64,000 nucleotides of DNA from Phycisphaerales bacterium (GCA_014238205.1 JABABM010000004.1:1-64000); one strand, 5' to 3'. Counted from the stretch's first letter, positions 1 through 64,000 are shown. Translations and numbers: made by a program. The notes: generated from the letters alone by a model not told the origin.

Positions 1-1
1 C

Positions 2-793
2 AAGTGAGATCGAGACACTGTCGGGGCCCTGACCGATCTGGCCACAGGACGACTCGCTGCAGAGAACATCTTCACCCTCCCAATCTCCACCAATCGCAAT
101 GCACTCCTCAGCTGATGCAAGGGTGCATCCATCATCCATGCAACATGCTCCAGTTGGATCGGAATCGGACGTTCCGAAGACGAGATCACAGGCCGCATAG
201 AACCCTTCGCCTACAGGGTCGATGCGTTGCCATATCACGTAGAGCACGTGCCTGCCTTCCCGTTCAGGCAGCACTGTTTCAAAGGAGTACTCAAGACCTT
301 CGAATGTCACTTCACCCAGGTCGAGTTCTTCCATCTGATTCCAGTTCAACGCAGTCGCTGGATTCCAGTCAGGAGTCGTCAACCATGCGCGAAAGACACT
401 TGGGTCATGGGGGGTGGAGGCATACCAGGTAAGCACACGTGGGCCGGGCACGACCTGGGTCGCAGGCCAGTCATCGCGAAGCATGTCAAGGCAGTCGTAC
501 TTGTCATTGTCAGCACTTGCAAGACGACCATCCGGGATGGTCAGGTGGTATGGAACCGAAGACTGGTACTGCGAATCTCCAGGGTGAAAATTGACCAGTT
601 CATGCCAGTCGTAGAAAGGCTGGGTGCCGCATGCGGCAATGGCTGCCTGTGCAGCTGCCGACTGGGGCTGCTCCGGACCCTCAAGGTAGATCGAGTACAC
701 CCTGCTGACAGGGTCCTTCATCGAACCATGGCCACAGGCAAATGTTGCAAGCAACAGGACAGGCAAGGTTCGCAATAACAAGTCGTAACGCAT
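2..793 (-). CDS. AA10-type lytic polysaccharide monooxygenase, secreted (partial, runs off left edge)
   Basis: Reading the minus strand from the ATG at 793 (preceded by GGAGGAG) gives 264 codons with no stop before the edge. Residues 1-21 form a signal peptide; cleavage before His22 leaves the mature start HGSMKDPVSR, the N-terminal histidine brace of copper LPMOs. Family landmarks follow in order: PDGRLASAD (88-95), second brace His129 in ASTPHDPSVF, FRAWLTTPDWNP, HVLYVIWQR (182-190) and the axial-Phe segment EGFYAACDLVF (196-206). These match the CBP21/AA10 pattern of oxidative chitin or cellulose cleavage; the substrate cannot be told from sequence. After the catalytic domain comes a Cys-rich linker beginning TGACC (214-218), also found in the dockerin protein at 29012-30529, so a C-terminal anchor may lie beyond the window. 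A lipoprotein reading (Cys20) is less likely because Phe sits at -2 and the brace His would be buried. Confidence 0.9.
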   Translation of the reverse strand, partial: MRYDLLLRTLPVLLLATFACGHGSMKDPVSRVYSIYLEGPEQPQSAAAQAAIAACGTQPFYDWHELVNFHPGDSQYQSSVPYHLTIPDGRLASADNDKYDCLDMLRDDWPATQVVPGPRVLTWYASTPHDPSVFRAWLTTPDWNPATALNWNQMEELDLGEVTFEGLEYSFETVLPEREGRHVLYVIWQRIDPVGEGFYAACDLVFGTSDSDPTGACCMDDGCTLASAEECIAIGGDWEGEDVLCSESSCGQIGQGPDSVSISL

Positions 794-1001
794 GATCATC
801 TCCTCCATCGAGTCCATTCGCACAAGGCGTGGCCAACTAATGGAATGGTTACGATCAAAAGGTGAAGGAGACGTGGATTCCTGTGAAGAAATGTTCATTC
901 AAAGAGGAACTGAACAGTTTGTTTCGATATCTCCAGGCCACATGGACCGCCTTCCTGCATTTCAGAACGCGGGTCGATCTCGCAGCGAAAAGTGTGAAAT
1001 C

Positions 1002-1493
1002 TCACCCCAGGGCGGCGTGCTCGTATTCCAACCGTGCCAGTTCATATGCCGAGGGTTCACCGGAAAATCGAACCTGGAGTTCCTGCTTGGCTTCCGAATA
1101 CTCCTGTCTGGACGACGCATCTGCCCGGAGGAGATCGCGGAACTTCAAGGAGTTGTTCCAGAACTCGCTTTCGAACTGGACCATGTGCAGTTTCACCACG
1201 CATCGACGATCGATGGACCGGGTGAAATAGCGACGACCGGCTATCCCATCCTCACCATGACAGCGATACCCGATGACTTTCAGGGGTTCAATGCACCCAC
1301 TTGCATCACGAAGATGTTCTACACCAACCAACAGGTCAATGGCTGGACGGCTTGGCAGTTTCTCGATGCTGGTACTGCCGACATGTTCGACGCCCACAAT
1401 CAAGCCGGGACATGCCGCTGTTATCCGTCCTGCTTCATCATCAAAGCAGGTTGCCAGGTCAGGAGACCATGGAATGAACTCGACAAGAGACAT
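1002..1493 (-). CDS. GrpB-like nucleotidyltransferase-fold protein (UPF0157)
   Basis: A 163-residue cytoplasmic protein with the GrpB/UPF0157 signature: the start MSLVEFIPWSPDLATCF, then VEHVGSTSIEKLPSRPAIDLLV, and the C-terminal FRDLLRADASSRQEYSEAKQ. The family has a nucleotidyltransferase-like fold; some members are fused to dephospho-CoA kinase, but no activity is established for stand-alone proteins, so none is claimed. The frame stays open upstream to a GTG at 1646, but the family normally begins at the motif used here, so the ATG at 1493 is preferred. It stands alone, pointing toward the LPMO gene with about 200 nt between them, and lies just downstream of the EF-hand gene on the same strand. 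Confidence 0.85.
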   Translation of the reverse strand: MSLVEFIPWSPDLATCFDDEAGRITAACPGLIVGVEHVGSTSIEKLPSRPAIDLLVGVEHLRDASGCIEPLKVIGYRCHGEDGIAGRRYFTRSIDRRCVVKLHMVQFESEFWNNSLKFRDLLRADASSRQEYSEAKQELQVRFSGEPSAYELARLEYEHAALG

Positions 1494-1671
1494 GTCGATT
1501 CCAAGACTCTTCCATGCTTCAAGTCCAGGACCAAGGTGTGGGTCGATTCCGATCGTCACAGTTCGCTCCATCGAGTAGTTCGATCTCACGTCCCAGCATA
1601 TGAAAAGCGGCCACTGATCGCCAATGGAATCCTGCAGACCCTGCACAATGGCTCAACCAAGGAGGACTCGA

Positions 1672-3651
1672 TCAGGGGCGGTTGCCGCCACCACCGGGTC
1701 CACCACCACCACCACCGGGTCCACCACCACCACCACCGGGTCCACCGCCGCCGCCAGGACCGCCGCCTCTGCCACCATCAGGTCCACCGCCGCCAGGTCC
1801 GCCACCTCTGCCGCCGCCAGGTCCACCGCCTCTGCCACCTCGACCGCCATCACTACCGAAGCGTTCACGCATTGCTCGAATCATTGCCATGCGTTCTTCC
1901 TCGTTGAGTTCCCCATCGCCGTCGGCGTCATATTGAGACATCATGGCTTCACGATCAAAATCGCCGGGCGGCCTGTCGCCACGAGCACGATCACGCCCGC
2001 CCCCGCCTCCAAACTCATCGAACAGGTCGTCTCCAAGCAGTGACTGGAGCCGGTCAAGGTACCGGCTGTCCAGTTCCCTTCGTTCATCCTCGACCTCGTC
2101 CATGGGATCCTCTGAATCGTCTTCACCACGACGGGAACCCCAGGGCATCTCACCATCGACTCGTCGCTCCAGGAACTCGAGTTCCCTCGGCGATTCGTGC
2201 TCACGAACGAGCATGAGGTGGCGAGTAAGCAGGGGCATTGATTCGCTCTCGTATCCAACTTCAAGCGAATCTATCGCGGCCAGCATCTCTTCGGCCAGCA
2301 ACTCGGATTCACGGGCTCGATCTATCAAGCGAGTGACGCGTGACTGTCGGTAAACCTGGGGATACCCCTCACGAAGTGCTTCCTTCCGAAAAGTGCCAGC
2401 TGTCTCTTCAGGCATGACGGATGTCAGAGCTTCGATGTACTGGTCATTGACGTTGCGAACCTGCTTCTGGTACTCAAGACGACGCTTGAGCAGTTGCAGT
2501 GCCTTGTCGTAGTCACTCAACCTCATTGAACTGTAGACATCGAGTTCGACGCTGTTGTCGTACTGTTGGCGGGCGACAAGTGCCGAGTCGAGATCGACCA
2601 CGTACGTGGAAAGCAGCTCGTCCACGGAGTTCCGGGTATCAGGGTCGAAACCGGGTCGTTCATCCCTGAGAATATTCGTCAGGTCGACCGACTCACCATC
2701 AAGTCGACCACGACGGAGTATTTTTTCCCTTCGAAGCGTTTGATGAAGTTCCGGCAGACGCTCAATCTGGCTCTCAATGAGCGTGGTTTCCAACTCCGAC
2801 GCAAGCGTGAGGCCCAGTTCATTCTTCCTGTTGACGAACGTCTGGACAATGCTGATGTTCAGTGCTGTCAATTCCCGCATCTCATCGGACTGCTCGAAAG
2901 CTTCACGAGCAGCGAAGTAACTCTGGTGCCCCTCGGACATGGCCTCCCGGAGATCGTCCTGATCCTGCTCAAGTTGAGCAATCATCTTCTCATCAACAGC
3001 TTCACCAGCCTCCTGCGAAGACCTGAGCTGTGCCATCTCGCGACGAATTTCCCGGCCTTCATTACGAATATCTCGGAACCGCTGCCGCATTTCATCCCGC
3101 TCGGCATTCATCTCATCCGTAGGCTCTGGCCTCGTTGCTTCGACATCCTCAAGTGAGAGATCCATCATTTCGACGGCATCCCTGAATGACGCGTCATAGT
3201 CCTCGAAGATCAACTCGATGATGGGCTCCTGGTCCTCGTTGATCTGGAGTATTTCCGCAACGTACTGCAGGTCGGACACCATGTAGTCGGGCATCTTGAT
3301 GTAGCGAAGTACATCACCGCCTCGGCCAAATCCTCGGCCCCCACCCCTGTTGTTGCCCCTGTTGTTGCCCCTGTCACGGGCCTGTTCTTCTCGCTGGCCT
3401 TCATCTCCTTGCCGAGCTTGATCCTTCATGTGTTGACCCAAGGCGGCACGTTCCTCCTGGCTGAGTTTTCCATCGCCGTCGGTGTCGAACTGATTGAGCA
3501 AGGCCTCTCGTTCGCTGGGATTAAAGGGATCCGTACCCGGGCGAGGGGCGTCTTGGCCAAGGGCTGTATTCAAACTGATCTGGCAGGTAAGAAGCACCAA
3601 GGTCATGCCAAGAACATTCGAGCAGGTAGATTTGAGTCTGTGTATCCGCAT
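1672..3651 (-). CDS. Secreted EF-hand protein with long helical core and Gly-rich tail
   Basis: 659 residues from an ATG at 3651 preceded by GGAGAG. An N-terminal signal peptide (about 1-33, ending near LGQ) is followed by a canonical EF-hand loop DTDGDGKLSQEE (56-67). A Gly/Arg/Asn-rich spacer comes next, then about 430 residues of charged, mostly helical sequence rich in Glu, Arg and Leu. A second EF-hand DADGDGELNEEE lies at 575-586, and the last 60 residues are a GGGPGGG repeat. The protein is therefore exported and likely binds calcium at both ends of a helical rod. It is divergent from an ECF sigma/anti-sigma/EF-hand operon starting at 3834, with only 182 nt between the two starts, which suggests common control. 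I recognise no enzyme family; a structural or metal-sensing envelope role is inference. Confidence 0.8.
   Translation of the reverse strand: MRIHRLKSTCSNVLGMTLVLLTCQISLNTALGQDAPRPGTDPFNPSEREALLNQFDTDGDGKLSQEERAALGQHMKDQARQGDEGQREEQARDRGNNRGNNRGGGRGFGRGGDVLRYIKMPDYMVSDLQYVAEILQINEDQEPIIELIFEDYDASFRDAVEMMDLSLEDVEATRPEPTDEMNAERDEMRQRFRDIRNEGREIRREMAQLRSSQEAGEAVDEKMIAQLEQDQDDLREAMSEGHQSYFAAREAFEQSDEMRELTALNISIVQTFVNRKNELGLTLASELETTLIESQIERLPELHQTLRREKILRRGRLDGESVDLTNILRDERPGFDPDTRNSVDELLSTYVVDLDSALVARQQYDNSVELDVYSSMRLSDYDKALQLLKRRLEYQKQVRNVNDQYIEALTSVMPEETAGTFRKEALREGYPQVYRQSRVTRLIDRARESELLAEEMLAAIDSLEVGYESESMPLLTRHLMLVREHESPRELEFLERRVDGEMPWGSRRGEDDSEDPMDEVEDERRELDSRYLDRLQSLLGDDLFDEFGGGGGRDRARGDRPPGDFDREAMMSQYDADGDGELNEEERMAMIRAMRERFGSDGGRGGRGGGPGGGRGGGPGGGGPDGGRGGGPGGGGGPGGGGGGPGGGGGGPGGGGNRP
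1675..1850. repeat. Low-complexity GGTCCACC-type repeat coding for a Gly-Pro tail
   Basis: On the + strand this is a run of CACC and GGTCC units. On the minus strand it encodes the GGGPGGG/GGRGGG tail of the EF-hand protein. Unit length is irregular and in multiples of three, as expected for slippage that keeps the coding frame. Confidence 0.85.
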
Positions 3652-3833
3652 CTTTTACTCTCCGGGGAACGAGTGAGCCTCTGGTCGCCATGGAACCGGA
3701 TTCCAAGTGCCGAGGGACACATGGTTGTACGCTTACGTACCACACAGCATCCCCGATGATGGCTGGAAAGGCCAGCCCAAGGCCCCTGAGTAGGCCTGGA
3801 ACCCCTTGCAGTTGCGATCCCGAGCCCCCACAC

Positions 3834-4397
3834 ATGGACATAGATCTACAAGCCTGTGCAGCCGGGGACCAGGAGGCATGGAGCAATTTCGTGACTGAAA
3901 CGGCAGGACTTGTCCTTGCTGCTGTACGGAGGACTGCCGGGAAGCAGCTTGACCACCCACAGATGCCGGATATCGATGATGTGGTTCAGTCGATCTATGT
4001 TCGACTTCTTGCCAACAACGGCCGATTGATGCTGAAATACGACCCTGAGCGGTCGGCCATATCAACCTGGCTGACACTCATCGCCAGGAGCGTGACGATT
4101 GATGTTCTGAGGCGGAAACGGCTTCCACAGGTGCCCCTGGTTGATCATGACCGACCAGAACAGTCACAGGGATCACCTGTGCATGGCAGTGGATCCTTGG
4201 AATCTGTTGCCCCAATGCAGGTCCTCACAGGCCGCCAGCGACTTGTTTTGACCCTTCTCTTCGAGGATGGACGCACGGTTGCAGAAGCAGCCCGTTTCCT
4301 CGGTGTGGGAGCACAAACAGTAAGAAGTACCAAGCACAAGGCCCTGGAACGCCTCAGAAAGCACCTGGGTCTTGAGAACAAGGCAGATGATGAGTGA
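3834..4397 (+). CDS. ECF-family RNA polymerase sigma factor
   Basis: 187 residues from the ATG at 3834 (MDIDLQACAAGDQEAW). Region 2 is visible as the helix around IDDVVQSIYVRLL and the segment STWLTLIARSVTIDVLRRKR; region 4 is RQRLVLTLLFEDGRTVAEAARFLGV followed by TVRSTKHKALERLRKHL. The frame is open upstream to 3690, but those residues are Pro/Cys-rich and outside the family, so the later start is used. It is followed after 65 nt by a membrane anti-sigma-like gene and then a CpxP/Spy-like EF-hand gene, the usual arrangement of an envelope-responsive ECF unit. The divergent neighbour is another EF-hand protein and a likely target. Confidence 0.9.
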   Translation: MDIDLQACAAGDQEAWSNFVTETAGLVLAAVRRTAGKQLDHPQMPDIDDVVQSIYVRLLANNGRLMLKYDPERSAISTWLTLIARSVTIDVLRRKRLPQVPLVDHDRPEQSQGSPVHGSGSLESVAPMQVLTGRQRLVLTLLFEDGRTVAEAARFLGVGAQTVRSTKHKALERLRKHLGLENKADDE

Positions 4398-4462
4398 ACC
4401 AGTCCTGATCCCGGGGACGCTCCCCGGGGATGACACGTATAACGTGGGGCATTGAGGAATCC

Positions 4463-4987
4463 ATGAAGAAACAAGATCAACATCCCGACAACGACTCGTT
4501 CGTCTATCAACTCTGGACCGAATCACTGTCCCCGGGCAGCGACCCCATCGATGTTGACGACCTTGCAGCCTGGTTCGAGGGTACGCTCGACGATGAGGCA
4601 CGAGACTTGATCGAAGCACGTCTCGCCCTCGACCCTGCAGGCCGAGAGCTTGTCGCGGAACGAGAAGTTCCTCCAACCCTCGAGGCCTCGGCCGAGTTGA
4701 TCGACAGGCTGGTATCGCTTGGAACCCGTGAAGAGCATCTCTCGTTCGAGTCCCATGCCCGCCAAGCCACGCATCGAGCCTGGTGGACCTCCTCCGGCAT
4801 TGCAGCAGCCGTTGCACTTGCCGCCCTGGGTTTCTGGACCGGCCAGCTTGCTGCGACGGATGCCGATCGGCTCGAACAACAGTTCCTTGCTGCAGCGACA
4901 TTCAATGTCTTTGATGGTTCCATCGATACGAACGCATTTGATGAAGCCATCGTGGAGATGACTCGAAACAACGAGGTGTCGCGATGA
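4463..4987 (+). CDS. Putative membrane anti-sigma factor
   Basis: 174 residues from the ATG at 4463 (GAGG eight nt upstream). The N-terminal 105 residues are soluble and acidic and include DDLAAWFEGTLDDEARDLIEARLALDPAGRE split by no gap; that 'xxW-E-G-x-L' plus 'DP' arrangement is typical of the cytoplasmic sigma-binding part of anti-sigma factors that lack a zinc motif. A single transmembrane helix follows at about 107-128 (TSSGIAAAVALAALGFW), leaving about 45 residues outside. It lies between an ECF sigma gene and an EF-hand CpxP-like gene and overlaps the latter by 4 nt. The assignment rests on position, topology and this weak motif; no conserved HxxxCxxC zinc site is present. Confidence 0.7.
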   Translation: MKKQDQHPDNDSFVYQLWTESLSPGSDPIDVDDLAAWFEGTLDDEARDLIEARLALDPAGRELVAEREVPPTLEASAELIDRLVSLGTREEHLSFESHARQATHRAWWTSSGIAAAVALAALGFWTGQLAATDADRLEQQFLAAATFNVFDGSIDTNAFDEAIVEMTRNNEVSR

Positions 4988-5748
4988 TGAAACGACCAAT
5001 CCTCCATATCCTGCTCGGCTGCTCGATCGTCTTCAACGTGTTCTTCATTTTCGGAGCAATGCAGTGGCGACCTCTTGATGAACAACGCCCGGGACATGCC
5101 GGCATGATCAACCGGGTCGTTGACACCATGAATCTGGATGAAGAACAGCGAGCTGCCTTCAAGGCCATGCGTGATGATTTCGAAGCTGAGACCGCTGTCA
5201 TCTCGGGACAGATCAACGAACTGGAAACAGCCATTGCCGCGCTTCTTGCCAGTGAAGATCCCGACCTGGAACAGGTTGATACCCTCGTCCAGCAGAAGAC
5301 GGCCCTCCGCAACGAACGTCGCAGGGCAGGCTCCGAACGATTCGAGAGCTTCCTCGCAATGCTGAATCCCGAGCAGCGCCATGAACTTGGCCGCCGCATG
5401 GAACAGCATCGACCCGAACGAAGACGTGATGACCGGCAACGTGTCCTCGACCGATTTGATCAGAACGGGAATGGCATGCTGGATCCCGAGGAGAAACGTG
5501 AAGCCGATGCATTCCTGGAGCAGCGACGCGCCGAGCGGGAAAGACCAATGGATGAATCACTCTTCAACCGCTTCGATGTCGACGAAGACGGGTTCCTCTC
5601 CCCTGGCGAAGCTGCTGAACTGGGGGCATTTCTCCAATCAGATCGACCAAGGCGGGGAGGGCCGGCTCGCGGCCCACGTTCACCGAGTGGTCCCCGTGGA
5701 CCACGACAACCCGGCGACGATGGACGGCAGCCCGAGGAAACTCCCTGA
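4984..5748 (+). CDS. CpxP/Spy-like periplasmic protein with two EF-hands
   Basis: 254 residues. An N-terminal hydrophobic segment (about 5-27) anchors or exports it. Residues 40-145 form a helical hairpin region rich in Glu, Arg and Gln (NLDEEQRAAFKAMRDDF, LNPEQRHELGRRMEQHR), resembling the heavy-metal-resistance/CpxP/CnrX-type periplasmic sensor fold. Two EF-hand loops follow: DQNGNGMLDPEE (159-170) and DVDEDGFLSPGE (198-209), then a Pro/Gly/Arg-rich tail. It overlaps the anti-sigma gene by ATGA and is the third gene of the sigma operon. In CnrYXH-like systems such a protein senses metal and controls the anti-sigma factor; here the added EF-hands suggest calcium sensing, which is inference. 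Confidence 0.75.
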   Translation: MMKRPILHILLGCSIVFNVFFIFGAMQWRPLDEQRPGHAGMINRVVDTMNLDEEQRAAFKAMRDDFEAETAVISGQINELETAIAALLASEDPDLEQVDTLVQQKTALRNERRRAGSERFESFLAMLNPEQRHELGRRMEQHRPERRRDDRQRVLDRFDQNGNGMLDPEEKREADAFLEQRRAERERPMDESLFNRFDVDEDGFLSPGEAAELGAFLQSDRPRRGGPARGPRSPSGPRGPRQPGDDGRQPEETP

Positions 5749-5784
5749 TTTCAGGATGGATGTAGATGTGACGTGTCGTATGCC

Positions 5785-6582
5785 CTAGGGCGACTTGGTG
5801 TTCTCATAGAGTTCCATCGCCTCGGGCATGAGTTCACGGAACTCCTCGATTCGATTCTCAGGGTTGGGGTGCGTGGATAGAAACTCTGGCGGTCGCTTTT
5901 CCTGGGCCGCTGCCATGCGTTCCCAGACGACAATGGCCTCGCGAGGGTCGTAGCCTGCCTCGGCCATCAGGAACAATCCCAGTTCGTCTGCCTCCCCTTC
6001 GTGGAGGCGACTGAATGGCAATGCAACTCCATACTGGCCTCCCACCCCCATGACCTGCATGGCAATCTCCCTCGTCCTGGAATCCGACCCACCGAGCACT
6101 GCTCCTCCGGCGGTAGCCACACCATTCATGACAAGAGCATGGCTCAACTGCTCTGCACTGTGATGTGCGAGGACATGTGCAATCTCGTGAGCAACAACGA
6201 CTGCAAGACCTGCTTCGGTCTCCGTGATCGGGAGAATACCGGTATACACCGCGACCTTGCCCCCGGGAGCTGCCCATGCATTGGCAACTTCGTTGTCATC
6301 GATAAGTACGAATGTCCAGTCATACTCTTCTGCATTGCTCGAGGGATACAGAATTTCTGCGGCCTCGACAATCCGATTCCCGATACGGCGAACCATCTTG
6401 GCCTGCTTGCCAGTATCGATGATCGTCGCCCCGGCTGTTGCTTCCTGGAAGGCCTCCTCTCCAAGTTCCCTCTCCTGCTCGGTGGAAACAATATTCATCT
6501 GTGCTCGACCCGTCCCGGCAACGGTTGAACACCCAGCGAGCAGCAGGAGGAGCATTGGCAGCAACAGGTGTATTCGCTTCAT
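5785..6582 (-). CDS. M48-family metallopeptidase, lipoprotein
   Basis: 265 residues from the ATG at 6582. A lipoprotein signal ends in LLLAGC (Cys18). The zinc site HEIAH (132-136) is followed by LAHHSAEQ and a downstream EGEADELG segment that supplies the third ligand, with C-terminal LSTHPNPENRIEEF, all typical of M48 peptidases of the BepA/LoiP type. Such proteins act in the periplasm on misfolded outer-membrane proteins. The frame is open upstream, but only this start gives a signal peptide. It lies 26 nt downstream of the HAD gene on the same strand, so it may be read from the same transcript; the preceding sigma operon is convergent and ends 36 nt away. Confidence 0.93.
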   Translation of the reverse strand: MKRIHLLLPMLLLLLAGCSTVAGTGRAQMNIVSTEQERELGEEAFQEATAGATIIDTGKQAKMVRRIGNRIVEAAEILYPSSNAEEYDWTFVLIDDNEVANAWAAPGGKVAVYTGILPITETEAGLAVVVAHEIAHVLAHHSAEQLSHALVMNGVATAGGAVLGGSDSRTREIAMQVMGVGGQYGVALPFSRLHEGEADELGLFLMAEAGYDPREAIVVWERMAAAQEKRPPEFLSTHPNPENRIEEFRELMPEAMELYENTKSP

Positions 6583-6608
6583 GCTCAAAGCATAGCCCGG
6601 TCTCAGAA

Positions 6609-7277
6609 TCAGGATGTCCTTTGAATGAAGAGGCAAGGCAAATCCTGGAGATCTTGAAGCACATGGGTGTGAGGGCATTGTCGAAGTTCCTCCTCCGTGT
6701 AGGACCCCGTTGCAACGCCGATGTTCCATCCACAGCCGGCGACATCGCCCATCTCCAGATCCCTGGGCGTATCCCCGACACAGGCGACACGATTGGGATC
6801 CAGCTGCCCTGCGCGGTGCATCGCCTCGATGACAAGGTCAGGTGATGGGCGACCCCGTTCAACCTCGTCAGAACCAACAATGACATCCATCGACCAGTTT
6901 CCTGCTGCACGCAGCTGCTCCGCGGTACTCGCATTGAACCCAGTCACCAGCCCGATGAGGCAGCCTGCTGATTGAAGTTCCTCGAAGACGCGATCGACCT
7001 CGGGAAAGATGCTTGGAGGAGATTCCAAGATTAATGCCTCAAGGGTCGAGGCGTATTCCCTGGACAATGCATCGGCCCCGGATTCATCTCGATCGGCCCG
7101 AGTGAGCAGTTCCGAGAAGACCTCGTTCTTCTTGCACCCGTAGCGGCTACGCAGCCAGGTCGGGTCACATGGAAGCGCTGCCTCGGCAAGTACGGAACGA
7201 TAGGCCTTGAGCGTCAAACCCGTATCTGCAACAAGGGTGCCTGCGATGTCGAAGAGCACCAGCAAGGGCATGTTCAT
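6609..7277 (-). CDS. Phosphonatase-like HAD hydrolase
   Basis: 222 residues of a HAD-superfamily phosphohydrolase. Motif I is LFDIAGTLV with nucleophile Asp10 and Ala12, a DxAGT form characteristic of phosphonatase-like (PhnX-like) members rather than the common DxDGT. The cap contains GCKKNEVFSELL, with lysines that could correspond to the Schiff-base Lys of true phosphonoacetaldehyde hydrolase; I cannot confirm the alignment. Motif II is GLVTGF, then GRPSPD and motif IV VGDTPRDLEMGDVAG. It overlaps the sialidase-like gene by 4 nt (ATGA), so both are co-translated with the FAD dehydrogenase upstream. No phosphonate transport or transaminase gene is nearby, so phosphonate use is not established. 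Confidence 0.88.
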   Translation of the reverse strand: MNMPLLVLFDIAGTLVADTGLTLKAYRSVLAEAALPCDPTWLRSRYGCKKNEVFSELLTRADRDESGADALSREYASTLEALILESPPSIFPEVDRVFEELQSAGCLIGLVTGFNASTAEQLRAAGNWSMDVIVGSDEVERGRPSPDLVIEAMHRAGQLDPNRVACVGDTPRDLEMGDVAGCGWNIGVATGSYTEEELRQCPHTHVLQDLQDLPCLFIQRTS

Positions 7278-8437
7278 GGCGTGGCCTTCGACGGACTGGA
7301 TTCGAGCAACGCCGAGTGCATCGCATCAAGTTCCTCCATCGTGAAGCGCATGCTGAGAATCCAGGGCGATTCCCCCTCGGTCCAGTGACCATAGGTCACC
7401 GCAACGATCGTGCCATCGGGCAGCAGTTCCAGAGCCGGGTAGGCACAATCCCATCGATGGTGATTGTCCTTCAATCGAACCCGGTACTGTCCTTCCCCCC
7501 CATGGATGATGTCATCCCATGAACCAACCCAACCAACCCAATCCCCCTGTGTCGGGCTCTCGTGGGTGGTATCACGAAACGAAATGAAATACCGCTCTTC
7601 AGGCAATGCAATGACCTGATGTCGATCGCCGGTCAAGGCCCCGGGCAGTTCAACCGGATCAGACCAGGTCCGCCCCTCGTCCCTGGAATAGATGATGAAA
7701 CTGTTGAGTACCCTCGAGTTCTCCCGCAGCAGCAAGGCGATCGTCAAGCCATCCGGCGAACGGATCAAGCCCCCCTCGCAGAGGTGTGCCGTCTCATGGG
7801 TCGTGATGACCTCCGGTTCCGTCCACGCCACTCCTCCGTCAGTCGAGGTGATGGCATAGACATTGAAGACACCCGTTGCTTTCCCCGAGTCATCGATGAA
7901 GCGACCATCATCGTGAAAGAAACACATGGCGCGACCATCGTCGAACTGGATGCAGTCCGACATGACCACGATGCCCCCGTAATCACCGATCGGTGCAAGC
8001 GGTGACCAGGTACTTCCTTCATCCGACGATGCAGCCATGCGAATCGGGTACAACCCCGTGAACATGAGGATTCTCTTTGAACCGTCGGGCATGCCTGTTT
8101 CATAGAGCGTCGGCACTTCCACGCTCGTGGCCCAGTTTGCCGGGGTTTCAAGGCGTTCCCCCCAGGTCCGCCCTCCATCCTCGCTTCGCTTCATCACGAT
8201 CGCACCTCGGCCATGCCCCTTCGGATACACGATGATGATGGTCTTTCCATCATCGAGCAGGTGCGTGCTGGGATGTCCCAGGTACTGCCCCGGTTCCCGG
8301 TCGACAACGACATGACGATCTAGGTCCTCATCGAGATCAATGACTGGAATGTCGTACCCACGTGACGGCTTTACGGGTTCATCCTGCACCGGGACAGGAG
8401 ACTGCAGCAGAAGGACCATGATGATGTGAAGGATCAT
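7274..8437 (-). CDS. Secreted sialidase-like (BNR/Asp-box) protein
   Basis: 387 residues with an N-terminal signal (about 1-19). Four Asp-box repeats mark a six-bladed propeller: SEDGGRTWGE, SSDEGSTWSP, STDGGVAWTE and SRDEGRTWSD. Other family segments are IVMKRSEDGG and the C-terminal RWDCAYPALELLPDGTIVAV (arginine and acidic residues of the active site region). Planctomycetes carry many such proteins; only some cleave sialic acid, so the glycoside substrate is left open. It overlaps both neighbours by 4 nt, between an FAD/Fe-S dehydrogenase and a phosphonatase-like HAD hydrolase, implying coupled expression of the three. Confidence 0.85.
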   Translation of the reverse strand: MILHIIMVLLLQSPVPVQDEPVKPSRGYDIPVIDLDEDLDRHVVVDREPGQYLGHPSTHLLDDGKTIIIVYPKGHGRGAIVMKRSEDGGRTWGERLETPANWATSVEVPTLYETGMPDGSKRILMFTGLYPIRMAASSDEGSTWSPLAPIGDYGGIVVMSDCIQFDDGRAMCFFHDDGRFIDDSGKATGVFNVYAITSTDGGVAWTEPEVITTHETAHLCEGGLIRSPDGLTIALLLRENSRVLNSFIIYSRDEGRTWSDPVELPGALTGDRHQVIALPEERYFISFRDTTHESPTQGDWVGWVGSWDDIIHGGEGQYRVRLKDNHHRWDCAYPALELLPDGTIVAVTYGHWTEGESPWILSMRFTMEELDAMHSALLESSPSKATP

Positions 8438-11388
8438 GTGGCCTTCTCATCATCACCTGCGAGCCTGTCGGCAGCAAGTACCACGGGGTGCTCCGCGTTT
8501 CGATCAAAAACGTCGTGGACCTGGTGGCGACAGCTCGTTCCATTCGCACACAACCCGGCATGTGGAGATTCCTGCAATGGCTCGCCAAGGGACTGCTCGG
8601 CGATCTTGGTCGAGAGCGAATGATGTTCCCTGGCATACCCGAATGAACCAGCCATGCCGCAACACCCGGAATCGAGGAGGCGAGCCCCCGGATAGCCACA
8701 CCTGTGCAGGAACCGTTCACTGGACCCGGCACGATGCTTCTGGTGACAATGAACGTGCAACAACACCTCTTCTTCAACAGGGTCGAACATGGGCCGATTC
8801 GGGTGCTCGTCCCAGGATGATTCAAGGAACTCCTCGATGCTCGATGCCAGCGAGGCGATCTTCAGAGCGTCTGTACGATCAAGCGTCGTGACCAGTTCGA
8901 CCCATTCCTGCTGGAGTGACGTGATGCAACTGGGTTCTGCGCCGACGATCGCCACGGGGGCATGGGCCTCGATGGCGGAAAGGAGACAACGTGCTGAATG
9001 CTCGATCGTCCTCCTTGCGTCTTCCAGCATGCCGCTGCTGCACTGGGTACGACCACAACATCCCATGCCATCGGGAATGACAACCTTGTAGCCAAACGCC
9101 TCGAGAAGTCGAACGGCTGCTCGTCCGATGCGAGGCTCGTTGTAGGACGTGAAGCAATCCGGCAGGAGAAGAACTGCAGGGCCGGCGATCCCGGTGCGAT
9201 GCCGCATCCAGGACTGCAGGGACCGATCAAACCGGGGAAGACTTCGGCCCGGGGCCATGCCCATGACACGCTTGATCAGTCCTGCGACGGGTGGGAGCGA
9301 GCACAGTGCATTGGCAATCGGTGCGATCGAAGATCCGATCCGGTTGATACGACGCACATTCCCGATGAGCCGCTGGCGCAGGGGAACGCGACCGAGCAAC
9401 TTCCAACGCTGCGCCTCGTATTCCGCCTTGAGCTTCGTCATGTCGACGTGGCTCGGGCATTCATATCGACACGCCTTGCAGCCAAGGCAGAGATCCAGCG
9501 TCTCCATCGTCTCCAGGTCGTTCCAATCCGGGGCATCTCCATCACCAAACTGGCCTGTCATCGCAAGTCGAAGCGCGTTGCCACGGCCTCGTGTTGAATG
9601 CCGCTCATCACGAGTCGCCCTGTAGGAGGGGCACATGGCACCACCGGTGGTCGCCCTGCACAGACCATTGCCGTTGCAGGCCGCTGCAGCTCGAAGCAGG
9701 CCGCGATGTTCACTCCAGTCGTAGTAGGTCCCGGCTTCCAGCGATGTCGGCAGAGGCTGTCCACCAGGCGCCTGTCGCCAGTCCATCATCGGATCCGGAT
9801 CCGCATCGACCATTCCGGGATTGAACAGCCCCGATGGATCGAAGATCTTCTTGATGCGCCTGAACCCTTCGAAGAGTTCCGAACCATAGAAGTCACGAAC
9901 CAGCCAACCCCGGGATCGACCATCACCATGTTCACCTGAAATGCTGCCGCCAAATCGCTTCACAAGCCCGATCGCCTCGGTTGCCACTGCCTCGAGAATC
10001 TCTCGGTCTTCGTCCGTTCCAAGGTCCAGGCGTGGCCTGATGTGAAGCAGCCCGACGCTGGCATGGGCATACCAGGTCGCTTGGCGTCCGTGTCGCTTGA
10101 GCATTGCCGAGAACTCCGACTGGAATGCCGCCAGGTGCTCGGCAGGAACGGCGCAATCCTCGAGCATCGGAACCGGCTTCCTGTCCTCGATGGTTCCACT
10201 CATCAGGGACAGGCTGACCTTCCGGAGTTGCCAGAGCCTCTCCTGCATCCCCGGCTCGAGGTGGTGTCCGATTGCCGCCCCAGGAACACAGGCACGCAGG
10301 GATGCAAACTGTTCAGCAACCGCCTCTTCATCATCACCGAAGAACTCCACGTACAGGACGGCCCCGGGAAGTTCTCCGTCGATGTGGGGCAGGTCATCGA
10401 GCAGTTCCATGTAGGCCTGATGCGCACTGGCCGCCTCGAGAATCGTCCCATCAAGCAATTCGACTGCCGAAGGCGACGTTCCGAGAATGCTGTTCAGTGA
10501 CTCCAGCGCATCCTCGACATCCGTGAAACCAAGCACCGCAAGTCCACGGGATGCCGGTGGCGTGACGAGTCCGAGTTGCGCACCTGTCACGAGGCCGAGC
10601 GTGCCCTCCGAACCGGCGACAAGGCGAGCGAGGTTCACCGCATCGTGGGTCCCCGGGGTCGACTCACGCACCTGGGCAAGGATGACGTCGAGCTTGTACC
10701 CACCGACATTCCGTCTCACCTTCGGAAAGTTCGCATCGATTGCATCTTCAAGCTCGAGGACAACCTCGACGACCTGCCGCGTCAGGTCTGCGACGAACTC
10801 GTCGGTTTCCGATGCCCCCCTGACCAGGTGGACACATCGCCCATCGGCAAGCACCATGTCCACTGCAAGGAGGTGTTCATCCGTCATCCCATAGACCAGT
10901 GAACGAAGTCCGGCTGAACAGTTTGCAATCATGCCGCCGAGTGTTGCGTGTGTCGAGGTTGACACGTCCGGTCCGAAGGTCAACCCGTGGGCTGCCGTTG
11001 CACGGACAAGGTCATCAAGCACGACTCCCGGCTCTACGGAAACGGTGCGATTGGAAACATCAACACCCCCGATGGAGCAAAGGTACGCCGAGCAGTCGAT
11101 GACAACAGCCTGGTTGGTCGCCTGACCGGCAAGTGAAGTTCCTCCACCTCGAGGCAGCACGGGTACGCCATGTTCCCCGCAGACACGAACCGCAGCCTGT
11201 GCCGCCGAAACCGTACTCGGTACAACGACACCGAGAGGTTCCACCTGGTACATGCTTGCATCCGTCGAATACAGCAGGCGATCGTGCTGTGAACTGCGGA
11301 CTTCAAGATCCTCGATGGAATGCAATGCGGCAACGACACCTTCTGGAAGTGCTGAAGAAGCAACCTGAGTCAGCGGGATGCGTGGCAT
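8434..11388 (-). CDS. FAD-linked oxidase / Fe-S dehydrogenase fusion (YdiJ/GlcD-GlcF type)
   Basis: 984 residues from the ATG at 11388 (MPRIPLTQVASSALPEG). The N-terminal half is an FAD-binding oxidase of the D-lactate/2-hydroxyacid type: STDASMYQVEPLGVVVPS, VLPRGGGTSLAGQ, and GGSISGEHGDGRSRGWL before the C-terminal cap. The second half holds the Fe-S part: CNGNGLCRATTGGAMCPS and CLGCKACRYECPSHVDMTK, the two 4Fe-4S clusters. Two CCG domains follow (MGCCGRTQCSSG, SGCCGMAGSFGY) that in GlcF-like proteins pass electrons onward. It probably oxidises a D-2-hydroxyacid in the cytoplasm, donating electrons to quinone or cytochrome. An upstream TTG at 11418 is possible but lacks family support. The stop overlaps the sialidase-like start by 4 nt. 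Confidence 0.92.
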   Translation of the reverse strand: MPRIPLTQVASSALPEGVVAALHSIEDLEVRSSQHDRLLYSTDASMYQVEPLGVVVPSTVSAAQAAVRVCGEHGVPVLPRGGGTSLAGQATNQAVVIDCSAYLCSIGGVDVSNRTVSVEPGVVLDDLVRATAAHGLTFGPDVSTSTHATLGGMIANCSAGLRSLVYGMTDEHLLAVDMVLADGRCVHLVRGASETDEFVADLTRQVVEVVLELEDAIDANFPKVRRNVGGYKLDVILAQVRESTPGTHDAVNLARLVAGSEGTLGLVTGAQLGLVTPPASRGLAVLGFTDVEDALESLNSILGTSPSAVELLDGTILEAASAHQAYMELLDDLPHIDGELPGAVLYVEFFGDDEEAVAEQFASLRACVPGAAIGHHLEPGMQERLWQLRKVSLSLMSGTIEDRKPVPMLEDCAVPAEHLAAFQSEFSAMLKRHGRQATWYAHASVGLLHIRPRLDLGTDEDREILEAVATEAIGLVKRFGGSISGEHGDGRSRGWLVRDFYGSELFEGFRRIKKIFDPSGLFNPGMVDADPDPMMDWRQAPGGQPLPTSLEAGTYYDWSEHRGLLRAAAACNGNGLCRATTGGAMCPSYRATRDERHSTRGRGNALRLAMTGQFGDGDAPDWNDLETMETLDLCLGCKACRYECPSHVDMTKLKAEYEAQRWKLLGRVPLRQRLIGNVRRINRIGSSIAPIANALCSLPPVAGLIKRVMGMAPGRSLPRFDRSLQSWMRHRTGIAGPAVLLLPDCFTSYNEPRIGRAAVRLLEAFGYKVVIPDGMGCCGRTQCSSGMLEDARRTIEHSARCLLSAIEAHAPVAIVGAEPSCITSLQQEWVELVTTLDRTDALKIASLASSIEEFLESSWDEHPNRPMFDPVEEEVLLHVHCHQKHRAGSSERFLHRCGYPGARLLDSGCCGMAGSFGYAREHHSLSTKIAEQSLGEPLQESPHAGLCANGTSCRHQVHDVFDRNAEHPVVLAADRLAGDDEKAT

Positions 11389-11496
11389 GCGGGGAACCCC
11401 ATGGGACGCTGGACGCAAATGACGACCGCTCCTTCCATCGGGCCAAAGCCCTGATTCTCCATCGAATTCAAGGGCGGCATGGCGGGCGACGACTGG

Positions 11497-13230
11497 TCAG
11501 CATGCTCCCCAGTCGCTGATGATTTGCAGCAGGTCGTCCACGCCAACCTGTCCATCACCATTGATATCCGCCTCGCAGCCGTTGCATGCTCCCCACTGGT
11601 TGATCACAAGAAGCAGGTCATCGACGCCGACCTGGCCACTCCCGTCGATGTCGCCCGGGCAGTCCGGCTCGACGTCAACGGCCAGAACGGCATCCTCTGC
11701 ATTGACCATGCCCCATCCATAGAAGGTGTCGTAGCCGGGGGAACCATAGTCCGTTGAGTGCTGCTCAAGAATGGCCTGGACATCCGCAGGCGAAAGCGTG
11801 TTGTCCTGCGAGAAGACGAGGGCGGCAACGCCTGCCGCGTACGGCGAGGCGAAGGACGTTCCATCCAGCGTGACCGTGTTGCCACTTCCAAATCCATCGC
11901 CGCCGGTCCGATCCGCCGTAAGGATCGAGGCGCCAGGAGCCGCTGCGAACAGGCCGTTTCCGTGAGTGGAGAAGGAGGCAAGGGTGCCACTGGACTGCAT
12001 TGCACTGATGGCATGGACCCAGGGTGAGCTTGCAGGCCAACTGATGGTGGTCGAACCGTCGTTGCCAGCGGCACCGAAATGCATGACTCCCTGGTTGTAG
12101 GTCGACTGGTAGGCCGATTCGATGGCGGCCGATGGACTGCCCCCGCCCCAGGACGAGTTGGTTACACGGGCACCGACCGAAGCACTCCAATTGATTCCGT
12201 TGACACCCCAGCTGTCCTGAAACTCCAGGAAACCGAGGCAGAAGCCGAAGAAGTCGATCGCATTGAAGATCTTCCCTGCACGCGTATGACATCCAGGTGC
12301 AATGCCAACGAGGTCCGTGTTGTTGTCTATCGTCGATGCAACGCAGCTTGAAACCGCCGTCCCGTGTCCATCGCAGGGCGTTGAATGTTCGCCTGCATTG
12401 CTTGAACCTGTGAAGGTGGAACCAGGCAACTGGTGCAGATCAGGATGGTTCTGCTGGGCCCCGTCATCAAGAATCACGACGACTACATCATCACTTCCGA
12501 TTGTCACGTCCCATGCTTCCGGTCCGTTCATGTCGACGCCATTCGACTGGTTCAATGCCCACTGCTGGGGGAAGAGCGGGTCATTGGGAACATGGAAATG
12601 GCGATGCATCGTGATCGCATCAGGCTGGGCATAGACGACGGGGCCGATGCCGCTGAGACGATTGACGAGATCGATCACGTCGATCGCCGAGGAGCATGGA
12701 GTCTGGATGATGAACGTATTGGCCAGTCCTCCCAGTTCGACATCGATGATCGTTCCAGGGACGAGCTTATCAGCGAGGCGTGCCGCCTCACCGGGATCCA
12801 GTTCCGGGTCCAGGGCGATGATGACATCGCGGGTCGGCATCCAGGGCAGGCCGAGATCGCCGGCAAGGTAGACGGGCGAGACCATGTCGAACCTGTCCAG
12901 GCGAAGAAGATCATCAACACAGTCAAGCAATGGGCGATCGATGAAGAATGCGGACGTGGACACGTCGACGTAGAACCAGCCAGGCACCGAACTTGGCAGG
13001 ATGTCCGACTCGTGGATCCCGAGGTCATCGACCAGGATCGCTGCCCCCGCCGGAGAATGCAGACCATCGATGAAAACGCCCAGTTTCTCACCATCAACGT
13101 CCAGCGGCAGCCGATCGGCAAAGAAGGGGGCCGCGTGTTCGATTGAATCAATCTCCATGGAACCTGCCTGGAGCAGGCCTGGAGCCATTGTCAAGGTGAG
13201 AAGAAGCGGTACGGATGGAGTAATGCGCAT
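11497..13230 (-). CDS. Secreted subtilisin-like serine protease with two dockerin-like repeats
   Basis: 577 residues with a signal peptide (1-22). After an inhibitor-like pro-region comes an S8 peptidase domain with the triad visible: Asp255 in VVVILDDGAQQNHPDL, His289 in DGHGTAVSS and Ser459 in LDGTSFASPYAAG, plus oxyanion Asn390 in GAAGND. The C-terminus has two dockerin-type calcium loops, GDIDGSGQVGVDDLLLVINQ and ADINGDGQVGVDDLLQIISD, and ends in WGAC. No cohesin is seen in the window, so as in other planctomycetes the tail probably serves cell-surface retention or sorting rather than a cellulosome. It stands 108 nt downstream (minus strand) of the FAD dehydrogenase's upstream region and follows xylA by 115 nt. 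Confidence 0.93.
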   Translation of the reverse strand: MRITPSVPLLLTLTMAPGLLQAGSMEIDSIEHAAPFFADRLPLDVDGEKLGVFIDGLHSPAGAAILVDDLGIHESDILPSSVPGWFYVDVSTSAFFIDRPLLDCVDDLLRLDRFDMVSPVYLAGDLGLPWMPTRDVIIALDPELDPGEAARLADKLVPGTIIDVELGGLANTFIIQTPCSSAIDVIDLVNRLSGIGPVVYAQPDAITMHRHFHVPNDPLFPQQWALNQSNGVDMNGPEAWDVTIGSDDVVVVILDDGAQQNHPDLHQLPGSTFTGSSNAGEHSTPCDGHGTAVSSCVASTIDNNTDLVGIAPGCHTRAGKIFNAIDFFGFCLGFLEFQDSWGVNGINWSASVGARVTNSSWGGGSPSAAIESAYQSTYNQGVMHFGAAGNDGSTTISWPASSPWVHAISAMQSSGTLASFSTHGNGLFAAAPGASILTADRTGGDGFGSGNTVTLDGTSFASPYAAGVAALVFSQDNTLSPADVQAILEQHSTDYGSPGYDTFYGWGMVNAEDAVLAVDVEPDCPGDIDGSGQVGVDDLLLVINQWGACNGCEADINGDGQVGVDDLLQIISDWGAC

Positions 13231-13345
13231 TGAAAGGCCTCGTGATGTGATCTGGAACAGTCCCCTGAATCATCCTTGATACCGTCACAACCACCTCCGA
13301 GTCAAGGATTTGAACACGATATTGCCGCTTGGAGTGGTTGCCGGG

Positions 13346-14659
13346 TCAGAGAAACTCGTTGAAGATCGATTCCAGCATTTCCTGTCGACCGGAAGCAAGT
13401 ACTGGGGAGCCCTGTTCCCTGGCGATGCGTTCCAGTTCAGGAAGTGACAGTTCTCCTGCCTCGATCCGCCTTCCAAGCTCGGAGTCCCATGATGCATACC
13501 GGGATCGAACGAATTCCTCGATTCGGCCATCTCGACGGATCGCATCTGCAGCCTTCAGTCCCCTTGCGAACGTTTCCATGCCACCTATGTGTGCATGAAA
13601 GAGATCCACCGGCTCAAAGGACTCTCTCCTTCGCTTTGCATCGAAATTGAGCCCGCCAGTCGTGAAACCACCCTGCTCAAGAACGATCAACATGATCTTC
13701 GCCGCTTCTGCGATGTTCATGGGGAACTGGTCGGTATCCCATCCCAACTGGGCGTGCCCGACATTCGCATCGATGGAACCAAGTTTTCCAGCCCCCGCAG
13801 CAACCAGGAGTTCATGCTCCATGCTGTGACCTGCCAGGGTTGCGTGATTCGTCTCGATGTTCAACTGGAATGCATCCAACAGGTCGTATTCACGCAGGAA
13901 GTTCAGGCAGGAAGCTGCGTCGGAGTCGTACTGGTGGGCCGTCGGTTCCATCGGCTTGGGCTCGATGTAGAAGGCTCCCTCGAACCCGATGGCATTGCGG
14001 TATTCAACGGCCATGTGAAGGAATCGAGCAAGGTGATCTCGCTCCCGTTGCATGTCCGTATTCAGGAGGGTCGTATACCCCTCCCTGCCACCCCAGAAGA
14101 GGAATCCAAGGCCCCCAAGTTCATGCGTTGCTTCCAGTGCACGTCGAACCTGCGCCGAGGCCCATGCAAAGACATCCATTGAGCAGGATGTGGCTGCTCC
14201 ATGTGCATAGCGGGGATGATCGAACAGGCATGCCGTGCCCCAAAGCAGTTTCTTCCCTGTTTGCTCCTGGTGAGCCGCCAGGTGCTTGACGACCTGGCCA
14301 AGCATCTCCGAGGAAGCATCAATGTCCGCACCCTCCGGAGCAACGTCTCGATCATGAAAGCAGTAGTAGTCGATACCGATCTTGTCGAGGAACTCGAAGA
14401 ATGCATCGATGCGATTCATTGCATTCTCAAGAGTCTCCGACCCATCATCCCAAGGCACATGAGCCGTTCCACGACCAAATGGGTCAGCAAGGGGATTCCG
14501 CATCGTGTGCCAGAATGCACTTGCGAAGCGAAGATGTTCCCGCATCGGCTTTCCTGCAATGATCGAATCAGCCTCGTAGTGTTTGAACGCGAGAGGATTC
14601 GTGGACCCTGGACCCTCGAACTGGATCCTCGGAATACCTGGAAACGCTTCTGATGCCAT
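13346..14659 (-). CDS. xylA: Xylose isomerase
   Basis: 437 residues from the ATG at 14659, preceded by GGAGG. It interconverts D-xylose and D-xylulose (and glucose/fructose) in the cytoplasm. The class II isomerase motifs are present: [10 protein letters not shown] with catalytic His102 and Asp105, [39 protein letters not shown] with metal-ligand Glu and catalytic Lys, INIE-type [13 protein letters not shown], and [17 protein letters not shown]. Length and motif spacing are normal. No xylulokinase or xylose transporter adjoins it, so it is either a scattered pathway gene or serves another aldose. Confidence 0.97.
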
Positions 14660-14740
14660 GCCGCCTCCTCGAGTCAATACTCGTACATCGAGGATACACG
14701 ATCGGGTAGAATGACCGACCGACCCTGCGAGGCTTCCAAC

Positions 14741-15130
14741 ATGCGCATTTGCATCACACTCCTGCTGGCTCTCTTTCTGGGATTATCCACTGGATGCCAT
14801 GTCAACAGAGCCCGGTCGGCGAAATCCACCGAGGCCACTGCGAAGACCCCGCTCGATGAAGTTACGATCACGGGTTCCTATTCGATCGGGGAAGATGGGA
14901 CCGTGGTCTACACCATCAAGCCGAGGCCTGATGGTGATCTACTGAGCAAGAGAGCAACCGAGGGAATGGAACTGGAACTCGTCGACAGGTGGATCCGGTC
15001 GACAACCAGCAGAGCCAGAGGATCGGTCGCCCGAGTCATCAGCATCACGGGGCCCTACAGGGATGACCCCGAAGACCTCGAGGAACCCCTTCTCTACGAC
15101 ATCACCATCGAGGTCTGGTCAGGCCGCTGA
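14741..15130 (+). CDS. Small lipoprotein of unknown function
   Basis: 129 residues from the ATG at 14741. The N-terminal [14 protein letters not shown] is a lipoprotein signal with the acylated Cys at about residue 19. The rest is soluble, with a [20 protein letters not shown] segment and a C-terminal [20 protein letters not shown] that suggest a small beta-rich domain. I do not recognise a family. It is divergent from xylA (81 nt between starts) and convergent with the DUF1570-like peptidase gene 20 nt downstream. Confidence 0.7.
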
Positions 15131-15150
15131 AGCGCCATCCAGCCCTGAAC

Positions 15151-16407
15151 CTAGAACTTCTCGAGCGTAAACGTGGGATGTCGACGACCGGGATTCTTCC
15201 ATCGCACCATGAAGTCGAACGGCTCAAGCCCGAGCGTCCTGATGTTCCATGGGCGGGATCCAGGCGGCGCGTTCGCCAGGTAGGGACGACCACGATCATC
15301 TGCAAGAACAATTCGTGGCTCCGTACCGGCACCTTCGAGTGGAAGTTCGAAGAGGCCGGGATATGCCTCGGACAGGTTTGTCGTTTGACCGAACAGGTGT
15401 GATTCGTACTCATACTTGTTCGACTTCAACTGGCTGCGAAGAAGTTGCAGCGTATTGGGGTGTATCCCCGCGCCATGCAATGCGTACATGCCTGTCGCGA
15501 GGTATTCCAACTCATGGATGATGGCACGATGGTCCGTCGCACGAGCGTCATCCAGCCATTGAACGTACTCATCCTGGATCTCCGAATAGTCCGACGTCTT
15601 GAAGACCGTCAAGAACGCCTGTTGCCAGTCCATTCCCTTGTTGAGCAGGGATAGAAACTGGAGAAAGTCGCTCTGCCACTTTGCATTCTCTGCATACAGG
15701 AAGAAGTGCACCAATGACCAGGCCTGCATGTAATTCAGAGAGGCTGTGCCATCTTTCAATCCCTTGCTCCAGGTCGCACTGTCAACAAGAAAGAATGAAT
15801 CAAAGGGAAGAAGCTTGTTCTCGCCACGCGCCCTCTGCAACTGCAGGAGAGTGCTTCGTGGGATTGCACCGACATGAAACTCTTCGATTTCACCGTCGAT
15901 CACAACACCCTTCTCGAATAGTTCCGCGAATCCCTCATTCGCCCAGAGTGGCATGCCGGGAAAGAGCATCGCTGCAAACTGGTGAAAGCCCTCATGCTGA
16001 AGGACTTCACGTACCCGGGCCAGGCCCTGACCACCTTCGAAGACCACAAGGGCGCCATCGTTTCCTCGTTGTATGAACATGCCACCGGAACCCGTGCCAT
16101 CCATGCCGAACTTCTTCATGAGAAACTCGAGGTATGTCGACTGTGCGCGGAATATGTACGCGTCAAGACGCTTCGTGGGGAGACCTTCGAATCGCTCGAA
16201 CATCTTCCTGTACGCTTCGAAGACCACGTCCATGTGAGCGCCAAGTTGCCTGGCGGAATCTTCATCCAGATCCGTATTGAGTTCGTAGAAACGGGTCTGA
16301 AACGTCTGCATGCCCGCTGGTTGAGAGAATGCCTGTTCACTCTGCATGAACACGGACAGAAGCAGGACAACCAGCAGGCGGAGTGGGATGTGCTGTCGTC
16401 CAGGCAT
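15151..16407 (-). CDS. Secreted gluzincin peptidase, DUF1570-like
   Basis: 418 residues from the ATG at 16407 (an upstream TTG at 16413 is weaker). A signal peptide covers about 1-28. The metal site is LQHEGFHQF (HExxH), followed 16 residues later by the WANEGFAELFEKG segment that gives the third, glutamate ligand; this HExxH...NEGxAE layout is typical of planctomycete DUF1570 putative peptidases. The C-terminal third contains a helical region and a small domain before the tail. Substrate is unknown. It is the last gene before a 480-nt gap, and no partner gene is evident. Confidence 0.8.
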   Translation of the reverse strand: MPGRQHIPLRLLVVLLLSVFMQSEQAFSQPAGMQTFQTRFYELNTDLDEDSARQLGAHMDVVFEAYRKMFERFEGLPTKRLDAYIFRAQSTYLEFLMKKFGMDGTGSGGMFIQRGNDGALVVFEGGQGLARVREVLQHEGFHQFAAMLFPGMPLWANEGFAELFEKGVVIDGEIEEFHVGAIPRSTLLQLQRARGENKLLPFDSFFLVDSATWSKGLKDGTASLNYMQAWSLVHFFLYAENAKWQSDFLQFLSLLNKGMDWQQAFLTVFKTSDYSEIQDEYVQWLDDARATDHRAIIHELEYLATGMYALHGAGIHPNTLQLLRSQLKSNKYEYESHLFGQTTNLSEAYPGLFELPLEGAGTEPRIVLADDRGRPYLANAPPGSRPWNIRTLGLEPFDFMVRWKNPGRRHPTFTLEKF

Positions 16408-16889
16408 GAACAACTAGGGTATGGGCATATGCAGAAGGCGGATCCTCACCCCCTTCTCGGCAGAACCGGGGCAGCAATGGGCATGTGATTCAATTGTGGA
16501 TAACTGGGTCTGCCTTCTGGATAGCGGAACGAAAGTTGATTTTTCAGCCCACAAGCATGAAATCACCCGGAGTCTTATGTCGAATCGAACTGGAATCCCA
16601 CTTGATGACTGTGGATGAGCAAGTAGCATGAGGACTTGCTGACGGCATGGGGGGGGGTATTTACTTCCGCCGTTTCAGTGGTGGGGCCTCTCGCAAGAGA
16701 GGTAAATGGTGGAGTGGGAAGAGAACCTGGTTCTTGAACTTCTTCTACGCTGGCTTCGAGGCCCTTTGGGTTTTTGAAGGTAGTACATCCATGCACTGCA
16801 ACACCATCCAGAAGCAATACCAGGCAGCCATGCACACGTGCACGGCCCGTCTGGCGTCCCTCTTATATCCGGGGGGACTGCAAATCGGA
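16408..16889. other. Intergenic region with G-run and GNRA hairpin
   Basis: 480 nt between divergent genes. The left half is AT-richer and probably promoter. A run of nine G lies at 16649-16657, and a perfect hairpin CCTCTC-GCAA-GAGAGG with a GNRA tetraloop lies at 16687-16702. The + frame is open from 16647 into the downstream gene, but its residues look uncoded (Trp/Arg/Cys-rich, no signal), so I treat it as leader. No known riboswitch or RNA family is recognised. Confidence 0.5.
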
Positions 16890-16936
16890 ATGCCGCCGCT
16901 CTCATCGCTTCGCAGACGGCGGCATTCTGTTTTTTT
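16888..16936 (+). promoter_or_regulatory. Terminator-shaped hairpin enclosing the start codon of the next gene
   Basis: An 11-bp perfect stem (GAATGCCGCCG at 16888-16898 with CGGCGGCATTC at 16917-16927), an 18-nt loop, then seven T at 16930-16936. This is textbook intrinsic-terminator geometry, yet the ATG at 16890 sits in the 5' arm and the T-run encodes the signal-peptide core. It may attenuate transcription or hide the start codon. Confidence 0.6.
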
Positions 16937-18293
16937 ACTTCTTGCCGTTCTCTCTTCCCAGGCTTCCGCAGTTCCCCAAGTGGTCGATGGACACTTCCAC
17001 GACTGGCCGAAAGCAGAAGAGGCAGGGAATCGAATCCAGGTCGATGGCACGCGGGTGTGGATCGACCTGCATCATCAGCGAGCAACACCTGTAAACCTCC
17101 AGCATCTCGATGCACCACTTGAACTTGTGTTCAAAGTTGAAGGACAGACACTGTTTGAATCAACCCTGACCTTCAGCCCGGTCGAACGAGGCATGGGGGT
17201 TGCTCTTGCAACTCGCGATCAAGATGGCCGGGTGATCAATGAATCACCGTATGAACTTGGCGTGGTGTTCGCGCCGACAACCGCCTCGAATCGATTTGAA
17301 CTTCTCATCGACTTTTCCAGCCTTGTCACGAAACCGGCTCGTTGCAGACTCGTGGGCGTTGGAGATGAAGTCCTCCTGTTCGACCTGACGCCACGCGAGA
17401 TAGATGAACCTGGAACAACGCCGGTGGTCTCGATTCCACGTTGCCCTGCAGATGCAATCCGCCTGATGTCTTGGAATGTCCGATTCGGCAGCCTGCTTGA
17501 ACAGAAGGAACGAGCAGGCAGAATTCTCAAGGCACTCCAACCGGACATCCTTCTTCTCCAGGAACTTGTAGATGAACAAACCGCGGTTGATGTCGCATCG
17601 TTTCTTGATGAAACACTGGGAACCCGGGGAGGGGCCTGGCAGGTTGCTGCCAGCCCCATTGGATCAAGGCTTCGTTCCATGGTCGCAGCACGGGGGATGG
17701 CTCCCCCGGAAATGGTGAACATGATCCGGATGCAGACGGATGCATCCCGTTTCGTTCGAGCAGTGGCGATGAAGATCGACCTTGGGGATGAACGCAGGCT
17801 GCTTGCATGTTCAATTCACCTTCGCTGCTGTGGAAGTGCCGGTGGGAAGGAAGATCTCCAGCGAGTCGAGGAAGCCACCGTAATTCAACGCTCGCTTGAG
17901 CAACTCCTTGAGGAATGGGAATGCCAGGACATCGTCATAGGTGGTGATCTGAATCTCGTCGGCTCCCGCCTGCCCCTCCAGGTGCTCACAACCGGGCTGG
18001 ATCCCTCTGGAGCGGATCTCGATATTGCACACCCGCTGCAACTCGACGGCGACAGCCTCGCGACCTGGGCAGACCCCTCCGGAAACGCTGCATCGGCCTT
18101 CACACCTGGCCGCCTCGACTGGCTGCTCTTCAGCGGATCAAGCCTTGAATCCGTACAGGCATTCATCCTGGACACTTCCGACCTCTCCACCCAGGCCCTG
18201 GATGAGCATCAACTCGAAGCCGAGGACGCTCCGCTGCTCTCCGACCACTTTCCAGTGATTCTCGATGCGAGGAAGCAGCAGGAAGATCCCTGA
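16890..18293 (+). CDS. Secreted endonuclease/exonuclease/phosphatase-family protein
   Basis: 467 residues from the ATG at 16890, which gives a good signal peptide (four Arg, then VFLLLAVLSS and the ASA cleavage site). Residues about 30-180 resemble a carbohydrate-binding-like beta domain (VDGHFHDWPKAEE at its start). The C-terminal half is an EEP domain: RLMSWNVRFGS, PDILLLQELVDEQ with the metal-binding Glu, SIHLRCC, VIGGDLNLVGS, and LLSDHFPVIL with the general-base His. It should hydrolyse phosphodiester or phosphomonoester bonds outside the cytoplasm; substrate is unknown. The start codon and the first 16 codons overlap a strong hairpin with a T-run, an unusual arrangement described separately. 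Its stop is 12 nt from the convergent TSUP gene. Confidence 0.8.
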   Translation: MPPLSSLRRRRHSVFLLLAVLSSQASAVPQVVDGHFHDWPKAEEAGNRIQVDGTRVWIDLHHQRATPVNLQHLDAPLELVFKVEGQTLFESTLTFSPVERGMGVALATRDQDGRVINESPYELGVVFAPTTASNRFELLIDFSSLVTKPARCRLVGVGDEVLLFDLTPREIDEPGTTPVVSIPRCPADAIRLMSWNVRFGSLLEQKERAGRILKALQPDILLLQELVDEQTAVDVASFLDETLGTRGGAWQVAASPIGSRLRSMVAARGMAPPEMVNMIRMQTDASRFVRAVAMKIDLGDERRLLACSIHLRCCGSAGGKEDLQRVEEATVIQRSLEQLLEEWECQDIVIGGDLNLVGSRLPLQVLTTGLDPSGADLDIAHPLQLDGDSLATWADPSGNAASAFTPGRLDWLLFSGSSLESVQAFILDTSDLSTQALDEHQLEAEDAPLLSDHFPVILDARKQQEDP

Positions 18294-18305
18294 TGCGCAA
18301 GCGGC

Positions 18306-19106
18306 TCAGAAGACCAGGTACTTCAATGCAGCAGCCAGCAGCACGATGATGAACACGAATCGAATCCACTGAACAGGCAGGACATGGGTAAATCGAGCAC
18401 CCAGCCAGGCTCCAATAATCGCCATTGGAAACAGCCACAATGAAAGCTGCAGGGCATCTATGAGCAGCAGGGGCTTGCCCGACCCTGAATCAAGAACCGA
18501 AGAAATCGTCAGGTCCTTGGTTGCCGCACCGACGATGGACGTGAAACACATCAAGCCGGAGGAAATGGCGATTGCATGTGGCAACGTCAGGCGACAGATC
18601 TTCTGTGAAAGAGGCACGGTGAGGAGCCCTCCGCCGACCCCGAGCAGGCCTGCGCCAAACCCAGCTGCAGAGCCGATCATGCTGCCCCGTTGAATGTTGA
18701 TGACCGTATCTCCATCCTTTGGTTCTCCAACTGCAGACAGCAGCCTCATGACATTCATGAAGATCACGTAGAGAAGGAAGACGCCGAACAACTTCCCCAT
18801 CCAGTAGCCGGAAACAACATTGTTGGCCAGGACGCCGAGGATGATGCCGACTATTCCAAAGGGAACGATGTAACGCAACAGCCGGGTCTCAAGTTCACCC
18901 TGTCTCCAATGCCGGATCGAGGCCGGTATTGCAACGAAGGCGACTACGTTCATCGAGGCGGCCTGGGCAAGGTGAATGTCACGACCGAGCAGGAATGTAA
19001 GCGCGGGAATCGTGATCACCCCACCACCGATCCCGATGAGTCCACCGATCATGCCCGCGCAGAAACCCAACCCAAGCAACGCGAGTACTTCCCAAACCGG
19101 TAGCAT
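18306..19106 (-). CDS. TSUP-family membrane permease (TauE/SafE)
   Basis: 266 residues from the ATG at 19106; a GTG at 19127 with a closer ribosome site is an alternative. Eight hydrophobic segments are arranged as two repeats, each beginning with the family's Gly-rich motif: GMIGGLIGIGGGVITIPAL and GFGAGLLGVGGGLLTVPL. The family moves small anions such as sulfite, sulfonates or other organosulfur compounds, or acts in export of such anions; the substrate here is unknown. It is convergent with the EEP gene and divergent from the EamA gene, so stands alone. Confidence 0.88.
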   Translation of the reverse strand: MLPVWEVLALLGLGFCAGMIGGLIGIGGGVITIPALTFLLGRDIHLAQAASMNVVAFVAIPASIRHWRQGELETRLLRYIVPFGIVGIILGVLANNVVSGYWMGKLFGVFLLYVIFMNVMRLLSAVGEPKDGDTVINIQRGSMIGSAAGFGAGLLGVGGGLLTVPLSQKICRLTLPHAIAISSGLMCFTSIVGAATKDLTISSVLDSGSGKPLLLIDALQLSLWLFPMAIIGAWLGARFTHVLPVQWIRFVFIIVLLAAALKYLVF

Positions 19107-19154
19107 GCGGAAAGTGTACCCCTCCACTGGCTCCCTGTGACATGAGACAATGAC

Positions 19155-20054
19155 ATGTCTGGTCGATTGAAAGCAGAAGGCCTCCTTCTGGCAGCCGCGA
19201 TCATCTGGGGCGGCGGCTTCATTACCCAGAAGATCGGGATGGATGACATCGGCCCTTGGGCCTATACGGGCGCCAGGTATGGAATCGCACTGCTGGCCAT
19301 GCTGCCCCTGCTCTGGCTCCCTGTTCCGGGTCGATCCAGCAGGAACTCAAAACCTCACTCGAAGAAAGCACTGCTCATCGGGGGAACGCTTGCAGGACTG
19401 GGCATTGCCGTGGGAGGAATACTGCAGCAGACAGGCATCGAGCGGACCAGTGCCGGGAATGCGGGGTTCATCACCGGCCTCTACGTGATCCTTGTCCCCT
19501 TGCTGGGTCTCTTCATCGGCTACGTCGTCAGGATCACAGTCTGGAGCGGTGCCCTCGTTGCCATCTTCGGACTCTATCTCCTGAGCATCCAGGGGGGGCG
19601 GGAAATCAATCCAGGCGATGTGCTTGTCTTTCTCGGGACCTTCGCCTGGGCCTTCCAGGTGCTTGTCATTGGATGGGCTTCACCTCGAACCGATCCAATG
19701 CGCCTGGCGGTACTGCAGATCGGCATTGCTGCCCTCCTCACGATCATCGCCGCGGCCATTGTCGAGGGATTTACCCTGGACTCGCTGCTTGCCGCAAAGT
19801 GGCCGCTTCTCTACAGCGGGATTCTCGCAACATCGGTTGCATTCACGTTCCAGATCATCGGGCAGCAACGAACACCTCCGGCCGTGGCTGGGATGCTCCT
19901 GAGCCTGGAAGCAGTCTTTGCTGCCGTTGCCGGCTACTTCCTCCTTGGTGAACTGCTGGGAACCATGCAATTGATCGGCTGCGGGCTCATGCTTGCAGGC
20001 ATTCTCATTTCGCAGTTGAATCCAGGACGACGGCGAAGGTTTTTCAAGCGATGA
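19155..20054 (+). CDS. EamA-family (DMT superfamily) transporter
   Basis: 299 residues with ten hydrophobic segments in two EamA halves: AAAIIWGGGFITQKIG near the N-terminus and the second repeat starting at VLVFLGTFAWAFQVLVIGWA. The C-terminal SLEAVFAAVAGYFLLGE motif is the family hallmark. Members export or import amino acids, metabolites or drugs across the inner membrane. The next gene, 41 nt on, is an indoleamine 2,3-dioxygenase, so tryptophan or a kynurenine-pathway product is a reasonable guess for substrate, but only from position. The protein ends in a very basic RRRRFFKR tail. Confidence 0.9.
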   Translation: MSGRLKAEGLLLAAAIIWGGGFITQKIGMDDIGPWAYTGARYGIALLAMLPLLWLPVPGRSSRNSKPHSKKALLIGGTLAGLGIAVGGILQQTGIERTSAGNAGFITGLYVILVPLLGLFIGYVVRITVWSGALVAIFGLYLLSIQGGREINPGDVLVFLGTFAWAFQVLVIGWASPRTDPMRLAVLQIGIAALLTIIAAAIVEGFTLDSLLAAKWPLLYSGILATSVAFTFQIIGQQRTPPAVAGMLLSLEAVFAAVAGYFLLGELLGTMQLIGCGLMLAGILISQLNPGRRRRFFKR

Positions 20055-20095
20055 TGTCGAGGAACTGCCCGTACCCGACTTGAACAGGCTCCAGC

Positions 20096-21229
20096 ATGAC
20101 CAGTACTCCAGATTCCTGCCTTGCAGAACATGATGTGGACCCGCTCCGTGGCTTCCTGCCCAGCGAAGATCCGCTCCAGCGACTGCCCGACGAGTACATC
20201 CCATGGGAACGGGTTGCGTTTGATCTTCCAGCCCTGGTCTCGACGCATCTTGTCCGCGATGCCGTTGACACGCTCCCCCTCCTTGGTACAGAGGCACTGA
20301 AGACGGAAGCTCATCTTCGGCGCGCGATGCTCCTGCTCTCCGTGCTTGGTGGTGCCTGTGCCTGGAGTCGCTCCACCCCGCCTGCGATGCTTCCAAGGGC
20401 ACTCTCCATTCCATGGAGCGAGGTTGCGGAACGACTTGATCGTCCCATGATCATTTCCCACGCATCGATTGTCCTGCACAACTGGAAACGAGTGAACATG
20501 GCCGAGGAGATCAAGGCAACGAACCTTCGCACGCTCCAGTGCTTTCGAGGTGGACCTGATGAAGAGTGGTTCTACCTGGTCACCGTCGAGATCGAGGCAA
20601 TCGGGGCACGGGCACTTCCTGCACTTCTCGTGGCCCGTGAAGCGGTTGCAGACCATGACATGGGCAGGCTCGTCGAATCACTCACGGTGATCTCAGGTGT
20701 CATCAACGACATGATCCGTGTACTGGAGCAGATGGAGTCGCGATGCAGGCATGATGTGTTCTACCACCGGGTTCGGCCATTCCTCTCTGGATGGCCGGAG
20801 CCTGGAATGATCTATGAAGGCGTAACCACGGAACCGATTCAACTCCATGGAGGCAGCGCAGCCCAGTCTTCGCTGATCCAGTCGATTGATGCTGGGCTGG
20901 ATGTGTCACACCCACATCCTGGAACACGGCCGTTTCTCATGGCAATGCGGCAATACATGCCTCCGAGGCATCGAGCATTCGTGGAGATGCTTGAGCAGGG
21001 ACCCTCCCTTCGAGAGGCGTCCACTGGATCAACTGAAGCAGCTGATGCCTACGATGCCTGCATTGATTCACTCGACAGGTTCAGAAAGACACACATGGGT
21101 ATCACCTCCAGGTACATCACCCAGCAGGCCCCGTCGCAGGCATCGGCAGTTGGAACAGGTGGAACCGAATACGCCGATTTCCTTCGCCGGGCTCGAGCCG
21201 AGACGAACGATCGCCGGATCGGCAACTAG
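20096..21229 (+). CDS. Indoleamine 2,3-dioxygenase-family haem protein
   Basis: 377 residues. The whole IDO pattern is present: PWERVAFDLPAL, SHASIVLHNWKRVN (121-134), FRGGPDEEWFYLVTVEIEA (150-168), FYHRVRPFLSGWP with Arg227 at the substrate-carboxylate position, YEGV, HGGSAAQSSLIQS (251-263), MRQYMPPRHRAF with proximal haem ligand His292, AYDACIDSL and the C-terminal GTGGTEYADFLRRAR. It should open the indole ring of L-tryptophan (or a related indole) to N-formylkynurenine using O2. Bacteria more often use tryptophan 2,3-dioxygenase, so this is an uncommon enzyme in the setting. No kynureninase or formamidase gene is nearby. It is 41 nt downstream of an EamA transporter and 9 nt upstream of a DUF6807 gene. 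Confidence 0.93.
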   Translation: MTSTPDSCLAEHDVDPLRGFLPSEDPLQRLPDEYIPWERVAFDLPALVSTHLVRDAVDTLPLLGTEALKTEAHLRRAMLLLSVLGGACAWSRSTPPAMLPRALSIPWSEVAERLDRPMIISHASIVLHNWKRVNMAEEIKATNLRTLQCFRGGPDEEWFYLVTVEIEAIGARALPALLVAREAVADHDMGRLVESLTVISGVINDMIRVLEQMESRCRHDVFYHRVRPFLSGWPEPGMIYEGVTTEPIQLHGGSAAQSSLIQSIDAGLDVSHPHPGTRPFLMAMRQYMPPRHRAFVEMLEQGPSLREASTGSTEAADAYDACIDSLDRFRKTHMGITSRYITQQAPSQASAVGTGGTEYADFLRRARAETNDRRIGN

Positions 21230-21238
21230 GATGCGGGC

Positions 21239-23320
21239 ATGAAGAAACTTCTGCTTTCCACCGTTTCGATGACGCTCCTCTCATGCCATTTCGCACTGGC
21301 ACAGTTCACATTGGTGCGTGACGAGACAACGGGAACAGCCCTGGTTTCAGAGGGTGATGATCCTGTTCTCGTCTACAACTACGGGGATCAATTGGCCGAT
21401 GGCATCGCCACAGATCGGACTCGTTCCTGCTACGTCCATCCCCTCTTCGGGCTCGACGGAGAAATCATCACGGATGACTTCCCTCGTGACCACCTTCACC
21501 ACAGGGGTGTTTCCATGATGTGGCCTCGGATGCGTGTTGGTGACCGACAGGTCGACCATTGGCATCTCGATGGGATTCGGACACTCAACAAGAACCTGTC
21601 CCTCGTCCAACTGGCCGATGGTGCCCAACTCGTGGCAGACAACACGTGGACACTCGATTCGGGTTCAATCGCAGCAACCGAGCAGACGAAATGGCGTCTC
21701 CATCCGGCCGGTGTCGATGGTCGAATCATCGATGTCCAATCCATCATCACTGCCGGCGATGAACCCATCACACTGCAGGGCGCAGTCCTTCCAAAGGGGT
21801 ACGGGGGGCACATGATCCGGTTGGCCCCTCGGACCGGCGAAATCATCACCACGGATCGGGGTGAACACACCCGGGACAGCGACAGGCTCCCCTTCCGCTG
21901 GGCTGACTACTCGGCGACGTTCAAGGGAGCCCAATCGATCTCCGGCGTAGCGATGTTTCCTCACCCGGATTACCCGGATTATGCGCCCAGTTGGCAGTTG
22001 CGTCCCTATGGAATCCTGTCCATCTCCTGGCCGGGATCGAGGCCCTACGTGATCATGCCCGGCGAGTCACTCGAGCTCACCTACAGGATGTGGGTTCATC
22101 GTGGCAATGCGGATACCGGAGGCGTAGCCGAGGCATGGACGGAATACATGCACACGCCGGGCCTCGATCGCATGACTCCAACCTCCAATCGCATGGAACT
22201 GTTCAAGGATGAAAGCATTGATTGGACGCTCGTGGGCACCGCGACGTACGACAGGACGCAGGGTCAACTGCACGGCCATGGCGAGGAACCAAGAAACTCC
22301 TTCCTCGTCGGCCCGGAGATCTTCGACTTTGAACTTGAAACGGAGATCCTCGCTGAAGCCGGGAGCAACTCTGGAATACAGGTGCGAAGCCAGGTCACCG
22401 ATGATGGCAAGGCCGTACGCGGATACCAGGTTGAAATCGACACCTCGGAACGCGCATGGACGGGGGGACTCTACGACGAACTCCGTCGTGGCTGGCTGGA
22501 ATCACTTGACGGAAACGAGGCCGCACGGGGCGCCTGGATGCCGGGCAAGTGGAACCACATGCGGATCATCGCAGAGGGGACGCACTTCCAGACATGGGTC
22601 AATGGCATTCCCTGCATTGATGCCCATGACGCGATGGATCTCGGCGGCATCCTCGCATTCCAGGTACATGGCGGCCAGTGTGATGTTCGCTGGAAGAACA
22701 CAACCCTCACCCACCTCGGGCGACACGCGTGGGAACCTCTCTTCGATGGCAGGACACTCGAGGGATGGAGACGATCTGGTGGCGGTCAATGGACCATCGA
22801 GGATGGCATTCTCAGTGGCCGCATACAGGCAGACGAGCCCAGGCATGGGCACCTCTTCACCGCGGGATCACATGACGATTTCACGGTTCGCCTGGAATTC
22901 ATGTCGCCAAGTGGCAACAGTGGCATCTACTTTCGCGCCCAGGAAACTGGCACGCATGGAATCAAGGGATTTCAGGCAGAGGTTGATGGACGATCCGGCA
23001 AGACCGGTGGGTTGTATGAGACCGGGGGCCGGCAATGGGTCGTGCCATTGCCCGAGAACACTGCTTCGTTCGAAGATGTCTACCGTCCAGGAGAATGGAA
23101 CTGGATGACCATTACGGCAAAAGGACCCCGGATCGTCGTTCATGTCAATGGAAGAAAGACAGCTGACATCGTCGATCACGAAGGGCGACGAGAAGGACCG
23201 ATTGCACTGCAACTTCATGGAAACCAGGACATGGAAGTCCGGTTCCGGACGATCGAGCTGCTCGAATCCACCCCGGGTACGGTTACCGCCAACGGGATCG
23301 CTGCCGAACACACGGACTGA
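21239..23320 (+). CDS. Secreted DUF6807 (PmoA-like) protein with two DUF1080 domains
   Basis: 693 residues with a signal peptide (1-21). Residues 22-310 are DUF6807: YVHPLFGLDGEIITDDFPRD and HLHHRGVSMMWPRM, HWHLDGIRTL, and PEYWD-like RPYGILSISWP. Two DUF1080 (3-keto-disaccharide hydrolase-like, concanavalin-fold) domains follow, about 325-505 (SNSGIQVRSQV, GGLYDEL, GKWNHMRIIAEG) and 515-675 (LFDGRTLEGWRR, SPSGNSGIYFRAQETG, GEWNWMTITAKG). In 3-keto-sugar pathways DUF1080 proteins cleave oxidised disaccharides; DUF6807 function is not settled. The gene starts 9 nt after the IDO gene and probably shares its transcript. It converges with the FHA-sigma gene, stops 4 nt apart. Confidence 0.9.
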   Translation: MKKLLLSTVSMTLLSCHFALAQFTLVRDETTGTALVSEGDDPVLVYNYGDQLADGIATDRTRSCYVHPLFGLDGEIITDDFPRDHLHHRGVSMMWPRMRVGDRQVDHWHLDGIRTLNKNLSLVQLADGAQLVADNTWTLDSGSIAATEQTKWRLHPAGVDGRIIDVQSIITAGDEPITLQGAVLPKGYGGHMIRLAPRTGEIITTDRGEHTRDSDRLPFRWADYSATFKGAQSISGVAMFPHPDYPDYAPSWQLRPYGILSISWPGSRPYVIMPGESLELTYRMWVHRGNADTGGVAEAWTEYMHTPGLDRMTPTSNRMELFKDESIDWTLVGTATYDRTQGQLHGHGEEPRNSFLVGPEIFDFELETEILAEAGSNSGIQVRSQVTDDGKAVRGYQVEIDTSERAWTGGLYDELRRGWLESLDGNEAARGAWMPGKWNHMRIIAEGTHFQTWVNGIPCIDAHDAMDLGGILAFQVHGGQCDVRWKNTTLTHLGRHAWEPLFDGRTLEGWRRSGGGQWTIEDGILSGRIQADEPRHGHLFTAGSHDDFTVRLEFMSPSGNSGIYFRAQETGTHGIKGFQAEVDGRSGKTGGLYETGGRQWVVPLPENTASFEDVYRPGEWNWMTITAKGPRIVVHVNGRKTADIVDHEGRREGPIALQLHGNQDMEVRFRTIELLESTPGTVTANGIAAEHTD

Positions 23321-23324
23321 ACAA

Positions 23325-24329
23325 TCAGCCTTCTTCTTCGCGAAGTTTCTCGATGATGCCTCGTATCTGCTTCGCGAGGCGCATCTTCGCGTGTCGCACG
23401 GCATCGGGCGTCATGCCTGTTTCCTCGCAGACGGCATCGACCGCCGTACCACGCAGGCCATAGAGTTCGAAGGCCTTCCATGTTCGTTCCTCGACCGTGG
23501 CCCGGGCTTCCGCCATGGCCCTGAAGAGGAGTTGCTCGGTCCACTGCCGGTCCCACATGACGTCTGCATCCGCATCAAGATCAGGCGGCTCCCAGCTTCC
23601 ATCGAAATTCTGGCTCGGTCGCTTCCGGCGATACCGGGCACGGATGGCATTGAGTGTCACGCGCTTGAGGTAGCCTCGAAATCGTCCCTTGTTCGGATCG
23701 TATTCAAAGTCGGAGGAAACCCGGAAGAAACCCATCAACACATCCTGGAGGATGTCGTCGGCATCCTGCGCCTTGAGACCGGCGTTTCTCGCAAAGCCGG
23801 CGATGACCGACGAATACTTCTCGGCAAACTCGTTCCAACCAAACTCCCGATCCAGGGTGCCGTCAGCACGAAGGCGGACGAAGATGCTGGCCCGTGTCGC
23901 ATACATGGGATCCTTCCGGGATTCATCTACCGGCGCTGAATCGACGGGCTGTGGCTTGTCGGTTTCATCAAGGCCCGGCTCCTTCGGCTCTTCCTCCTCG
24001 AGGCGAACAAGAAATTTCCATGGACCGATTCCAACAAGATCCCTGTTGCAGAGCGGCTCTGTTCGGTTGGCTTCCAGGCGAACAAGGTTGAGGTAGACCC
24101 CCCCACGGCTGTCCTTGTCCTGCAACTGCACCTGCCCCTCGGAATGATCAAGTACAGCATGGACCCGTGACACGCCTGGATCCGAGAGGACGACATCACA
24201 ATCACTTGACCGACCAATAGTCGTTGGACCGTCCACAGTGAGTCGAAGCGAGTCCATCCTCGGGCCATCTGCAACGACCAACTCGATCTCCGGGGCCTTG
24301 AAGCCTTCAACTGGCGAATCCGCATTCAT
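23325..24329 (-). CDS. FHA domain fused to ECF-type sigma factor
   Basis: 334 residues from the ATG at 24329. Residues about 15-110 are an FHA domain with the phosphothreonine-binding residues intact: TIGRSSDCDVVLSDP (Gly39, Arg40) and GVSRVHAVL (Ser54, Arg55, His57), then GVYLN. After a Glu/Pro-rich linker (111-145), residues 150-334 are an ECF sigma factor: region 2 at FAEKYSSVIAGFARNAG, ADDILQDVLMGFFRV, GRFRGYLKRVTLNAIRARYRRK; region 4 at ELYGLRGTAVDAVCEETG and VRHAKMRLAKQIR. FHA recognition suggests the sigma factor is steered by Ser/Thr-kinase phosphorylation in place of an anti-sigma factor. No kinase or anti-sigma gene is adjacent. An upstream in-frame start at 24401 adds residues unlike either domain. 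Confidence 0.9.
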   Translation of the reverse strand: MNADSPVEGFKAPEIELVVADGPRMDSLRLTVDGPTTIGRSSDCDVVLSDPGVSRVHAVLDHSEGQVQLQDKDSRGGVYLNLVRLEANRTEPLCNRDLVGIGPWKFLVRLEEEEPKEPGLDETDKPQPVDSAPVDESRKDPMYATRASIFVRLRADGTLDREFGWNEFAEKYSSVIAGFARNAGLKAQDADDILQDVLMGFFRVSSDFEYDPNKGRFRGYLKRVTLNAIRARYRRKRPSQNFDGSWEPPDLDADADVMWDRQWTEQLLFRAMAEARATVEERTWKAFELYGLRGTAVDAVCEETGMTPDAVRHAKMRLAKQIRGIIEKLREEEG

Positions 24330-24494
24330 GGCTTTCTTGTACCAGATTCGCCTCCCATGGGCCACCAGAAGGGTTTTTACAGGAGAACGCGGAGAATTCA
24401 TCCTTCAGGTCTCACGGGGCCTCCCAAAGCCCATAGGTGGGTGTGAAGGCGGACCTCAGACCGCCTGGCCCCTTACGAACGGCTGGAGAAGACC

Positions 24495-24701
24495 ATGAAG
24501 ACCCTCAAGACACCCCTGACAGTTCTGCTTGCCACAACGGCTTTCGCGCTCGGTACGGGATGTGCTTCCCAGAAGACACAGGCTCCGAGAACATCGACGC
24601 ACGTCGCCCTCTCAGCCATGGACGATGCCGGATCGAACCCGCTCGTCATTGCTTCCGGGGACACGCTGGGCGTTGAACTCCACCTTGCGGTAACTGAATA
24701 G
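24495..24701 (+). CDS. Very small lipoprotein
   Basis: 68 residues from the ATG at 24495, with GGAGAAG just upstream. The signal LLATTAFALGTGC ends at a lipobox Cys near residue 23. The remaining 45 residues are unstructured-looking and Ser/Thr/Ala-rich with VIASGDTLGVELHLAV near the end. Function unknown. A strong hairpin follows 38 nt after the stop, so it forms its own transcription unit. Confidence 0.65.
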   Translation: MKTLKTPLTVLLATTAFALGTGCASQKTQAPRTSTHVALSAMDDAGSNPLVIASGDTLGVELHLAVTE

Positions 24702-24738
24702 AAACACGCAGACTCCACACAAGCACCATTGCAAGAAA

Positions 24739-24772
24739 GAAAGCACCCCGGTCCCACGCCCGGGGTGCTTTC
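24739..24772 (+). terminator. Hairpin terminator after the small lipoprotein
   Basis: Perfect 13-bp stem GAAAGCACCCCGG/CCGGGGTGCTTTC with an 8-nt loop (24752-24759). The following T-tract is poor (TCGTCTGTGCTTGCTT), so release may depend partly on other factors. Confidence 0.75.
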
Positions 24773-24898
24773 GTCTGTGCTTGCTTGCAGCCTGGTGAAC
24801 TTCCGAATTTGATCCCACCCAGTCACATCCAGCTTCACGGACCGCATAGTTGGTGTTGCAGGGCCATGGACTTGCCCTGTTCAAAGGAGACAGCCAAG

Positions 24899-25231
24899 AT
24901 GAACCAGTCAACATTCAACCTCTGTACATTCCGTCGTATTGCAGACCAGCTTCATGCCGACATCGAGACCCCCTCCATCGATGAAGAGAATGCTGCAGGC
25001 ATGCTCTCTGCAATCGTGGATCGTTTGAATACTCCCGGCATGGAATGCAATCACCTGTTCCTCGACTTCACGATGGTTCAACAGGCGGGCAGCCAGTGCC
25101 TGAGTCTCTGCCTCGAACTTCACCACCTCATGAAGATTCGTGCCGGCTCTATGACCATTACCGGTCTCAACAGGCATGTCACCTGGTTGTTTGAATCCAT
25201 GCATCTTCAGAAGGTGCTGAACGTAGCCTGA
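24899..25231 (+). CDS. STAS-domain protein (anti-sigma antagonist-like)
   Basis: 110 residues from the ATG at 24899, preceded by AAAGGAGA. The fold pattern of SpoIIAA-type STAS proteins is visible: beta strand HLFLDFTMV, the loop and helix QQAGSQCLSLCLELHHLM, strand AGSMTITGLN, and C-terminal helix WLFESMHLQKVLNVA. The loop that in anti-sigma antagonists reads D-S-S-G reads G-S-Q-C here: by my alignment the phosphorylated serine is replaced by Gln, so regulation by a switch kinase may be lost. It is monocistronic, with the deaminase gene 160 nt downstream. Confidence 0.75.
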   Translation: MNQSTFNLCTFRRIADQLHADIETPSIDEENAAGMLSAIVDRLNTPGMECNHLFLDFTMVQQAGSQCLSLCLELHHLMKIRAGSMTITGLNRHVTWLFESMHLQKVLNVA

Positions 25232-25390
25232 TCCTGTTCCACGTTGACGCCCGGTGGCCCCAGCCGACCCAGACCCAGCTCGACCCAAGACCCTGCTCGA
25301 GCTTCCCCCCCCAAGGCCATCGGGTGTCGTGATGAAGAAAGCACATGCTCTCTCAGGTTCCTGCAGGCCTTCGATCGATATACTCCACCC

Positions 25391-25864
25391 ATGGATACAA
25401 AGTGGGACAACCGCTTCCTCGATCTCGCCGGCCGGATTGCACTCTGGAGCAAGGACCCCAGCCGCGGAGTCGGCTGCGTCATCGCCACCCCGGACCGACA
25501 CATCTGCTCCACGGGCTTCAACGGCCTGCCATCGGGTGTCGAGGATCTTCCTGAACGACTCGTGCGACCGACCAAGTACGACCTCATCTGCCATGCCGAG
25601 CAGAACGCCATCATCCAGTGTGCCAGGCACGGCGTCAGCCCTGAGGGATGCACCCTCTACGCCACCTTCTTCCCATGCATTTCATGTGCCCTGACCATCG
25701 TCCAGGCGGGCATCACCAGGGTCGTCTCCTGGGATCTTGCCACTGGAGATGAGCACTGGATGGAGAGCATCGAGAAGTCGATGGCTGTCTTCAAGGAAGC
25801 CGGCGTCTCCTATGAGCTCTGTGCTCGACCCGAGAATCATGTAGCAGAGACCATCCCTGAGTGA
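25391..25864 (+). CDS. dCMP/cytidine-deaminase-family zinc enzyme (deoxycytidylate deaminase-like)
   Basis: 157 residues from the ATG at 25391. Zinc and catalytic residues are all present: CHAEQNAI (His68, Glu70) and PCISC (Cys96, Cys99), with substrate segments KDPSRGVGCVI, STGFNGLPSG and GITRVVSWD. Together they fit deoxycytidylate deaminase (dCMP to dUMP), which feeds thymidylate synthesis, more closely than cytidine or tRNA adenosine deaminases. The frame is open further upstream but those residues are not family-like. It is followed after 81 nt by panD on the same strand. Confidence 0.9.
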   Translation: MDTKWDNRFLDLAGRIALWSKDPSRGVGCVIATPDRHICSTGFNGLPSGVEDLPERLVRPTKYDLICHAEQNAIIQCARHGVSPEGCTLYATFFPCISCALTIVQAGITRVVSWDLATGDEHWMESIEKSMAVFKEAGVSYELCARPENHVAETIPE

Positions 25865-25945
25865 AGTAGATCTCCAGTGAATGTACAATGGTCCATTCAC
25901 TGGAAACTTCTCCATCGGTCAGTGTTTCAGCAGGACAGGCAAGAC

Positions 25946-26329
25946 ATGGTACGCAAGGTCCTTCACAGCAAGATACACCAGGCAGTTGTCACGGAGGCCT
26001 GTCCCGACTACCAGGGATCCTTGACGATCGATTCTGAACTGCTCGATGCAACCGGCATGCGTCCCAGCGATGCGATCCTCGTTGCGAATTGCGAAACCGG
26101 GGCACGATTTGAAACCTACGTATTCAGTGGCCCGCCTGGGTCTGGTGTCATCGGCGTCAATGGAGCAGCGGCCCACCTGGCCAATCCCGGGGACCGGATC
26201 ATCATCATCCACTGGGCCCACATGTCCGACGAGGAATACTCGCAGCATCTGCCCAGGGTTCTCCTGATGAACGAGGACAACTCGATCAGGAAAACCATCC
26301 AATACGATCCCTGCCCGGCGATGAACTGA
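25946..26329 (+). CDS. panD: Aspartate 1-decarboxylase
   Basis: 127 residues from the ATG at 25946. It makes beta-alanine for pantothenate and CoA. The pro-enzyme self-cleavage site is in YQGSLTID with Gly24-Ser25, exactly at the canonical position; the N-terminal VRKVLHSKIHQAVVTEA and GVIGVNGAAAHLANPGDRII are also conserved. Length is normal. It is the last gene of the + run; a bidirectional-looking hairpin separates it from the convergent dockerin gene. Confidence 0.97.
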   Translation: MVRKVLHSKIHQAVVTEACPDYQGSLTIDSELLDATGMRPSDAILVANCETGARFETYVFSGPPGSGVIGVNGAAAHLANPGDRIIIIHWAHMSDEEYSQHLPRVLLMNEDNSIRKTIQYDPCPAMN

Positions 26330-26358
26330 GCGACTCGGATCACAAGACTCGAAAACGA

Positions 26359-26392
26359 AACTCCGGCCGACTCTTGCGAGACGGCCGGAGTT
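26359..26392 (-). terminator. Hairpin terminator between panD and the dockerin gene
   Basis: Stem AACTCCGGCCG/CGGCCGGAGTT, 11 bp, loop 26370-26381. On the minus strand it is followed by a T-rich stretch (TCGTTTTCG), so it chiefly ends the dockerin gene; it could also stop panD transcripts from the other side. Confidence 0.8.
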
Positions 26393-26423
26393 GTTCAATC
26401 AAACAGGTGAAATGATCGCCGGG

Positions 26424-28799
26424 TCAGCAACCTCCCCAGGCGGAGATGACTGCAAGCAGATCACCCACGTCCACGGAGCCATTGCCGTCGATGTCCTCTG
26501 GGCCTCCGGTATTGCCCCAGGCACCGATGATCGCCAACAGGTCAGTCACATCGACTGCCCCATTGCCGTCGATGTCGCTCGGGCAATCCGGGTTCTCGCA
26601 ATCGATCGTCGAGATCACGATTGCATCAACTCCCGCTTCAACGACCGAACCTGAACCAGTGTCACTTGCAGTGAAGCGGACCTGGAACTGATCATTGGCT
26701 GTGAAGCCGGGAACATCATCAAGTGCAAACTCGACGAGGAACCAGCCACCGCTGACCTCGTCACCAGCCGGTCCTACTGTCTCCAGCGGGGTCCAACTGG
26801 AACCACTGTCATCCGAAATCTCGACTTCGAAGACATCTTCGTAGGGAGAAGCCCCAAACGAGTTGTCGAACCACCGAGCATAGGACAAGGTGGGTGAGTC
26901 AATGGAAGCATCCAGGACCGGAGATGTCAGGATGGTGGATCCACCATCGACATCACTGTTGCCGGAGACATTGTCAGTCAGGTGGCAACCACCGGAACCG
27001 TCGTAGTCACTCGGGGGATCGCCACGCTCACCACCACCGGCGGGCACGGTTGCGACCGTCCACTGGCCGTCGGTTGCATTGCCACTGACGGTCCATCCAA
27101 GGTCGACATCTCCATTGTCCTCGAATGCCGTGACACCCAGAGCAACTGTTGACTCGTAGGTTTCAAGGGGGGCATTCTCCGGCAGCCTGTACTCATCTCC
27201 ACCGATGGATGTTGCCTGGATGTACCAGGAGACATCCGCAAAGCACGGAAGAGCCGGGAAGGAGGCGACGTAGGTCGAGCCGTTCGGCACGAGTGCCGAG
27301 GAGACCGAGCCATCACCTGCGTCATAGACCAACGTAAGTCCGTCGGGATCGAAGGTGCCAGGAACCAGTTCAGTGACCTGGACACCGACTGCATCTCCAG
27401 CAGGATCGAGCAGGGATGGCGGATCGCCGATGAGCTCGATGGCAATTTCGGGCGGGCAGTCCTCAAAGGACTCACATTCGTCCGGGATGCCGTTGGTATT
27501 GCAGTCGGAACTCGTTCCCTCGGAGATGTCGTCACCGTCGGCAATGCCATTATCGTTGCAGTCGACGAACTGGACCTTGCCCGTGGGCACGGTCGTGTCT
27601 CCGTAGGCCTCCATCGAGATTGAATCGCCGATGGCGGGACGGAATACGCCCATAGTGGCCATGCCCGCCTGGGGCATGACGTTCGTTCGGAATCGGAAAC
27701 TGTAGGCAGTGCCCCAGCGAATGGCGTTGGCCCACTCGTTTTCCTGGTAGGTCTCGGTGCATTCCCACGTGACATAGCCACCGGAAAGGCTGCCGGTCCA
27801 GTCGATGCCATTGATGGGCGAACCACTGTGGTAATCCACATCATGGAAGCCGATGTCCGAAACCTGGGCGCCACTGGTAATCGGTACTGAGAACGAACTG
27901 ATCGATCTGTGGGAGTTGAAGTTCTGTACGGCGTAGTCGTACTCGTACAGACCACCACCGAGGTCGGTCACAAGGCAACCTACATACAGGAGGCCCTCGT
28001 TCTCAACATGGAACTCATTGATATCAGCTCCGCTCAAGGTTCCCCAGGCATGCATGGCCGTCTCTTCCCGCACAGTCTGGTTCGAATCGATGTTCATGTT
28101 CCAACTTGATCCGCTTCCAGAGACATTTGCAATGATCCAGGAGCCATTGTTCTCGCCATTTCCGGCCGCGGTATCGTCAGGAGTTATGTACTGGGCCTCG
28201 ACGATGTAGATACCGCCACCATCCTGAGACTGATCCAGGTCACTGATGTTCACCTGTACCCGCTTGTAGATTCCATCACCGGTATTGTTGCCGTCCGTCG
28301 GGGGATACGGGTAGTAGCCAGTGAATGCATTCACCTCGAACTTCGGACCCATGTTGCTCTGCTGGCCGTTGAGGCCAGAGGAATAGAGATCGGAACAACC
28401 TACGCCGAGGACAGAGCCATCGGTGCCCGCACAACCACAACCACAGAAGTTGTTGGAGAGCGCATAGAAGCCATGCTTCAACCAACCTTGTCCAAGTTGT
28501 TCAAAGCGGCCGTCCTTGATCCTGTAGACCGACTGGCCGATGATCGGCTTCTGGTTCGTACCGGAATACCACCACAACTCCTCATCACCGATGTTGCAGG
28601 ACTCGGTACCAAAGGCAAAGGCCTCGATAGCTCCGACTGCGGAGTAATTCGATGTACCACGGATGTCACCGACGATGACGTCGGGGCCACCGGGGTTGTC
28701 ACAGACGGTGCCGTTGTTTCCACCGGCAATCAGGCTGTCACTGAAACTCAGCACCAAGGCTCCGCAAAGGAAGCCACCGCTCAAAACAGTCTTCAACAT
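26424..28799 (-). CDS. Large secreted protein with dockerin-like C-terminus (paralogue A)
   Basis: 791 residues with signal peptide (1-25). The first 340 residues are shared with the next gene upstream (29012-30529): GGNNGT..., PDVIVGD-RGTSNYS, FGTESCNIGDE, GQGWLKHGFYAL, SGLNGQQSNMGPKFEV. Then come a calcium-loop stretch of DCNDNGIADGDD type, a beta module (about 470-560), and a jelly-roll-like module with DYDGSGGCHLTDN and STILTSPVLD that also occurs in the metalloprotease at 40533-43331. Two dockerin-type loops end in WGGC. The Cys-rich N-terminal half has no known enzyme family; a structural or substrate-binding surface protein is the likeliest role. Ribosome site GAGAGGAT precedes the ATG. 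Confidence 0.85.
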   Translation of the reverse strand: MLKTVLSGGFLCGALVLSFSDSLIAGGNNGTVCDNPGGPDVIVGDIRGTSNYSAVGAIEAFAFGTESCNIGDEELWWYSGTNQKPIIGQSVYRIKDGRFEQLGQGWLKHGFYALSNNFCGCGCAGTDGSVLGVGCSDLYSSGLNGQQSNMGPKFEVNAFTGYYPYPPTDGNNTGDGIYKRVQVNISDLDQSQDGGGIYIVEAQYITPDDTAAGNGENNGSWIIANVSGSGSSWNMNIDSNQTVREETAMHAWGTLSGADINEFHVENEGLLYVGCLVTDLGGGLYEYDYAVQNFNSHRSISSFSVPITSGAQVSDIGFHDVDYHSGSPINGIDWTGSLSGGYVTWECTETYQENEWANAIRWGTAYSFRFRTNVMPQAGMATMGVFRPAIGDSISMEAYGDTTVPTGKVQFVDCNDNGIADGDDISEGTSSDCNTNGIPDECESFEDCPPEIAIELIGDPPSLLDPAGDAVGVQVTELVPGTFDPDGLTLVYDAGDGSVSSALVPNGSTYVASFPALPCFADVSWYIQATSIGGDEYRLPENAPLETYESTVALGVTAFEDNGDVDLGWTVSGNATDGQWTVATVPAGGGERGDPPSDYDGSGGCHLTDNVSGNSDVDGGSTILTSPVLDASIDSPTLSYARWFDNSFGASPYEDVFEVEISDDSGSSWTPLETVGPAGDEVSGGWFLVEFALDDVPGFTANDQFQVRFTASDTGSGSVVEAGVDAIVISTIDCENPDCPSDIDGNGAVDVTDLLAIIGAWGNTGGPEDIDGNGSVDVGDLLAVISAWGGC
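28309..28391. repeat. Near-identical 83-nt segment, copy 1 (paralogue A)
   Basis: Differs from 30039-30121 at only three positions by eye, while flanking sequence in the two paralogues diverges much more, including at synonymous sites. This points to a recent local gene conversion or strong constraint. Confidence 0.8.
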
Positions 28800-29011
28800 G
28801 ATGATCCTCTCTCCTCAAGGTTCCAAGAAGCCCCGGATGCCCCCTTCCATTGGGCACGTAATCGTACTGCTGGAATCGTCCCTTGTCGCCTAAAAAAGCA
28901 GTTGAACAATGATTCCAAGGGCATAAACACGCATTTACGAGCAACACCGGCCCAGGACAGTTCCCAGAGTCCGATTTGATGCCCGGACGATTCAGATGCT
29001 CATCTTTCGGA

Positions 29012-30529
29012 TCAGCAGGATCCCCACTCTGCAATGATGATCAGAAGATCCGACACGTCGACGACTCCATCACTGTTGAGATCAGAAGCAGCATCATCAG
29101 TTCCCCACGCGGCGATGATTGCAAGAAGGTCTTCGACTGCAACCTGGTCATCCCCATCGATGTCACCCAGACAGGGTGCGAAGCAGAGATCCCATTCGCA
29201 GCCCGTCCAATCACCAAGGAAGTCGCCCGAATCAGCAAGGCAATCCTTCTCGTTCAGAAGGGTGCACTCCTCACCAATGCAACAGGCTCCTGTCGGTGCA
29301 GAGGTTCCTACGGGAGCACGAATGAATGCGTCAACCCCCATGGAGACACTGTCTCCTGCAGGCGGCTTGAATACACCAAAGACCGATTTGGTTGTCTGGG
29401 GACCGACATCCGCCGTAAATCGGAAGTTGTAGGTCGTTCCCCATCGAATGGCATTTGCCCACTGGTTCTCCTGGTAGGTCTGCGTGCATTCCCACTTGAT
29501 GGATGTCTGATTGACAGTGATATCCCAATCCGTGCCGTCGATGGGTGAGCCACTGTGATAGTCAACATCATGAAAACCCACGTCCCAGACGGTTGCTTCT
29601 GCTGCAAGGGGCAACTCGAACGACGAGATCGAACGATCGGAGTTGTTGTTCTGCAAGGCGTACTCGTACTGCCAGGTACCATCTGGATTTCCCGTCACCT
29701 TGCTGCCAAGCAGCAGGAGGCCCTCGTTCTCGACATAGAGATCAAGCAGTTCGACGTCAGATTCAAGGAAGGGCCAGAACCTGAGTGCCTGCTTCTCACG
29801 AGCGGTATTGGCGAATTGCAGGTTGATGTTCCATGAACTACCAGACCCGGTGACCTCGGCAAGACGGCTGGACGTATTGTTGAAGTGATTCCCCGCAGCT
29901 GCATCATCTGGTGACACGTACTGGGCTTCGACGAAGTAGAAACCACCACCATCCTGGGCCGGGTCGAGATCGGAAATGGCAACCTGCACTCGCTTGTATG
30001 TGCCATTGCCCGTGTTGTTCAGGTCCGTCGCCGGGTAGGGGTAGTAGCCAGTGAAGGCATTGACCTCGAACTTCGGACCCATGTTGCTCTGCTGGCCGTT
30101 GAGGCCGGAGGAATAGAGATCAGAGCAACCGATTCCAAGAACCGTACCGTTGGTAGCTTCACATCCGCACCCGCACCAGTTGTCTGAAAGAGCATAGAAG
30201 CCGTGCTTCAGCCAACCTTGGCCAATCTGCTCGAAACGTCCATCCTTGAGACGATAGACAGACTGCCCGATGACCGGCTTCTGGTTGGTGTCTGAATACC
30301 ACAGAAGCTGTTCGTCACCGATGTTGCAGGACTCGGTCCCAAAGGCAAAGGACTCCATCCCGTTCACAGAACTGTAATTCGAAGTCCCCCGTACATCACC
30401 AACGATGACGTCAGGGCCGATCGAGGTGTTGCAATTGGTGCCATTATTGCCACCTGCAGGAGCATCTTGCTGGAATGCAAGAACAAGGCCTGCAGCAATG
30501 ATGCCGCCCCAGAGAACTGTCTTAAACAT
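29012..30529 (-). CDS. Large secreted protein with dockerin-like C-terminus (paralogue B)
   Basis: 505 residues with signal peptide (1-24). Its N-terminal 340 residues match the product of the adjacent downstream gene closely, so the two are tandem duplicates. The C-terminal part differs: after a short Cys-rich linker starting TGACC (also in the LPMO at 2-793) come two dockerin-type loops (GDIDGDDQVAVEDLLAIIAA and SDLNSDGVVDVSDLLIIIAE) ending in WGSC. It lacks the two modules that paralogue A has inserted. Start ATG at 30529 follows GAGAGGAAA. Function unknown; secreted surface protein. Confidence 0.85.
   Translation of the reverse strand: MFKTVLWGGIIAAGLVLAFQQDAPAGGNNGTNCNTSIGPDVIVGDVRGTSNYSSVNGMESFAFGTESCNIGDEQLLWYSDTNQKPVIGQSVYRLKDGRFEQIGQGWLKHGFYALSDNWCGCGCEATNGTVLGIGCSDLYSSGLNGQQSNMGPKFEVNAFTGYYPYPATDLNNTGNGTYKRVQVAISDLDPAQDGGGFYFVEAQYVSPDDAAAGNHFNNTSSRLAEVTGSGSSWNINLQFANTAREKQALRFWPFLESDVELLDLYVENEGLLLLGSKVTGNPDGTWQYEYALQNNNSDRSISSFELPLAAEATVWDVGFHDVDYHSGSPIDGTDWDITVNQTSIKWECTQTYQENQWANAIRWGTTYNFRFTADVGPQTTKSVFGVFKPPAGDSVSMGVDAFIRAPVGTSAPTGACCIGEECTLLNEKDCLADSGDFLGDWTGCEWDLCFAPCLGDIDGDDQVAVEDLLAIIAAWGTDDAASDLNSDGVVDVSDLLIIIAEWGSC
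30039..30121. repeat. Near-identical 83-nt segment, copy 2 (paralogue B)
   Basis: Partner of 28309-28391, in the same orientation and coding for the same part of the N-terminal module (around GLNGQQSNMGPKFEV). Confidence 0.8.
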
Positions 30530-30693
30530 CGTATTTCCTCTCCCTACTTGTGAATTGACAGACCTTTATCGCCTGCTGAAGGCGACAGGGCGTATCAACA
30601 CAATGTACTCGCTCCATGAACCCCTTACACCAAGTCTCTTCGCAATTTGAGGCATGAAATACGTGTTTCTATCCTATTAACAGCAAATATGAA

Positions 30694-30720
30694 CCCAGCC
30701 CGCCTTATCGGCGGGCTGGG
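30694..30720 (-). terminator. Hairpin just after the dockerin relic
   Basis: Perfect 11-bp stem CCCAGCCCGCC/GGCGGGCTGGG with a 5-nt loop. On the minus strand it lies 27 nt after the stop of the dockerin relic and is followed by the T-rich TTCATATTTG. It is probably the former terminator of that gene. Confidence 0.6.
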
Positions 30721-30747
30721 GCAGCCTTTACTGAGTCGACCTGAAGA

Positions 30748-30870
30748 TCAGCAGGGACCCCAGGCCCCGATGACCGTCAGCAAATCCGTAACGCCGACCA
30801 CTCCGTCGTCATGGATATCCGCTTCACACTCGCCGGCACAACCCCAATCCCCGATCACCGTGAGCGACAT
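30748..30870 (-). pseudogene. Orphan dockerin tail (gene relic)
   Basis: Forty codons then TGA on the minus strand. They encode the end of one dockerin loop (VIGDWGCAGECEAD), a complete second one (IHDDGVVGVTDLLTVIGA) and the terminal WGPC, just like the C-termini of the intact dockerin genes, but no protein domain precedes them. Upstream lies the start of the + strand cytochrome gene. With a hairpin right after the stop, this looks like the 3' remnant of a dockerin gene whose body was lost, perhaps when the cytochrome unit was brought in. Expression as a peptide is possible but unsupported by a ribosome site. Confidence 0.75.
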
Positions 30871-30899
30871 GCTGAGCGTTAGACTGCGTATCTCGAACC

Positions 30900-32099
30900 A
30901 TGCGATCACACACGCTCAGCCTGCTTGCTGTCCTGATTCTCTCCCCGCTGGTGGCACTTGCGCTTGGCTGGGGCGCCTGGTGGTATGCGGAACTGCTGAC
31001 CCGGGAACGGATCGACTCCACCGCATCGTTGCACCGGGTCATGAGATCTGAAGTTGTTGCTGGCATGCAGGCGCGTGCACCGGCAACTTCATCTCGAGCA
31101 TTGTTCAGCGCCTACTGCGCACAATGTCATGGAGAAACCGGGGACGGCAGAGGCACGCAGACACTCGATCGCCCTGCCCGTTCATTCCGCGATGGAGGTT
31201 TCTCGTTCGGCAATACACGGGATGCGATCTTCAGGACCATCTCCAGCGGAATTGGTGGAACACCCATGCCTGGTTTTTCCGACTCACTCTCGATCGGAGA
31301 ACGAACTGCATTGGCTGCATACGTGCAGACTCTGGGGCCCCCTGCTCTGGACATCTCGACTGAAGACATGGTGCTTGAAGTTCGGGATACGCCCATCGTC
31401 GTTCGCGGACACCTTCCCTCACTTGGAGAAGGACTACCAGAGCATCCGCGTGGGTTGTTGATTGGGGGCATCGACGGCATGACAGCCGAGTACCGCGTCG
31501 ATGATGTCCGCCTGCTGGCCGTCCGCCAAGGCAGGTTCGTAGAACGAACCGACTGGTCGGGCCGGGGGGGAACTCCACTCAAGCCGCTCGGCCCTGTCAT
31601 CAACCTCGTCGATGGCGGCGACCCTCCACCGGGTTTTGAACATGAACAGGCGCTTGAAGCAAGACTTGTCCGGACCATGATCGAGGATGGACGAGCCTCT
31701 GTGACCTACATGCTTGATCCCGGGGGGCTCCAGGTTCTTGTCGAGGAATGGACCGAGGCTATTACACACGCTGTCGGCCCGGGCTATGCCCGGCATTTCC
31801 AGTTCCACAATCTCGATGAAAATCGGATGCCGACACTCCGTCTTCCAGGAAGCGATCATCGGATCATTGAACGAATCGAGGGACCAGCTCGGTCCTGGAT
31901 CGTTCAGGAGGGAACCAATGGTCGGATTGAAATACAGGGATTCGAATCGGACAGCGCACGCGTCATTGAAGGTGAAGGAAACATCCTTCGGCTCCAGCTG
32001 CCCTCCAGCTCGGAAGCGAACATATCAATAGTCACTCTTCTACCTGTTTCATGGAACGAGACACTTCGAGAGCAGCTTCGAACGGGCGGTGCACCATGA
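30900..32099 (+). CDS. Membrane-anchored cytochrome c-like protein
   Basis: 399 residues. A transmembrane anchor spans about 7-29. One haem-c site CAQCH (73-77) sits in YCAQCHGETGDGRG, and Met123 in GGTPMPGF is the probable axial ligand, so residues 65-150 are a class I cytochrome c domain. The remaining 250 residues form a soluble domain that I do not recognise, containing no second haem motif (second CxxCH absent). It resembles the anchored cytochromes that accept electrons from secreted dehydrogenases. Its stop overlaps the start of the sugar-dehydrogenase-like gene by 4 nt (ATGA), making a functional pair likely. Confidence 0.85.
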   Translation: MRSHTLSLLAVLILSPLVALALGWGAWWYAELLTRERIDSTASLHRVMRSEVVAGMQARAPATSSRALFSAYCAQCHGETGDGRGTQTLDRPARSFRDGGFSFGNTRDAIFRTISSGIGGTPMPGFSDSLSIGERTALAAYVQTLGPPALDISTEDMVLEVRDTPIVVRGHLPSLGEGLPEHPRGLLIGGIDGMTAEYRVDDVRLLAVRQGRFVERTDWSGRGGTPLKPLGPVINLVDGGDPPPGFEHEQALEARLVRTMIEDGRASVTYMLDPGGLQVLVEEWTEAITHAVGPGYARHFQFHNLDENRMPTLRLPGSDHRIIERIEGPARSWIVQEGTNGRIEIQGFESDSARVIEGEGNILRLQLPSSSEANISIVTLLPVSWNETLREQLRTGGAP

Positions 32100-34717
32100 A
32101 CGCACTGATCCTCACACTGCTCGTCACGATGTTCGCATCTGGGCAGGACGTCGCAGTGGAATCCGACTACTGGACCGTCGAACACTATGTGAATCCAGAA
32201 GGACAGATTCTCGAGATCGGCGGCATCGACTTCCTGCCCGATGGACGCATGGTTGCAAGCACCAGGCGTGGCCAGGTGTGGATCATCGAGAACCCGCTTG
32301 AAGACGACATCACCCGTGCACGGTTCCATCTTGCAGCCGAGGGCCTGCATGAAGGTCTTGGTCTGAAGGTCGTCGACGACGACATCTACATCGTCCAGCG
32401 GGGAGAACTCTCCAGGCTCCGTGATCTTGATGGCGACAGCATCTTCGAGACGATCGACACGATCACGCAGGACTGGGGCGTCACCGGCAACTACCACGAG
32501 TTCGCATTCGGCCTGCCTCGTGACAATGAGGGCAACTTCTACGTGTCGCTGAACGTCGGGTTCTGGAACCCCGACTGGTGGCATGGCAAGTCCCGATCTC
32601 CATGGAGGGGATGGGTGCTTCGCATCGCCCCGGATGGAACCGTGACACCGGTCGCCTCCGGTGTACGCAGCCCCTGCGGACTCGGAATCGATGCCGAGGG
32701 CCGCCTGCTGGTCACGGACAACCAGGGAGACTGGATGGCGGCCTGCCCGATTCTCCACGTGAAGGACGGGGACTTCTTCGGGCATCCGGCATCGCTTCGA
32801 TGGACTGATGACTTCAACACGACGGAGGAACTCAGTTCGACGCAGCCCCCTGGCGTTGAACGAACCCCCCCGGCACTCTGGATTCCCTACGCCTGGTCTC
32901 GATCGACCGGGAACCTCGAACCAGATACGACGCGTGGCGCCTTCGGGCCCTTCGAAAACCAGTTGTTCGTCGCCGAACTGACCAACGGCATGATCATTCG
33001 TGCGCAACTTGAGGAAGTCGAGGGCGTGACCCAGGGTGCCTGCATGAAGTTCATGCAGCGCATCGGATCGGCGTGCCGTGTCGTCTTTGCTCCAGACGGT
33101 TCACTCATCGCCGGGTTCACCAATCGTGGATGGGGTGGATTCCCGCCCGGTCATGGCCTCGCGAGGATCAGGTACAAGGGAGTCGTGCCGATGGACATCG
33201 ATCGGATCAGCATCCAGCCGGATGGATTCGACATCGAGTTCACGCAGCCGGTCGTTGCCCAGGTCATCGAGACCGATTCCGTGCAGATGACCGCCTATGA
33301 CTACAACTACTGGTGGGACTACGGGTCCCCGGAGCAGCACGTCAGGCCAGTTCCCGTCACAAGCACCTCCCTCTCGAGCGACGGCTACACCCTCAGTATC
33401 AAGGCCCCCATTGAAGCGGGCTCGTGCGTACGCATTCAGCTCAAGGATGTCCAGGGCCCGGGAGGCCTTCCCCTCCTGCATGACGAGGTGAGCTACACGA
33501 TCAACCGGGTGCCGGGAGGAGGCGATCCTGGTATCCAGGTCGCACGTGAAGTCGACCCGCCCGCCAGCAGGGATGATCGAGAAGAAGGATGGCTGCGACT
33601 CAACTGGGGCGACGCCTTCGAGCAATGGCAGTCATCGGGCTGGGTCATTGGTGAAGCAGAACTCGACCCCAACGACCGAACCCGATTTACGACTCGACCG
33701 GGAAATGCCGCGATCGTCAATACCGGTGATGAACCATCGGACTTCAAAAGCCGAGGGATCTACGATTCGTTCGAACTCCAGATGAAGTTCATGCTTCCCG
33801 AGAAGGGGCGATCAGGCATTCGTCTCCCGGGCGGCGCCATGATCGAGTTGAAGGACAATTCGCATCTGCCCGGCTATCCCGCGACGTGCGGCGCCTTCAT
33901 CCTCGGAGATGGTGAACGAATCGAACCTGCGACCAATGCCTACCAGGGTTCCGGACTCTGGCATGAGTTGACGGCGACAATCGAGGGAGCCACGCTTGAT
34001 GAAGATGGAACCGTGATCAACTCGAGCAGGGCGGTCCAGGTCGCCATCGATGGAACCGTCATTCACAAAAACCTCGAACTTCGGAGCCGACCCTCGTCGA
34101 GCAAGGCCCCGGTCTCGATCGCCGGCGATCTTGGGCTTGTCGGTTTCGCCGATGTACGAATCAAGCCAAGCTCCACGTTCGACGAGACGGGGTGGACGTC
34201 GATCATGCCGAATGCAGACATGGAGGAGTGGCATGTGCTCCCGGCCGACAACGCCTCCAACTGGCCCGTGAGTGATGGCGTGCTCAGGGGCAGGTCCGGC
34301 GGAGCGTTTCTTACCGATGAAAGTGGGTATGAAGACGTTGATCTCATGGCACGCGTCCGGATCAATGAAGGCGGTCGAGCCGTCATGCTGCTGCGTGCCC
34401 CGCTGGATGATCCCATGAAGGGCTATCCGACGACCATCAACAGTACGGAGTGGGAGTACCCAAGGTCGGGCAGCGTCGGCCAGGCGCACATCAAGACGGA
34501 CCTGCTTGCTCCGAACCAGTTCATGGACGTGCTCGTGACCTGCAGAACAACAAGCCGTGGAGTTGAACTCCATGGCTATCTCAACGGTGTCCAGGTCAGT
34601 GAATCGATCGACACCGAAGGTAAACTCCCGCCAGGTGCGATTGGATTCGTCATACTCGACCCTGATACACGGCTGGACGTCGAGGGCGTCTGGATTCGCC
34701 GCCCGGACTCCGACTAG
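32096..34717 (+). CDS. Secreted sugar-dehydrogenase-like beta-propeller with DUF1080-like C-terminal modules
   Basis: 873 residues from the ATG at 32096; signal peptide 1-16. Residues about 30-340 form a propeller of the sorbosone/glucose dehydrogenase-like type common in planctomycetes: GGIDFLPDGRMVASTRRG, GLHEGLGLKVVDDDIYIVQR, NYHEFAFGLPRDNEGNFYVS, SPCGLGIDAEGRLLVTDNQG and CPILHVKDGDFFGHPASL. Residues after 500 carry two concanavalin-like modules of the DUF1080 kind (SFELQMKFMLPEKGRSGIRL, then WPVSDGVLRGRSGGAFLTDE). PQQ or another cofactor cannot be confirmed. It is translationally coupled to a cytochrome c, so it may oxidise a sugar in the periplasm and pass electrons to it. Confidence 0.8.
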   Translation: MNALILTLLVTMFASGQDVAVESDYWTVEHYVNPEGQILEIGGIDFLPDGRMVASTRRGQVWIIENPLEDDITRARFHLAAEGLHEGLGLKVVDDDIYIVQRGELSRLRDLDGDSIFETIDTITQDWGVTGNYHEFAFGLPRDNEGNFYVSLNVGFWNPDWWHGKSRSPWRGWVLRIAPDGTVTPVASGVRSPCGLGIDAEGRLLVTDNQGDWMAACPILHVKDGDFFGHPASLRWTDDFNTTEELSSTQPPGVERTPPALWIPYAWSRSTGNLEPDTTRGAFGPFENQLFVAELTNGMIIRAQLEEVEGVTQGACMKFMQRIGSACRVVFAPDGSLIAGFTNRGWGGFPPGHGLARIRYKGVVPMDIDRISIQPDGFDIEFTQPVVAQVIETDSVQMTAYDYNYWWDYGSPEQHVRPVPVTSTSLSSDGYTLSIKAPIEAGSCVRIQLKDVQGPGGLPLLHDEVSYTINRVPGGGDPGIQVAREVDPPASRDDREEGWLRLNWGDAFEQWQSSGWVIGEAELDPNDRTRFTTRPGNAAIVNTGDEPSDFKSRGIYDSFELQMKFMLPEKGRSGIRLPGGAMIELKDNSHLPGYPATCGAFILGDGERIEPATNAYQGSGLWHELTATIEGATLDEDGTVINSSRAVQVAIDGTVIHKNLELRSRPSSSKAPVSIAGDLGLVGFADVRIKPSSTFDETGWTSIMPNADMEEWHVLPADNASNWPVSDGVLRGRSGGAFLTDESGYEDVDLMARVRINEGGRAVMLLRAPLDDPMKGYPTTINSTEWEYPRSGSVGQAHIKTDLLAPNQFMDVLVTCRTTSRGVELHGYLNGVQVSESIDTEGKLPPGAIGFVILDPDTRLDVEGVWIRRPDSD

Positions 34718-35772
34718 CGCAGGAGCCGGCGATGCGTCGGGTCGAGCCTCGTCGCAAGTAGTGGCAGCAGGACGGTCAACGCGATTGCTCCGATCAGGCA
34801 GTAGAGGCCCGTCTTGACATCCGTCCTGACCATGCGTTGGCCTTCTGTCAGGACGAGGATCAACGCAAGACCGAATACATCGAGCATCGACCATCTCGCG
34901 ATCAGGTCAAGCCACTGGATGCGTCTGATGCTCTTCCGCTCCGTCGAGGCCGAATACCAGTGCACGATGGTCCCCATGACCCGTAGGAAGGGAAAGACGA
35001 TGAGGAAGACGACCATGCTGATTCCGACGACATACTGATTCTGCTGCAGCAGCGATTCGATCGAACGAAGGATGCTGTAGGCATTGCTGCTCAACATGAA
35101 CTGGTCGATCTGCAGGAAGGTGATCGCGACGGCAGCGGTCAGCGTGATGAGGGAGCCGACCAGCATCGTCCCAATGAGCCACCCATACCACTTGTATGAC
35201 AGGAGAGGACAGGCGAGCTGATCTGGATCCTCGGGTTCATGGCTGGCTCCGATGTCCTTTGCAACGCGGCGAAGTTTCCTGTGAAGCAACTCCGAGGTGA
35301 CCATGCTGATGACAATGGCTGCAATGAAACTGTAGACACCAATCATCGGTTTTGAATGAATGAAAGCCTGCTTGTTCGTCAAGGCCAGCAACAGGGATAC
35401 GACGAAGATGTCCATGAATGACCATTTGCCGAGATTCCGCACGAGTGCATGCACCTTCTCCTGTCTGGCATGTGTCTTGGGACCGAACCAGACTATGAAC
35501 ATTCCCGTCAACTTGAGGATCGGAAAGATGATGGAGAAACTGAGAATGAGTATCGCTATGACGTAGAGACCCTCGGTCCACATCAACCAGGTGGACCTGG
35601 GCAGGTCATAGATGATCTTTCCCTTCCCGATCATCGAGATCTCGAGGAAGGGAATCGACAGGGCAAGTATGTTCAGCGTCAGCGAAACAACAAGCATGAT
35701 GGGAATATGGATGCCTTGCACCCCGTAACGGGCACACAGGCGGATCCCATCCTTGTTTTTCTTCTTCGCCAT
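34714..35772 (-). CDS. PqiA-like integral membrane protein
   Basis: 352 residues from the ATG at 35772. Two homologous halves, each with four hydrophobic segments and the PqiA motif: FPILKLTGMFIVW..., then LGKWSFMDIFVVSLLLAL, and again FPFLRVMGTIVHWY, then ARWSMLDVFGLALILVL. The N-terminal zinc-finger found in Escherichia coli PqiA is missing. PqiA partners MCE proteins in lipid transport between inner and outer membranes; no MCE gene is in the window. Its stop codon shares a CTAG with the stop of the converging dehydrogenase gene. Confidence 0.85.
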   Translation of the reverse strand: MAKKKNKDGIRLCARYGVQGIHIPIMLVVSLTLNILALSIPFLEISMIGKGKIIYDLPRSTWLMWTEGLYVIAILILSFSIIFPILKLTGMFIVWFGPKTHARQEKVHALVRNLGKWSFMDIFVVSLLLALTNKQAFIHSKPMIGVYSFIAAIVISMVTSELLHRKLRRVAKDIGASHEPEDPDQLACPLLSYKWYGWLIGTMLVGSLITLTAAVAITFLQIDQFMLSSNAYSILRSIESLLQQNQYVVGISMVVFLIVFPFLRVMGTIVHWYSASTERKSIRRIQWLDLIARWSMLDVFGLALILVLTEGQRMVRTDVKTGLYCLIGAIALTVLLPLLATRLDPTHRRLLR

Positions 35773-35802
35773 CTTCCATAAACCTTCCGTAATCAAGCTG
35801 CT

Positions 35803-36003
35803 TCACTCGAAGAGTTCAAGGAAGAGCATCACTCCAAATACGACTGAGCTGACACCTGCAACTACAAGGGAAATCCAGCCAAGATCGCTGACAAACCACA
35901 AGATCCAGAAAACGACGGCGACCAGCAGGAAGAACCAGCAGACAATTGCAAGGGATCTGGACTTCATGGCTCGTGCCCACTCCTCGTGAAACTCTGTAGG
36001 CAT
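35803..36003 (-). CDS. Small two-helix membrane protein
   Basis: 66 residues from the ATG at 36003 (MPTEFHEEWARAMKSRS); a start at 35967 would drop the soluble N-terminus and has a better GAGGAG upstream. Two hydrophobic segments (IVCWFFLLVAVVFWILW and ISLVVAGVSSVVFGVML) follow. Such small proteins recur next to PqiA-like genes, but I do not recognise a family. It is upstream of the PqiA-like gene on the same strand (30 nt apart), so likely co-transcribed, and divergent from the ATP-grasp cassette. Confidence 0.6.
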   Translation of the reverse strand: MPTEFHEEWARAMKSRSLAIVCWFFLLVAVVFWILWFVSDLGWISLVVAGVSSVVFGVMLFLELFE

Positions 36004-36046
36004 GATACACCGGAACACCCAGCATTCGGATTGATACACTGCCCTC

Positions 36047-37483
36047 ATGGAATGGCGACACGCCTCCGATGGTTTCGACGAAGCATTCTCCTCTACGGGG
36101 GATATCCGCGGCCTCTACAAAGGGCTTGTCGAGACCTTCGAATCACTTGACGAGGGCGAATTGGAACGGCGAGAGCAACTCCAAAGCATGTCGCTGATCA
36201 ATCAGGGCATCACATTCACCCTCTATGGTGAAGATGAGGGTGTTGAACGTGTCTTCCCCTTCGACTTCGTGCCCAGAATCATCACGGGCAAGGAGTGGGA
36301 TACGATCGAGCGTGGCGTCGTTCAACGTGTAACCGCATTGAACCTCTTCCTTACCGACCTCTACACGGATCAGCATTGCCTCCGGGAAGGGCTTGTACCC
36401 CATGAACTGGTCTTCGAAGGAGAGGAATTTCTTCGAGAATTGATTGGCACCAGGCCACGCCATGGAATCTTCACTCACGTCGTCGGAACAGATCTTCTCA
36501 GGAACGATGATGGCCACTTCGTGGTTCTCGAGGACAACTGCCGTAATCCGAGTGGTGTTTCCTATGTACTTGAAAACAGGAACCTTCTCTTCCGCGTCTT
36601 CCCTGAACTCTTCAACCAGTATGGAATCCGACCCGTCGAACGGTATCCGCAGATGCTCCGTGAAGTACTCAGCTTCACTGCTCCACGTGGGCGTGAAAAA
36701 CCGGTCATAGCCGTCCTGACACCCGGCATCTACAACTCGGCCTACTTCGAGCATTCCTTCCTTGCCAGGGAAATGGGAGCCCCGCTCGTTGAAGGTCGTG
36801 ACCTCATCGTCGAGGACGACCAGGTCTTCATGCGAACGACACGTGGCAAACAGCGAGTCGACGTGCTCTATCGACGCATTGACGACACATGGCTTGATCC
36901 CGTGGTGTTTCAGGAAAAGAGCACCCTCGGTGTTCCAGGCCTGATGCACGCCTTTCGCCAGGGCAATGTGACCATAGCCAACGCCCCGGGCAGCGGCGTC
37001 GCAGACAACAAGGCGATCTACCCCTGGATACCGGATGTCATCCGGTTCTTCCTTGACGAGGACCCGATACTGCCGCAGGTGCAGACCTTCATTGGTCAGA
37101 AACCAGCTGATGCCTCGTATATTCGTGACCATCTGGATGAACTCGTGGTCAAACTCTGCGGTGGAGCTGGAGGCTATGGAATGCTCGTGGGCCCGACAGC
37201 TACCAAGAACGAAATCAGTGAATTTCGGACACGGTTTGATGCGGCTCCATGGGACTACATAGCACAACCCCTTGTTGAGTTCTCACATCACCCCACCTGG
37301 ACTGGAAAGGGGTTTGAACCACGGCGGGTCGATCTCCGACCCTTTGCACTGTTCGGCGATGGAATCCAGGTTCTCCCTGGAGGCCTGACCCGGGTGGCGC
37401 TCGAAGAGGGGTCTTACGTTGTCAACTCTTCCCAGGGCGGCGGATCAAAGGACACGTGGGTCCTCGCAGAGGATCAGCCATGA
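36047..37483 (+). CDS. Circularly permuted ATP-grasp protein (type 2)
   Basis: 478 residues. Family landmarks: GITFTLYG, FPFDFVPRIITGKEW, DLYTDQ, VVGTDLLRNDDGHFVVLEDNCRNPSGVSYVLENR split across residues 155-188, PGIYNSAYFEHSFLAREMG, GVADNKAIYPWIPDVIRFF and KLCGGAGGYGMLVGPTA. Permuted ATP-grasps activate carboxylates to make amide or ester bonds, usually in small peptides or amidated metabolites. It is the first gene of a three-gene unit with an alpha-E protein (4-nt overlap) and a transglutaminase-like protein, a well-conserved cassette whose product is not settled. The divergent small membrane gene starts 43 nt upstream. Confidence 0.93.
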   Translation: MEWRHASDGFDEAFSSTGDIRGLYKGLVETFESLDEGELERREQLQSMSLINQGITFTLYGEDEGVERVFPFDFVPRIITGKEWDTIERGVVQRVTALNLFLTDLYTDQHCLREGLVPHELVFEGEEFLRELIGTRPRHGIFTHVVGTDLLRNDDGHFVVLEDNCRNPSGVSYVLENRNLLFRVFPELFNQYGIRPVERYPQMLREVLSFTAPRGREKPVIAVLTPGIYNSAYFEHSFLAREMGAPLVEGRDLIVEDDQVFMRTTRGKQRVDVLYRRIDDTWLDPVVFQEKSTLGVPGLMHAFRQGNVTIANAPGSGVADNKAIYPWIPDVIRFFLDEDPILPQVQTFIGQKPADASYIRDHLDELVVKLCGGAGGYGMLVGPTATKNEISEFRTRFDAAPWDYIAQPLVEFSHHPTWTGKGFEPRRVDLRPFALFGDGIQVLPGGLTRVALEEGSYVVNSSQGGGSKDTWVLAEDQP

Positions 37484-38445
37484 TGGGAATGCTGGCCCGC
37501 GGGGCGGAGAACATCTACTGGCTCGGGCGATACCTTGAACGTGCCGAAGGCGTGGCGCGCATGCTTCAGGTACTTGAGCAGATCAGTCTCGAAATCCGAG
37601 GCCTTGACCCGGAACTCTCGAACCGGATCTGGGAAGACCTGCTGCACATCTACCCGGGCTCTGACATGAATCGCCCGAAGAACGACGACCCTGATCAAAC
37701 CGCAGATGCCTTCATTCGAGAGTTCCTCCTGTCCTCCGCCAATACGCTTTCCGTTGCATATTCCATCCGAAGTGCAAGGGAGAACGCCCGTGTCATCCGT
37801 GAGAACCTTACGAGGGAAGCCTTCGTGCTTCTCAACGAGTGTCATATCAGGCTCGATGCATTCACGCAGGCATCCGAAATCAATCGGATGCAGATGAGGG
37901 ATGCCCTGAGTTTCACGCGACAGGAAATCTTCGGAATCTGGGGAGCAATCCAGCAGACGTTCTCCAGGGACGAGGGCCTTCGCTTCCTCGACATGGGGAC
38001 GGTCATTGAACGAGCCTATCGAACCCTGCTGCTTCTGAGAGTCAAGCTCCCATTCATCCTTGAAACTCCCGGGCAAAACGACCTGCCTATCTACTACGCA
38101 CGGATACGGTCGATGCTCAAGGCGGTAGCCTCACTTGAAAACTACAGGCGGTCACATGGCGCCGACCTCGACCCGATGCAAGTGTCCCGATTTCTCCTCT
38201 TCGATCAACGGGCCCCACATGCCGTGCAGGTCTGCCTCAGGATGCTCAAGCGTCAGATCGATGACCTCGAGTATGGTTCACCGATGTCCCATCCTTCGAG
38301 ACTTCTGGGCAAACTCTCGGCTCGCATGGAATTCGAAGAACAGGAGATCCTTGCAAGTTCTTCGCTGGAAACGACGTGCAGTGAAATCGCGGAGCAGGTC
38401 ATCGAGATACATGAAGCCATATCACGTCTCTATTTCACCGTGTAG
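37480..38445 (+). CDS. Alpha-E domain protein
   Basis: 321 residues from the ATG at 37480, which overlaps the preceding stop (ATGA). The diagnostic start MLARGAENIYWLGRYLERAE is present (residues 4-23), followed by an all-helical body with NRMQMRDALSFTRQEIF and LLFDQRAPHAVQVCL. Alpha-E proteins accompany permuted ATP-grasps and transglutaminase-like proteases; the domain is thought to help form or process the amide product, but no reaction has been shown. It has no signal peptide. Confidence 0.92.
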   Translation: MMGMLARGAENIYWLGRYLERAEGVARMLQVLEQISLEIRGLDPELSNRIWEDLLHIYPGSDMNRPKNDDPDQTADAFIREFLLSSANTLSVAYSIRSARENARVIRENLTREAFVLLNECHIRLDAFTQASEINRMQMRDALSFTRQEIFGIWGAIQQTFSRDEGLRFLDMGTVIERAYRTLLLLRVKLPFILETPGQNDLPIYYARIRSMLKAVASLENYRRSHGADLDPMQVSRFLLFDQRAPHAVQVCLRMLKRQIDDLEYGSPMSHPSRLLGKLSARMEFEEQEILASSSLETTCSEIAEQVIEIHEAISRLYFTV

Positions 38446-38465
38446 CTGCGAATCAGGAACCACAC

Positions 38466-39428
38466 GTGCTGCTTGAAATCAAACATCATCTTCACTTCAC
38501 CTATGACGAGTTCATCCGGGAATCTCACATGGAGATCCGCGTGGAACCTCGATCCCAGGCCGGGCAGATAGTCCATGATTTCCGCCTGACGCTCGGCCCT
38601 TCGACCATGGTGACCCGGTTCGAAGACTGGCTTGGCAATGCAGTTCACTGGTTCTCGATCACCGACTACCACGAACGAATCGAAATGATCGCGCAATCGG
38701 TGGTCGACACCACGACACCGACTTCAAATGCCCTTGAAATCAAGGATCCCCTTCCAACCGGGGCATCGGGAGTGGATCTCTACGACTTCACGCTGTTTAC
38801 AGGGCCTGTCCTGTACAGCGATGCCCTCGATTCCCTGCATGCTGATCTTGATCTTGCCAATGCCGCCAGTCTCGGTGACTGCATTCGTCGGCTTGGTGAC
38901 GGACTTGCCGAGCGGTTCGAGTACAGGAAGAACATCACGACCTTTGATTCATCCACCGACTACTTCATCGAAACCGGGGCTGGGGTCTGCCAGGATTTCG
39001 CGCATCTTGGACTGGCGCTGCTTCGTCGCAGTGGCATCCCGACCAGGTACGTCAGCGGCTACCTGCATGTAGAGACACAGGACATAGAACCATCACAGAG
39101 CCATGCGTGGATCGAGTTTTTCTCCCCGAGCAACGGCTGGACGGCATTTGATCCAACACACAACAGGGTGCCGGATGAATGCTATGTCATCGTGGGATAC
39201 GGACGAACGTACAACGACGTCCCCCCCAACCAGGGCATCTACTCGGGAGCAGCGGAAGAACATCTCGATGCTCATGTCGTCACGACGCCTGTCATGGAAC
39301 GGGAAAACCCCCGCCTCCTTGAAGAAGGTCACCATATTGATCTTCCCGTCTACAGGGAACTGCCCGGCCGCGACGGTGCCCGCGAACTGACTGCCGGCGA
39401 GGCTGCAGCGTCACAACAACAGCAATGA
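38466..39428 (+). CDS. Transglutaminase-like cysteine protease of the ATP-grasp cassette
   Basis: 320 residues from a GTG at 38466. The N-terminal beta domain (HLHFTYDEFIRESHMEIR) is the bacterial transglutaminase-like N-domain, and the catalytic triad is clear: Cys175 in GAGVCQDFAH, His213 in SHAWIEFF and Asp229 in FDPTHN. Without a signal peptide it is cytoplasmic. In cassettes of this kind it could hydrolyse or transfer an isopeptide bond in the compound made by the ATP-grasp. The C-terminal tail is Ala/Gln-rich and ends in four glutamines. It lies 20 nt after the alpha-E gene. Confidence 0.92.
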   Translation: MLLEIKHHLHFTYDEFIRESHMEIRVEPRSQAGQIVHDFRLTLGPSTMVTRFEDWLGNAVHWFSITDYHERIEMIAQSVVDTTTPTSNALEIKDPLPTGASGVDLYDFTLFTGPVLYSDALDSLHADLDLANAASLGDCIRRLGDGLAERFEYRKNITTFDSSTDYFIETGAGVCQDFAHLGLALLRRSGIPTRYVSGYLHVETQDIEPSQSHAWIEFFSPSNGWTAFDPTHNRVPDECYVIVGYGRTYNDVPPNQGIYSGAAEEHLDAHVVTTPVMERENPRLLEEGHHIDLPVYRELPGRDGARELTAGEAAASQQQQ

Positions 39429-39455
39429 TCGGCCCATTCCTCTGCAATGGACAGT

Positions 39456-39644
39456 TCAGTCAAGCGTACGTGCCAGGCGTTCTTCAGCCCATATCCGGTC
39501 GAGCACGATGCGTGACTGCTCATTGATCTCGGCGAGGATGACCAGGTCATCGACTTCCTCTCCGAGCCTGTCATACATCTCTCGCATGATGGCGTAGAGT
39601 CGTTCCTGCTGCTCCGGTGACATGGCGTCCTCCTCTACCCCCAT
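39456..39644 (-). CDS. Small acidic helical protein of unknown function
   Basis: 62 residues. Good ribosome sites precede both possible starts (GGAGG before 39644 and AGGAGG before the internal ATG at 39623). The sequence is mostly helical and acidic (LYAIMREMYDRLGEEVDD, LAEINEQSRIVLDRIWAEE), with no membrane segment or known motif. It converges with the transglutaminase gene, 27 nt apart, and lies just downstream of tRNA-Glu and its terminator. Family unknown; the two ribosome sites and coding character favour a real gene. Confidence 0.6.
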   Translation of the reverse strand: MGVEEDAMSPEQQERLYAIMREMYDRLGEEVDDLVILAEINEQSRIVLDRIWAEERLARTLD

Positions 39645-39677
39645 TCAATCCTCCATGGGCACGGAAGGCAAGACAAA

Positions 39678-39701
39678 ACCCCTGGTTGTTTGACCAGGGG
39701 T
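39678..39701 (-). terminator. Intrinsic terminator of tRNA-Glu
   Basis: Stem ACCCCTGGT/ACCAGGGGT (9 bp, loop TGTTTG on the + strand) followed on the minus strand by TTTTGTCTT. It lies 12 nt beyond the tRNA 3' end. Confidence 0.85.
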
Positions 39702-39712
39702 GTCGTCGAAAG

Positions 39713-39787
39713 TGACCCCAAGGGGATTCGAACCCCTGTTTCCAGGATGAGAACCTGGCGTCCTGGGCCAGGCTAGACGATGGGGCC
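39713..39787 (-). tRNA. tRNA-Glu (anticodon CTC)
   Basis: 75 nt. Acceptor stem GGCCCCA pairs with TGGGGTC; the anticodon stem CCAGG/CCTGG encloses TTCTCAT, giving anticodon CTC; the T arm is AGGGG-TTCGAAT-CCCCT. CCA is not encoded. An intrinsic terminator follows. Confidence 0.95.
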
Positions 39788-39846
39788 GTGAAAGGAAGAT
39801 TGTACCCCGCACGGCGGAGAGTCGGCAAGACACCCCCTGGCCCAGC

Positions 39847-40242
39847 TCATCCTGCCCGCTGCTGATGAGGAAACTCTGATTGGGGAGCGGCTATGGGCTG
39901 GTTCGATGCAACGGGAGCCAGTCGATGGAACTGCTTGATCCATTGACGTGGAATCTTCGTCACACTGCCCATCTCCTCGGGTCCCTTGGAATCCGTGATG
40001 GCAATCTGCTCGGCATCTTCGAATACGAGCAGGCCCACGGTATGAATGACGGGAAGTGGGCGACGGGCATACTCGAGCATTTCCTCGGGGTCCTGCCAGC
40101 CACTACCGCCATCGGATTCAGCATCAACCCAGTGAATCGAAACCATGTCCCACTCGATGTCCGAGTAGCCCTCAAGGATGTATTCATCCCTTGCACGCTC
40201 TCGATTCCTGAGATCGCTTGTTGTCCGCTTGGAATCTGCCAT
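39847..40242 (-). CDS. Hypothetical soluble protein
   Basis: 131 residues from the ATG at 40242, with GGAGG eight nt upstream deciding the start over a longer open frame to 40389. The N-terminus is basic (SKRTTSDLRNRERARDEY); the centre has WDMVSIHWVDAESDGGSGW, EEMLEYARRPLPVIHTVGLL and VFEDAEQIAITDS, a pattern met in small proteins of unknown function in phages and bacteria. The C-terminal 30 residues are Pro/Gln-rich and probably disordered. No membrane segment. It lies directly upstream of tRNA-Glu on the same strand. Confidence 0.6.
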   Translation of the reverse strand: MADSKRTTSDLRNRERARDEYILEGYSDIEWDMVSIHWVDAESDGGSGWQDPEEMLEYARRPLPVIHTVGLLVFEDAEQIAITDSKGPEEMGSVTKIPRQWIKQFHRLAPVASNQPIAAPQSEFPHQQRAG

Positions 40243-40532
40243 TGTCACACCTCCTTGAACCGGACATCTCGACTGGAACATGGCGCAGTACACACCATGG
40301 CGTGCAGGGAAGCACGGGTCGCAGCCGACACTCTGGTCGCTCTGGTCGCTCTGGTTTTCAAAGCCGGGGTCCATAGAGGACGTGCCCAACCGGCTACTGA
40401 ACTATACGCATGACAGGGTCAGAAAGTTCCCCATCCTGGCTCATTCACATGAACCATAATGGACAACCTCGAGAGCAGCCCTTTCATTTCAGGAAGAGGC
40501 TCATATGCGTCCCAAGGGCTGAAATCAGGGGT

Positions 40533-43331
40533 TCAGTCGCAGGTGCTGCCCCAGTCCCCTATCACCTGAAGGAGGTCATCGACATTCGTCATGCCATCCC
40601 CTGTTGCATCTCCGTCCGGGCCTCCCCAACCAGCGATGACGGCAAGAAGGTCCTCCACATTCACCATGCCGTCTCCACTGAGGTCGCTTGGGCAGGGAGC
40701 AGATTCACAGTCCACCGAAATCATCTGGACCGCATCGATGCCCGCCTTGACCCGGTTGTCGACATCCTCATCGATTGCCACGAAACGCAGGAACAGGTTT
40801 GATGAAGCAGGAACCTCACCATCAGGGCCGATCGTCAACGAATCCGTCCTCCATTCGTTGGCATAGGTATGCCAATCACGCACCAAGGTCCAGTCCGCAC
40901 CATCACCATCCGTGGACACGAACAACTGCATGCCATCTTCAGGCTGGGCAGGATTGCTCTGTCGCTGCGCGAGCCAGAAGGCGAAGGTGAGCGTTCCACC
41001 ATCACCGGCATCGATCGGTGGCGATGTCAGGATGGTCGTTCCATCAAGTTCCGCCTGGACATGGGTGAGATAGCACATTCCTGATCCATCGAAATCGGAC
41101 TGCGGTTTCCAGGCAGGGCCATCAGCAGGTGGAACAACCCTGACCCAGGGTGTCGTCGATGTCCCTGTCACCTGCCACCCCTGGTCAGTCTCGAAGTTGT
41201 CGTCGATGGCAACCAGGACATCCTCGGCGGCATAGGCCGAGTAATACGAGTCCGGCCAGTCAGGAGGATTGAATACAAGTGAGCCATCCGTTGTCTGGGC
41301 ACGGAAGACGTATCCGACACTTGTTCCACATGCTGCAGGCGGGAACACGACTTCGTAGGAACCTTCCCCCGTCGAGGGAAGATCGAGTACCTGGTATCCA
41401 CTGCCTGAATCGATCCAGACCTGCTCGGAACCCTCAAGCACCTCGGAAAGATTCGCATCGATGCGGACCGCCATGGTCGTACCGCCATCAGGATCCACCT
41501 TATCCGGTTGTCCATCAGGGAATGAGAAGGAAAGAAAGTCCAGCTGTGGTGCATCGAGGCCATGGGCCCAGAAACCAAGTGAAATCTCCTGGTAATGAGG
41601 CGTACCGTTGCCGATGTCGGCATCATCATCATCAAGGGTCAGGTAATCAATCACGATGGCCTCATCGATCGCCGAACCGTTGTGAAGAAGCATTGCGTTG
41701 ACAGCGAGGTTGCTGACAATGTCATTGCCATTGGGGTACTGGGCCATGAGATTCTCACGGACATCCCATACGCAACCGGAGATCAACTGACCACAGGCGT
41801 GTATCTCCGACCCGCAGCTTGAACAGCCACTGGCGAGGAACTGGCAGTTGTTGTCGGCATTGCGGATACCCGTAGAACACTGGCCCTGGAAGAACCCACG
41901 TGCCAGTTGTGCATCGCCGGTGATGAGGACTCCCATGACATCTCCCATGCCTTCGCCATAGGCACCCTGCCCACTGCCGGCACATGAGACGAGATGGTGA
42001 CCGTATTCATGATGAACAATGACGGAGAATGCGGTGTTGTTGCATCCCCCTGCTGCAATGTAGTAGTTCGTCGAGGAATAGTCGTAGTACGCGTTGCAGG
42101 AGTCGTTGAGATTCACATTGGTGGGGAACTGAACCTGCGTCGCAATCACCGGGTACTCCGGGTTGAACTGGAGGGTGAAATCTCGAACAATGTTGGCCTC
42201 CAGGTAGGCGTTGACCTGGGCTCGAACATGTTCATCCGCGTTGTTCCAGTTGTGAAGAAAATCCCCTGTTCCTCCGTCGGAGGCTTCCTGGGTGATGGTC
42301 TCATCCTCTCCAATCTGGTTGTTCACAGTAAACCACTGCCCGATGAGTCCACTGGTGATGTTCACGGTCTCTCCCTCCGCCGTGGCCAATACATAGTCAC
42401 CATTTGAATCGGCATAGGCAGTCTGCCCGTTGCTGGCAGTTACCTGCGCATAGGGCAGGACCGTTTCGACTTCGGGTTCACATTCATCTGCACCGGACCA
42501 TTCCGTTGCCATGCCACTGACCGTGCCCGTCACGTCAGCGGAAGCCAGGGCCGTGAAGGCTGTGCCCAGCCCCTGGGGCTGGCAGTTGAGCACACGATTT
42601 TCCTCATAGAGAATCTCGTTCGTCCGCTGATCTACGAGCAGCAGCCATCGACGATACGTCCCGTCGGATTTTCGTCCTGTCGTGGCCTCGACACGCATGG
42701 ACAACCTTGGATCAAGGAGTTCGCCTTCTCCACCGGCGAAGATCATCCAGGTGGGTTCGGACACGAGTCGTGCAGGTGCACCGAAGAAGCGTTCGGCAGC
42801 AGCCTGGGCTCCTGCCCGATCTGGAGCAGGACCGTTTCCATCCGGAGCCCAGTCCCCAATGTGCTTCAATTCAGACGATGCCAGAACAACGGGGTAGCCC
42901 GGCTCATTTCGTACAAGGACGCAGAGGCGGGTTCCAAAGACCGGGACTCCATCAATCTGCTGCGAGAAGTAGGCGCCTGTGAACTGGTAGTTTCCCGTAC
43001 CGGGTCGATAGACGATCGGCTGCAGGTGGCTTCGCCCTTCCTCCAGTGGTGCCGGGTTCAACTGGGCGGCAGGGACACCATAGATTCCTGACCAGAGATC
43101 CTTGAAAGAGGTAACTGCATCAAGCGGGGTCTCACCATGACCGAATGCCGTTCCGTAGATCCGGCGGATCTGGCCCTGGGCGGACTTGAGCATGTTCGTC
43201 GTTGGATTCGATTCAGAGAATCGGGCTCGAGCCGATTCGATGTCGGCCAGGCCGGCAAGCGAAATCGAACTCATGGACCCGATGGTGAATGCCATGAGGC
43301 ATGAACAGCAAATACGCGTATTGAATCTCAT
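40533..43331 (-). CDS. Secreted M36/fungalysin-like metalloprotease with dockerin-like C-terminus
   Basis: 932 residues with signal peptide (1-26). Residues 30-250 resemble an FTP-type pro-domain; 265-330 look like a carboxypeptidase-regulatory beta domain; the zinc site is VHHEYGHHL (His441, Glu442, His445) with the third ligand Glu460 in AYGEGMGDV, the gluzincin layout of fungalysin/M36 enzymes. Then come a beta-rich region and a jelly-roll-like module (FETDQGWQVTG, DFDGSGMCYLTHV, TTILTSPPIDAG) shared with the dockerin protein at 26424-28799, and two dockerin loops (SDLSGDGMVNVEDLLAVIAG, ATGDGMTNVDDLLQVIGD) ending in WGSTCD. It is likely an extracellular protease held at the surface by that tail. 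Ribosome site GAGGGAAC precedes the ATG. Confidence 0.88.
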   Translation of the reverse strand: MRFNTRICCSCLMAFTIGSMSSISLAGLADIESARARFSESNPTTNMLKSAQGQIRRIYGTAFGHGETPLDAVTSFKDLWSGIYGVPAAQLNPAPLEEGRSHLQPIVYRPGTGNYQFTGAYFSQQIDGVPVFGTRLCVLVRNEPGYPVVLASSELKHIGDWAPDGNGPAPDRAGAQAAAERFFGAPARLVSEPTWMIFAGGEGELLDPRLSMRVEATTGRKSDGTYRRWLLLVDQRTNEILYEENRVLNCQPQGLGTAFTALASADVTGTVSGMATEWSGADECEPEVETVLPYAQVTASNGQTAYADSNGDYVLATAEGETVNITSGLIGQWFTVNNQIGEDETITQEASDGGTGDFLHNWNNADEHVRAQVNAYLEANIVRDFTLQFNPEYPVIATQVQFPTNVNLNDSCNAYYDYSSTNYYIAAGGCNNTAFSVIVHHEYGHHLVSCAGSGQGAYGEGMGDVMGVLITGDAQLARGFFQGQCSTGIRNADNNCQFLASGCSSCGSEIHACGQLISGCVWDVRENLMAQYPNGNDIVSNLAVNAMLLHNGSAIDEAIVIDYLTLDDDDADIGNGTPHYQEISLGFWAHGLDAPQLDFLSFSFPDGQPDKVDPDGGTTMAVRIDANLSEVLEGSEQVWIDSGSGYQVLDLPSTGEGSYEVVFPPAACGTSVGYVFRAQTTDGSLVFNPPDWPDSYYSAYAAEDVLVAIDDNFETDQGWQVTGTSTTPWVRVVPPADGPAWKPQSDFDGSGMCYLTHVQAELDGTTILTSPPIDAGDGGTLTFAFWLAQRQSNPAQPEDGMQLFVSTDGDGADWTLVRDWHTYANEWRTDSLTIGPDGEVPASSNLFLRFVAIDEDVDNRVKAGIDAVQMISVDCESAPCPSDLSGDGMVNVEDLLAVIAGWGGPDGDATGDGMTNVDDLLQVIGDWGSTCD

Positions 43332-43503
43332 CTTGTTCCCTCTCCCAAAACCCTGGATGACCTTTCAATCCCCCGCGATTCGATCGATTCTACGTCACAA
43401 GGACGTGTATCCATCGTCTTGAAATGGAGATTTCCCCCTCGGAAACAACCTGCACCATGTGAACACGCTGCAATGGCATTCCCGTGAGCTTTCCTGGAAT
43501 GAG

Positions 43504-43532
43504 AAGAACCCCCACCAGAGGAGGGGGTTCTT
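43504..43532 (-). terminator. Intrinsic terminator of tRNA-Ala
   Basis: Ten-bp stem AAGAACCCCC/GGGGGTTCTT, 9-nt loop, followed on the minus strand by a pyrimidine-rich TTCTTCTC. It begins 6 nt after the tRNA. Confidence 0.8.
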
Positions 43533-43537
43533 GGAAG

Positions 43538-43610
43538 TGGAGCCGATCGGGCTTGAACCGACGACCTCCTGCATGCCATGCAGGCGCTCTCCCAACTGAG
43601 CTACGGCCCC
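43538..43610 (-). tRNA. tRNA-Ala (anticodon GGC)
   Basis: 73 nt. Acceptor GGGGCCG pairs with CGGCTCC; anticodon stem CCTGC/GCAGG encloses ATGGCAT, giving anticodon GGC; T arm GTCGG-TTCAAGC-CCGAT. CCA is not encoded. Confidence 0.95.
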
Positions 43611-43724
43611 ATGGATTCATCCCAATGCGGGGATGAGACCGCACAGGATACCCGGTACGTGGGTTGCATCAAGGTGTGGCGATTCGAGAACTGCCAGAAC
43701 GTAAACAGGGGTACCTGGCTCCCG

Positions 43725-44051
43725 TTACAGCAGTTCGTCGAGGGCACCTGTGAACTTGTCCTTCCCGGAAAGGCCGACAAACTGGTTCTTCAGTTCGCCA
43801 TCCTTGAACAGGAGGACCGTCGGGATCGACATGATGTTGAACTTGACGGCAACATCCTTGTGATCATCGATGTTCATCTTCGCGACCTTCGCCCGTCCTG
43901 AATACTCCTCGGCAATCTCATCAAGGGTAGGAGCCAGCATCTTGCATGGTTGGCACCACTCTGCCCAGAAGTCGACGAGGACCGGCTCTGCAGCATCGAG
44001 GACCTCGGCCTGGAAGGTATCGTCAGTCAGGTTGATTGCTCCATTCGCCAC
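43725..44051 (-). CDS. trxA: Thioredoxin with variant active site WCQPC
   Basis: 108 residues, the normal thioredoxin length. The fold is conserved throughout (VLVDFWAEWCQPCKMLAPTL, the cis-Pro in MSIPTVLLF, KDGELKNQFVG). The active site is Cys33-Gln-Pro-Cys36 in place of the common CGPC, which should change the redox potential; the rest argues for a working disulfide reductase. It is cytoplasmic, with no signal peptide, and sits 28 nt downstream of folP on the same strand. Confidence 0.93.
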   Translation of the reverse strand: MANGAINLTDDTFQAEVLDAAEPVLVDFWAEWCQPCKMLAPTLDEIAEEYSGRAKVAKMNIDDHKDVAVKFNIMSIPTVLLFKDGELKNQFVGLSGKDKFTGALDELL

Positions 44052-44079
44052 GTTCGTTTCTCCTGGGCTTGATCACGAG

Positions 44080-45012
44080 TCATATGTTGCTGGGAAAGGC
44101 GGCCAGTGTAGCAACCACCTGCTCTTCCTCAAGCAGTTGCATGCATGAATCCTTGAGTTTCGAAACTGAAGCCATGGCACTGGCCGTTTCCCGGACATCA
44201 TGTACTCGGATCAACTGGACTCCCATGGCTGCCATCCAGCATGCTGCGGCCACGGAAGCAGCCACTCGATCTCGAGGCTGGTCACCGCCCGTCACGGCCC
44301 CGATGAAACTCTTGCGACTCGCTGCTCCAAGAACTGGATACCCGGTAGCCAGAAACGCCCTGATACGACCGATGAGCAACCAGTTCTGTTCCACGGTCTT
44401 TCCGAAGCCGAGCCCGGGATCAATCATGATGCAGTCTCGCTGTACGCCGACAGCTTCAGCACGGGTTGCCAGGGACAGGAGCGCGTCTCGAACATCCACT
44501 ACGACATCGCGATAGACCGGCTCGTCTTCATAGGCGTCGGAATACTGTTCAACACCCGGTCTTTGAAGACGATGCATCAACACCAGGCCGCACCTACTGG
44601 CAGCAGCAAGTCCCAGGAGATCGGGATCATCCAATCCCCCCGAGACATCATTGATCGCATCTGCGCCGGCATCGAGTGCCGCGGACGCCACCTCTGCACG
44701 GGTCGTGTCTATCGAGATCGGTACGGAACTTCGATCGCGAATGCCTGCAATCACCGGCACCGTACGTTCAATCTGTTCCGCAGGAGAGACCGGCTCGGCA
44801 CCGGGTCGCGTGGATTCTCCGCCAACGTCGATCATGGACGCCCCGGCTTCCTCCATCAGCAGAGCCGCATGCACTGCTGCTTCGACCGTTCCGTATCGGC
44901 CCCCGTCTGAAAAACTGTCTGGGGTGGCATTCAGGATGCCCATGAGTCGCGGGCGGTCCAGTACCAGTTCCCTGCCATTGGCCAGGAGCCATGCGGATGA
45001 TGTTGCCGTCAT
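44080..45012 (-). CDS. folP: Dihydropteroate synthase
   Basis: 310 residues. It condenses 6-hydroxymethyl-dihydropterin diphosphate with p-aminobenzoate. Family motifs: LMGILNATPDSFSDGG, IDVGGESTRPGAEPVS, ISIDTTRAEVA, INDVSGG, LMHRL, IDPGLGFGKTVEQN and GASRKSFIG, ending in the RVHDV motif. The start overlaps the glmS stop by ATGA, so the two are translated together; trxA follows. Confidence 0.96.
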   Translation of the reverse strand: MTATSSAWLLANGRELVLDRPRLMGILNATPDSFSDGGRYGTVEAAVHAALLMEEAGASMIDVGGESTRPGAEPVSPAEQIERTVPVIAGIRDRSSVPISIDTTRAEVASAALDAGADAINDVSGGLDDPDLLGLAAASRCGLVLMHRLQRPGVEQYSDAYEDEPVYRDVVVDVRDALLSLATRAEAVGVQRDCIMIDPGLGFGKTVEQNWLLIGRIRAFLATGYPVLGAASRKSFIGAVTGGDQPRDRVAASVAAACWMAAMGVQLIRVHDVRETASAMASVSKLKDSCMQLLEEEQVVATLAAFPSNI

Positions 45013-46850
45013 TCGACCGTCACGGACTTGGCCAGGTTCCTCGGCTTGTCGACATCCTTGCCCCGGAGGACCGCTGCGTGATAGGCAAGCAGTTGCAGGG
45101 GAACGACTGTCAACATCGGCTGCAGCGTTTCAGGCACATCAGGCACGTAGAAGACGTCCTCGCATAGATCTGCGATCTCGGCATCACCCTCCGTCGCAAC
45201 GGCGATGACATGCCCTCCACGCGATCGAACTTCCTGGATGTTCGAAAGGACCTTCTCATACTGGCTGTTGCGAGTTGCAACAACGACGACAGGCATGCCC
45301 TTGTCGATGAGCGCGATCGGGCCATGCTTCATCTCTGCAGCCGGCATGCCCTCGGCATGGATGTAACTGATTTCCTTCAACTTCAAGGCACCTTCAAGTG
45401 CCACCGGGAAATTCGAACCTCGGCCGAGGAACAGCCAGTTCTCCAGGTCGACGTACTTGGCCGTCACATCCCTGATGCCATCGCTGCCATCAATCACGCT
45501 CTGGATGTGGTCGGGCATGGCAAGCATGTGCTGCAGGAGTTCACGCGTTGCGTCTTCACCGAGATAGCGTGTTCGCCCAAGTGATACGGCGAGCATGGTA
45601 ACTGCGGCAAGCTGTCCAACGAAGGCCTTGGTTGAAGCCACTCCGATCTCAGGTCCAACACGAAGGTAGACGCCGGCATCCGATTCACGCGCGATCGTGG
45701 AGCCGACGACATTCACCAGCCCGAGCGTCAAGGCCCCACGCTGGTGTGATTCACGGGTCGCATTCAACGTATCAAGTGTTTCGCCCGACTGGCTCACGGC
45801 GACAACAACGGTGTCCTCATCGATGATCGGGTTCCTGTATCGAAACTCGCTTGCATAATCGACTTCGACTGGAATCTTGGCGAGTTCCTCGATGATGTAC
45901 TCCCCCACCATGCATGAATGGAGTGCTGTTCCCTGCCCGAGGAGGATGATCCGTTTCGCCTTCAGAAGCTGGGGTGCAAAGTCGGCGATTCCGCCGAGAA
46001 CAACGCGGCCTGATTCGACATCGACACGGCCCTTGAAGCAACGGCGGATGGCCTGCGGCTGCTCGTGGATTTCCTTGAGCATGTAATGCTCGAAATCCCC
46101 CAGTTCGATCTGCTCCAGCTTCACTTCCAGCTCCATGAGCTTCGCGCTCACCGGCATGTTCTCAACGGTTGTCGTTCGAAAACTGTCTCGAGTGAGTTTC
46201 ACCACCGTTTCATTCTCAAGATCAATGGCCTTGTTCGTATGAGCGACGATGGCACTTGAATCAGAAGCCACGATGTACTCGCTGCCACCGACACCAACCA
46301 TCAACGGGGCACCTTTCCTTGCAGCAACGATGACCCCGGGTTCCTTGCTGCAGATCACGGCGATGGCGTATGCACCCGTGACCTCGCGAAGTGCTGCCTG
46401 GACCGCAGACTCGAGATCGCCGTCGTAGAGTTCGCCGATCAGATGCGCGAGTACCTCGGTATCCGTCTCGGATTCAAACACGTGGCCCTGCTCGAGCAGC
46501 AATGTCTTCAGCGCGTTGTGATTCTCGATGATGCCATTGTGAACAACCTTGATGCCGTGCCCGGTTGCCTTGTCATCGTCGTGTGGGTGGGCATTGGTGT
46601 TGTTGGGTTCACCGTGGGTCGCCCATCGAGTGTGAGCGATACCAATCGTTCCCTCCAGCCCCCCCTGGCTCTCGATCTGTTCCTCAAGAACATGAACCCG
46701 CCCTGCAGTCTTGACAGCCTTGATCTCTCCATCGTCGGACAGGACGGCAAGGCCTGCAGAATCGTAGCCGCGGTACTCCAGTCGTTTCAGACCCTCCAGC
46801 AGCAGGGGCATCGCCTGATCTGATCCGATGTAGGCCACGATTCCACACAT
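45009..46850 (-). CDS. glmS: Glutamine-fructose-6-phosphate aminotransferase (isomerising)
   Basis: 613 residues from the ATG at 46850 (MCGIVAYIGSD), which places the catalytic Cys at position 2 as required; upstream in-frame residues are not family-like. The N-terminal glutaminase (HTRWATHGEPN, HNGIIENH) is followed by two SIS domains (CGTALHSC-like GQGTALHSCMVGE, SQSGETLDTL, ALEGALKLKEISYIHAEG) and ends in PRNLAKSVTVE. It makes glucosamine-6-phosphate, first step of the UDP-GlcNAc pathway for peptidoglycan and lipopolysaccharide. It is divergent from the SIMPL gene across a 295-nt gap. Confidence 0.98.
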   Translation of the reverse strand: MCGIVAYIGSDQAMPLLLEGLKRLEYRGYDSAGLAVLSDDGEIKAVKTAGRVHVLEEQIESQGGLEGTIGIAHTRWATHGEPNNTNAHPHDDDKATGHGIKVVHNGIIENHNALKTLLLEQGHVFESETDTEVLAHLIGELYDGDLESAVQAALREVTGAYAIAVICSKEPGVIVAARKGAPLMVGVGGSEYIVASDSSAIVAHTNKAIDLENETVVKLTRDSFRTTTVENMPVSAKLMELEVKLEQIELGDFEHYMLKEIHEQPQAIRRCFKGRVDVESGRVVLGGIADFAPQLLKAKRIILLGQGTALHSCMVGEYIIEELAKIPVEVDYASEFRYRNPIIDEDTVVVAVSQSGETLDTLNATRESHQRGALTLGLVNVVGSTIARESDAGVYLRVGPEIGVASTKAFVGQLAAVTMLAVSLGRTRYLGEDATRELLQHMLAMPDHIQSVIDGSDGIRDVTAKYVDLENWLFLGRGSNFPVALEGALKLKEISYIHAEGMPAAEMKHGPIALIDKGMPVVVVATRNSQYEKVLSNIQEVRSRGGHVIAVATEGDAEIADLCEDVFYVPDVPETLQPMLTVVPLQLLAYHAAVLRGKDVDKPRNLAKSVTVE

Positions 46851-47145
46851 GGGTCTCACCCTCTGGCACGCCTCCACGGCACGCATGATCGCAGGGACGA
46901 CCCCCTTGCCACGCCGCGTGGATAACCGAATTGTATCCCCCCGGGGCGTGGCGTGGCACCACTGGAATGAACTGTTGATCATCGTGTCGTGGAGTCGCTT
47001 TCCGGGGGCTGGGTGTGGCAAGATTGGCGAGATAGGGACCCGACTGCCGAAATGCCTCTGGGGCGACCATCCGGGGACCGTGTTCCTCCTCGCCCCCAGT
47101 CCTTCAACTCTTCACTCACCTCTTTGAACAAGGGTCGCTGTCGCC

Positions 47146-47916
47146 ATGGAGTACCGCATCAAACTGGCCTGCTTTTCCTCAGTCCTCATCCTCGCCATCG
47201 CCATCACGGGAAGCATCGTGACAGCATCTGCACTTGCTTCCCGCGCCTATACGAAGCGGATGGAACAGATCCAGCAGAGCCAACGAGAAATCACTGTCAA
47301 GGGCAAGGCCACGAAACGGATCCTGGGTGACTACGGGGTATGGAATGTACGCACCAAGAGCAATGGAACAACGCTGTCGGAGGCGTACCAGTCCCTCGAG
47401 GAGACGAACGGGGCCATTGCGACTTTCCTCGACGAACAGGGCTTCTCCGAACAGGAGATCGGGCTTGGATCGATCACGACGGAGACGCATTACTCACGTG
47501 ACGAAGAAGGGCATGAAACCAGGGATGTGGAGGGCTTCACCCTCCATCGTCTGCACACGATCAGGAGCGGCAAACTACGTGAACTCCAGCAGGCCGCAAG
47601 CGATATCACCAAGTTGATCGCACGCGACATGCAGGTGATTTCGTCCCACCCTGAATTCACCGTCACAACGCTTCCAGACATCAAGGTGACCCTGCTTGCA
47701 CAGGCCGCGTCGAACGCCAGGGATCGTGCACGACGCATCGTTGAAGGATCTGGCGGACAACTCACCGAGCTGAAGTCCGTTCGCCAAGGTGTCATCCAGG
47801 TGACACGCCCGGATTCGACCCGGGTTTCTTCCTACGGGATCTATGACACATCCACGATTTCGAAGGATGCCAGCGTCGTTGTGACCGTCACCTTTGGTAT
47901 CGAGGACGCCCCGTGA
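47146..47916 (+). CDS. SIMPL-domain (DUF541) protein
   Basis: 256 residues with an N-terminal transmembrane or signal segment (9-32). The SIMPL pattern is recognisable: ITVKGKATKRILGDYGVWNV near residue 48, SLEETNGAIATFLDEQGF, and the C-terminal QAASNARDRARRIVEGSGG, LTELKSVRQG and VTVTFGIED. SIMPL proteins are periplasmic or surface proteins without a settled biochemical role. The 5' region (46851-47145) separates it from glmS and probably holds both promoters. rarA starts 68 nt after its stop. Confidence 0.88.
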   Translation: MEYRIKLACFSSVLILAIAITGSIVTASALASRAYTKRMEQIQQSQREITVKGKATKRILGDYGVWNVRTKSNGTTLSEAYQSLEETNGAIATFLDEQGFSEQEIGLGSITTETHYSRDEEGHETRDVEGFTLHRLHTIRSGKLRELQQAASDITKLIARDMQVISSHPEFTVTTLPDIKVTLLAQAASNARDRARRIVEGSGGQLTELKSVRQGVIQVTRPDSTRVSSYGIYDTSTISKDASVVVTVTFGIEDAP

Positions 47917-47983
47917 CATCTGGATTCAAGGATGTTCTCCCCAGTGGCGGAGGATGATGCCGGGAACGTGTACGATCCACGTG

Positions 47984-49303
47984 ATGCAGGATCTCTGGGA
48001 AGAGCAACGATCTGAACGACGGACCGCGGTACAACCCCTTGCTGCCCGGATGCGTCCATCAAACCTCGATGAGTTCGTCGGGCAGGAACACTTCCTGGGC
48101 ACAGGGCAACTCCTTGCACGAATGCTTGACGCTGATCGAATGACCTCGGTGCTCTTCTGGGGTCCCCCGGGGACTGGCAAGACTGCACTGGCCAACGTGA
48201 TTGCCCGGCATACGGGCCGGGCCTTTGAGCAGGCCAATGCCGCGATGATCGGAGTCAAGGAGATACGACAGGTACTCCAGGCTGCAAGGCGACGCATCGA
48301 GGCTGGCAGCAGTGGGACCATCCTCTTCCTGGATGAAATACACCGCTTCTCACGAAGCCAGCAGGATGTTCTGCTCTCGGATGTCGAATCCGGCCTTGTG
48401 ACGCTGATAGGCGCTACAACGGAGAACCCCTCCTTCACGGTGAACTCGGCATTGATTTCCAGGTCGACAATCTTTCGATTCGAACCCCTGGAAGACCATG
48501 ACATCCGGCGAATTCTCCTGCGGGCACTCCAGGATGAACGCGGATTCGGTACTTGTGCAATCAACGTGGCGGATGATGCCATGGAACACTGGATCCGTAT
48601 CTGCGATGGAGACGCACGCAGGGCACTCAACGCACTTGAGGTAGCGGTTCTCAGCCAGGAGTCCCTTGTGGAAGCAGGCCAAAGCCTGCATGTCGACCTG
48701 TCCATTGCCGAACAGTCGATCCAGGCGAAGGCCTTGCGGTACGACCGCGACGGAGATGGCCATTACGACCATGCCAGCGCCCTCATCAAGTCGATCCGGG
48801 GCTCGGACCCTGACGCCTCCATCCACTGGCTTGCCACAATGCTGGAAGCTGGCGAGGACCCACGATTCATCTGCCGAAGACTTGCCATTCTCGCCTCGGA
48901 AGACATCGGGCTTGCTGCCCCGGAAGCCCTCCAGATGGCTGCAGCAGCCTGGACGATCACGGAACGGGTCGGCATGCCTGAATGCCAACTGACTCTCTCT
49001 GAACTGGTCCTCTTCCTTGCCACCTGCCCCAAGTCACAATCTTCAGCAAGAGCCATATGGACAGCCATGGATGATGTTCGAAACGAGCAGACCTCGCCGA
49101 TCCCAGCCCATCTTCGAGATGCCCATTACCAGGGGGCTGCTTCGCATGGACATGGGGTTGACTATGTCAATCCTCACGATGATCCTGATGGAGCAGCTGG
49201 ACAGGAGTACCTGGGGGGCGAGCGAACATATTACAAGCCTGGAAACCTTGGTTTCGAGAAGAACCTGAAACCCCTGCTTGAAGGTGATGACCATGGCGGA
49301 TGA
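47984..49303 (+). CDS. rarA: Replication-associated recombination protein A (MgsA/RarA AAA ATPase)
   Basis: 439 residues from the ATG at 47984. Walker A is GPPGTGKTALAN, Walker B LFLDEIHRFS, sensor 1 ATTENPSF, and the C-terminal clamp-loader-like parts include DHDIRRILLRAL, GDARRALNALE, DALKYDRDGDGHYD-type LRYDRDGDGHYDHASALIKS and DVRNEQTSPIPAHLRDAHYQ. It acts at stalled replication forks. A longer open frame to 47894 lacks family similarity. The stop lies 11 nt inside the cyclo-ligase gene, so the two are coupled. Confidence 0.96.
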   Translation: MQDLWEEQRSERRTAVQPLAARMRPSNLDEFVGQEHFLGTGQLLARMLDADRMTSVLFWGPPGTGKTALANVIARHTGRAFEQANAAMIGVKEIRQVLQAARRRIEAGSSGTILFLDEIHRFSRSQQDVLLSDVESGLVTLIGATTENPSFTVNSALISRSTIFRFEPLEDHDIRRILLRALQDERGFGTCAINVADDAMEHWIRICDGDARRALNALEVAVLSQESLVEAGQSLHVDLSIAEQSIQAKALRYDRDGDGHYDHASALIKSIRGSDPDASIHWLATMLEAGEDPRFICRRLAILASEDIGLAAPEALQMAAAAWTITERVGMPECQLTLSELVLFLATCPKSQSSARAIWTAMDDVRNEQTSPIPAHLRDAHYQGAASHGHGVDYVNPHDDPDGAAGQEYLGGERTYYKPGNLGFEKNLKPLLEGDDHGG

Positions 49304-49874
49304 ACAGTCTCTGGCCAAGGCCAAATCCGCCCAGAGAAAGGTTTGCAGGGAAGCCTTGGCTGGCCTGGCTCCCGATGAACGAAACAAGGCTTCAGCCTCG
49401 GTCTGCAGTCAACTGCTTGAGTTGCTCGATGCCACGAACCCGGGAACAGTCATGGGGTACATGCCCCTTGAAGATGAACCTGACATCGTCCCCTTCCTGG
49501 AGCAGGCTCTCGATCGTGGGATTGTCGTAGGAGTCCCACGGATTACAGGCCCTGGAAGCATGGTGGCAGCGCCAGTTCCCTCCATGGAGCCGGCTGGCTG
49601 GATCGAGGACGAGCATGGCATTCGAACACCATCCGGAGAGGATGAGATCCCGATTGGACAAATTGACATGGTCCTTGTCCCGGGACTTGGATTTGATGCA
49701 CGGTGCAATCGCCTTGGCCGAGGCGGAGGATACTACGATCGATTTCTCCCGGGACTGGACCAAAGGGCCATCCTGGTCGGGTGTTGCTTTGAGTGCCAAC
49801 TCCGAAAGGTCATTGAAACTGGTCCAGAAGACGCCCGGTTGTCGAAGATCATCATGTCATCCACAGTCAATTGA
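49293..49874 (+). CDS. 5-formyltetrahydrofolate cyclo-ligase
   Basis: 193 residues from the ATG at 49293, 11 nt before the rarA stop; other Met codons just upstream lack support. Family motifs: the basic N-terminal AKSAQRKVCREAL, VMGYMPLEDEPDI, VVGVPRI, and the ATP-site PGLGFDARCNRLGRGGGYYDRFL, with C-terminal VGCCFECQL. It converts 5-formyl-THF to methenyl-THF using ATP. The pairing with rarA has no known functional meaning; folP lies 4 kb away on the other strand. Confidence 0.93.
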   Translation: MADEQSLAKAKSAQRKVCREALAGLAPDERNKASASVCSQLLELLDATNPGTVMGYMPLEDEPDIVPFLEQALDRGIVVGVPRITGPGSMVAAPVPSMEPAGWIEDEHGIRTPSGEDEIPIGQIDMVLVPGLGFDARCNRLGRGGGYYDRFLPGLDQRAILVGCCFECQLRKVIETGPEDARLSKIIMSSTVN

Positions 49875-49997
49875 GGCTGCTGGAATCATGTGCTCCGGTG
49901 CCTGATTTCAGGGTACACTCATGTGCAACCGGGCCTGCCACCGGAACGAGTAGGAATGGAATCCAGGCAGGCCGGTCTCGTTCAAGGAGGAACGGTC

Positions 49998-51257
49998 ATG
50001 GCACTCCCAAGCCAACGAATGTCCGGCAGCGTTCGCGGACGTCACATGTATCGACGCCGAAAGAAACGACCGGCGATGAAACTCGTCATTCCTGCAGCCA
50101 TCATCGTGGGCTGTGCGTGGTGGTATCTCTCTGAACGCCAGGGGGGTGGGGAGCCAGCTGTTGAAACAGCCGTCGTCATAGAGACACCTCCAGCTTCAGA
50201 GTCCCTGCCCTATGTCTTCCGGGCAACACCACTGCGAGACGTGGGGACCTTTGAAACAACGCACCGCCAGCAGCCACAGGAGTCGGTAGTCGATGTAGAA
50301 ACCTCTCCCCCAAGTGGCTGGCAGGTGCCCGGTGAAGCAACAACCACGGCTCAACTTCCTGATGTTGAAGAACAGCCATTTGATATTGTTGCAACACCGG
50401 AACCTGACCAGGAAGCTGTTGCATCCTCGGATCTCGAGGAAGCAAATCCACTGCAACCTGCAAGTACCGCGATACGAGACGCCCGAAGCCTGCTTTCACA
50501 GAATGACCCCGTAGCCGCCCGATCGCTTCTCTCGGAAGCCCTTGAAACGCACTATCTCACGGCTGGTGACAGGGAAGAAGCCCTCTTTCTCATAGAGGAA
50601 ATCAATGATCGGCTTGTCTTTTCCAGCGAGGTCGTCGAAGGCGACCCCTTCTGTTTCAAGTACACGGTCAAGAGTGGCGATTCCCTCGGGAAGATTGCCA
50701 AGGAGTTCAAACTGCATGTCAACTGGCGGTTTCTCCAGCGGATCAACGGTCTTCAGCGACCGGACCTGATCCAGGTCGGCCAGACCCTGAAGATCGTCAC
50801 GGGCCCCTTCCATGCCGATATAGACCGCACGACGCATACCCTCAAGCTCTACCTGGGCGATGGAGAGCAACAGGTCTACGTCAGAGAATATTCAGTCGGC
50901 CTTGGAGCATTCGACTCGACCCCCAGTGGGCTTTTCAGGGTGCGGCCTCATTCGAAGCTGGTCAACCCCCCATGGACCAACCCTCGAACGAGGGAGCATT
51001 TTACAGCCAATGATCCCGGAAACCCGATCGGTGAGTTCTGGCTGGGGCTCGAAGGCATCGAGAACCACAACAAGCAGGAAGCCGGGTTCGGAATTCACGG
51101 GACAATCGATCCCCACTCCATCGGGCAGAATGAATCGATGGGTTGCGTCCGACTTCCCAATGGTGAGATTGATGTTGTCTACGAGGTCCTGACAGAGGGA
51201 GTCAGCACGGTCTGGATCAACCAGCAGGCGACGTCCTCAAGCATCCCAGGCGGCTAG
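49998..51257 (+). CDS. LysM-containing L,D-transpeptidase (YkuD)
   Basis: 419 residues from the ATG at 49998, chosen for the AAGGAGG upstream and the basic/membrane segment that follows (RRRKKRPAMK, then LVIPAAIIVGCAWWYLS). A Pro/Glu-rich 120-residue spacer, a short helical stretch and a LysM domain come next (YTVKSGDSLGKIAKEF ... QVGQTLKI). The C-terminal YkuD domain has HTLKLYLGDGEQQVYVREY, GLGAFDSTPSG and the catalytic FGIHGT ... SMGCVRLPNGEI with His and Cys. It should form 3-3 peptide cross-links or attach proteins in peptidoglycan, from the periplasmic side. It converges with the porin gene, 16 nt apart. Confidence 0.9.
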   Translation: MALPSQRMSGSVRGRHMYRRRKKRPAMKLVIPAAIIVGCAWWYLSERQGGGEPAVETAVVIETPPASESLPYVFRATPLRDVGTFETTHRQQPQESVVDVETSPPSGWQVPGEATTTAQLPDVEEQPFDIVATPEPDQEAVASSDLEEANPLQPASTAIRDARSLLSQNDPVAARSLLSEALETHYLTAGDREEALFLIEEINDRLVFSSEVVEGDPFCFKYTVKSGDSLGKIAKEFKLHVNWRFLQRINGLQRPDLIQVGQTLKIVTGPFHADIDRTTHTLKLYLGDGEQQVYVREYSVGLGAFDSTPSGLFRVRPHSKLVNPPWTNPRTREHFTANDPGNPIGEFWLGLEGIENHNKQEAGFGIHGTIDPHSIGQNESMGCVRLPNGEIDVVYEVLTEGVSTVWINQQATSSSIPGG

Positions 51258-51273
51258 ACCCACTTTCGAATAA

Positions 51274-52803
51274 TCAGAACATCAACTGCAACTGTGCTCG
51301 GATGAGCCATTGGGCGTTGTGTTCCGTGTCCGGACCATCAAGCCACCCCGTCTGATTCATCGCGGACACTCCGTTCATCTCATTGAATGCAACCCCGCCA
51401 TCGATCGTGAACTTCACATTCTGACCATCGATGTAGTAGTTGAGCCCCAGCTGAACTATCTGGTATTTCTCCCCGAAAGGATTGTTCGCTCCAGGTCTCC
51501 TGTGGATGTCATAGGGACCACCCCACTGGTATCGAGCGAAGAACTCCGTCTTCTGGTCCATGTAGATTGAACCCTGCACGGTGGCGGCGAGAAAGGTCGA
51601 GTTGGGAAGGTTCGGGGCTACATCGAGGAGCTTCTCCCAGTAGAAGGAAGCAAAGAGGCTCGCTCCACCGAACATGGCTGTAATGTCGGCTGTTGCGCCA
51701 TAACTCTTGGCCAAGTCGTTGGAGCCACCACCTTCCCCGACCGACTCCCTTTTCTGTCCTTCCCCTGCGATGCCGGCCATGAGCCCGAACTCCTGCCCGG
51801 GAGGACTCGTGAACTGGTTGAACTGTGACCATTCTCCAGCAAGCAGAAACTCCAACCTGCTTTGCATGGCCCATTCGGACTGGTCATTGTTGAATGACCA
51901 AGGAGGCACCGTCTCCGTTCGCCCCAGCCCCGTGAACAAGTTGCCTGAACCCGAGTTGTAGCTGTACTGGAATCGGATCTCATCGTCGACGTAGCCCACC
52001 TCGACTCCCATGACCCTCGCCGTGGACATCCGCATCGAAACGGAACTTCGCTCGACAGCCAACTGCCTCCCGGCATAGACCAGCATTTCACGTGAATAGG
52101 GCGCCTTGAACAAGCCGGACTTGATGCTCCAGTTGTCCGTGAGGCGATGCCTGACCCATGCCTCATAGAGACGGGCCCCGAATGCATCGGGACTGGCCCC
52201 GAATGCATAGGGGTCAAGGCGACCGTAGCCGATCTCGAACTTGTAGTCGATGTCCTTGAACACGTGCCCGGAGAAGTTCAGGCGAGCCGTTGTCACCTCG
52301 AAGCCATAGACATCCTTGTCACCACGATCGAAACGGATCTGGTTCGGGTCAGGCCTCTCGTCGATGATCACGTCCTTCTCGAACTTACGATGATTGTAGA
52401 TGTATCGATTCTGAAGCAGTGCGCCGATCTTCAGCAGGAAACGACCATCGGCGCTTGCCAGGAAGAAATCATCCGACCAACCAGCCATGAGCCCGTTGCC
52501 TGTAAATGACGCCCGGGTATCCGCATCTGCAAGGACATCGGCAACCAGACCCTTGATCTCCTCGGCTCGTTGCTCGGTCAGCCAATCGTCTTCATTCTGG
52601 GCGCGAAGGATGTCCATCTCCTCACGCATCTGGCTGTTCTCTTCCCTGACCAGTTCCAGTTCGGCATGGATCGCATCAAGCACCCGCTGTGTCTCAGAAG
52701 CCTCCTGGACGCCAATAGCTTCACCGGAGACTCCTACGGTGACAAGGCACAATAGCCCCCCTGCCAGCCCTGCTCCGCCTCTAAACACGCCCCATCGCGA
52801 CAT
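51274..52803 (-). CDS. Outer-membrane porin (phosphate-selective porin O/P-like), paralogue 1
   Basis: 509 residues with signal peptide (1-28). A coiled coil (about 35-70, ELELVREENSQMREEMD) precedes a conserved block WLTEQRAEEIKGL with ADTRASFTGNGL. The rest is a beta-barrel of alternating hydrophobic strands with aromatic girdle residues, ending in the C-terminal AQLQLMF typical of outer-membrane beta-barrels. Planctomycete proteins of this kind resemble OprO/P porins; whether the substrate is phosphate is unknown. The neighbour at 53250-54680 is a paralogue with the same layout. The gene has a long structured 5' region (52804-53184). Confidence 0.83.
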   Translation of the reverse strand: MSRWGVFRGGAGLAGGLLCLVTVGVSGEAIGVQEASETQRVLDAIHAELELVREENSQMREEMDILRAQNEDDWLTEQRAEEIKGLVADVLADADTRASFTGNGLMAGWSDDFFLASADGRFLLKIGALLQNRYIYNHRKFEKDVIIDERPDPNQIRFDRGDKDVYGFEVTTARLNFSGHVFKDIDYKFEIGYGRLDPYAFGASPDAFGARLYEAWVRHRLTDNWSIKSGLFKAPYSREMLVYAGRQLAVERSSVSMRMSTARVMGVEVGYVDDEIRFQYSYNSGSGNLFTGLGRTETVPPWSFNNDQSEWAMQSRLEFLLAGEWSQFNQFTSPPGQEFGLMAGIAGEGQKRESVGEGGGSNDLAKSYGATADITAMFGGASLFASFYWEKLLDVAPNLPNSTFLAATVQGSIYMDQKTEFFARYQWGGPYDIHRRPGANNPFGEKYQIVQLGLNYYIDGQNVKFTIDGGVAFNEMNGVSAMNQTGWLDGPDTEHNAQWLIRAQLQLMF

Positions 52804-53184
52804 CCTGTCTGCTCCTGGAGGCCGTCTCCACGGCCTGTATCGCGAGTTATCGACCCTTGCAGCCCCAAGCCTCCAACGATTGGTGCTTCGTCTTCTACAT
52901 CTGAATAGAGCTCAAACAAGGGTAGAAACCCCTATTTCAAGCGGCGGAGCACTTTATTTGGGAAATAGGCACACAATCACCCCCCAACTACGTAGTTGAG
53001 GGTGAAGCCATTGGCTTCAGAACCTTCTCTCCTCTCTTCCGCGTACCTCTCCAACTCTCTCTCCTCCATTGAAACGACCCCGGTCAGCACATCCGGGGTC
53101 GTTTCTATTTTCCACTTCCTGCCTCGGCCCTGGATTCAGCGAGAACAACCCCATCTCAACTCCTACGCTCGGAAATCGCAGATC
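52804..53184. other. Structured intergenic region between the porins
   Basis: 380 nt with no convincing coding frame. It holds a palindrome around ACTACGTAGT (52987), an 8-bp inverted pair CCTATTTC/GAAATAGG near 52931-52969, the hairpin GAAGCC/GGCTTC near 53001, and the strong + strand terminator-like hairpin at 53071-53111. It could carry the porin promoter and a small + strand RNA. Confidence 0.5.
53071..53111 (+). terminator. Strong + strand hairpin terminator with no known gene before it
   Basis: A perfect 13-bp stem GAAACGACCCCGG/CCGGGGTCGTTTC, 9-nt loop, then TATTTT. No + strand gene lies upstream within 270 nt, which suggests an undetected small RNA. Confidence 0.7.
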
Positions 53185-53185
53185 C

Positions 53186-53220
53186 AAAAAAGACAGGCGG
53201 GCCTCCGGAGAGGCCCGCCT
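53186..53220 (-). terminator. Intrinsic terminator of porin paralogue 2
   Basis: Perfect 11-bp stem AGGCGGGCCTC/GAGGCCCGCCT with a 4-nt loop, followed on the minus strand by a run of six T. It lies 30 nt after the porin stop. Confidence 0.9.
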
Positions 53221-53249
53221 GGTCAAATCAACTTACGTACGAGTGCAGA

Positions 53250-54680
53250 TCAGAAGTAGAGCTGCAGCTGAGTGCGAAGCACCCACTCGTTACGAGCATT
53301 ACTCTGCAGCCAATCGGTGTAACCGCTTCCGCCGAATGCGGCGGTCTCGGTTCGATCGAAGTTGTAACCCCAGTCGAGGCTCAACTTGGCATTGTTACCC
53401 GAGAGGTACCAGTTGGTACCAATGGTCAGGATCTCAATGTTGTTGTGATCTTCATTGGGAGCCGTTTCCATACGGGGATCAAGCCACTCGAAGCGAACAT
53501 ATGCTTCCCAGTCAGCCTGAAGATAGTAGCCAGCACCAACTTCCCAACCCCACTGGTGACCAGCAGGATCGACGCCGGTGATAAGTGATGTTGGATTCTG
53601 GTTGCCGTCATCGCCGTAGGACAATGAACCATAGGCATTCCAGCCGCCAGCATCGTAGGCTGCATCCCAAGTGAGCTGCCAGACTGTATCGGTGTCTGTA
53701 CCAGCGGGCAGATTGTCGTCATTAAGATCCATGACGTTCCAGCCCATGCCGACCATCCAACCAGACTCGGAACCCTGTGGGCTCGTCGTCTCACTGAACT
53801 GATCCCAGGTACCAGCACCGAGGTATGCAATTCGTCCAGAAAGATTCCAGGACGCAAGATCTCGACCATAGGTTCCATCACCATTTGCGCCGCCATTGCT
53901 ATACATGACGTTTGCACGGATGTTGTCACCGTCGTAGTTGAGCTTGATACCGTTGGTGATGCTTGATGAGGCCCAGTAGTAGGTCTGGAGCGAACGCTCG
54001 ATGACCTGCTGGTTCTCAGCATTCACCATGTAGGAGTGCATGACATCATGCTTCTGCTTACCTACCTGGATATCCCACTGATCACTCAGGTCCCACTGGA
54101 TGTATGCCCACTCAAGTTGGCTTGGGCCAGGCACGTTGCCTGTTGAACCATTAGGTCCTGTGGCACCGTTGTAAGGAGTCCAGTTCAAACGCATGTTGAA
54201 GTGGTAATCCTTGGCAACTGTACCGCTGAAGTTAAGAGCGGCTCGTGTTGTCTCGAACCCGTGATGGGAATCTCGACCAACACCGCCCAGTCCTGTGAGA
54301 TTCGTATCCTGTCCTGTATCAGCCAGGACCCAACGATTCTGCATGAGTCCGTTTACACGGAGCATCCAGTTACCGTCGTTGGAAGAAACCACAAAACCAT
54401 TGTTATACCCAGCAGTCATGCCGGATCCTTGGAGGCTTGCACGGGTATCGGCATCTGCCAATACGTCCTGGACAAGACCTCGAACCTGCTCCGCACGTTG
54501 CTCGGTTAACCATTCAGCGTTCTGCGAGGCGGACAGCTCTGTGATCTTTGCTTCAGCAGCGTCAAGACGCTGTTGCAGATCTTCGTAGCTGACATCAGCT
54601 GATGTACCCGAGAAAGCGGAACCCGAAAGGGTTACTACCGCAGCTCCCGCGAGGAAGCCAACCTTGGTCGTGAGACTCAT
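53250..54680 (-). CDS. Outer-membrane porin, paralogue 2
   Basis: 476 residues from the ATG at 54680 (AAAGGAG just upstream); the open frame continues upstream without coding character. Signal peptide 1-24 (GAAVVTLSGSAFSG). As in paralogue 1 a coiled coil (YEDLQQRLDAAEAKITEL) leads into WLTEQRAEQVRGL and ADTRASLQGSG, then a beta-barrel ending in TQLQLYF. The two porins match best in this N-terminal block and at the C-terminus, so they share an anchoring or assembly module. A dedicated terminator follows. Substrate unknown. Confidence 0.85.
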   Translation of the reverse strand: MSLTTKVGFLAGAAVVTLSGSAFSGTSADVSYEDLQQRLDAAEAKITELSASQNAEWLTEQRAEQVRGLVQDVLADADTRASLQGSGMTAGYNNGFVVSSNDGNWMLRVNGLMQNRWVLADTGQDTNLTGLGGVGRDSHHGFETTRAALNFSGTVAKDYHFNMRLNWTPYNGATGPNGSTGNVPGPSQLEWAYIQWDLSDQWDIQVGKQKHDVMHSYMVNAENQQVIERSLQTYYWASSSITNGIKLNYDGDNIRANVMYSNGGANGDGTYGRDLASWNLSGRIAYLGAGTWDQFSETTSPQGSESGWMVGMGWNVMDLNDDNLPAGTDTDTVWQLTWDAAYDAGGWNAYGSLSYGDDGNQNPTSLITGVDPAGHQWGWEVGAGYYLQADWEAYVRFEWLDPRMETAPNEDHNNIEILTIGTNWYLSGNNAKLSLDWGYNFDRTETAAFGGSGYTDWLQSNARNEWVLRTQLQLYF

Positions 54681-55097
54681 CGGTGACTCTCCTTTGTTCT
54701 CGTGAACGCATGGCCGACTCCCAGCCTCGTGCGTCACTCTTTGTCCTCTGTAATCTGCGAAAAATCCAAGCCCACACGGCCTGGCACAGACGTGACTCTC
54801 GCCTATCGGCCAACCTTGGCCGATTAGTTGAAGGCGGGATCATACTGAATTCGGTAGGAAACACCACCAGCAGGGCCGAATTCAGCAAAAAAACTCCCTG
54901 GCACCACGGCTAGTGAAGGCATAAAGCACTGGTTGGCAACTATTTAAGACTAATTTCCAAGGCAATTGTATTTTCGCAATCAAATCTCACGATTGAAAGC
55001 CTGCCTGTTCAACTTGACAGGCCATGAAAGCGGGTTTATCAGAAATCAACCCTGTAAATCAGGCTTCTTGACCCTTTGAATAGGTATGTCCGATAGG
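54681..55097. other. AT-richer intergenic region upstream of the porin
   Basis: About 415 nt without convincing coding. The AT-richness around 54920-54990 fits the porin promoter. A weak inverted repeat GCCTGT/ACAGGC at 55003-55022 may end transcription coming from the nuoH side; its T-tract is poor. Confidence 0.4.
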
Positions 55098-55316
55098 TCA
55101 GGCGCGAGTGCGCCGAATCTGCCAGACCCAGGAACCATATTGAAGGATTGCCCACCAACGATCCACCAGCTTTGGCCTTTTGGATCGATCAGGACCAAAT
55201 ACCGTTTCAGATCTCCACCTCCAATAGGAGTTCCCGAATCTGCCTCGGTACCGGATGGCAACAAGCAGGAGTCCCAGGAACCCTGTCAGGAGTAGATGCA
55301 TCAGTTTCACTGGCAT
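55098..55316 (-). CDS. Small Trp/Arg-rich protein with N-terminal hydrophobic segment
   Basis: 72 residues from the ATG at 55316 (MPVKLMHLLLTGFLGLLLVA); nearby Met codons at 55352 and 55301 are alternatives. After one hydrophobic segment comes a basic, aromatic stretch (RYRGRFGNSYWRWRSETVFG, then RWWAILQYGSWVWQIRRTR). I believe this 'YWRWR...FG' form recurs in small planctomycete proteins, but I cannot verify it. It is 48 nt downstream of nuoH on the same strand. Function unknown. Confidence 0.5.
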   Translation of the reverse strand: MPVKLMHLLLTGFLGLLLVAIRYRGRFGNSYWRWRSETVFGPDRSKRPKLVDRWWAILQYGSWVWQIRRTRA

Positions 55317-55364
55317 GCACTCCATATATGGAGCCGACATGCCCATCCCCACTCGAATCGGCAG

Positions 55365-56561
55365 TTAATGGCGAATACCACCGATTTCCTCCTCAGTAGG
55401 ACTGAATCGGCTGCTGAGCAATCCAATTCGGTGATTCGGATTTGCATGCTGAGGCAGGAGGGGAAGCACCAGCCATACGAGTAACGCCGATGCCAGGGAG
55501 CCCGCCCAAAGCCAACCTGTCCATCCCATGAAGACGAAGAATGAGGTCACCAGGAGCAGAAGCAGTCCAAGTGGAATCATTCCTTCCCAGGCGAGTTTCA
55601 TGAGTTGATCAAAGCGAAATCGCGGCAGGGTCCATCGAATCAACATTCCCAGTGCAACCAGCAGGAAGACCTTGCCCAGGACAATGCTGAACTGGATCAG
55701 TATGAGCAGCAGGCCTCCTTCCAGTGGAAGGTCCCAACCGGTAACTGGGTTCAAGGACCAACCCCCGAGGAAGAGCATCGTGAAGAAGGCAGCCCCAACG
55801 AAGACATGTACGTATTCCCCGAGGAAGAAGAGCGCCCACTTCATCGATGAATACTCCGTATGCCATCCCCCTACGAGCTCCTGCTCGGCCTCGGCCAGGT
55901 CGAATGGTGCCCGGTTGGCTTCTGCAAGCATGCAGATGAAGAACAGGATGGCGACAAGGGGCAGCTGTATCAGGTTCCACTGCCCATCCAGCTGCTGCTG
56001 AACGATATCCATCGGCAGCAGTGTTCCAGCTGCAAGGATGACACAGAGCAATGACAACCCCATCGGGATCTCGTAACTGATCATCTGCGCCGCAGCTCGA
56101 AGTCCGCCGAGAAATGAATACTTGTTGTTCGAAGCCCAGCCACCAAGACCGACGCCATAGACTCCCAGCGACGCCGTAGCGACCAGGTACACGATGCCTA
56201 TGTTGATGTTCGCGCCCATGATTGCTACGGACTCGCCATTGGAAAGTTGCAACCTGCCGGCCCACGGGATGATTACAAATCCTATGAGCGCCGGGATCGC
56301 GGTAAACGCAGGAGCCAGGATGAAGAGCACCCGGTCGACACCCCGCGGCATGAAGTCCTCCTTGAGGAACAACTTCACGCCATCCGCAATTGGTTGCAGC
56401 AGGCCCATGGGACCCACGCGGTTGGGACCACACCGATCCTGTACCCAGGCACAGATTCGCCGTTCAAGAAGAATGAGATAGGCTGCTGCACCCAAGGCCA
56501 GGTGGAGAACGAGAAAGATCACGATCATGGACGTGATGAACTGTGGCAGCCAAGGGGGCAT
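55365..56561 (-). CDS. nuoH: NADH-quinone oxidoreductase subunit H
   Basis: 398 residues, eight-plus hydrophobic segments, the membrane subunit at the quinone site of complex I. Clear motifs: ERRICAWVQDRCGPNRVGP, GLLQPIADGVKLFLKED, APAFTAIPALIGFVIIPW, SYEIPMGLSLLCV and AEANRAPFDLAEAEQELVGG, then YSSMKWALFFLGEY. Nothing is missing, but no other nuo gene is in the window, whereas nuoH normally sits among nuoG, I, J and K. It is 51 nt after carB on the same strand. It may belong to a split complex I set. Confidence 0.96.
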   Translation of the reverse strand: MPPWLPQFITSMIVIFLVLHLALGAAAYLILLERRICAWVQDRCGPNRVGPMGLLQPIADGVKLFLKEDFMPRGVDRVLFILAPAFTAIPALIGFVIIPWAGRLQLSNGESVAIMGANINIGIVYLVATASLGVYGVGLGGWASNNKYSFLGGLRAAAQMISYEIPMGLSLLCVILAAGTLLPMDIVQQQLDGQWNLIQLPLVAILFFICMLAEANRAPFDLAEAEQELVGGWHTEYSSMKWALFFLGEYVHVFVGAAFFTMLFLGGWSLNPVTGWDLPLEGGLLLILIQFSIVLGKVFLLVALGMLIRWTLPRFRFDQLMKLAWEGMIPLGLLLLLVTSFFVFMGWTGWLWAGSLASALLVWLVLPLLPQHANPNHRIGLLSSRFSPTEEEIGGIRH

Positions 56562-56612
56562 TGGGAGTGCAGTGTAGTAATCGTTTGGCCTGACGCCAGC
56601 CCAGAGCCCAAC

Positions 56613-59600
56613 TCAGGGAGCTGTGACGGGATCAAGCCAGGGAGTTTCTACAACCCGCGGCTCCATTCGGCTTCGTGTCAGTCCGGGGAATACATCCTGC
56701 ATGGCTGCTACAGACCAGGTGCCGGCCCGAAGGGCTGAAATCGCCTGGACAGCTGCAAGAGCCCCCGTCAATGTCGTGATCATCGGTACCCGGCAACGAA
56801 CTGCCATGGCACGGATACAACCCTCGTCGGTATCTCCACCCTTTCGTGTCGGCGTATTGATGATCAACTGGATCTCGTCATTGGCAAGCTTGTCGAGGAT
56901 ATTTGGACGAGCACCCTCGGAAATCTTCCGGATGAGAGCCGTCTCCACGCTGTGGCTCTTGAGCAGATCATGTGTCCCAAGCGTCGTATGCACCGTGAAT
57001 CCCATTGAAACCAGTGCACGTGCGACTTCGATGCAGCCCTCCTTGTCGGAGTCCCGGACCGAGAGAAAGACATCTCCCTCGATGGGCAATGTCTGGCCAA
57101 CGGCCATCTTTGCCTTCGCAAGCGCAATCGGAAGCGAACGGTCGATGCCCATCACTTCACCGGTTGAACGCATCTCAGGCCCGAGGACGACATCGACTCC
57201 CGGGAACTTGTCGAATGGGAAGATCGGCTCCTTGACTGCATGGAATCCCGTGTCGTCACGCTGTTCAACTCCCAGAGAATCAAGTGAACAGCCCATCATG
57301 ACCTTTGCAGCAATACGAGCCCACGGAATACCCTTGGTCTTTGCAACGAATGGGACCGTTCGGGATGCACGAGGATTGACCTCGATCACATAGATGGTGT
57401 CGTCCTTCACTGCCATCTGGACATTCATGAGCCCGCGAACCTTCAGGGCGCTGGCAAGTTGCTTCGCATCCTCCTCGATGCGAGCCACGATTGATGGGGG
57501 AAGGGAATAGGGGGGGATCGTGCACGAGGAATCTCCCGAGTGGACACCCGCCTCCTCAATATGCTCCATCACCCCGCAGATGATGGCTTGTGGCGGCGTG
57601 TCGGGAATCACCAACTGGCTGGATGCCGTATCTGCTTCCGGCGTGAAGTCCGCTACCACATCGACATCCACCTCGACTGCTTCCGACAGGAAGCGGTCGA
57701 TGAGCACCGGCGCATCGGCAAGTTCCGACACGTCCACGGCCGTTCGCATGTACCGGGCCAGGGATTCCTCGTCGAAGCAGATCTCCATGCCTCGACCGCC
57801 AAGCACGTAACTGGGTCGAACAAGCACGGGATACCCGATATCCGACGCGATCACCTTGGCTTCCTCCAGTGAATAGGCGATACCGGAGGGTGGCTGCATC
57901 AGGCCGAGTTCTTCAAGCATGACCTTGAAACGGTCACGATCCTCCGCCGCATCGATCGAATCAAGCCCGGTCCCGATGAGGGGCACGTGGGCTGCAGCAA
58001 GGCCATGGGCAAGATTCAGCGGCGTCTGGCCACCGAACTGCACGATGCACCCAAGTACGTTGCCAGCACGCTGCTCAACCTCGACGCCGCCACCATTGAG
58101 ACGCTCGATGATGTTCAGCGTGTCTTCGAGGGTCAATGGCTCGAAGAAGAGAAGGTCGGACGTGTCGTAGTCTGTTGAAACCGTCTCGGGATTCGAGTTG
58201 ATCATGACGGATTCAAAGCCGACTTCCCTGCAGGCGAAGGATGCCTGGCAGCAGCAGTAGTCGAACTCGATTCCCTGCCCGATTCGATTCGGACCGCCCC
58301 CGAGAATGACGACCTTCTTCGATTCGCTCAGCCGTATTTCGTCATCGGAGATGCACTCGCCATCAAGTTCAAACGGTATTTCATAGGTCGAGTAGTAGTA
58401 GGGAGTCAGGGCCTCGAACTCCGCGGCGCAGGTATCCACGAGCTTGTAGACCGGCTCGATTCCAAGTGACTTCCGGAAATCGCGAACCGCCAGGATCGTC
58501 TCCGTCCGGATCGACCCGAGGTAGATCTGCGCCAGTTGTGGATCGGAATATCCAAGCTGCTTCGCCCTTGCAAGGACATCAGGCGGGACATCTTCAAGAC
58601 GCGTGTAGGCCAGCAGCTTGTCCTCGAACTCGACAAGCTGCTTGAACTGGTCCAGGAACCAGGGATCGATGCCGGTCAGATCATGGATTCTCCCCTGTGT
58701 CCAGCCCGCCTTCATCGCGTAACGGACGTAGTAGAGTCGTCCCTGGCAAGGCACACTGAGCTTCCTTGAAATCGTCTCTTCCTCGATCGGCCATGCCTCT
58801 GCGTTGCCCCTCTGTCCAGCGAGCCAGAGATCATTGGCATCGAGTCCGAAACCGAATCGCTTGACCTCCATCGAGCGGATGGCCTTCTGCAGGCTTTCCT
58901 TGAATGTCCGGCCGATGCTCATGGCTTCACCAACCGACTTCATCTGCGTCGTCAGCGTCTCGTCCGCCTCGGGGAACTTCTCGAACGTCCAACGCGGCAT
59001 CTTCGTCACGACGTAGTCGATCGAGGGCTCGAAGCACGCGGATGTCGTCCCCGTTATGTCGTTACGCAACTCATCAAGCGTGTACCCAACAGCCAGTTTT
59101 GCGGCGATCCGGGCGATCGGGAAGCCGGTTGCCTTCGAAGCCAGTGCGGAACTCCGCGATACGCGGGGATTCATCTCGATGACCGTGAAGTCGCCATTTT
59201 CAGGGTTGACCGCGAATTGCACGTTGGATCCACCCGTGTCCACCCCGACGGCGCGAAGGATCTCGATCGATGCATCTCGAAGTCGCTGGTATTCGCGATC
59301 AGTCAGCGTGAGGATCGGAGCAACAGTGATGGAGTCGCCGGTATGCACCCCCATCGCATCGATGTTCTCGATGCCGCAGACGACGACGCAGTTGTCATTG
59401 CGATCTCGAACAACCTCGAGTTCGTACTCCTTCCATCCAAGAACAGATTCATCGATCTGAACCTGGTTGATTCGTGATGCCGAAAGCCCGCGGCGAAGAA
59501 GGTCTTCGAACTCCTCGATGTTGTACGCCACTCCACCACCACTTCCACCGAGCGTGAATGCCGGACGGAGAATGGCCGGAAGTCCGATCTCCTTGAGAAA

Positions 59601-60086
59601 AGCGACTCCGTCCTCGACATTCGTAACGGTCTTCGCCTTGGGCATCTTCAGTTCCAGGTCCTCGACGATTCTCCGGAACACTTCACGATCCTCCGCTCGC
59701 TCGATGATCTCGCGATTGGCCCCGATCATCTGAACGCCGTATTCCGAAAGCGTTCCATTCTCATCAAGTTCACAGGCGCAGTTGAGCGCGGTCTGCCCGC
59801 CAAGGGTGGGCAGCAGCGCATCGATCGGCATGCCATCGCTCTGCTCTCGTTCCAGAACTCTTCGAACGGCTTCGGGCGTGATTGGTTCGATATACGTCCG
59901 GTCCGAGAAATCAGGATCGGTCATGATCGTCGCAGGGTTCGAGTTCACAAGGACGATGCGATAGCCCTCCTCCTGGAGCGCCTTGCATGCCTGTGTACCT
60001 GAATAGTCGAACTCGCAGCCCTGTCCGATCACGATCGGACCCGAGCCGAGAATGAGAATGGTATTGATGTCGTCTCGCCGCGGCAT
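56613..60086 (-). CDS. carB: Carbamoyl-phosphate synthase, large subunit
   Basis: 1157 residues from the ATG at 60086 ([20 protein letters not shown]), the family start; upstream in-frame residues to 60275 are not homologous. Two ATP-grasp halves are visible: the first with [20 protein letters not shown] and [12 protein letters not shown], the second with [20 protein letters not shown] and [12 protein letters not shown]; both bear the INPR-type [12 protein letters not shown]-like [15 protein letters not shown] and [15 protein letters not shown]. The C-terminal allosteric MGS domain covers about 1000-1157. It makes carbamoyl phosphate for arginine and pyrimidines; carA is not in the window. 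Confidence 0.98.
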
Positions 60087-60217
60087 GGACCGTCTCAACC
60101 CTCGATTCGGAGCATGGTATCCAGCGATACCCCAAGACTGCAAGGAAGAGTGAGCCTGAAGTGCCGCGTGGTGGACAGTTCCTTGACAGAACCGCACTTC
60201 TCGTCGAACCTCCGTGA

Positions 60218-60973
60218 ATGAACTGGCTTGGTTGGGCAGTCCTTGGCCTTGTGGCCTGGATTGCTCTTTTGACACTCATGTACATGGTCTTCCTCCCCCG
60301 TATGGCACGTGGGCCGGCGGGTGACCCTGTTGTCGGGCTTGCCTGGCGGCTTCTGAAGGTTGCAGTCCGCCTTATTCACCGGCTGAAAGTCACTGGGCTG
60401 GAGCATCTGCCAGATACAGACACATATGGACCCCTCGTCGTAGTCTGCAATCACACCGGATCCATTGATCCGCTGCTGGTGTCCTCCCAGTGCCCCTTCA
60501 TGATCCGCTGGATGATGGGAGATGACCTCATGTGGGATCGGATGAAACCCATCTGGAAACGACTCCAGTTGATCCCGGTTGATCGCACGGGGGAACGGCT
60601 TGATGCCCTTCGGGAGGCCCTGCGTACCCTCCGCGATGGCGGGGCTGTCGGGATCTTTCCAGAAGGGCGAATTACCCTCCCCAGGGGTGAAATCCGTCCA
60701 TTCTTCGATGGTGTCGGCGCCCTCATAGCCCGGAGCAAGGCCGACACCCTCCTGGTCTGGATTGAAGGCACCCCCGAGACCAACCACGTTCTCCCATCCC
60801 TCCTGGGCCTGAGCCATGCCAAGGTGCATTTCATCGACCGTATTCCGTACGACGGAGAACGGGATCCACGGGTGATCACGGATCGCTTGCGACAACGAAT
60901 CATCGAAGCCAGCGGCTGGAAGCCCAATGAAGAAACGCTTCCCCTGGAACTTCCAGAGCATGGACCGTTCTGA
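60218..60973 (+). CDS. 1-acyl-sn-glycerol-3-phosphate acyltransferase-like (PlsC)
   Basis: 251 residues with a membrane segment at 5-27. PlsC-type motifs: NHTGSIDP (NHx4D, His79 and Asp84), [10 protein letters not shown], and [16 protein letters not shown] (the acyl-acceptor phosphate site). It transfers an acyl chain to a lysophosphatidate-like acceptor at the inner face of the membrane. Length and motif order are normal. It is divergent from carB and starts 131 nt away; ruvA begins 28 nt downstream on the same strand. Confidence 0.9.
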
Positions 60974-61001
60974 GTTCGACCGCGCCTGCTAGACTGCTTG
61001 C

Positions 61002-61637
61002 ATGATCAGCAGGATCAACGGCACCCTGGTCAGGACGACCGAAGACGGGCGAGCCCTGTTGCGATGCGACGCCATCACGTACGAGGTGCTCGTTCCTGCT
61101 GCTGATGTCCATGCTTTGGCCGGTCGCGAGGGAGATCCGGTCGAGTTCCAGACGCTTCACTACCTGGAAAGCCATGGGCAGGGAGCCACGATGCTTCCAC
61201 GACTTGTCGGCTTTGCCTCGGAAAGTGACAGGGCGTTTTTCGAGCTCTTTACGACTGTCAAGAACATCGGCTACCGAAAGGCCCTTCGAGCCCTGCAACT
61301 GCCCTTCGCGGAAATTGCCGACGCCATCGTGTCACGTGACGTCGTACGGCTGACAGCCCTGCCGGAGATCGGCAAGCGAACTGCAGAAACGATCATTGCC
61401 GAACTGTCGGGGAAGGTTGACGGCTTCGTAATGGGAACTGCCGGGTACACCGGGGTCTCCCTCAGCGAACACCTGCGACCAATCGCCACGGATACCATCA
61501 CGATGCTCACCTCGCTTGGAGAATCAGCCTCGGAAGCGAGGCGACTTGTTGAACATGCCGCTTCAACGAACCCGGATGTGGAGACACCTGAAGATCTCCT
61601 GGCTGCTGTCTATCGCCTCAAGGAGACGGTTGCATGA
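61002..61637 (+). CDS. ruvA: Holliday junction branch-migration protein RuvA
   Basis: 211 residues. Domain I starts MISRINGTLVR; domain II carries two helix-hairpin-helix motifs (TVKNIGYRKALRAL and LPEIGKRTAETIIAEL); domain III for RuvB contact is at the C-terminus (about 155-205, SEARRLVEHAA, PEDLLAAVYRLKE). It binds Holliday junctions for RuvB. The start of the guanylyltransferase gene overlaps its stop by 4 nt. Confidence 0.95.
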   Translation: MISRINGTLVRTTEDGRALLRCDAITYEVLVPAADVHALAGREGDPVEFQTLHYLESHGQGATMLPRLVGFASESDRAFFELFTTVKNIGYRKALRALQLPFAEIADAIVSRDVVRLTALPEIGKRTAETIIAELSGKVDGFVMGTAGYTGVSLSEHLRPIATDTITMLTSLGESASEARRLVEHAASTNPDVETPEDLLAAVYRLKETVA

Positions 61638-62716
61638 GCCGCTGGGCCATGATCATGGCTGGCGGCGCTGGTACGCGCCTCTGGCCCATGAGCCGCCGGG
61701 AGCAGCCCAAGCAGTTGATCCCGTTCATCAACGGCCATTCGCTGCTTGAAGTTGCCGCTGGGCGACTGGAAGGCGTTGTCGATTCCCAACGACAACTCAT
61801 CTGTACCGGGCAGGGCCACCTTCCAGCTGTTCGTGCTCGCCTTCCTCAGTTCAGCGAAGATCGCCTCCTGGGCGAACCCTGCGGGCGTGACACTCTCAAT
61901 GCCGTGGGATTGACCGCCGCGGTGCTACACCGGCGTGATCCGGATGCGGTCTTCGCCGTATTGACTGCTGATCACATCATTGAACCCCAGGACGAGTTCG
62001 CACGCTGCCTGGCATTGGCCTTCGACCTCGCCGAGAACGACCCTTCCAGGCTGGTTACCTTCGGAATCACCCCGACCCATCCTGCCACGGGCTACGGCTA
62101 TGTCCAGCTCGGTGATGGGATCGAGGGATTTGACGGGGCACATTGCACGGGTCGATTCGTCGAGAAACCTGATGAAGCAACCGCCGCCTCCTACCTGGAA
62201 AGCGGCGACTTCGCCTGGAACAGCGGCATGTTCGTCTTCTCCGCCTCGACCGTGCTGGAGGCAATCGGACGCTTTCAGCCTGAAGCGGGTGCCGGGCTGA
62301 CCCGCATCGCCGATGCCTGGGATGGTGATGAGCAGGACACGGTGCTCAACGAGATCTACCCTACTCTTCCACGAACAAGCGTCGACTACGGCTTGATGGA
62401 ACCGGCGTCGGCAGATGATGATTACCAGGTCTGTACCATTCCCATGGAGGTTGATTGGATGGATATCGGCAGCTGGCCAAGCTATGGCGAAACTCTCGAA
62501 GGCGATGAGCAGGGCAACCGATCGAATGGTCCTGCCGTCCACCTTGAATCATCGAACATGCTCGCAGTCACCGAGAATCCGGATCACCTGATTGCAACAA
62601 TCGGGTGTGACGACCTGGTCATCGTGCATACCGACTCCGTGACGCTCGTATGTCCTCGCGACAGGGCACAGGACGTCAAGGCGCTGGTTGATGCCGTTGA
62701 GGAGGAACGGCGCTGA
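61634..62716 (+). CDS. Mannose-1-phosphate guanylyltransferase
   Basis: 360 residues of the type I GMP family. Nucleotidyltransferase start MIMAGGAGTRLWPMSRRE, QPKQLIPF, ADHIIEP, FGITPTHPATGYGYVQ, RFVEKPDEATAASYL, FAWNSGMFVF and the VDWMDIGSWPSY region are all present. It forms GDP-mannose, precursor of polysaccharide and deoxysugars. The second isomerase domain found in ManC is absent. It overlaps ruvA by 4 nt and leaves 1 nt before ruvX. Confidence 0.94.
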   Translation: MSRWAMIMAGGAGTRLWPMSRREQPKQLIPFINGHSLLEVAAGRLEGVVDSQRQLICTGQGHLPAVRARLPQFSEDRLLGEPCGRDTLNAVGLTAAVLHRRDPDAVFAVLTADHIIEPQDEFARCLALAFDLAENDPSRLVTFGITPTHPATGYGYVQLGDGIEGFDGAHCTGRFVEKPDEATAASYLESGDFAWNSGMFVFSASTVLEAIGRFQPEAGAGLTRIADAWDGDEQDTVLNEIYPTLPRTSVDYGLMEPASADDDYQVCTIPMEVDWMDIGSWPSYGETLEGDEQGNRSNGPAVHLESSNMLAVTENPDHLIATIGCDDLVIVHTDSVTLVCPRDRAQDVKALVDAVEEERR

Positions 62717-62717
62717 C

Positions 62718-63119
62718 GTGCGCTACCTCGCCCTGGATCTTGGAACGAAGCGAACCGGCGTCGCTGTCGGTGATGACGAGACCGGCAGCGCCATGCCGGT
62801 CGCCGTCGTGAACACTCCCGATGAAGCTGCGCTGCTCGCCGCTGTCACGACGCAGATCGAGGAGCACGGACCCGATGCGATCATCGTGGGCCTCCCGCTG
62901 AACATGGACGGCACCGAGGGGAAACCAGCCCTGGACACTCGTGCTCTTGCCGATCGCATTGCAGCACACACCACGCTCCCGGTGCACGTCCAGGACGAAC
63001 GGTTGACCTCGGATGCCGCGAGACGGAAGTTGGCGGAGACCGGACCACTTCGTGGCCGACGTGACGACGCGATCGCCGCGGCGATCATCCTCGAGGAGTA
63101 CCTCGGCGGTCGATCATGA
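62718..63119 (+). CDS. ruvX: Putative pre-16S rRNA nuclease / Holliday junction resolvase-like (RuvX/YqgF)
   Basis: 133 residues from a GTG at 62718 (VRYLALDLGTKRTGVAVGD), directly after the guanylyltransferase stop. RNase H-fold motifs: LALDLGTKRTGVAVG with the first Asp, IIVGLPLNMDGTEG, and VQDERLTSDAARR with the Glu, then RRDDAIAAAIILEEYL with the last Asp. It is thought to trim the 5' end of 16S rRNA. The stop overlaps the ABC-F start (ATGA). Confidence 0.92.
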   Translation: MRYLALDLGTKRTGVAVGDDETGSAMPVAVVNTPDEAALLAAVTTQIEEHGPDAIIVGLPLNMDGTEGKPALDTRALADRIAAHTTLPVHVQDERLTSDAARRKLAETGPLRGRRDDAIAAAIILEEYLGGRS

Positions 63120-64000
63120 GCACGCTTCTTTCCGCACGAGACCTGTCAAAGTCCTACCCGGCGAATCTTCTCTTCGAGCATGTGGCACTCCACGTCGAAG
63201 AAGGAGACCGCATTGGACTCATTGGTCCAAATGGAGCCGGCAAGTCGACCCTGCTGAAGATCCTTGCAGGCATGGAGCAGGAAGATGAAGGCGAAATTAC
63301 GCGGCGGCGAAGCCTGAATGTGTCCTATGTACGTCAGGATGACCAGTTCAAGGACGATGCCACTCCATTGTCGGCGGTCGTGGACCAGTTGAAGACCGAT
63401 GATGACGATCGCATCGACAGTGAAACACGTGCCTCCATCACGCTTTCGAAACTCGGATTTGAAAACTTCCATCGACCCGTCACCACGCTCTCGGGGGGGT
63501 GGCGCAAGCGACTTACCCTTGCATGCGCCCTGACCCGGGATCCTGACGTGCTCCTGCTTGATGAGCCGACGAACCACCTCGACCTGGAAGGCGTGCTGTG
63601 GTTGGAGCGATTCGTCCAGCAGGCTCCAATGGCCATGCTGTTCGTGACTCACGATCGAATGTTTCTTGAGAACACGGCCAGCCGCATCATCGAGCTCTCA
63701 CCTGCCTACCCTGATGGAACCTTCAAGGCAGAGGGCGACTACACCGAGTTCCTTCGTCGCAAGGATGCCTTCCTTGATGCACAGGTCGCAGCCGAGTCGG
63801 CCCTTGCCAACAAGGTTCGACGTGACACCGCCTGGCTCCGCCAGGGGATCCAGGGCCGACAGACCCGGAACAAGACCCAGGTGGAAGCCGCTGCACAGCG
63901 ACGGGAGGAGTTGAAGCAGACCAAGACACGGAACGAGGCTCCCTCGAAGACCACGAACATCGAGTTCCAGGCCACGGAACGTAAAACGAAGAAACTCCTT
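63116..64000 (+). CDS. ABC-F ATPase (Uup-like), partial at right edge
   Basis: 295 codons from the ATG at 63116 and then the window ends; no stop is reached. First ABC domain: Walker A GPNGAGKSTLLKI, signature LSGGWRKRLTLA, Walker B DVLLLDEPTNHLDLEG and switch VTHDRMFL. The linker with the coiled helical arms (KVRRDTAWLRQGIQGRQTRN) begins before the edge; the second domain should lie beyond. Soluble, with no transmembrane part, as expected for ABC-F proteins acting on ribosomes or DNA. The Trp in the signature motif is as in Uup. It overlaps ruvX by ATGA. Confidence 0.92.
   Translation, partial: MSTLLSARDLSKSYPANLLFEHVALHVEEGDRIGLIGPNGAGKSTLLKILAGMEQEDEGEITRRRSLNVSYVRQDDQFKDDATPLSAVVDQLKTDDDDRIDSETRASITLSKLGFENFHRPVTTLSGGWRKRLTLACALTRDPDVLLLDEPTNHLDLEGVLWLERFVQQAPMAMLFVTHDRMFLENTASRIIELSPAYPDGTFKAEGDYTEFLRRKDAFLDAQVAAESALANKVRRDTAWLRQGIQGRQTRNKTQVEAAAQRREELKQTKTRNEAPSKTTNIEFQATERKTKKLL

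Follow-up and report, generated by a model that had tools for sequence, protein, structure and literature searches.

Do the EF-hand proteins encoded on both sides of a putative ECF sigma promoter region in a planctomycete genome belong to a single regulatory system and, if so, what does that system sense and what does it switch on? The genes in question occupy positions 1672 to 5748 of a 64,000-nucleotide stretch of DNA (the window) from a Phycisphaerales bacterium (GCA_014238205.1, JABABM010000004.1:1-64000), whose genome assembly is 2.4 Mb in size. How bacteria sense extracytoplasmic calcium and relay it to transcription is a largely open field. At the level of sequence, we establish here the identities of the genes, the conservation of their neighbourhood and of their EF-hand loops, and the set of promoters that they share. 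We consider it probable that the cluster encodes an autoregulated three-component ECF switch, with a CnrX/Spy-like sensor equipped with EF-hands and with secreted EF-hand and redox proteins as its outputs.

Gene content and conservation of the cluster

The four open reading frames and the shared region between the divergent genes, first described in a sequence-only reading, were all recovered. On the minus strand, a gene at 1672..3651 encodes a secreted helical protein of 659 amino acids (the rod) with two EF-hand loops and a Gly-rich tail. A shared gap of 182 nt (3652-3833) separates it from three plus-strand genes, which encode an ECF sigma factor (3834..4397, 187 amino acids), a membrane anti-sigma factor of a class I family (4463..4987, 174 amino acids) and a membrane-anchored periplasmic sensor (4984..5748, 254 amino acids); the sensor gene overlaps the anti-sigma gene by 4 nt. 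The sigma factor contains sigma70 regions 2 and 4 only (PF04542, PF04545 and TIGR02937 above cut-offs; Pfam sigma70_r2/r4 matches of 8e-8 and 7e-13). A convergent M48-type metallopeptidase-like gene follows at 5785..6729 on the minus strand. It adjoins the module in 17 of the examined loci. Because it is absent from many others and has no sigma promoter visible ahead of it, it was set aside as a component of the circuit, outside which it probably lies.

A profile of the N-terminal domain of the sensor has matches in 40 of the 181 genomes of the family to which the window belongs, 36 of them strong and spread over 13 genera. Among the strong loci, essentially all of those that no contig end interrupts have the gene order sigma, anti-sigma, sensor. 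The rod gene adjoins the module in 29 genomes, in 25 of them divergently beside the sigma gene and in four downstream of the sensor gene, and in L024, L025 and L156-L158 the divergent gene encodes a secreted redoxin with EF-hands (Pfam assignment made for L024 and L025). Synteny reaches past the module in the closest relatives (e.g. L018 and L020); in more distant relatives the module persists among flanking genes that are mostly different. The relatives of the module come from MAGs of Phycisphaerales and other Planctomycetota, several with names that point to marine samples, and sensor relatives (E values of 1e-6 to 1e-15) also exist in other families of the same class. Lack of conservation had been named as the main result that would speak against the sequence-only reading; the neighbourhood turns out to hold across 13 genera, and both sensor loops are kept at around 30% overall identity, so that the cluster exceeds what chance would give.

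The two EF-hand loops of the rod comprise residues 56-67 (DTDGDGKLSQEE; 3451..3486, minus strand) and 575-586 (DADGDGELNEEE; 1894..1929, minus strand), and they are its only Pfam matches. Profile searches with the rod gave matches confined to the EF-hand part, to calmodulins, and a Foldseek search with the rod model gave no convincing structural match. The rod family has a member in 178 of the 181 family genomes, with weaker members across the order, and most of the inspected rods outside the module have no sigma factor gene as a neighbour. Since the family is so wide, the rod alone is no marker of the system, which is marked instead by the position of the rod and by its promoter.

Predicted promoters and targets

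Three copies of a bipartite motif with the consensus GGGA(T/C)-N16-18-CGTA are predicted to act as ECF promoters within the cluster. One (GGGAT-N17-CGTA; 3728..3753, minus strand) points toward the rod gene, one (GGGAC-N17-CGTA; 3714..3739, plus strand) toward the sigma gene, and one (GGGAC-N17-CGTA; 4414..4439, plus strand) toward the anti-sigma and sensor genes. The first two overlap head to head around the inverted repeat GTACG-CTTA-CGTAC. The 64-kb window contains four matches to the motif, three of them in this cluster, and the fourth, at 39198, falls inside a transglutaminase-like ORF. A scan for sigma-70 promoters and terminators gave nothing above shuffled sequences.

A count of gapped words upstream of the sigma genes, made without any prior motif, recovered GGGAT-N-CGTA in 26 of 29 regions, compared with five at most in shuffles. 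Of 35 regions, 30 have the exact motif, with a spacer of 16-18 nt and mostly of 17, pointing at the divergent gene, compared with a mean of 0.09 and a maximum of 2 over 300 shuffles. A second site, of the form GGGA(T/C)-N16-18-CGTA, lies where the sigma and anti-sigma genes meet in 35 of 38 loci and points at the anti-sigma gene (shuffled mean 0.16, maximum 2). Because related loci are not independent, these shuffle tests overstate the significance. The motif toward the sigma gene is the weakest across relatives (strict in 5/35, relaxed in 12/35). The same word is present near the junction in several out-group loci (e.g. L268, L284, L288 and L290), and in a further out-group locus, L295, it stands just ahead of the anti-sigma gene. 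The promoter set, found by comparative analysis, is new and is presumably bound by this sigma factor.

The rod had been proposed as a likely target, and the predicted ECF-type promoter ahead of its gene supports this; we therefore predict that the rod gene is controlled by the sigma factor. Where rods lie apart from an intact module in module-bearing genomes, the motif precedes all four (L135 and L137-L139); L137 keeps a sigma fragment, so a contig end has probably split a module there. The motif precedes none of the 15 rods in genomes without a close module, two of which have a weak, distant sensor match.

Whole-genome scans gave many motif matches within ORFs, and those that are intergenic and conserved were kept. 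They led to an unlinked gene whose secreted product contains the planctomycete cytochrome c domain PSCyt1 (8e-13); in the genome of the window this gene lies on another contig (G000:C77:25653-26735, minus strand). Full-length orthologues of this gene were found in 21 genomes, every one with the module, and the exact motif lies 79-149 nt upstream of all 21 (shuffled mean 0.23, maximum 3), compared with none of nine other PSCyt1 genes. The motif also stands ahead of a secreted redoxin gene in two genomes of one genus and ahead of a DUF1800 gene in another. Metal efflux genes were not seen among the promoters examined.

Could an ordinary ECF operon simply have come to lie next to an unrelated EF-hand gene? 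The rod family, nearly universal here and mostly found away from this sigma factor, offers such an explanation some room, but the rod adjoins the module in many genera and carries the promoter only where a close module exists. Chance adjacency was rejected on these two grounds, and the promoter counts at the rod, anti-sigma and PSCyt1 genes make coincidence highly improbable.

The anti-sigma factor, the sensor and the proposed switch

The anti-sigma factor has one predicted membrane helix (4781-4849, plus strand), followed by the conserved periplasmic motif AATFNVFDG (4892-4918, plus strand). The copy in the window matches no Pfam family above cut-off and has a weak match to the NCBIfam 'antisigma' family (4e-4). 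Four of its orthologues match zf-HC2 (PF13490) above cut-off, with values of 9e-6 to 6e-9, and the family is therefore placed, by sequence, in class I (zf-HC2 / ASDI), unlike CnrY. The Hx3Cx2C zinc ligands are lost in the window copy, and such loss is common among class I anti-sigma domains (PMC7406223). A short hydrophobic motif (AATFNVF / EMSFGVF) follows the membrane helix in most of the anti-sigma copies inspected, and is a plausible contact point for the sensor.

The sensor consists of a transmembrane helix, a Metal_resist/LTXXQ helical hairpin, two EF-hand loops and a Pro/Arg-rich tail, with Pfam matches above cut-off to Metal_resist (PF13801, 1e-13), LTXXQ (PF07813, 2e-8) and EF-hands. 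Its AlphaFold model, built from 35 sequences, has a pLDDT of 82, and the hairpin comprises residues 38-145. The modelled hairpin resembles the structures of ZraP, Spy, CpxP, CnrX and NccX (Z 9-11), scoring 10.9 for ZraP (3lay), 10.1 for Spy (3o39) and 9.9 for CnrX (4wwf), with 9.6-10.9 over 3lay, 3o39, 3itf and 3qzc; for helical proteins a Z below about 13 is not strong alone, and the match to the CnrX/Spy/ZraP fold is thus suggestive, not decisive. The sequence profile of the sensor also matches CpxP, ZraP and Spy, weakly.

The EF-hand proteins of the cluster have canonical 12-residue loops with ligands at positions 1, 3, 5 and 12. In the sensor these loops comprise residues 159-170 (DQNGNGMLDPEE; 5458..5493, plus strand) and 198-209 (DVDEDGFLSPGE; 5575..5610, plus strand). 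In 33 of the 36 genomes the sensor retains two canonical loops, and in 34 it retains one or more; the two exceptions are G010, whose sensor truly lacks them, and a sensor truncated by a contig end. The ligand positions of the loops are among the best-kept columns of the sensor. The earlier proposal that calcium-type loops have been added to a CnrX-like sensor agrees with these data, both loops being present and conserved. In contrast, the CnrX-type His/Met metal ligands are absent from the hairpin: in the alignment of 35 sensors, no periplasmic column has His, Met or Cys in half or more of the rows.

In the CnrX/CnrY model, the state of a periplasmic protein is passed on to the anti-sigma factor, which then lets go of the sigma factor (PMC4598750). 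By analogy with this pair, we propose that the single-pass class I anti-sigma factor keeps the 187-amino-acid sigma factor inactive, presumably by direct contact, and that the sensor reads the short conserved periplasmic tail of the anti-sigma factor; the gene overlap, together with the analogy, points to a contact between the two. The state of the sensor would decide whether the sigma factor is released. Once free, the sigma factor would recognise GGGA(T/C)-N17-CGTA promoters and transcribe the anti-sigma and sensor genes, giving feedback, as well as the divergent gene for the secreted EF-hand rod (the EF-hand redoxin in some relatives), the unlinked gene for the secreted cytochrome c (PSCyt1) and, in part, its own gene. 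The comparative evidence from sequence supports this predicted circuit, its promoter and its outputs well.

The sensor may read calcium or another ion through its EF-hands, unfolded proteins through its Spy-like hairpin, or the two together; the likeliest deciding state would be one with Ca2+ or another divalent ion in the loops, or with unfolded envelope proteins bound. The direction of the response is one that we infer. Calcium may be the input, and we tentatively put forward, at less than even odds, a dedicated periplasmic calcium switch in which the anti-sigma factor, of class I, is controlled directly by occupancy of the EF-hands, and the sigma factor in turn drives production of a surface cytochrome and of EF-hand proteins that are secreted. 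Such a switch, attractive as an idea, would close a loop of calcium control within the planctomycete envelope.

EF-hands are common among planctomycete secreted proteins, so the loops of the sensor could be structural. It is possible, in a reading to which we give less than even weight, that the Spy/CpxP-like hairpin binds unfolded periplasmic proteins as a sensor of envelope folding stress with outputs for envelope and redox upkeep, while the loops have no signalling role and serve only to keep the C-terminal domain stable in sea water, which is rich in calcium. Fold matches to Spy and CpxP as good as those to CnrX, the LTXXQ match, a hairpin free of conserved metal ligands, the M48 peptidase beside many loci and the out-group sensors that do without EF-hands are all consistent with this. 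Loop ligands that persist while the remainder of the sensor diverges to around 30% identity argue against it, as does the recurrence of EF-hands in the predicted targets, the rod and the redoxin.

A CnrX-like sensor of divalent heavy metals or of redox state, with a metal other than calcium in the loops and with PSCyt1, redoxin and rod countering metal or oxidative damage, would agree with the Metal_resist match, the CnrX/NccX fold matches and the redox type of the outputs. We regard it as unlikely: CnrX-type ligands are not conserved, no efflux genes appeared among the promoters examined, and canonical DxDGDG loops are of the calcium type. The autoregulated ECF switch itself remains our preferred reading.

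Origin of the unit and comparison with known systems

A search with the sigma alignment revealed relatives in Alphaproteobacteria (Rhodospirillales and Rhizobium), other Planctomycetota and Aminicenantes. In nearly all of these out-group relatives the three genes recur, the sensor being short and free of EF-hands; since one sensor within the family lacks the loops as well, EF-hands appear to be dispensable for the core. A single Aminicenantes locus has all three genes, with the anti-sigma and sensor genes some 3 kb away from the sigma gene, and the core without EF-hands is probably present in that group. In a tree of 69 sigma factors, whose deep forks are weak, the alphaproteobacterial members form one group free of EF-hands, and EF-hand labels are concentrated among the Phycisphaerales loci (6 changes, compared with 23 in shuffles). 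These patterns are most simply read as the addition of EF-hands to an older unit of ECF sigma factor, anti-sigma factor and Metal_resist sensor; the rooting leaves the direction open. Scanning the single sigma protein against the genome contigs gave no match, nor did a plasmid search with the sigma factor.

Rarely does sequence point, as here, both to the outputs of a switch that is still uncharacterised and to its likely input. Because the sensor, anti-sigma factor, sigma factor, promoter and several outputs have all been named in this way, in uncultured marine planctomycetes, the question of calcium sensing can be put to direct test in a laboratory host, using four synthetic genes and one reporter. 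The EF-hand rod, the EF-hand redoxin and the PSCyt1 cytochrome are the first predicted targets, and a promoter consensus is now available for a multi-phylum ECF/anti-sigma/Metal_resist group whose published member is the Azospirillum rpoE8 operon.

The cluster had been likened to CnrYXH, and in layout and type of sensor the likeness stands: CnrYXH and NccYXH of Cupriavidus metallidurans also combine an ECF sigma factor, a single-pass anti-sigma factor and a membrane-anchored Metal_resist sensor, and the predicted fold of the present sensor matches CnrX and NccX. It fails in other respects, in that CnrY is a class II anti-sigma factor (PMC7406223), whereas the one described here is zf-HC2-like, the gene order here is sigma, anti-sigma, sensor, and this sensor lacks conserved His/Met ligands and has two added EF-hand loops. 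Furthermore, secreted proteins of the EF-hand and redox types take the place of an efflux pump among the predicted targets. Spy, CpxP and ZraP share the LTXXQ helical hairpin, but they are soluble and act alone or with two-component systems, whereas the sensor here is membrane-anchored, coupled to an ECF operon and equipped with EF-hands.

In the CaBP-SigV system of Caulobacter vibrioides, a periplasmic EF-hand protein, CaBP, is paired with an ECF sigma factor, SigV, which switches on the CaBP gene; responses to calcium limitation and acid have been reported, and the authors (2026) propose an unidentified component as the membrane link (PMC13171946). CaBP is a 133-amino-acid EF-hand protein without a CnrX/Spy domain, unlike the sensor described here, and the two genes have separate promoters and a layout different from that of our cluster. 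The tricistronic rpoE8 operon of Azospirillum brasilense, which is autoregulated and of a function reported as unknown, encodes an ECF sigma factor, a hypothetical protein and a 'periplasmic heavy metal sensor' (PMC12826043). It has the same three-gene make-up as the alphaproteobacterial loci found here, whose sensors lack EF-hands, the Azospirillum genes being likened by description alone. The earlier suggestion that no system of this form has been described holds for the EF-hand version, none being found in the open (non-subscription) literature, but not for the three-gene core, which has relatives elsewhere and in print. The novel part is the EF-hand version of the sigma/anti-sigma/sensor unit, set within a type of ECF/anti-sigma/Metal_resist system that is already known.

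Further genes adjoining the module

The M48-type peptidase-like gene at 5785–6729 of the window is convergent with the sensor gene, an arrangement found in 17 of the module loci examined, and lacks the sigma promoter. A conserved family of secreted proteins with the motif KVGQKMHVRG (L026:3385–4575 and L027:2788–3873), for which Pfam gave no clear match, adjoins the module in two genera. At the distant module of L164, the divergent gene (5321–8161) encodes a 947-residue protein, once more a neighbour of the secreted redox/calcium type, whose matches are to beta-propellers, cytochrome-peroxidase-like sequences and calcium-type repeats.

PSCyt1 protein, and a promoter sequence identical in two genera

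The secreted PSCyt1 protein of the window's own genome is encoded outside the window (G000:C77:25653–26735, minus strand). Its C-terminal part is conserved, and full-length copies were found only in module-bearing genomes. The promoter sequence at G013:C17:9884–9910 is identical to that of the EF-hand redoxin loci L156–L158, in another genus and with different downstream genes; this identity may reflect assembly contamination common to both.

Another ECF sigma factor beside a rod gene

At L136 (G466:C12, 5071–9174), a rod gene is divergent from, and adjoins, an ECF sigma gene (7199–7750) distinct from that of the module, followed by a gene for an anti-sigma-like protein with weak EF-hand matches (7711–9174). 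This is a second pairing of ECF sigma factor and EF-hands, apparently independent of the module.
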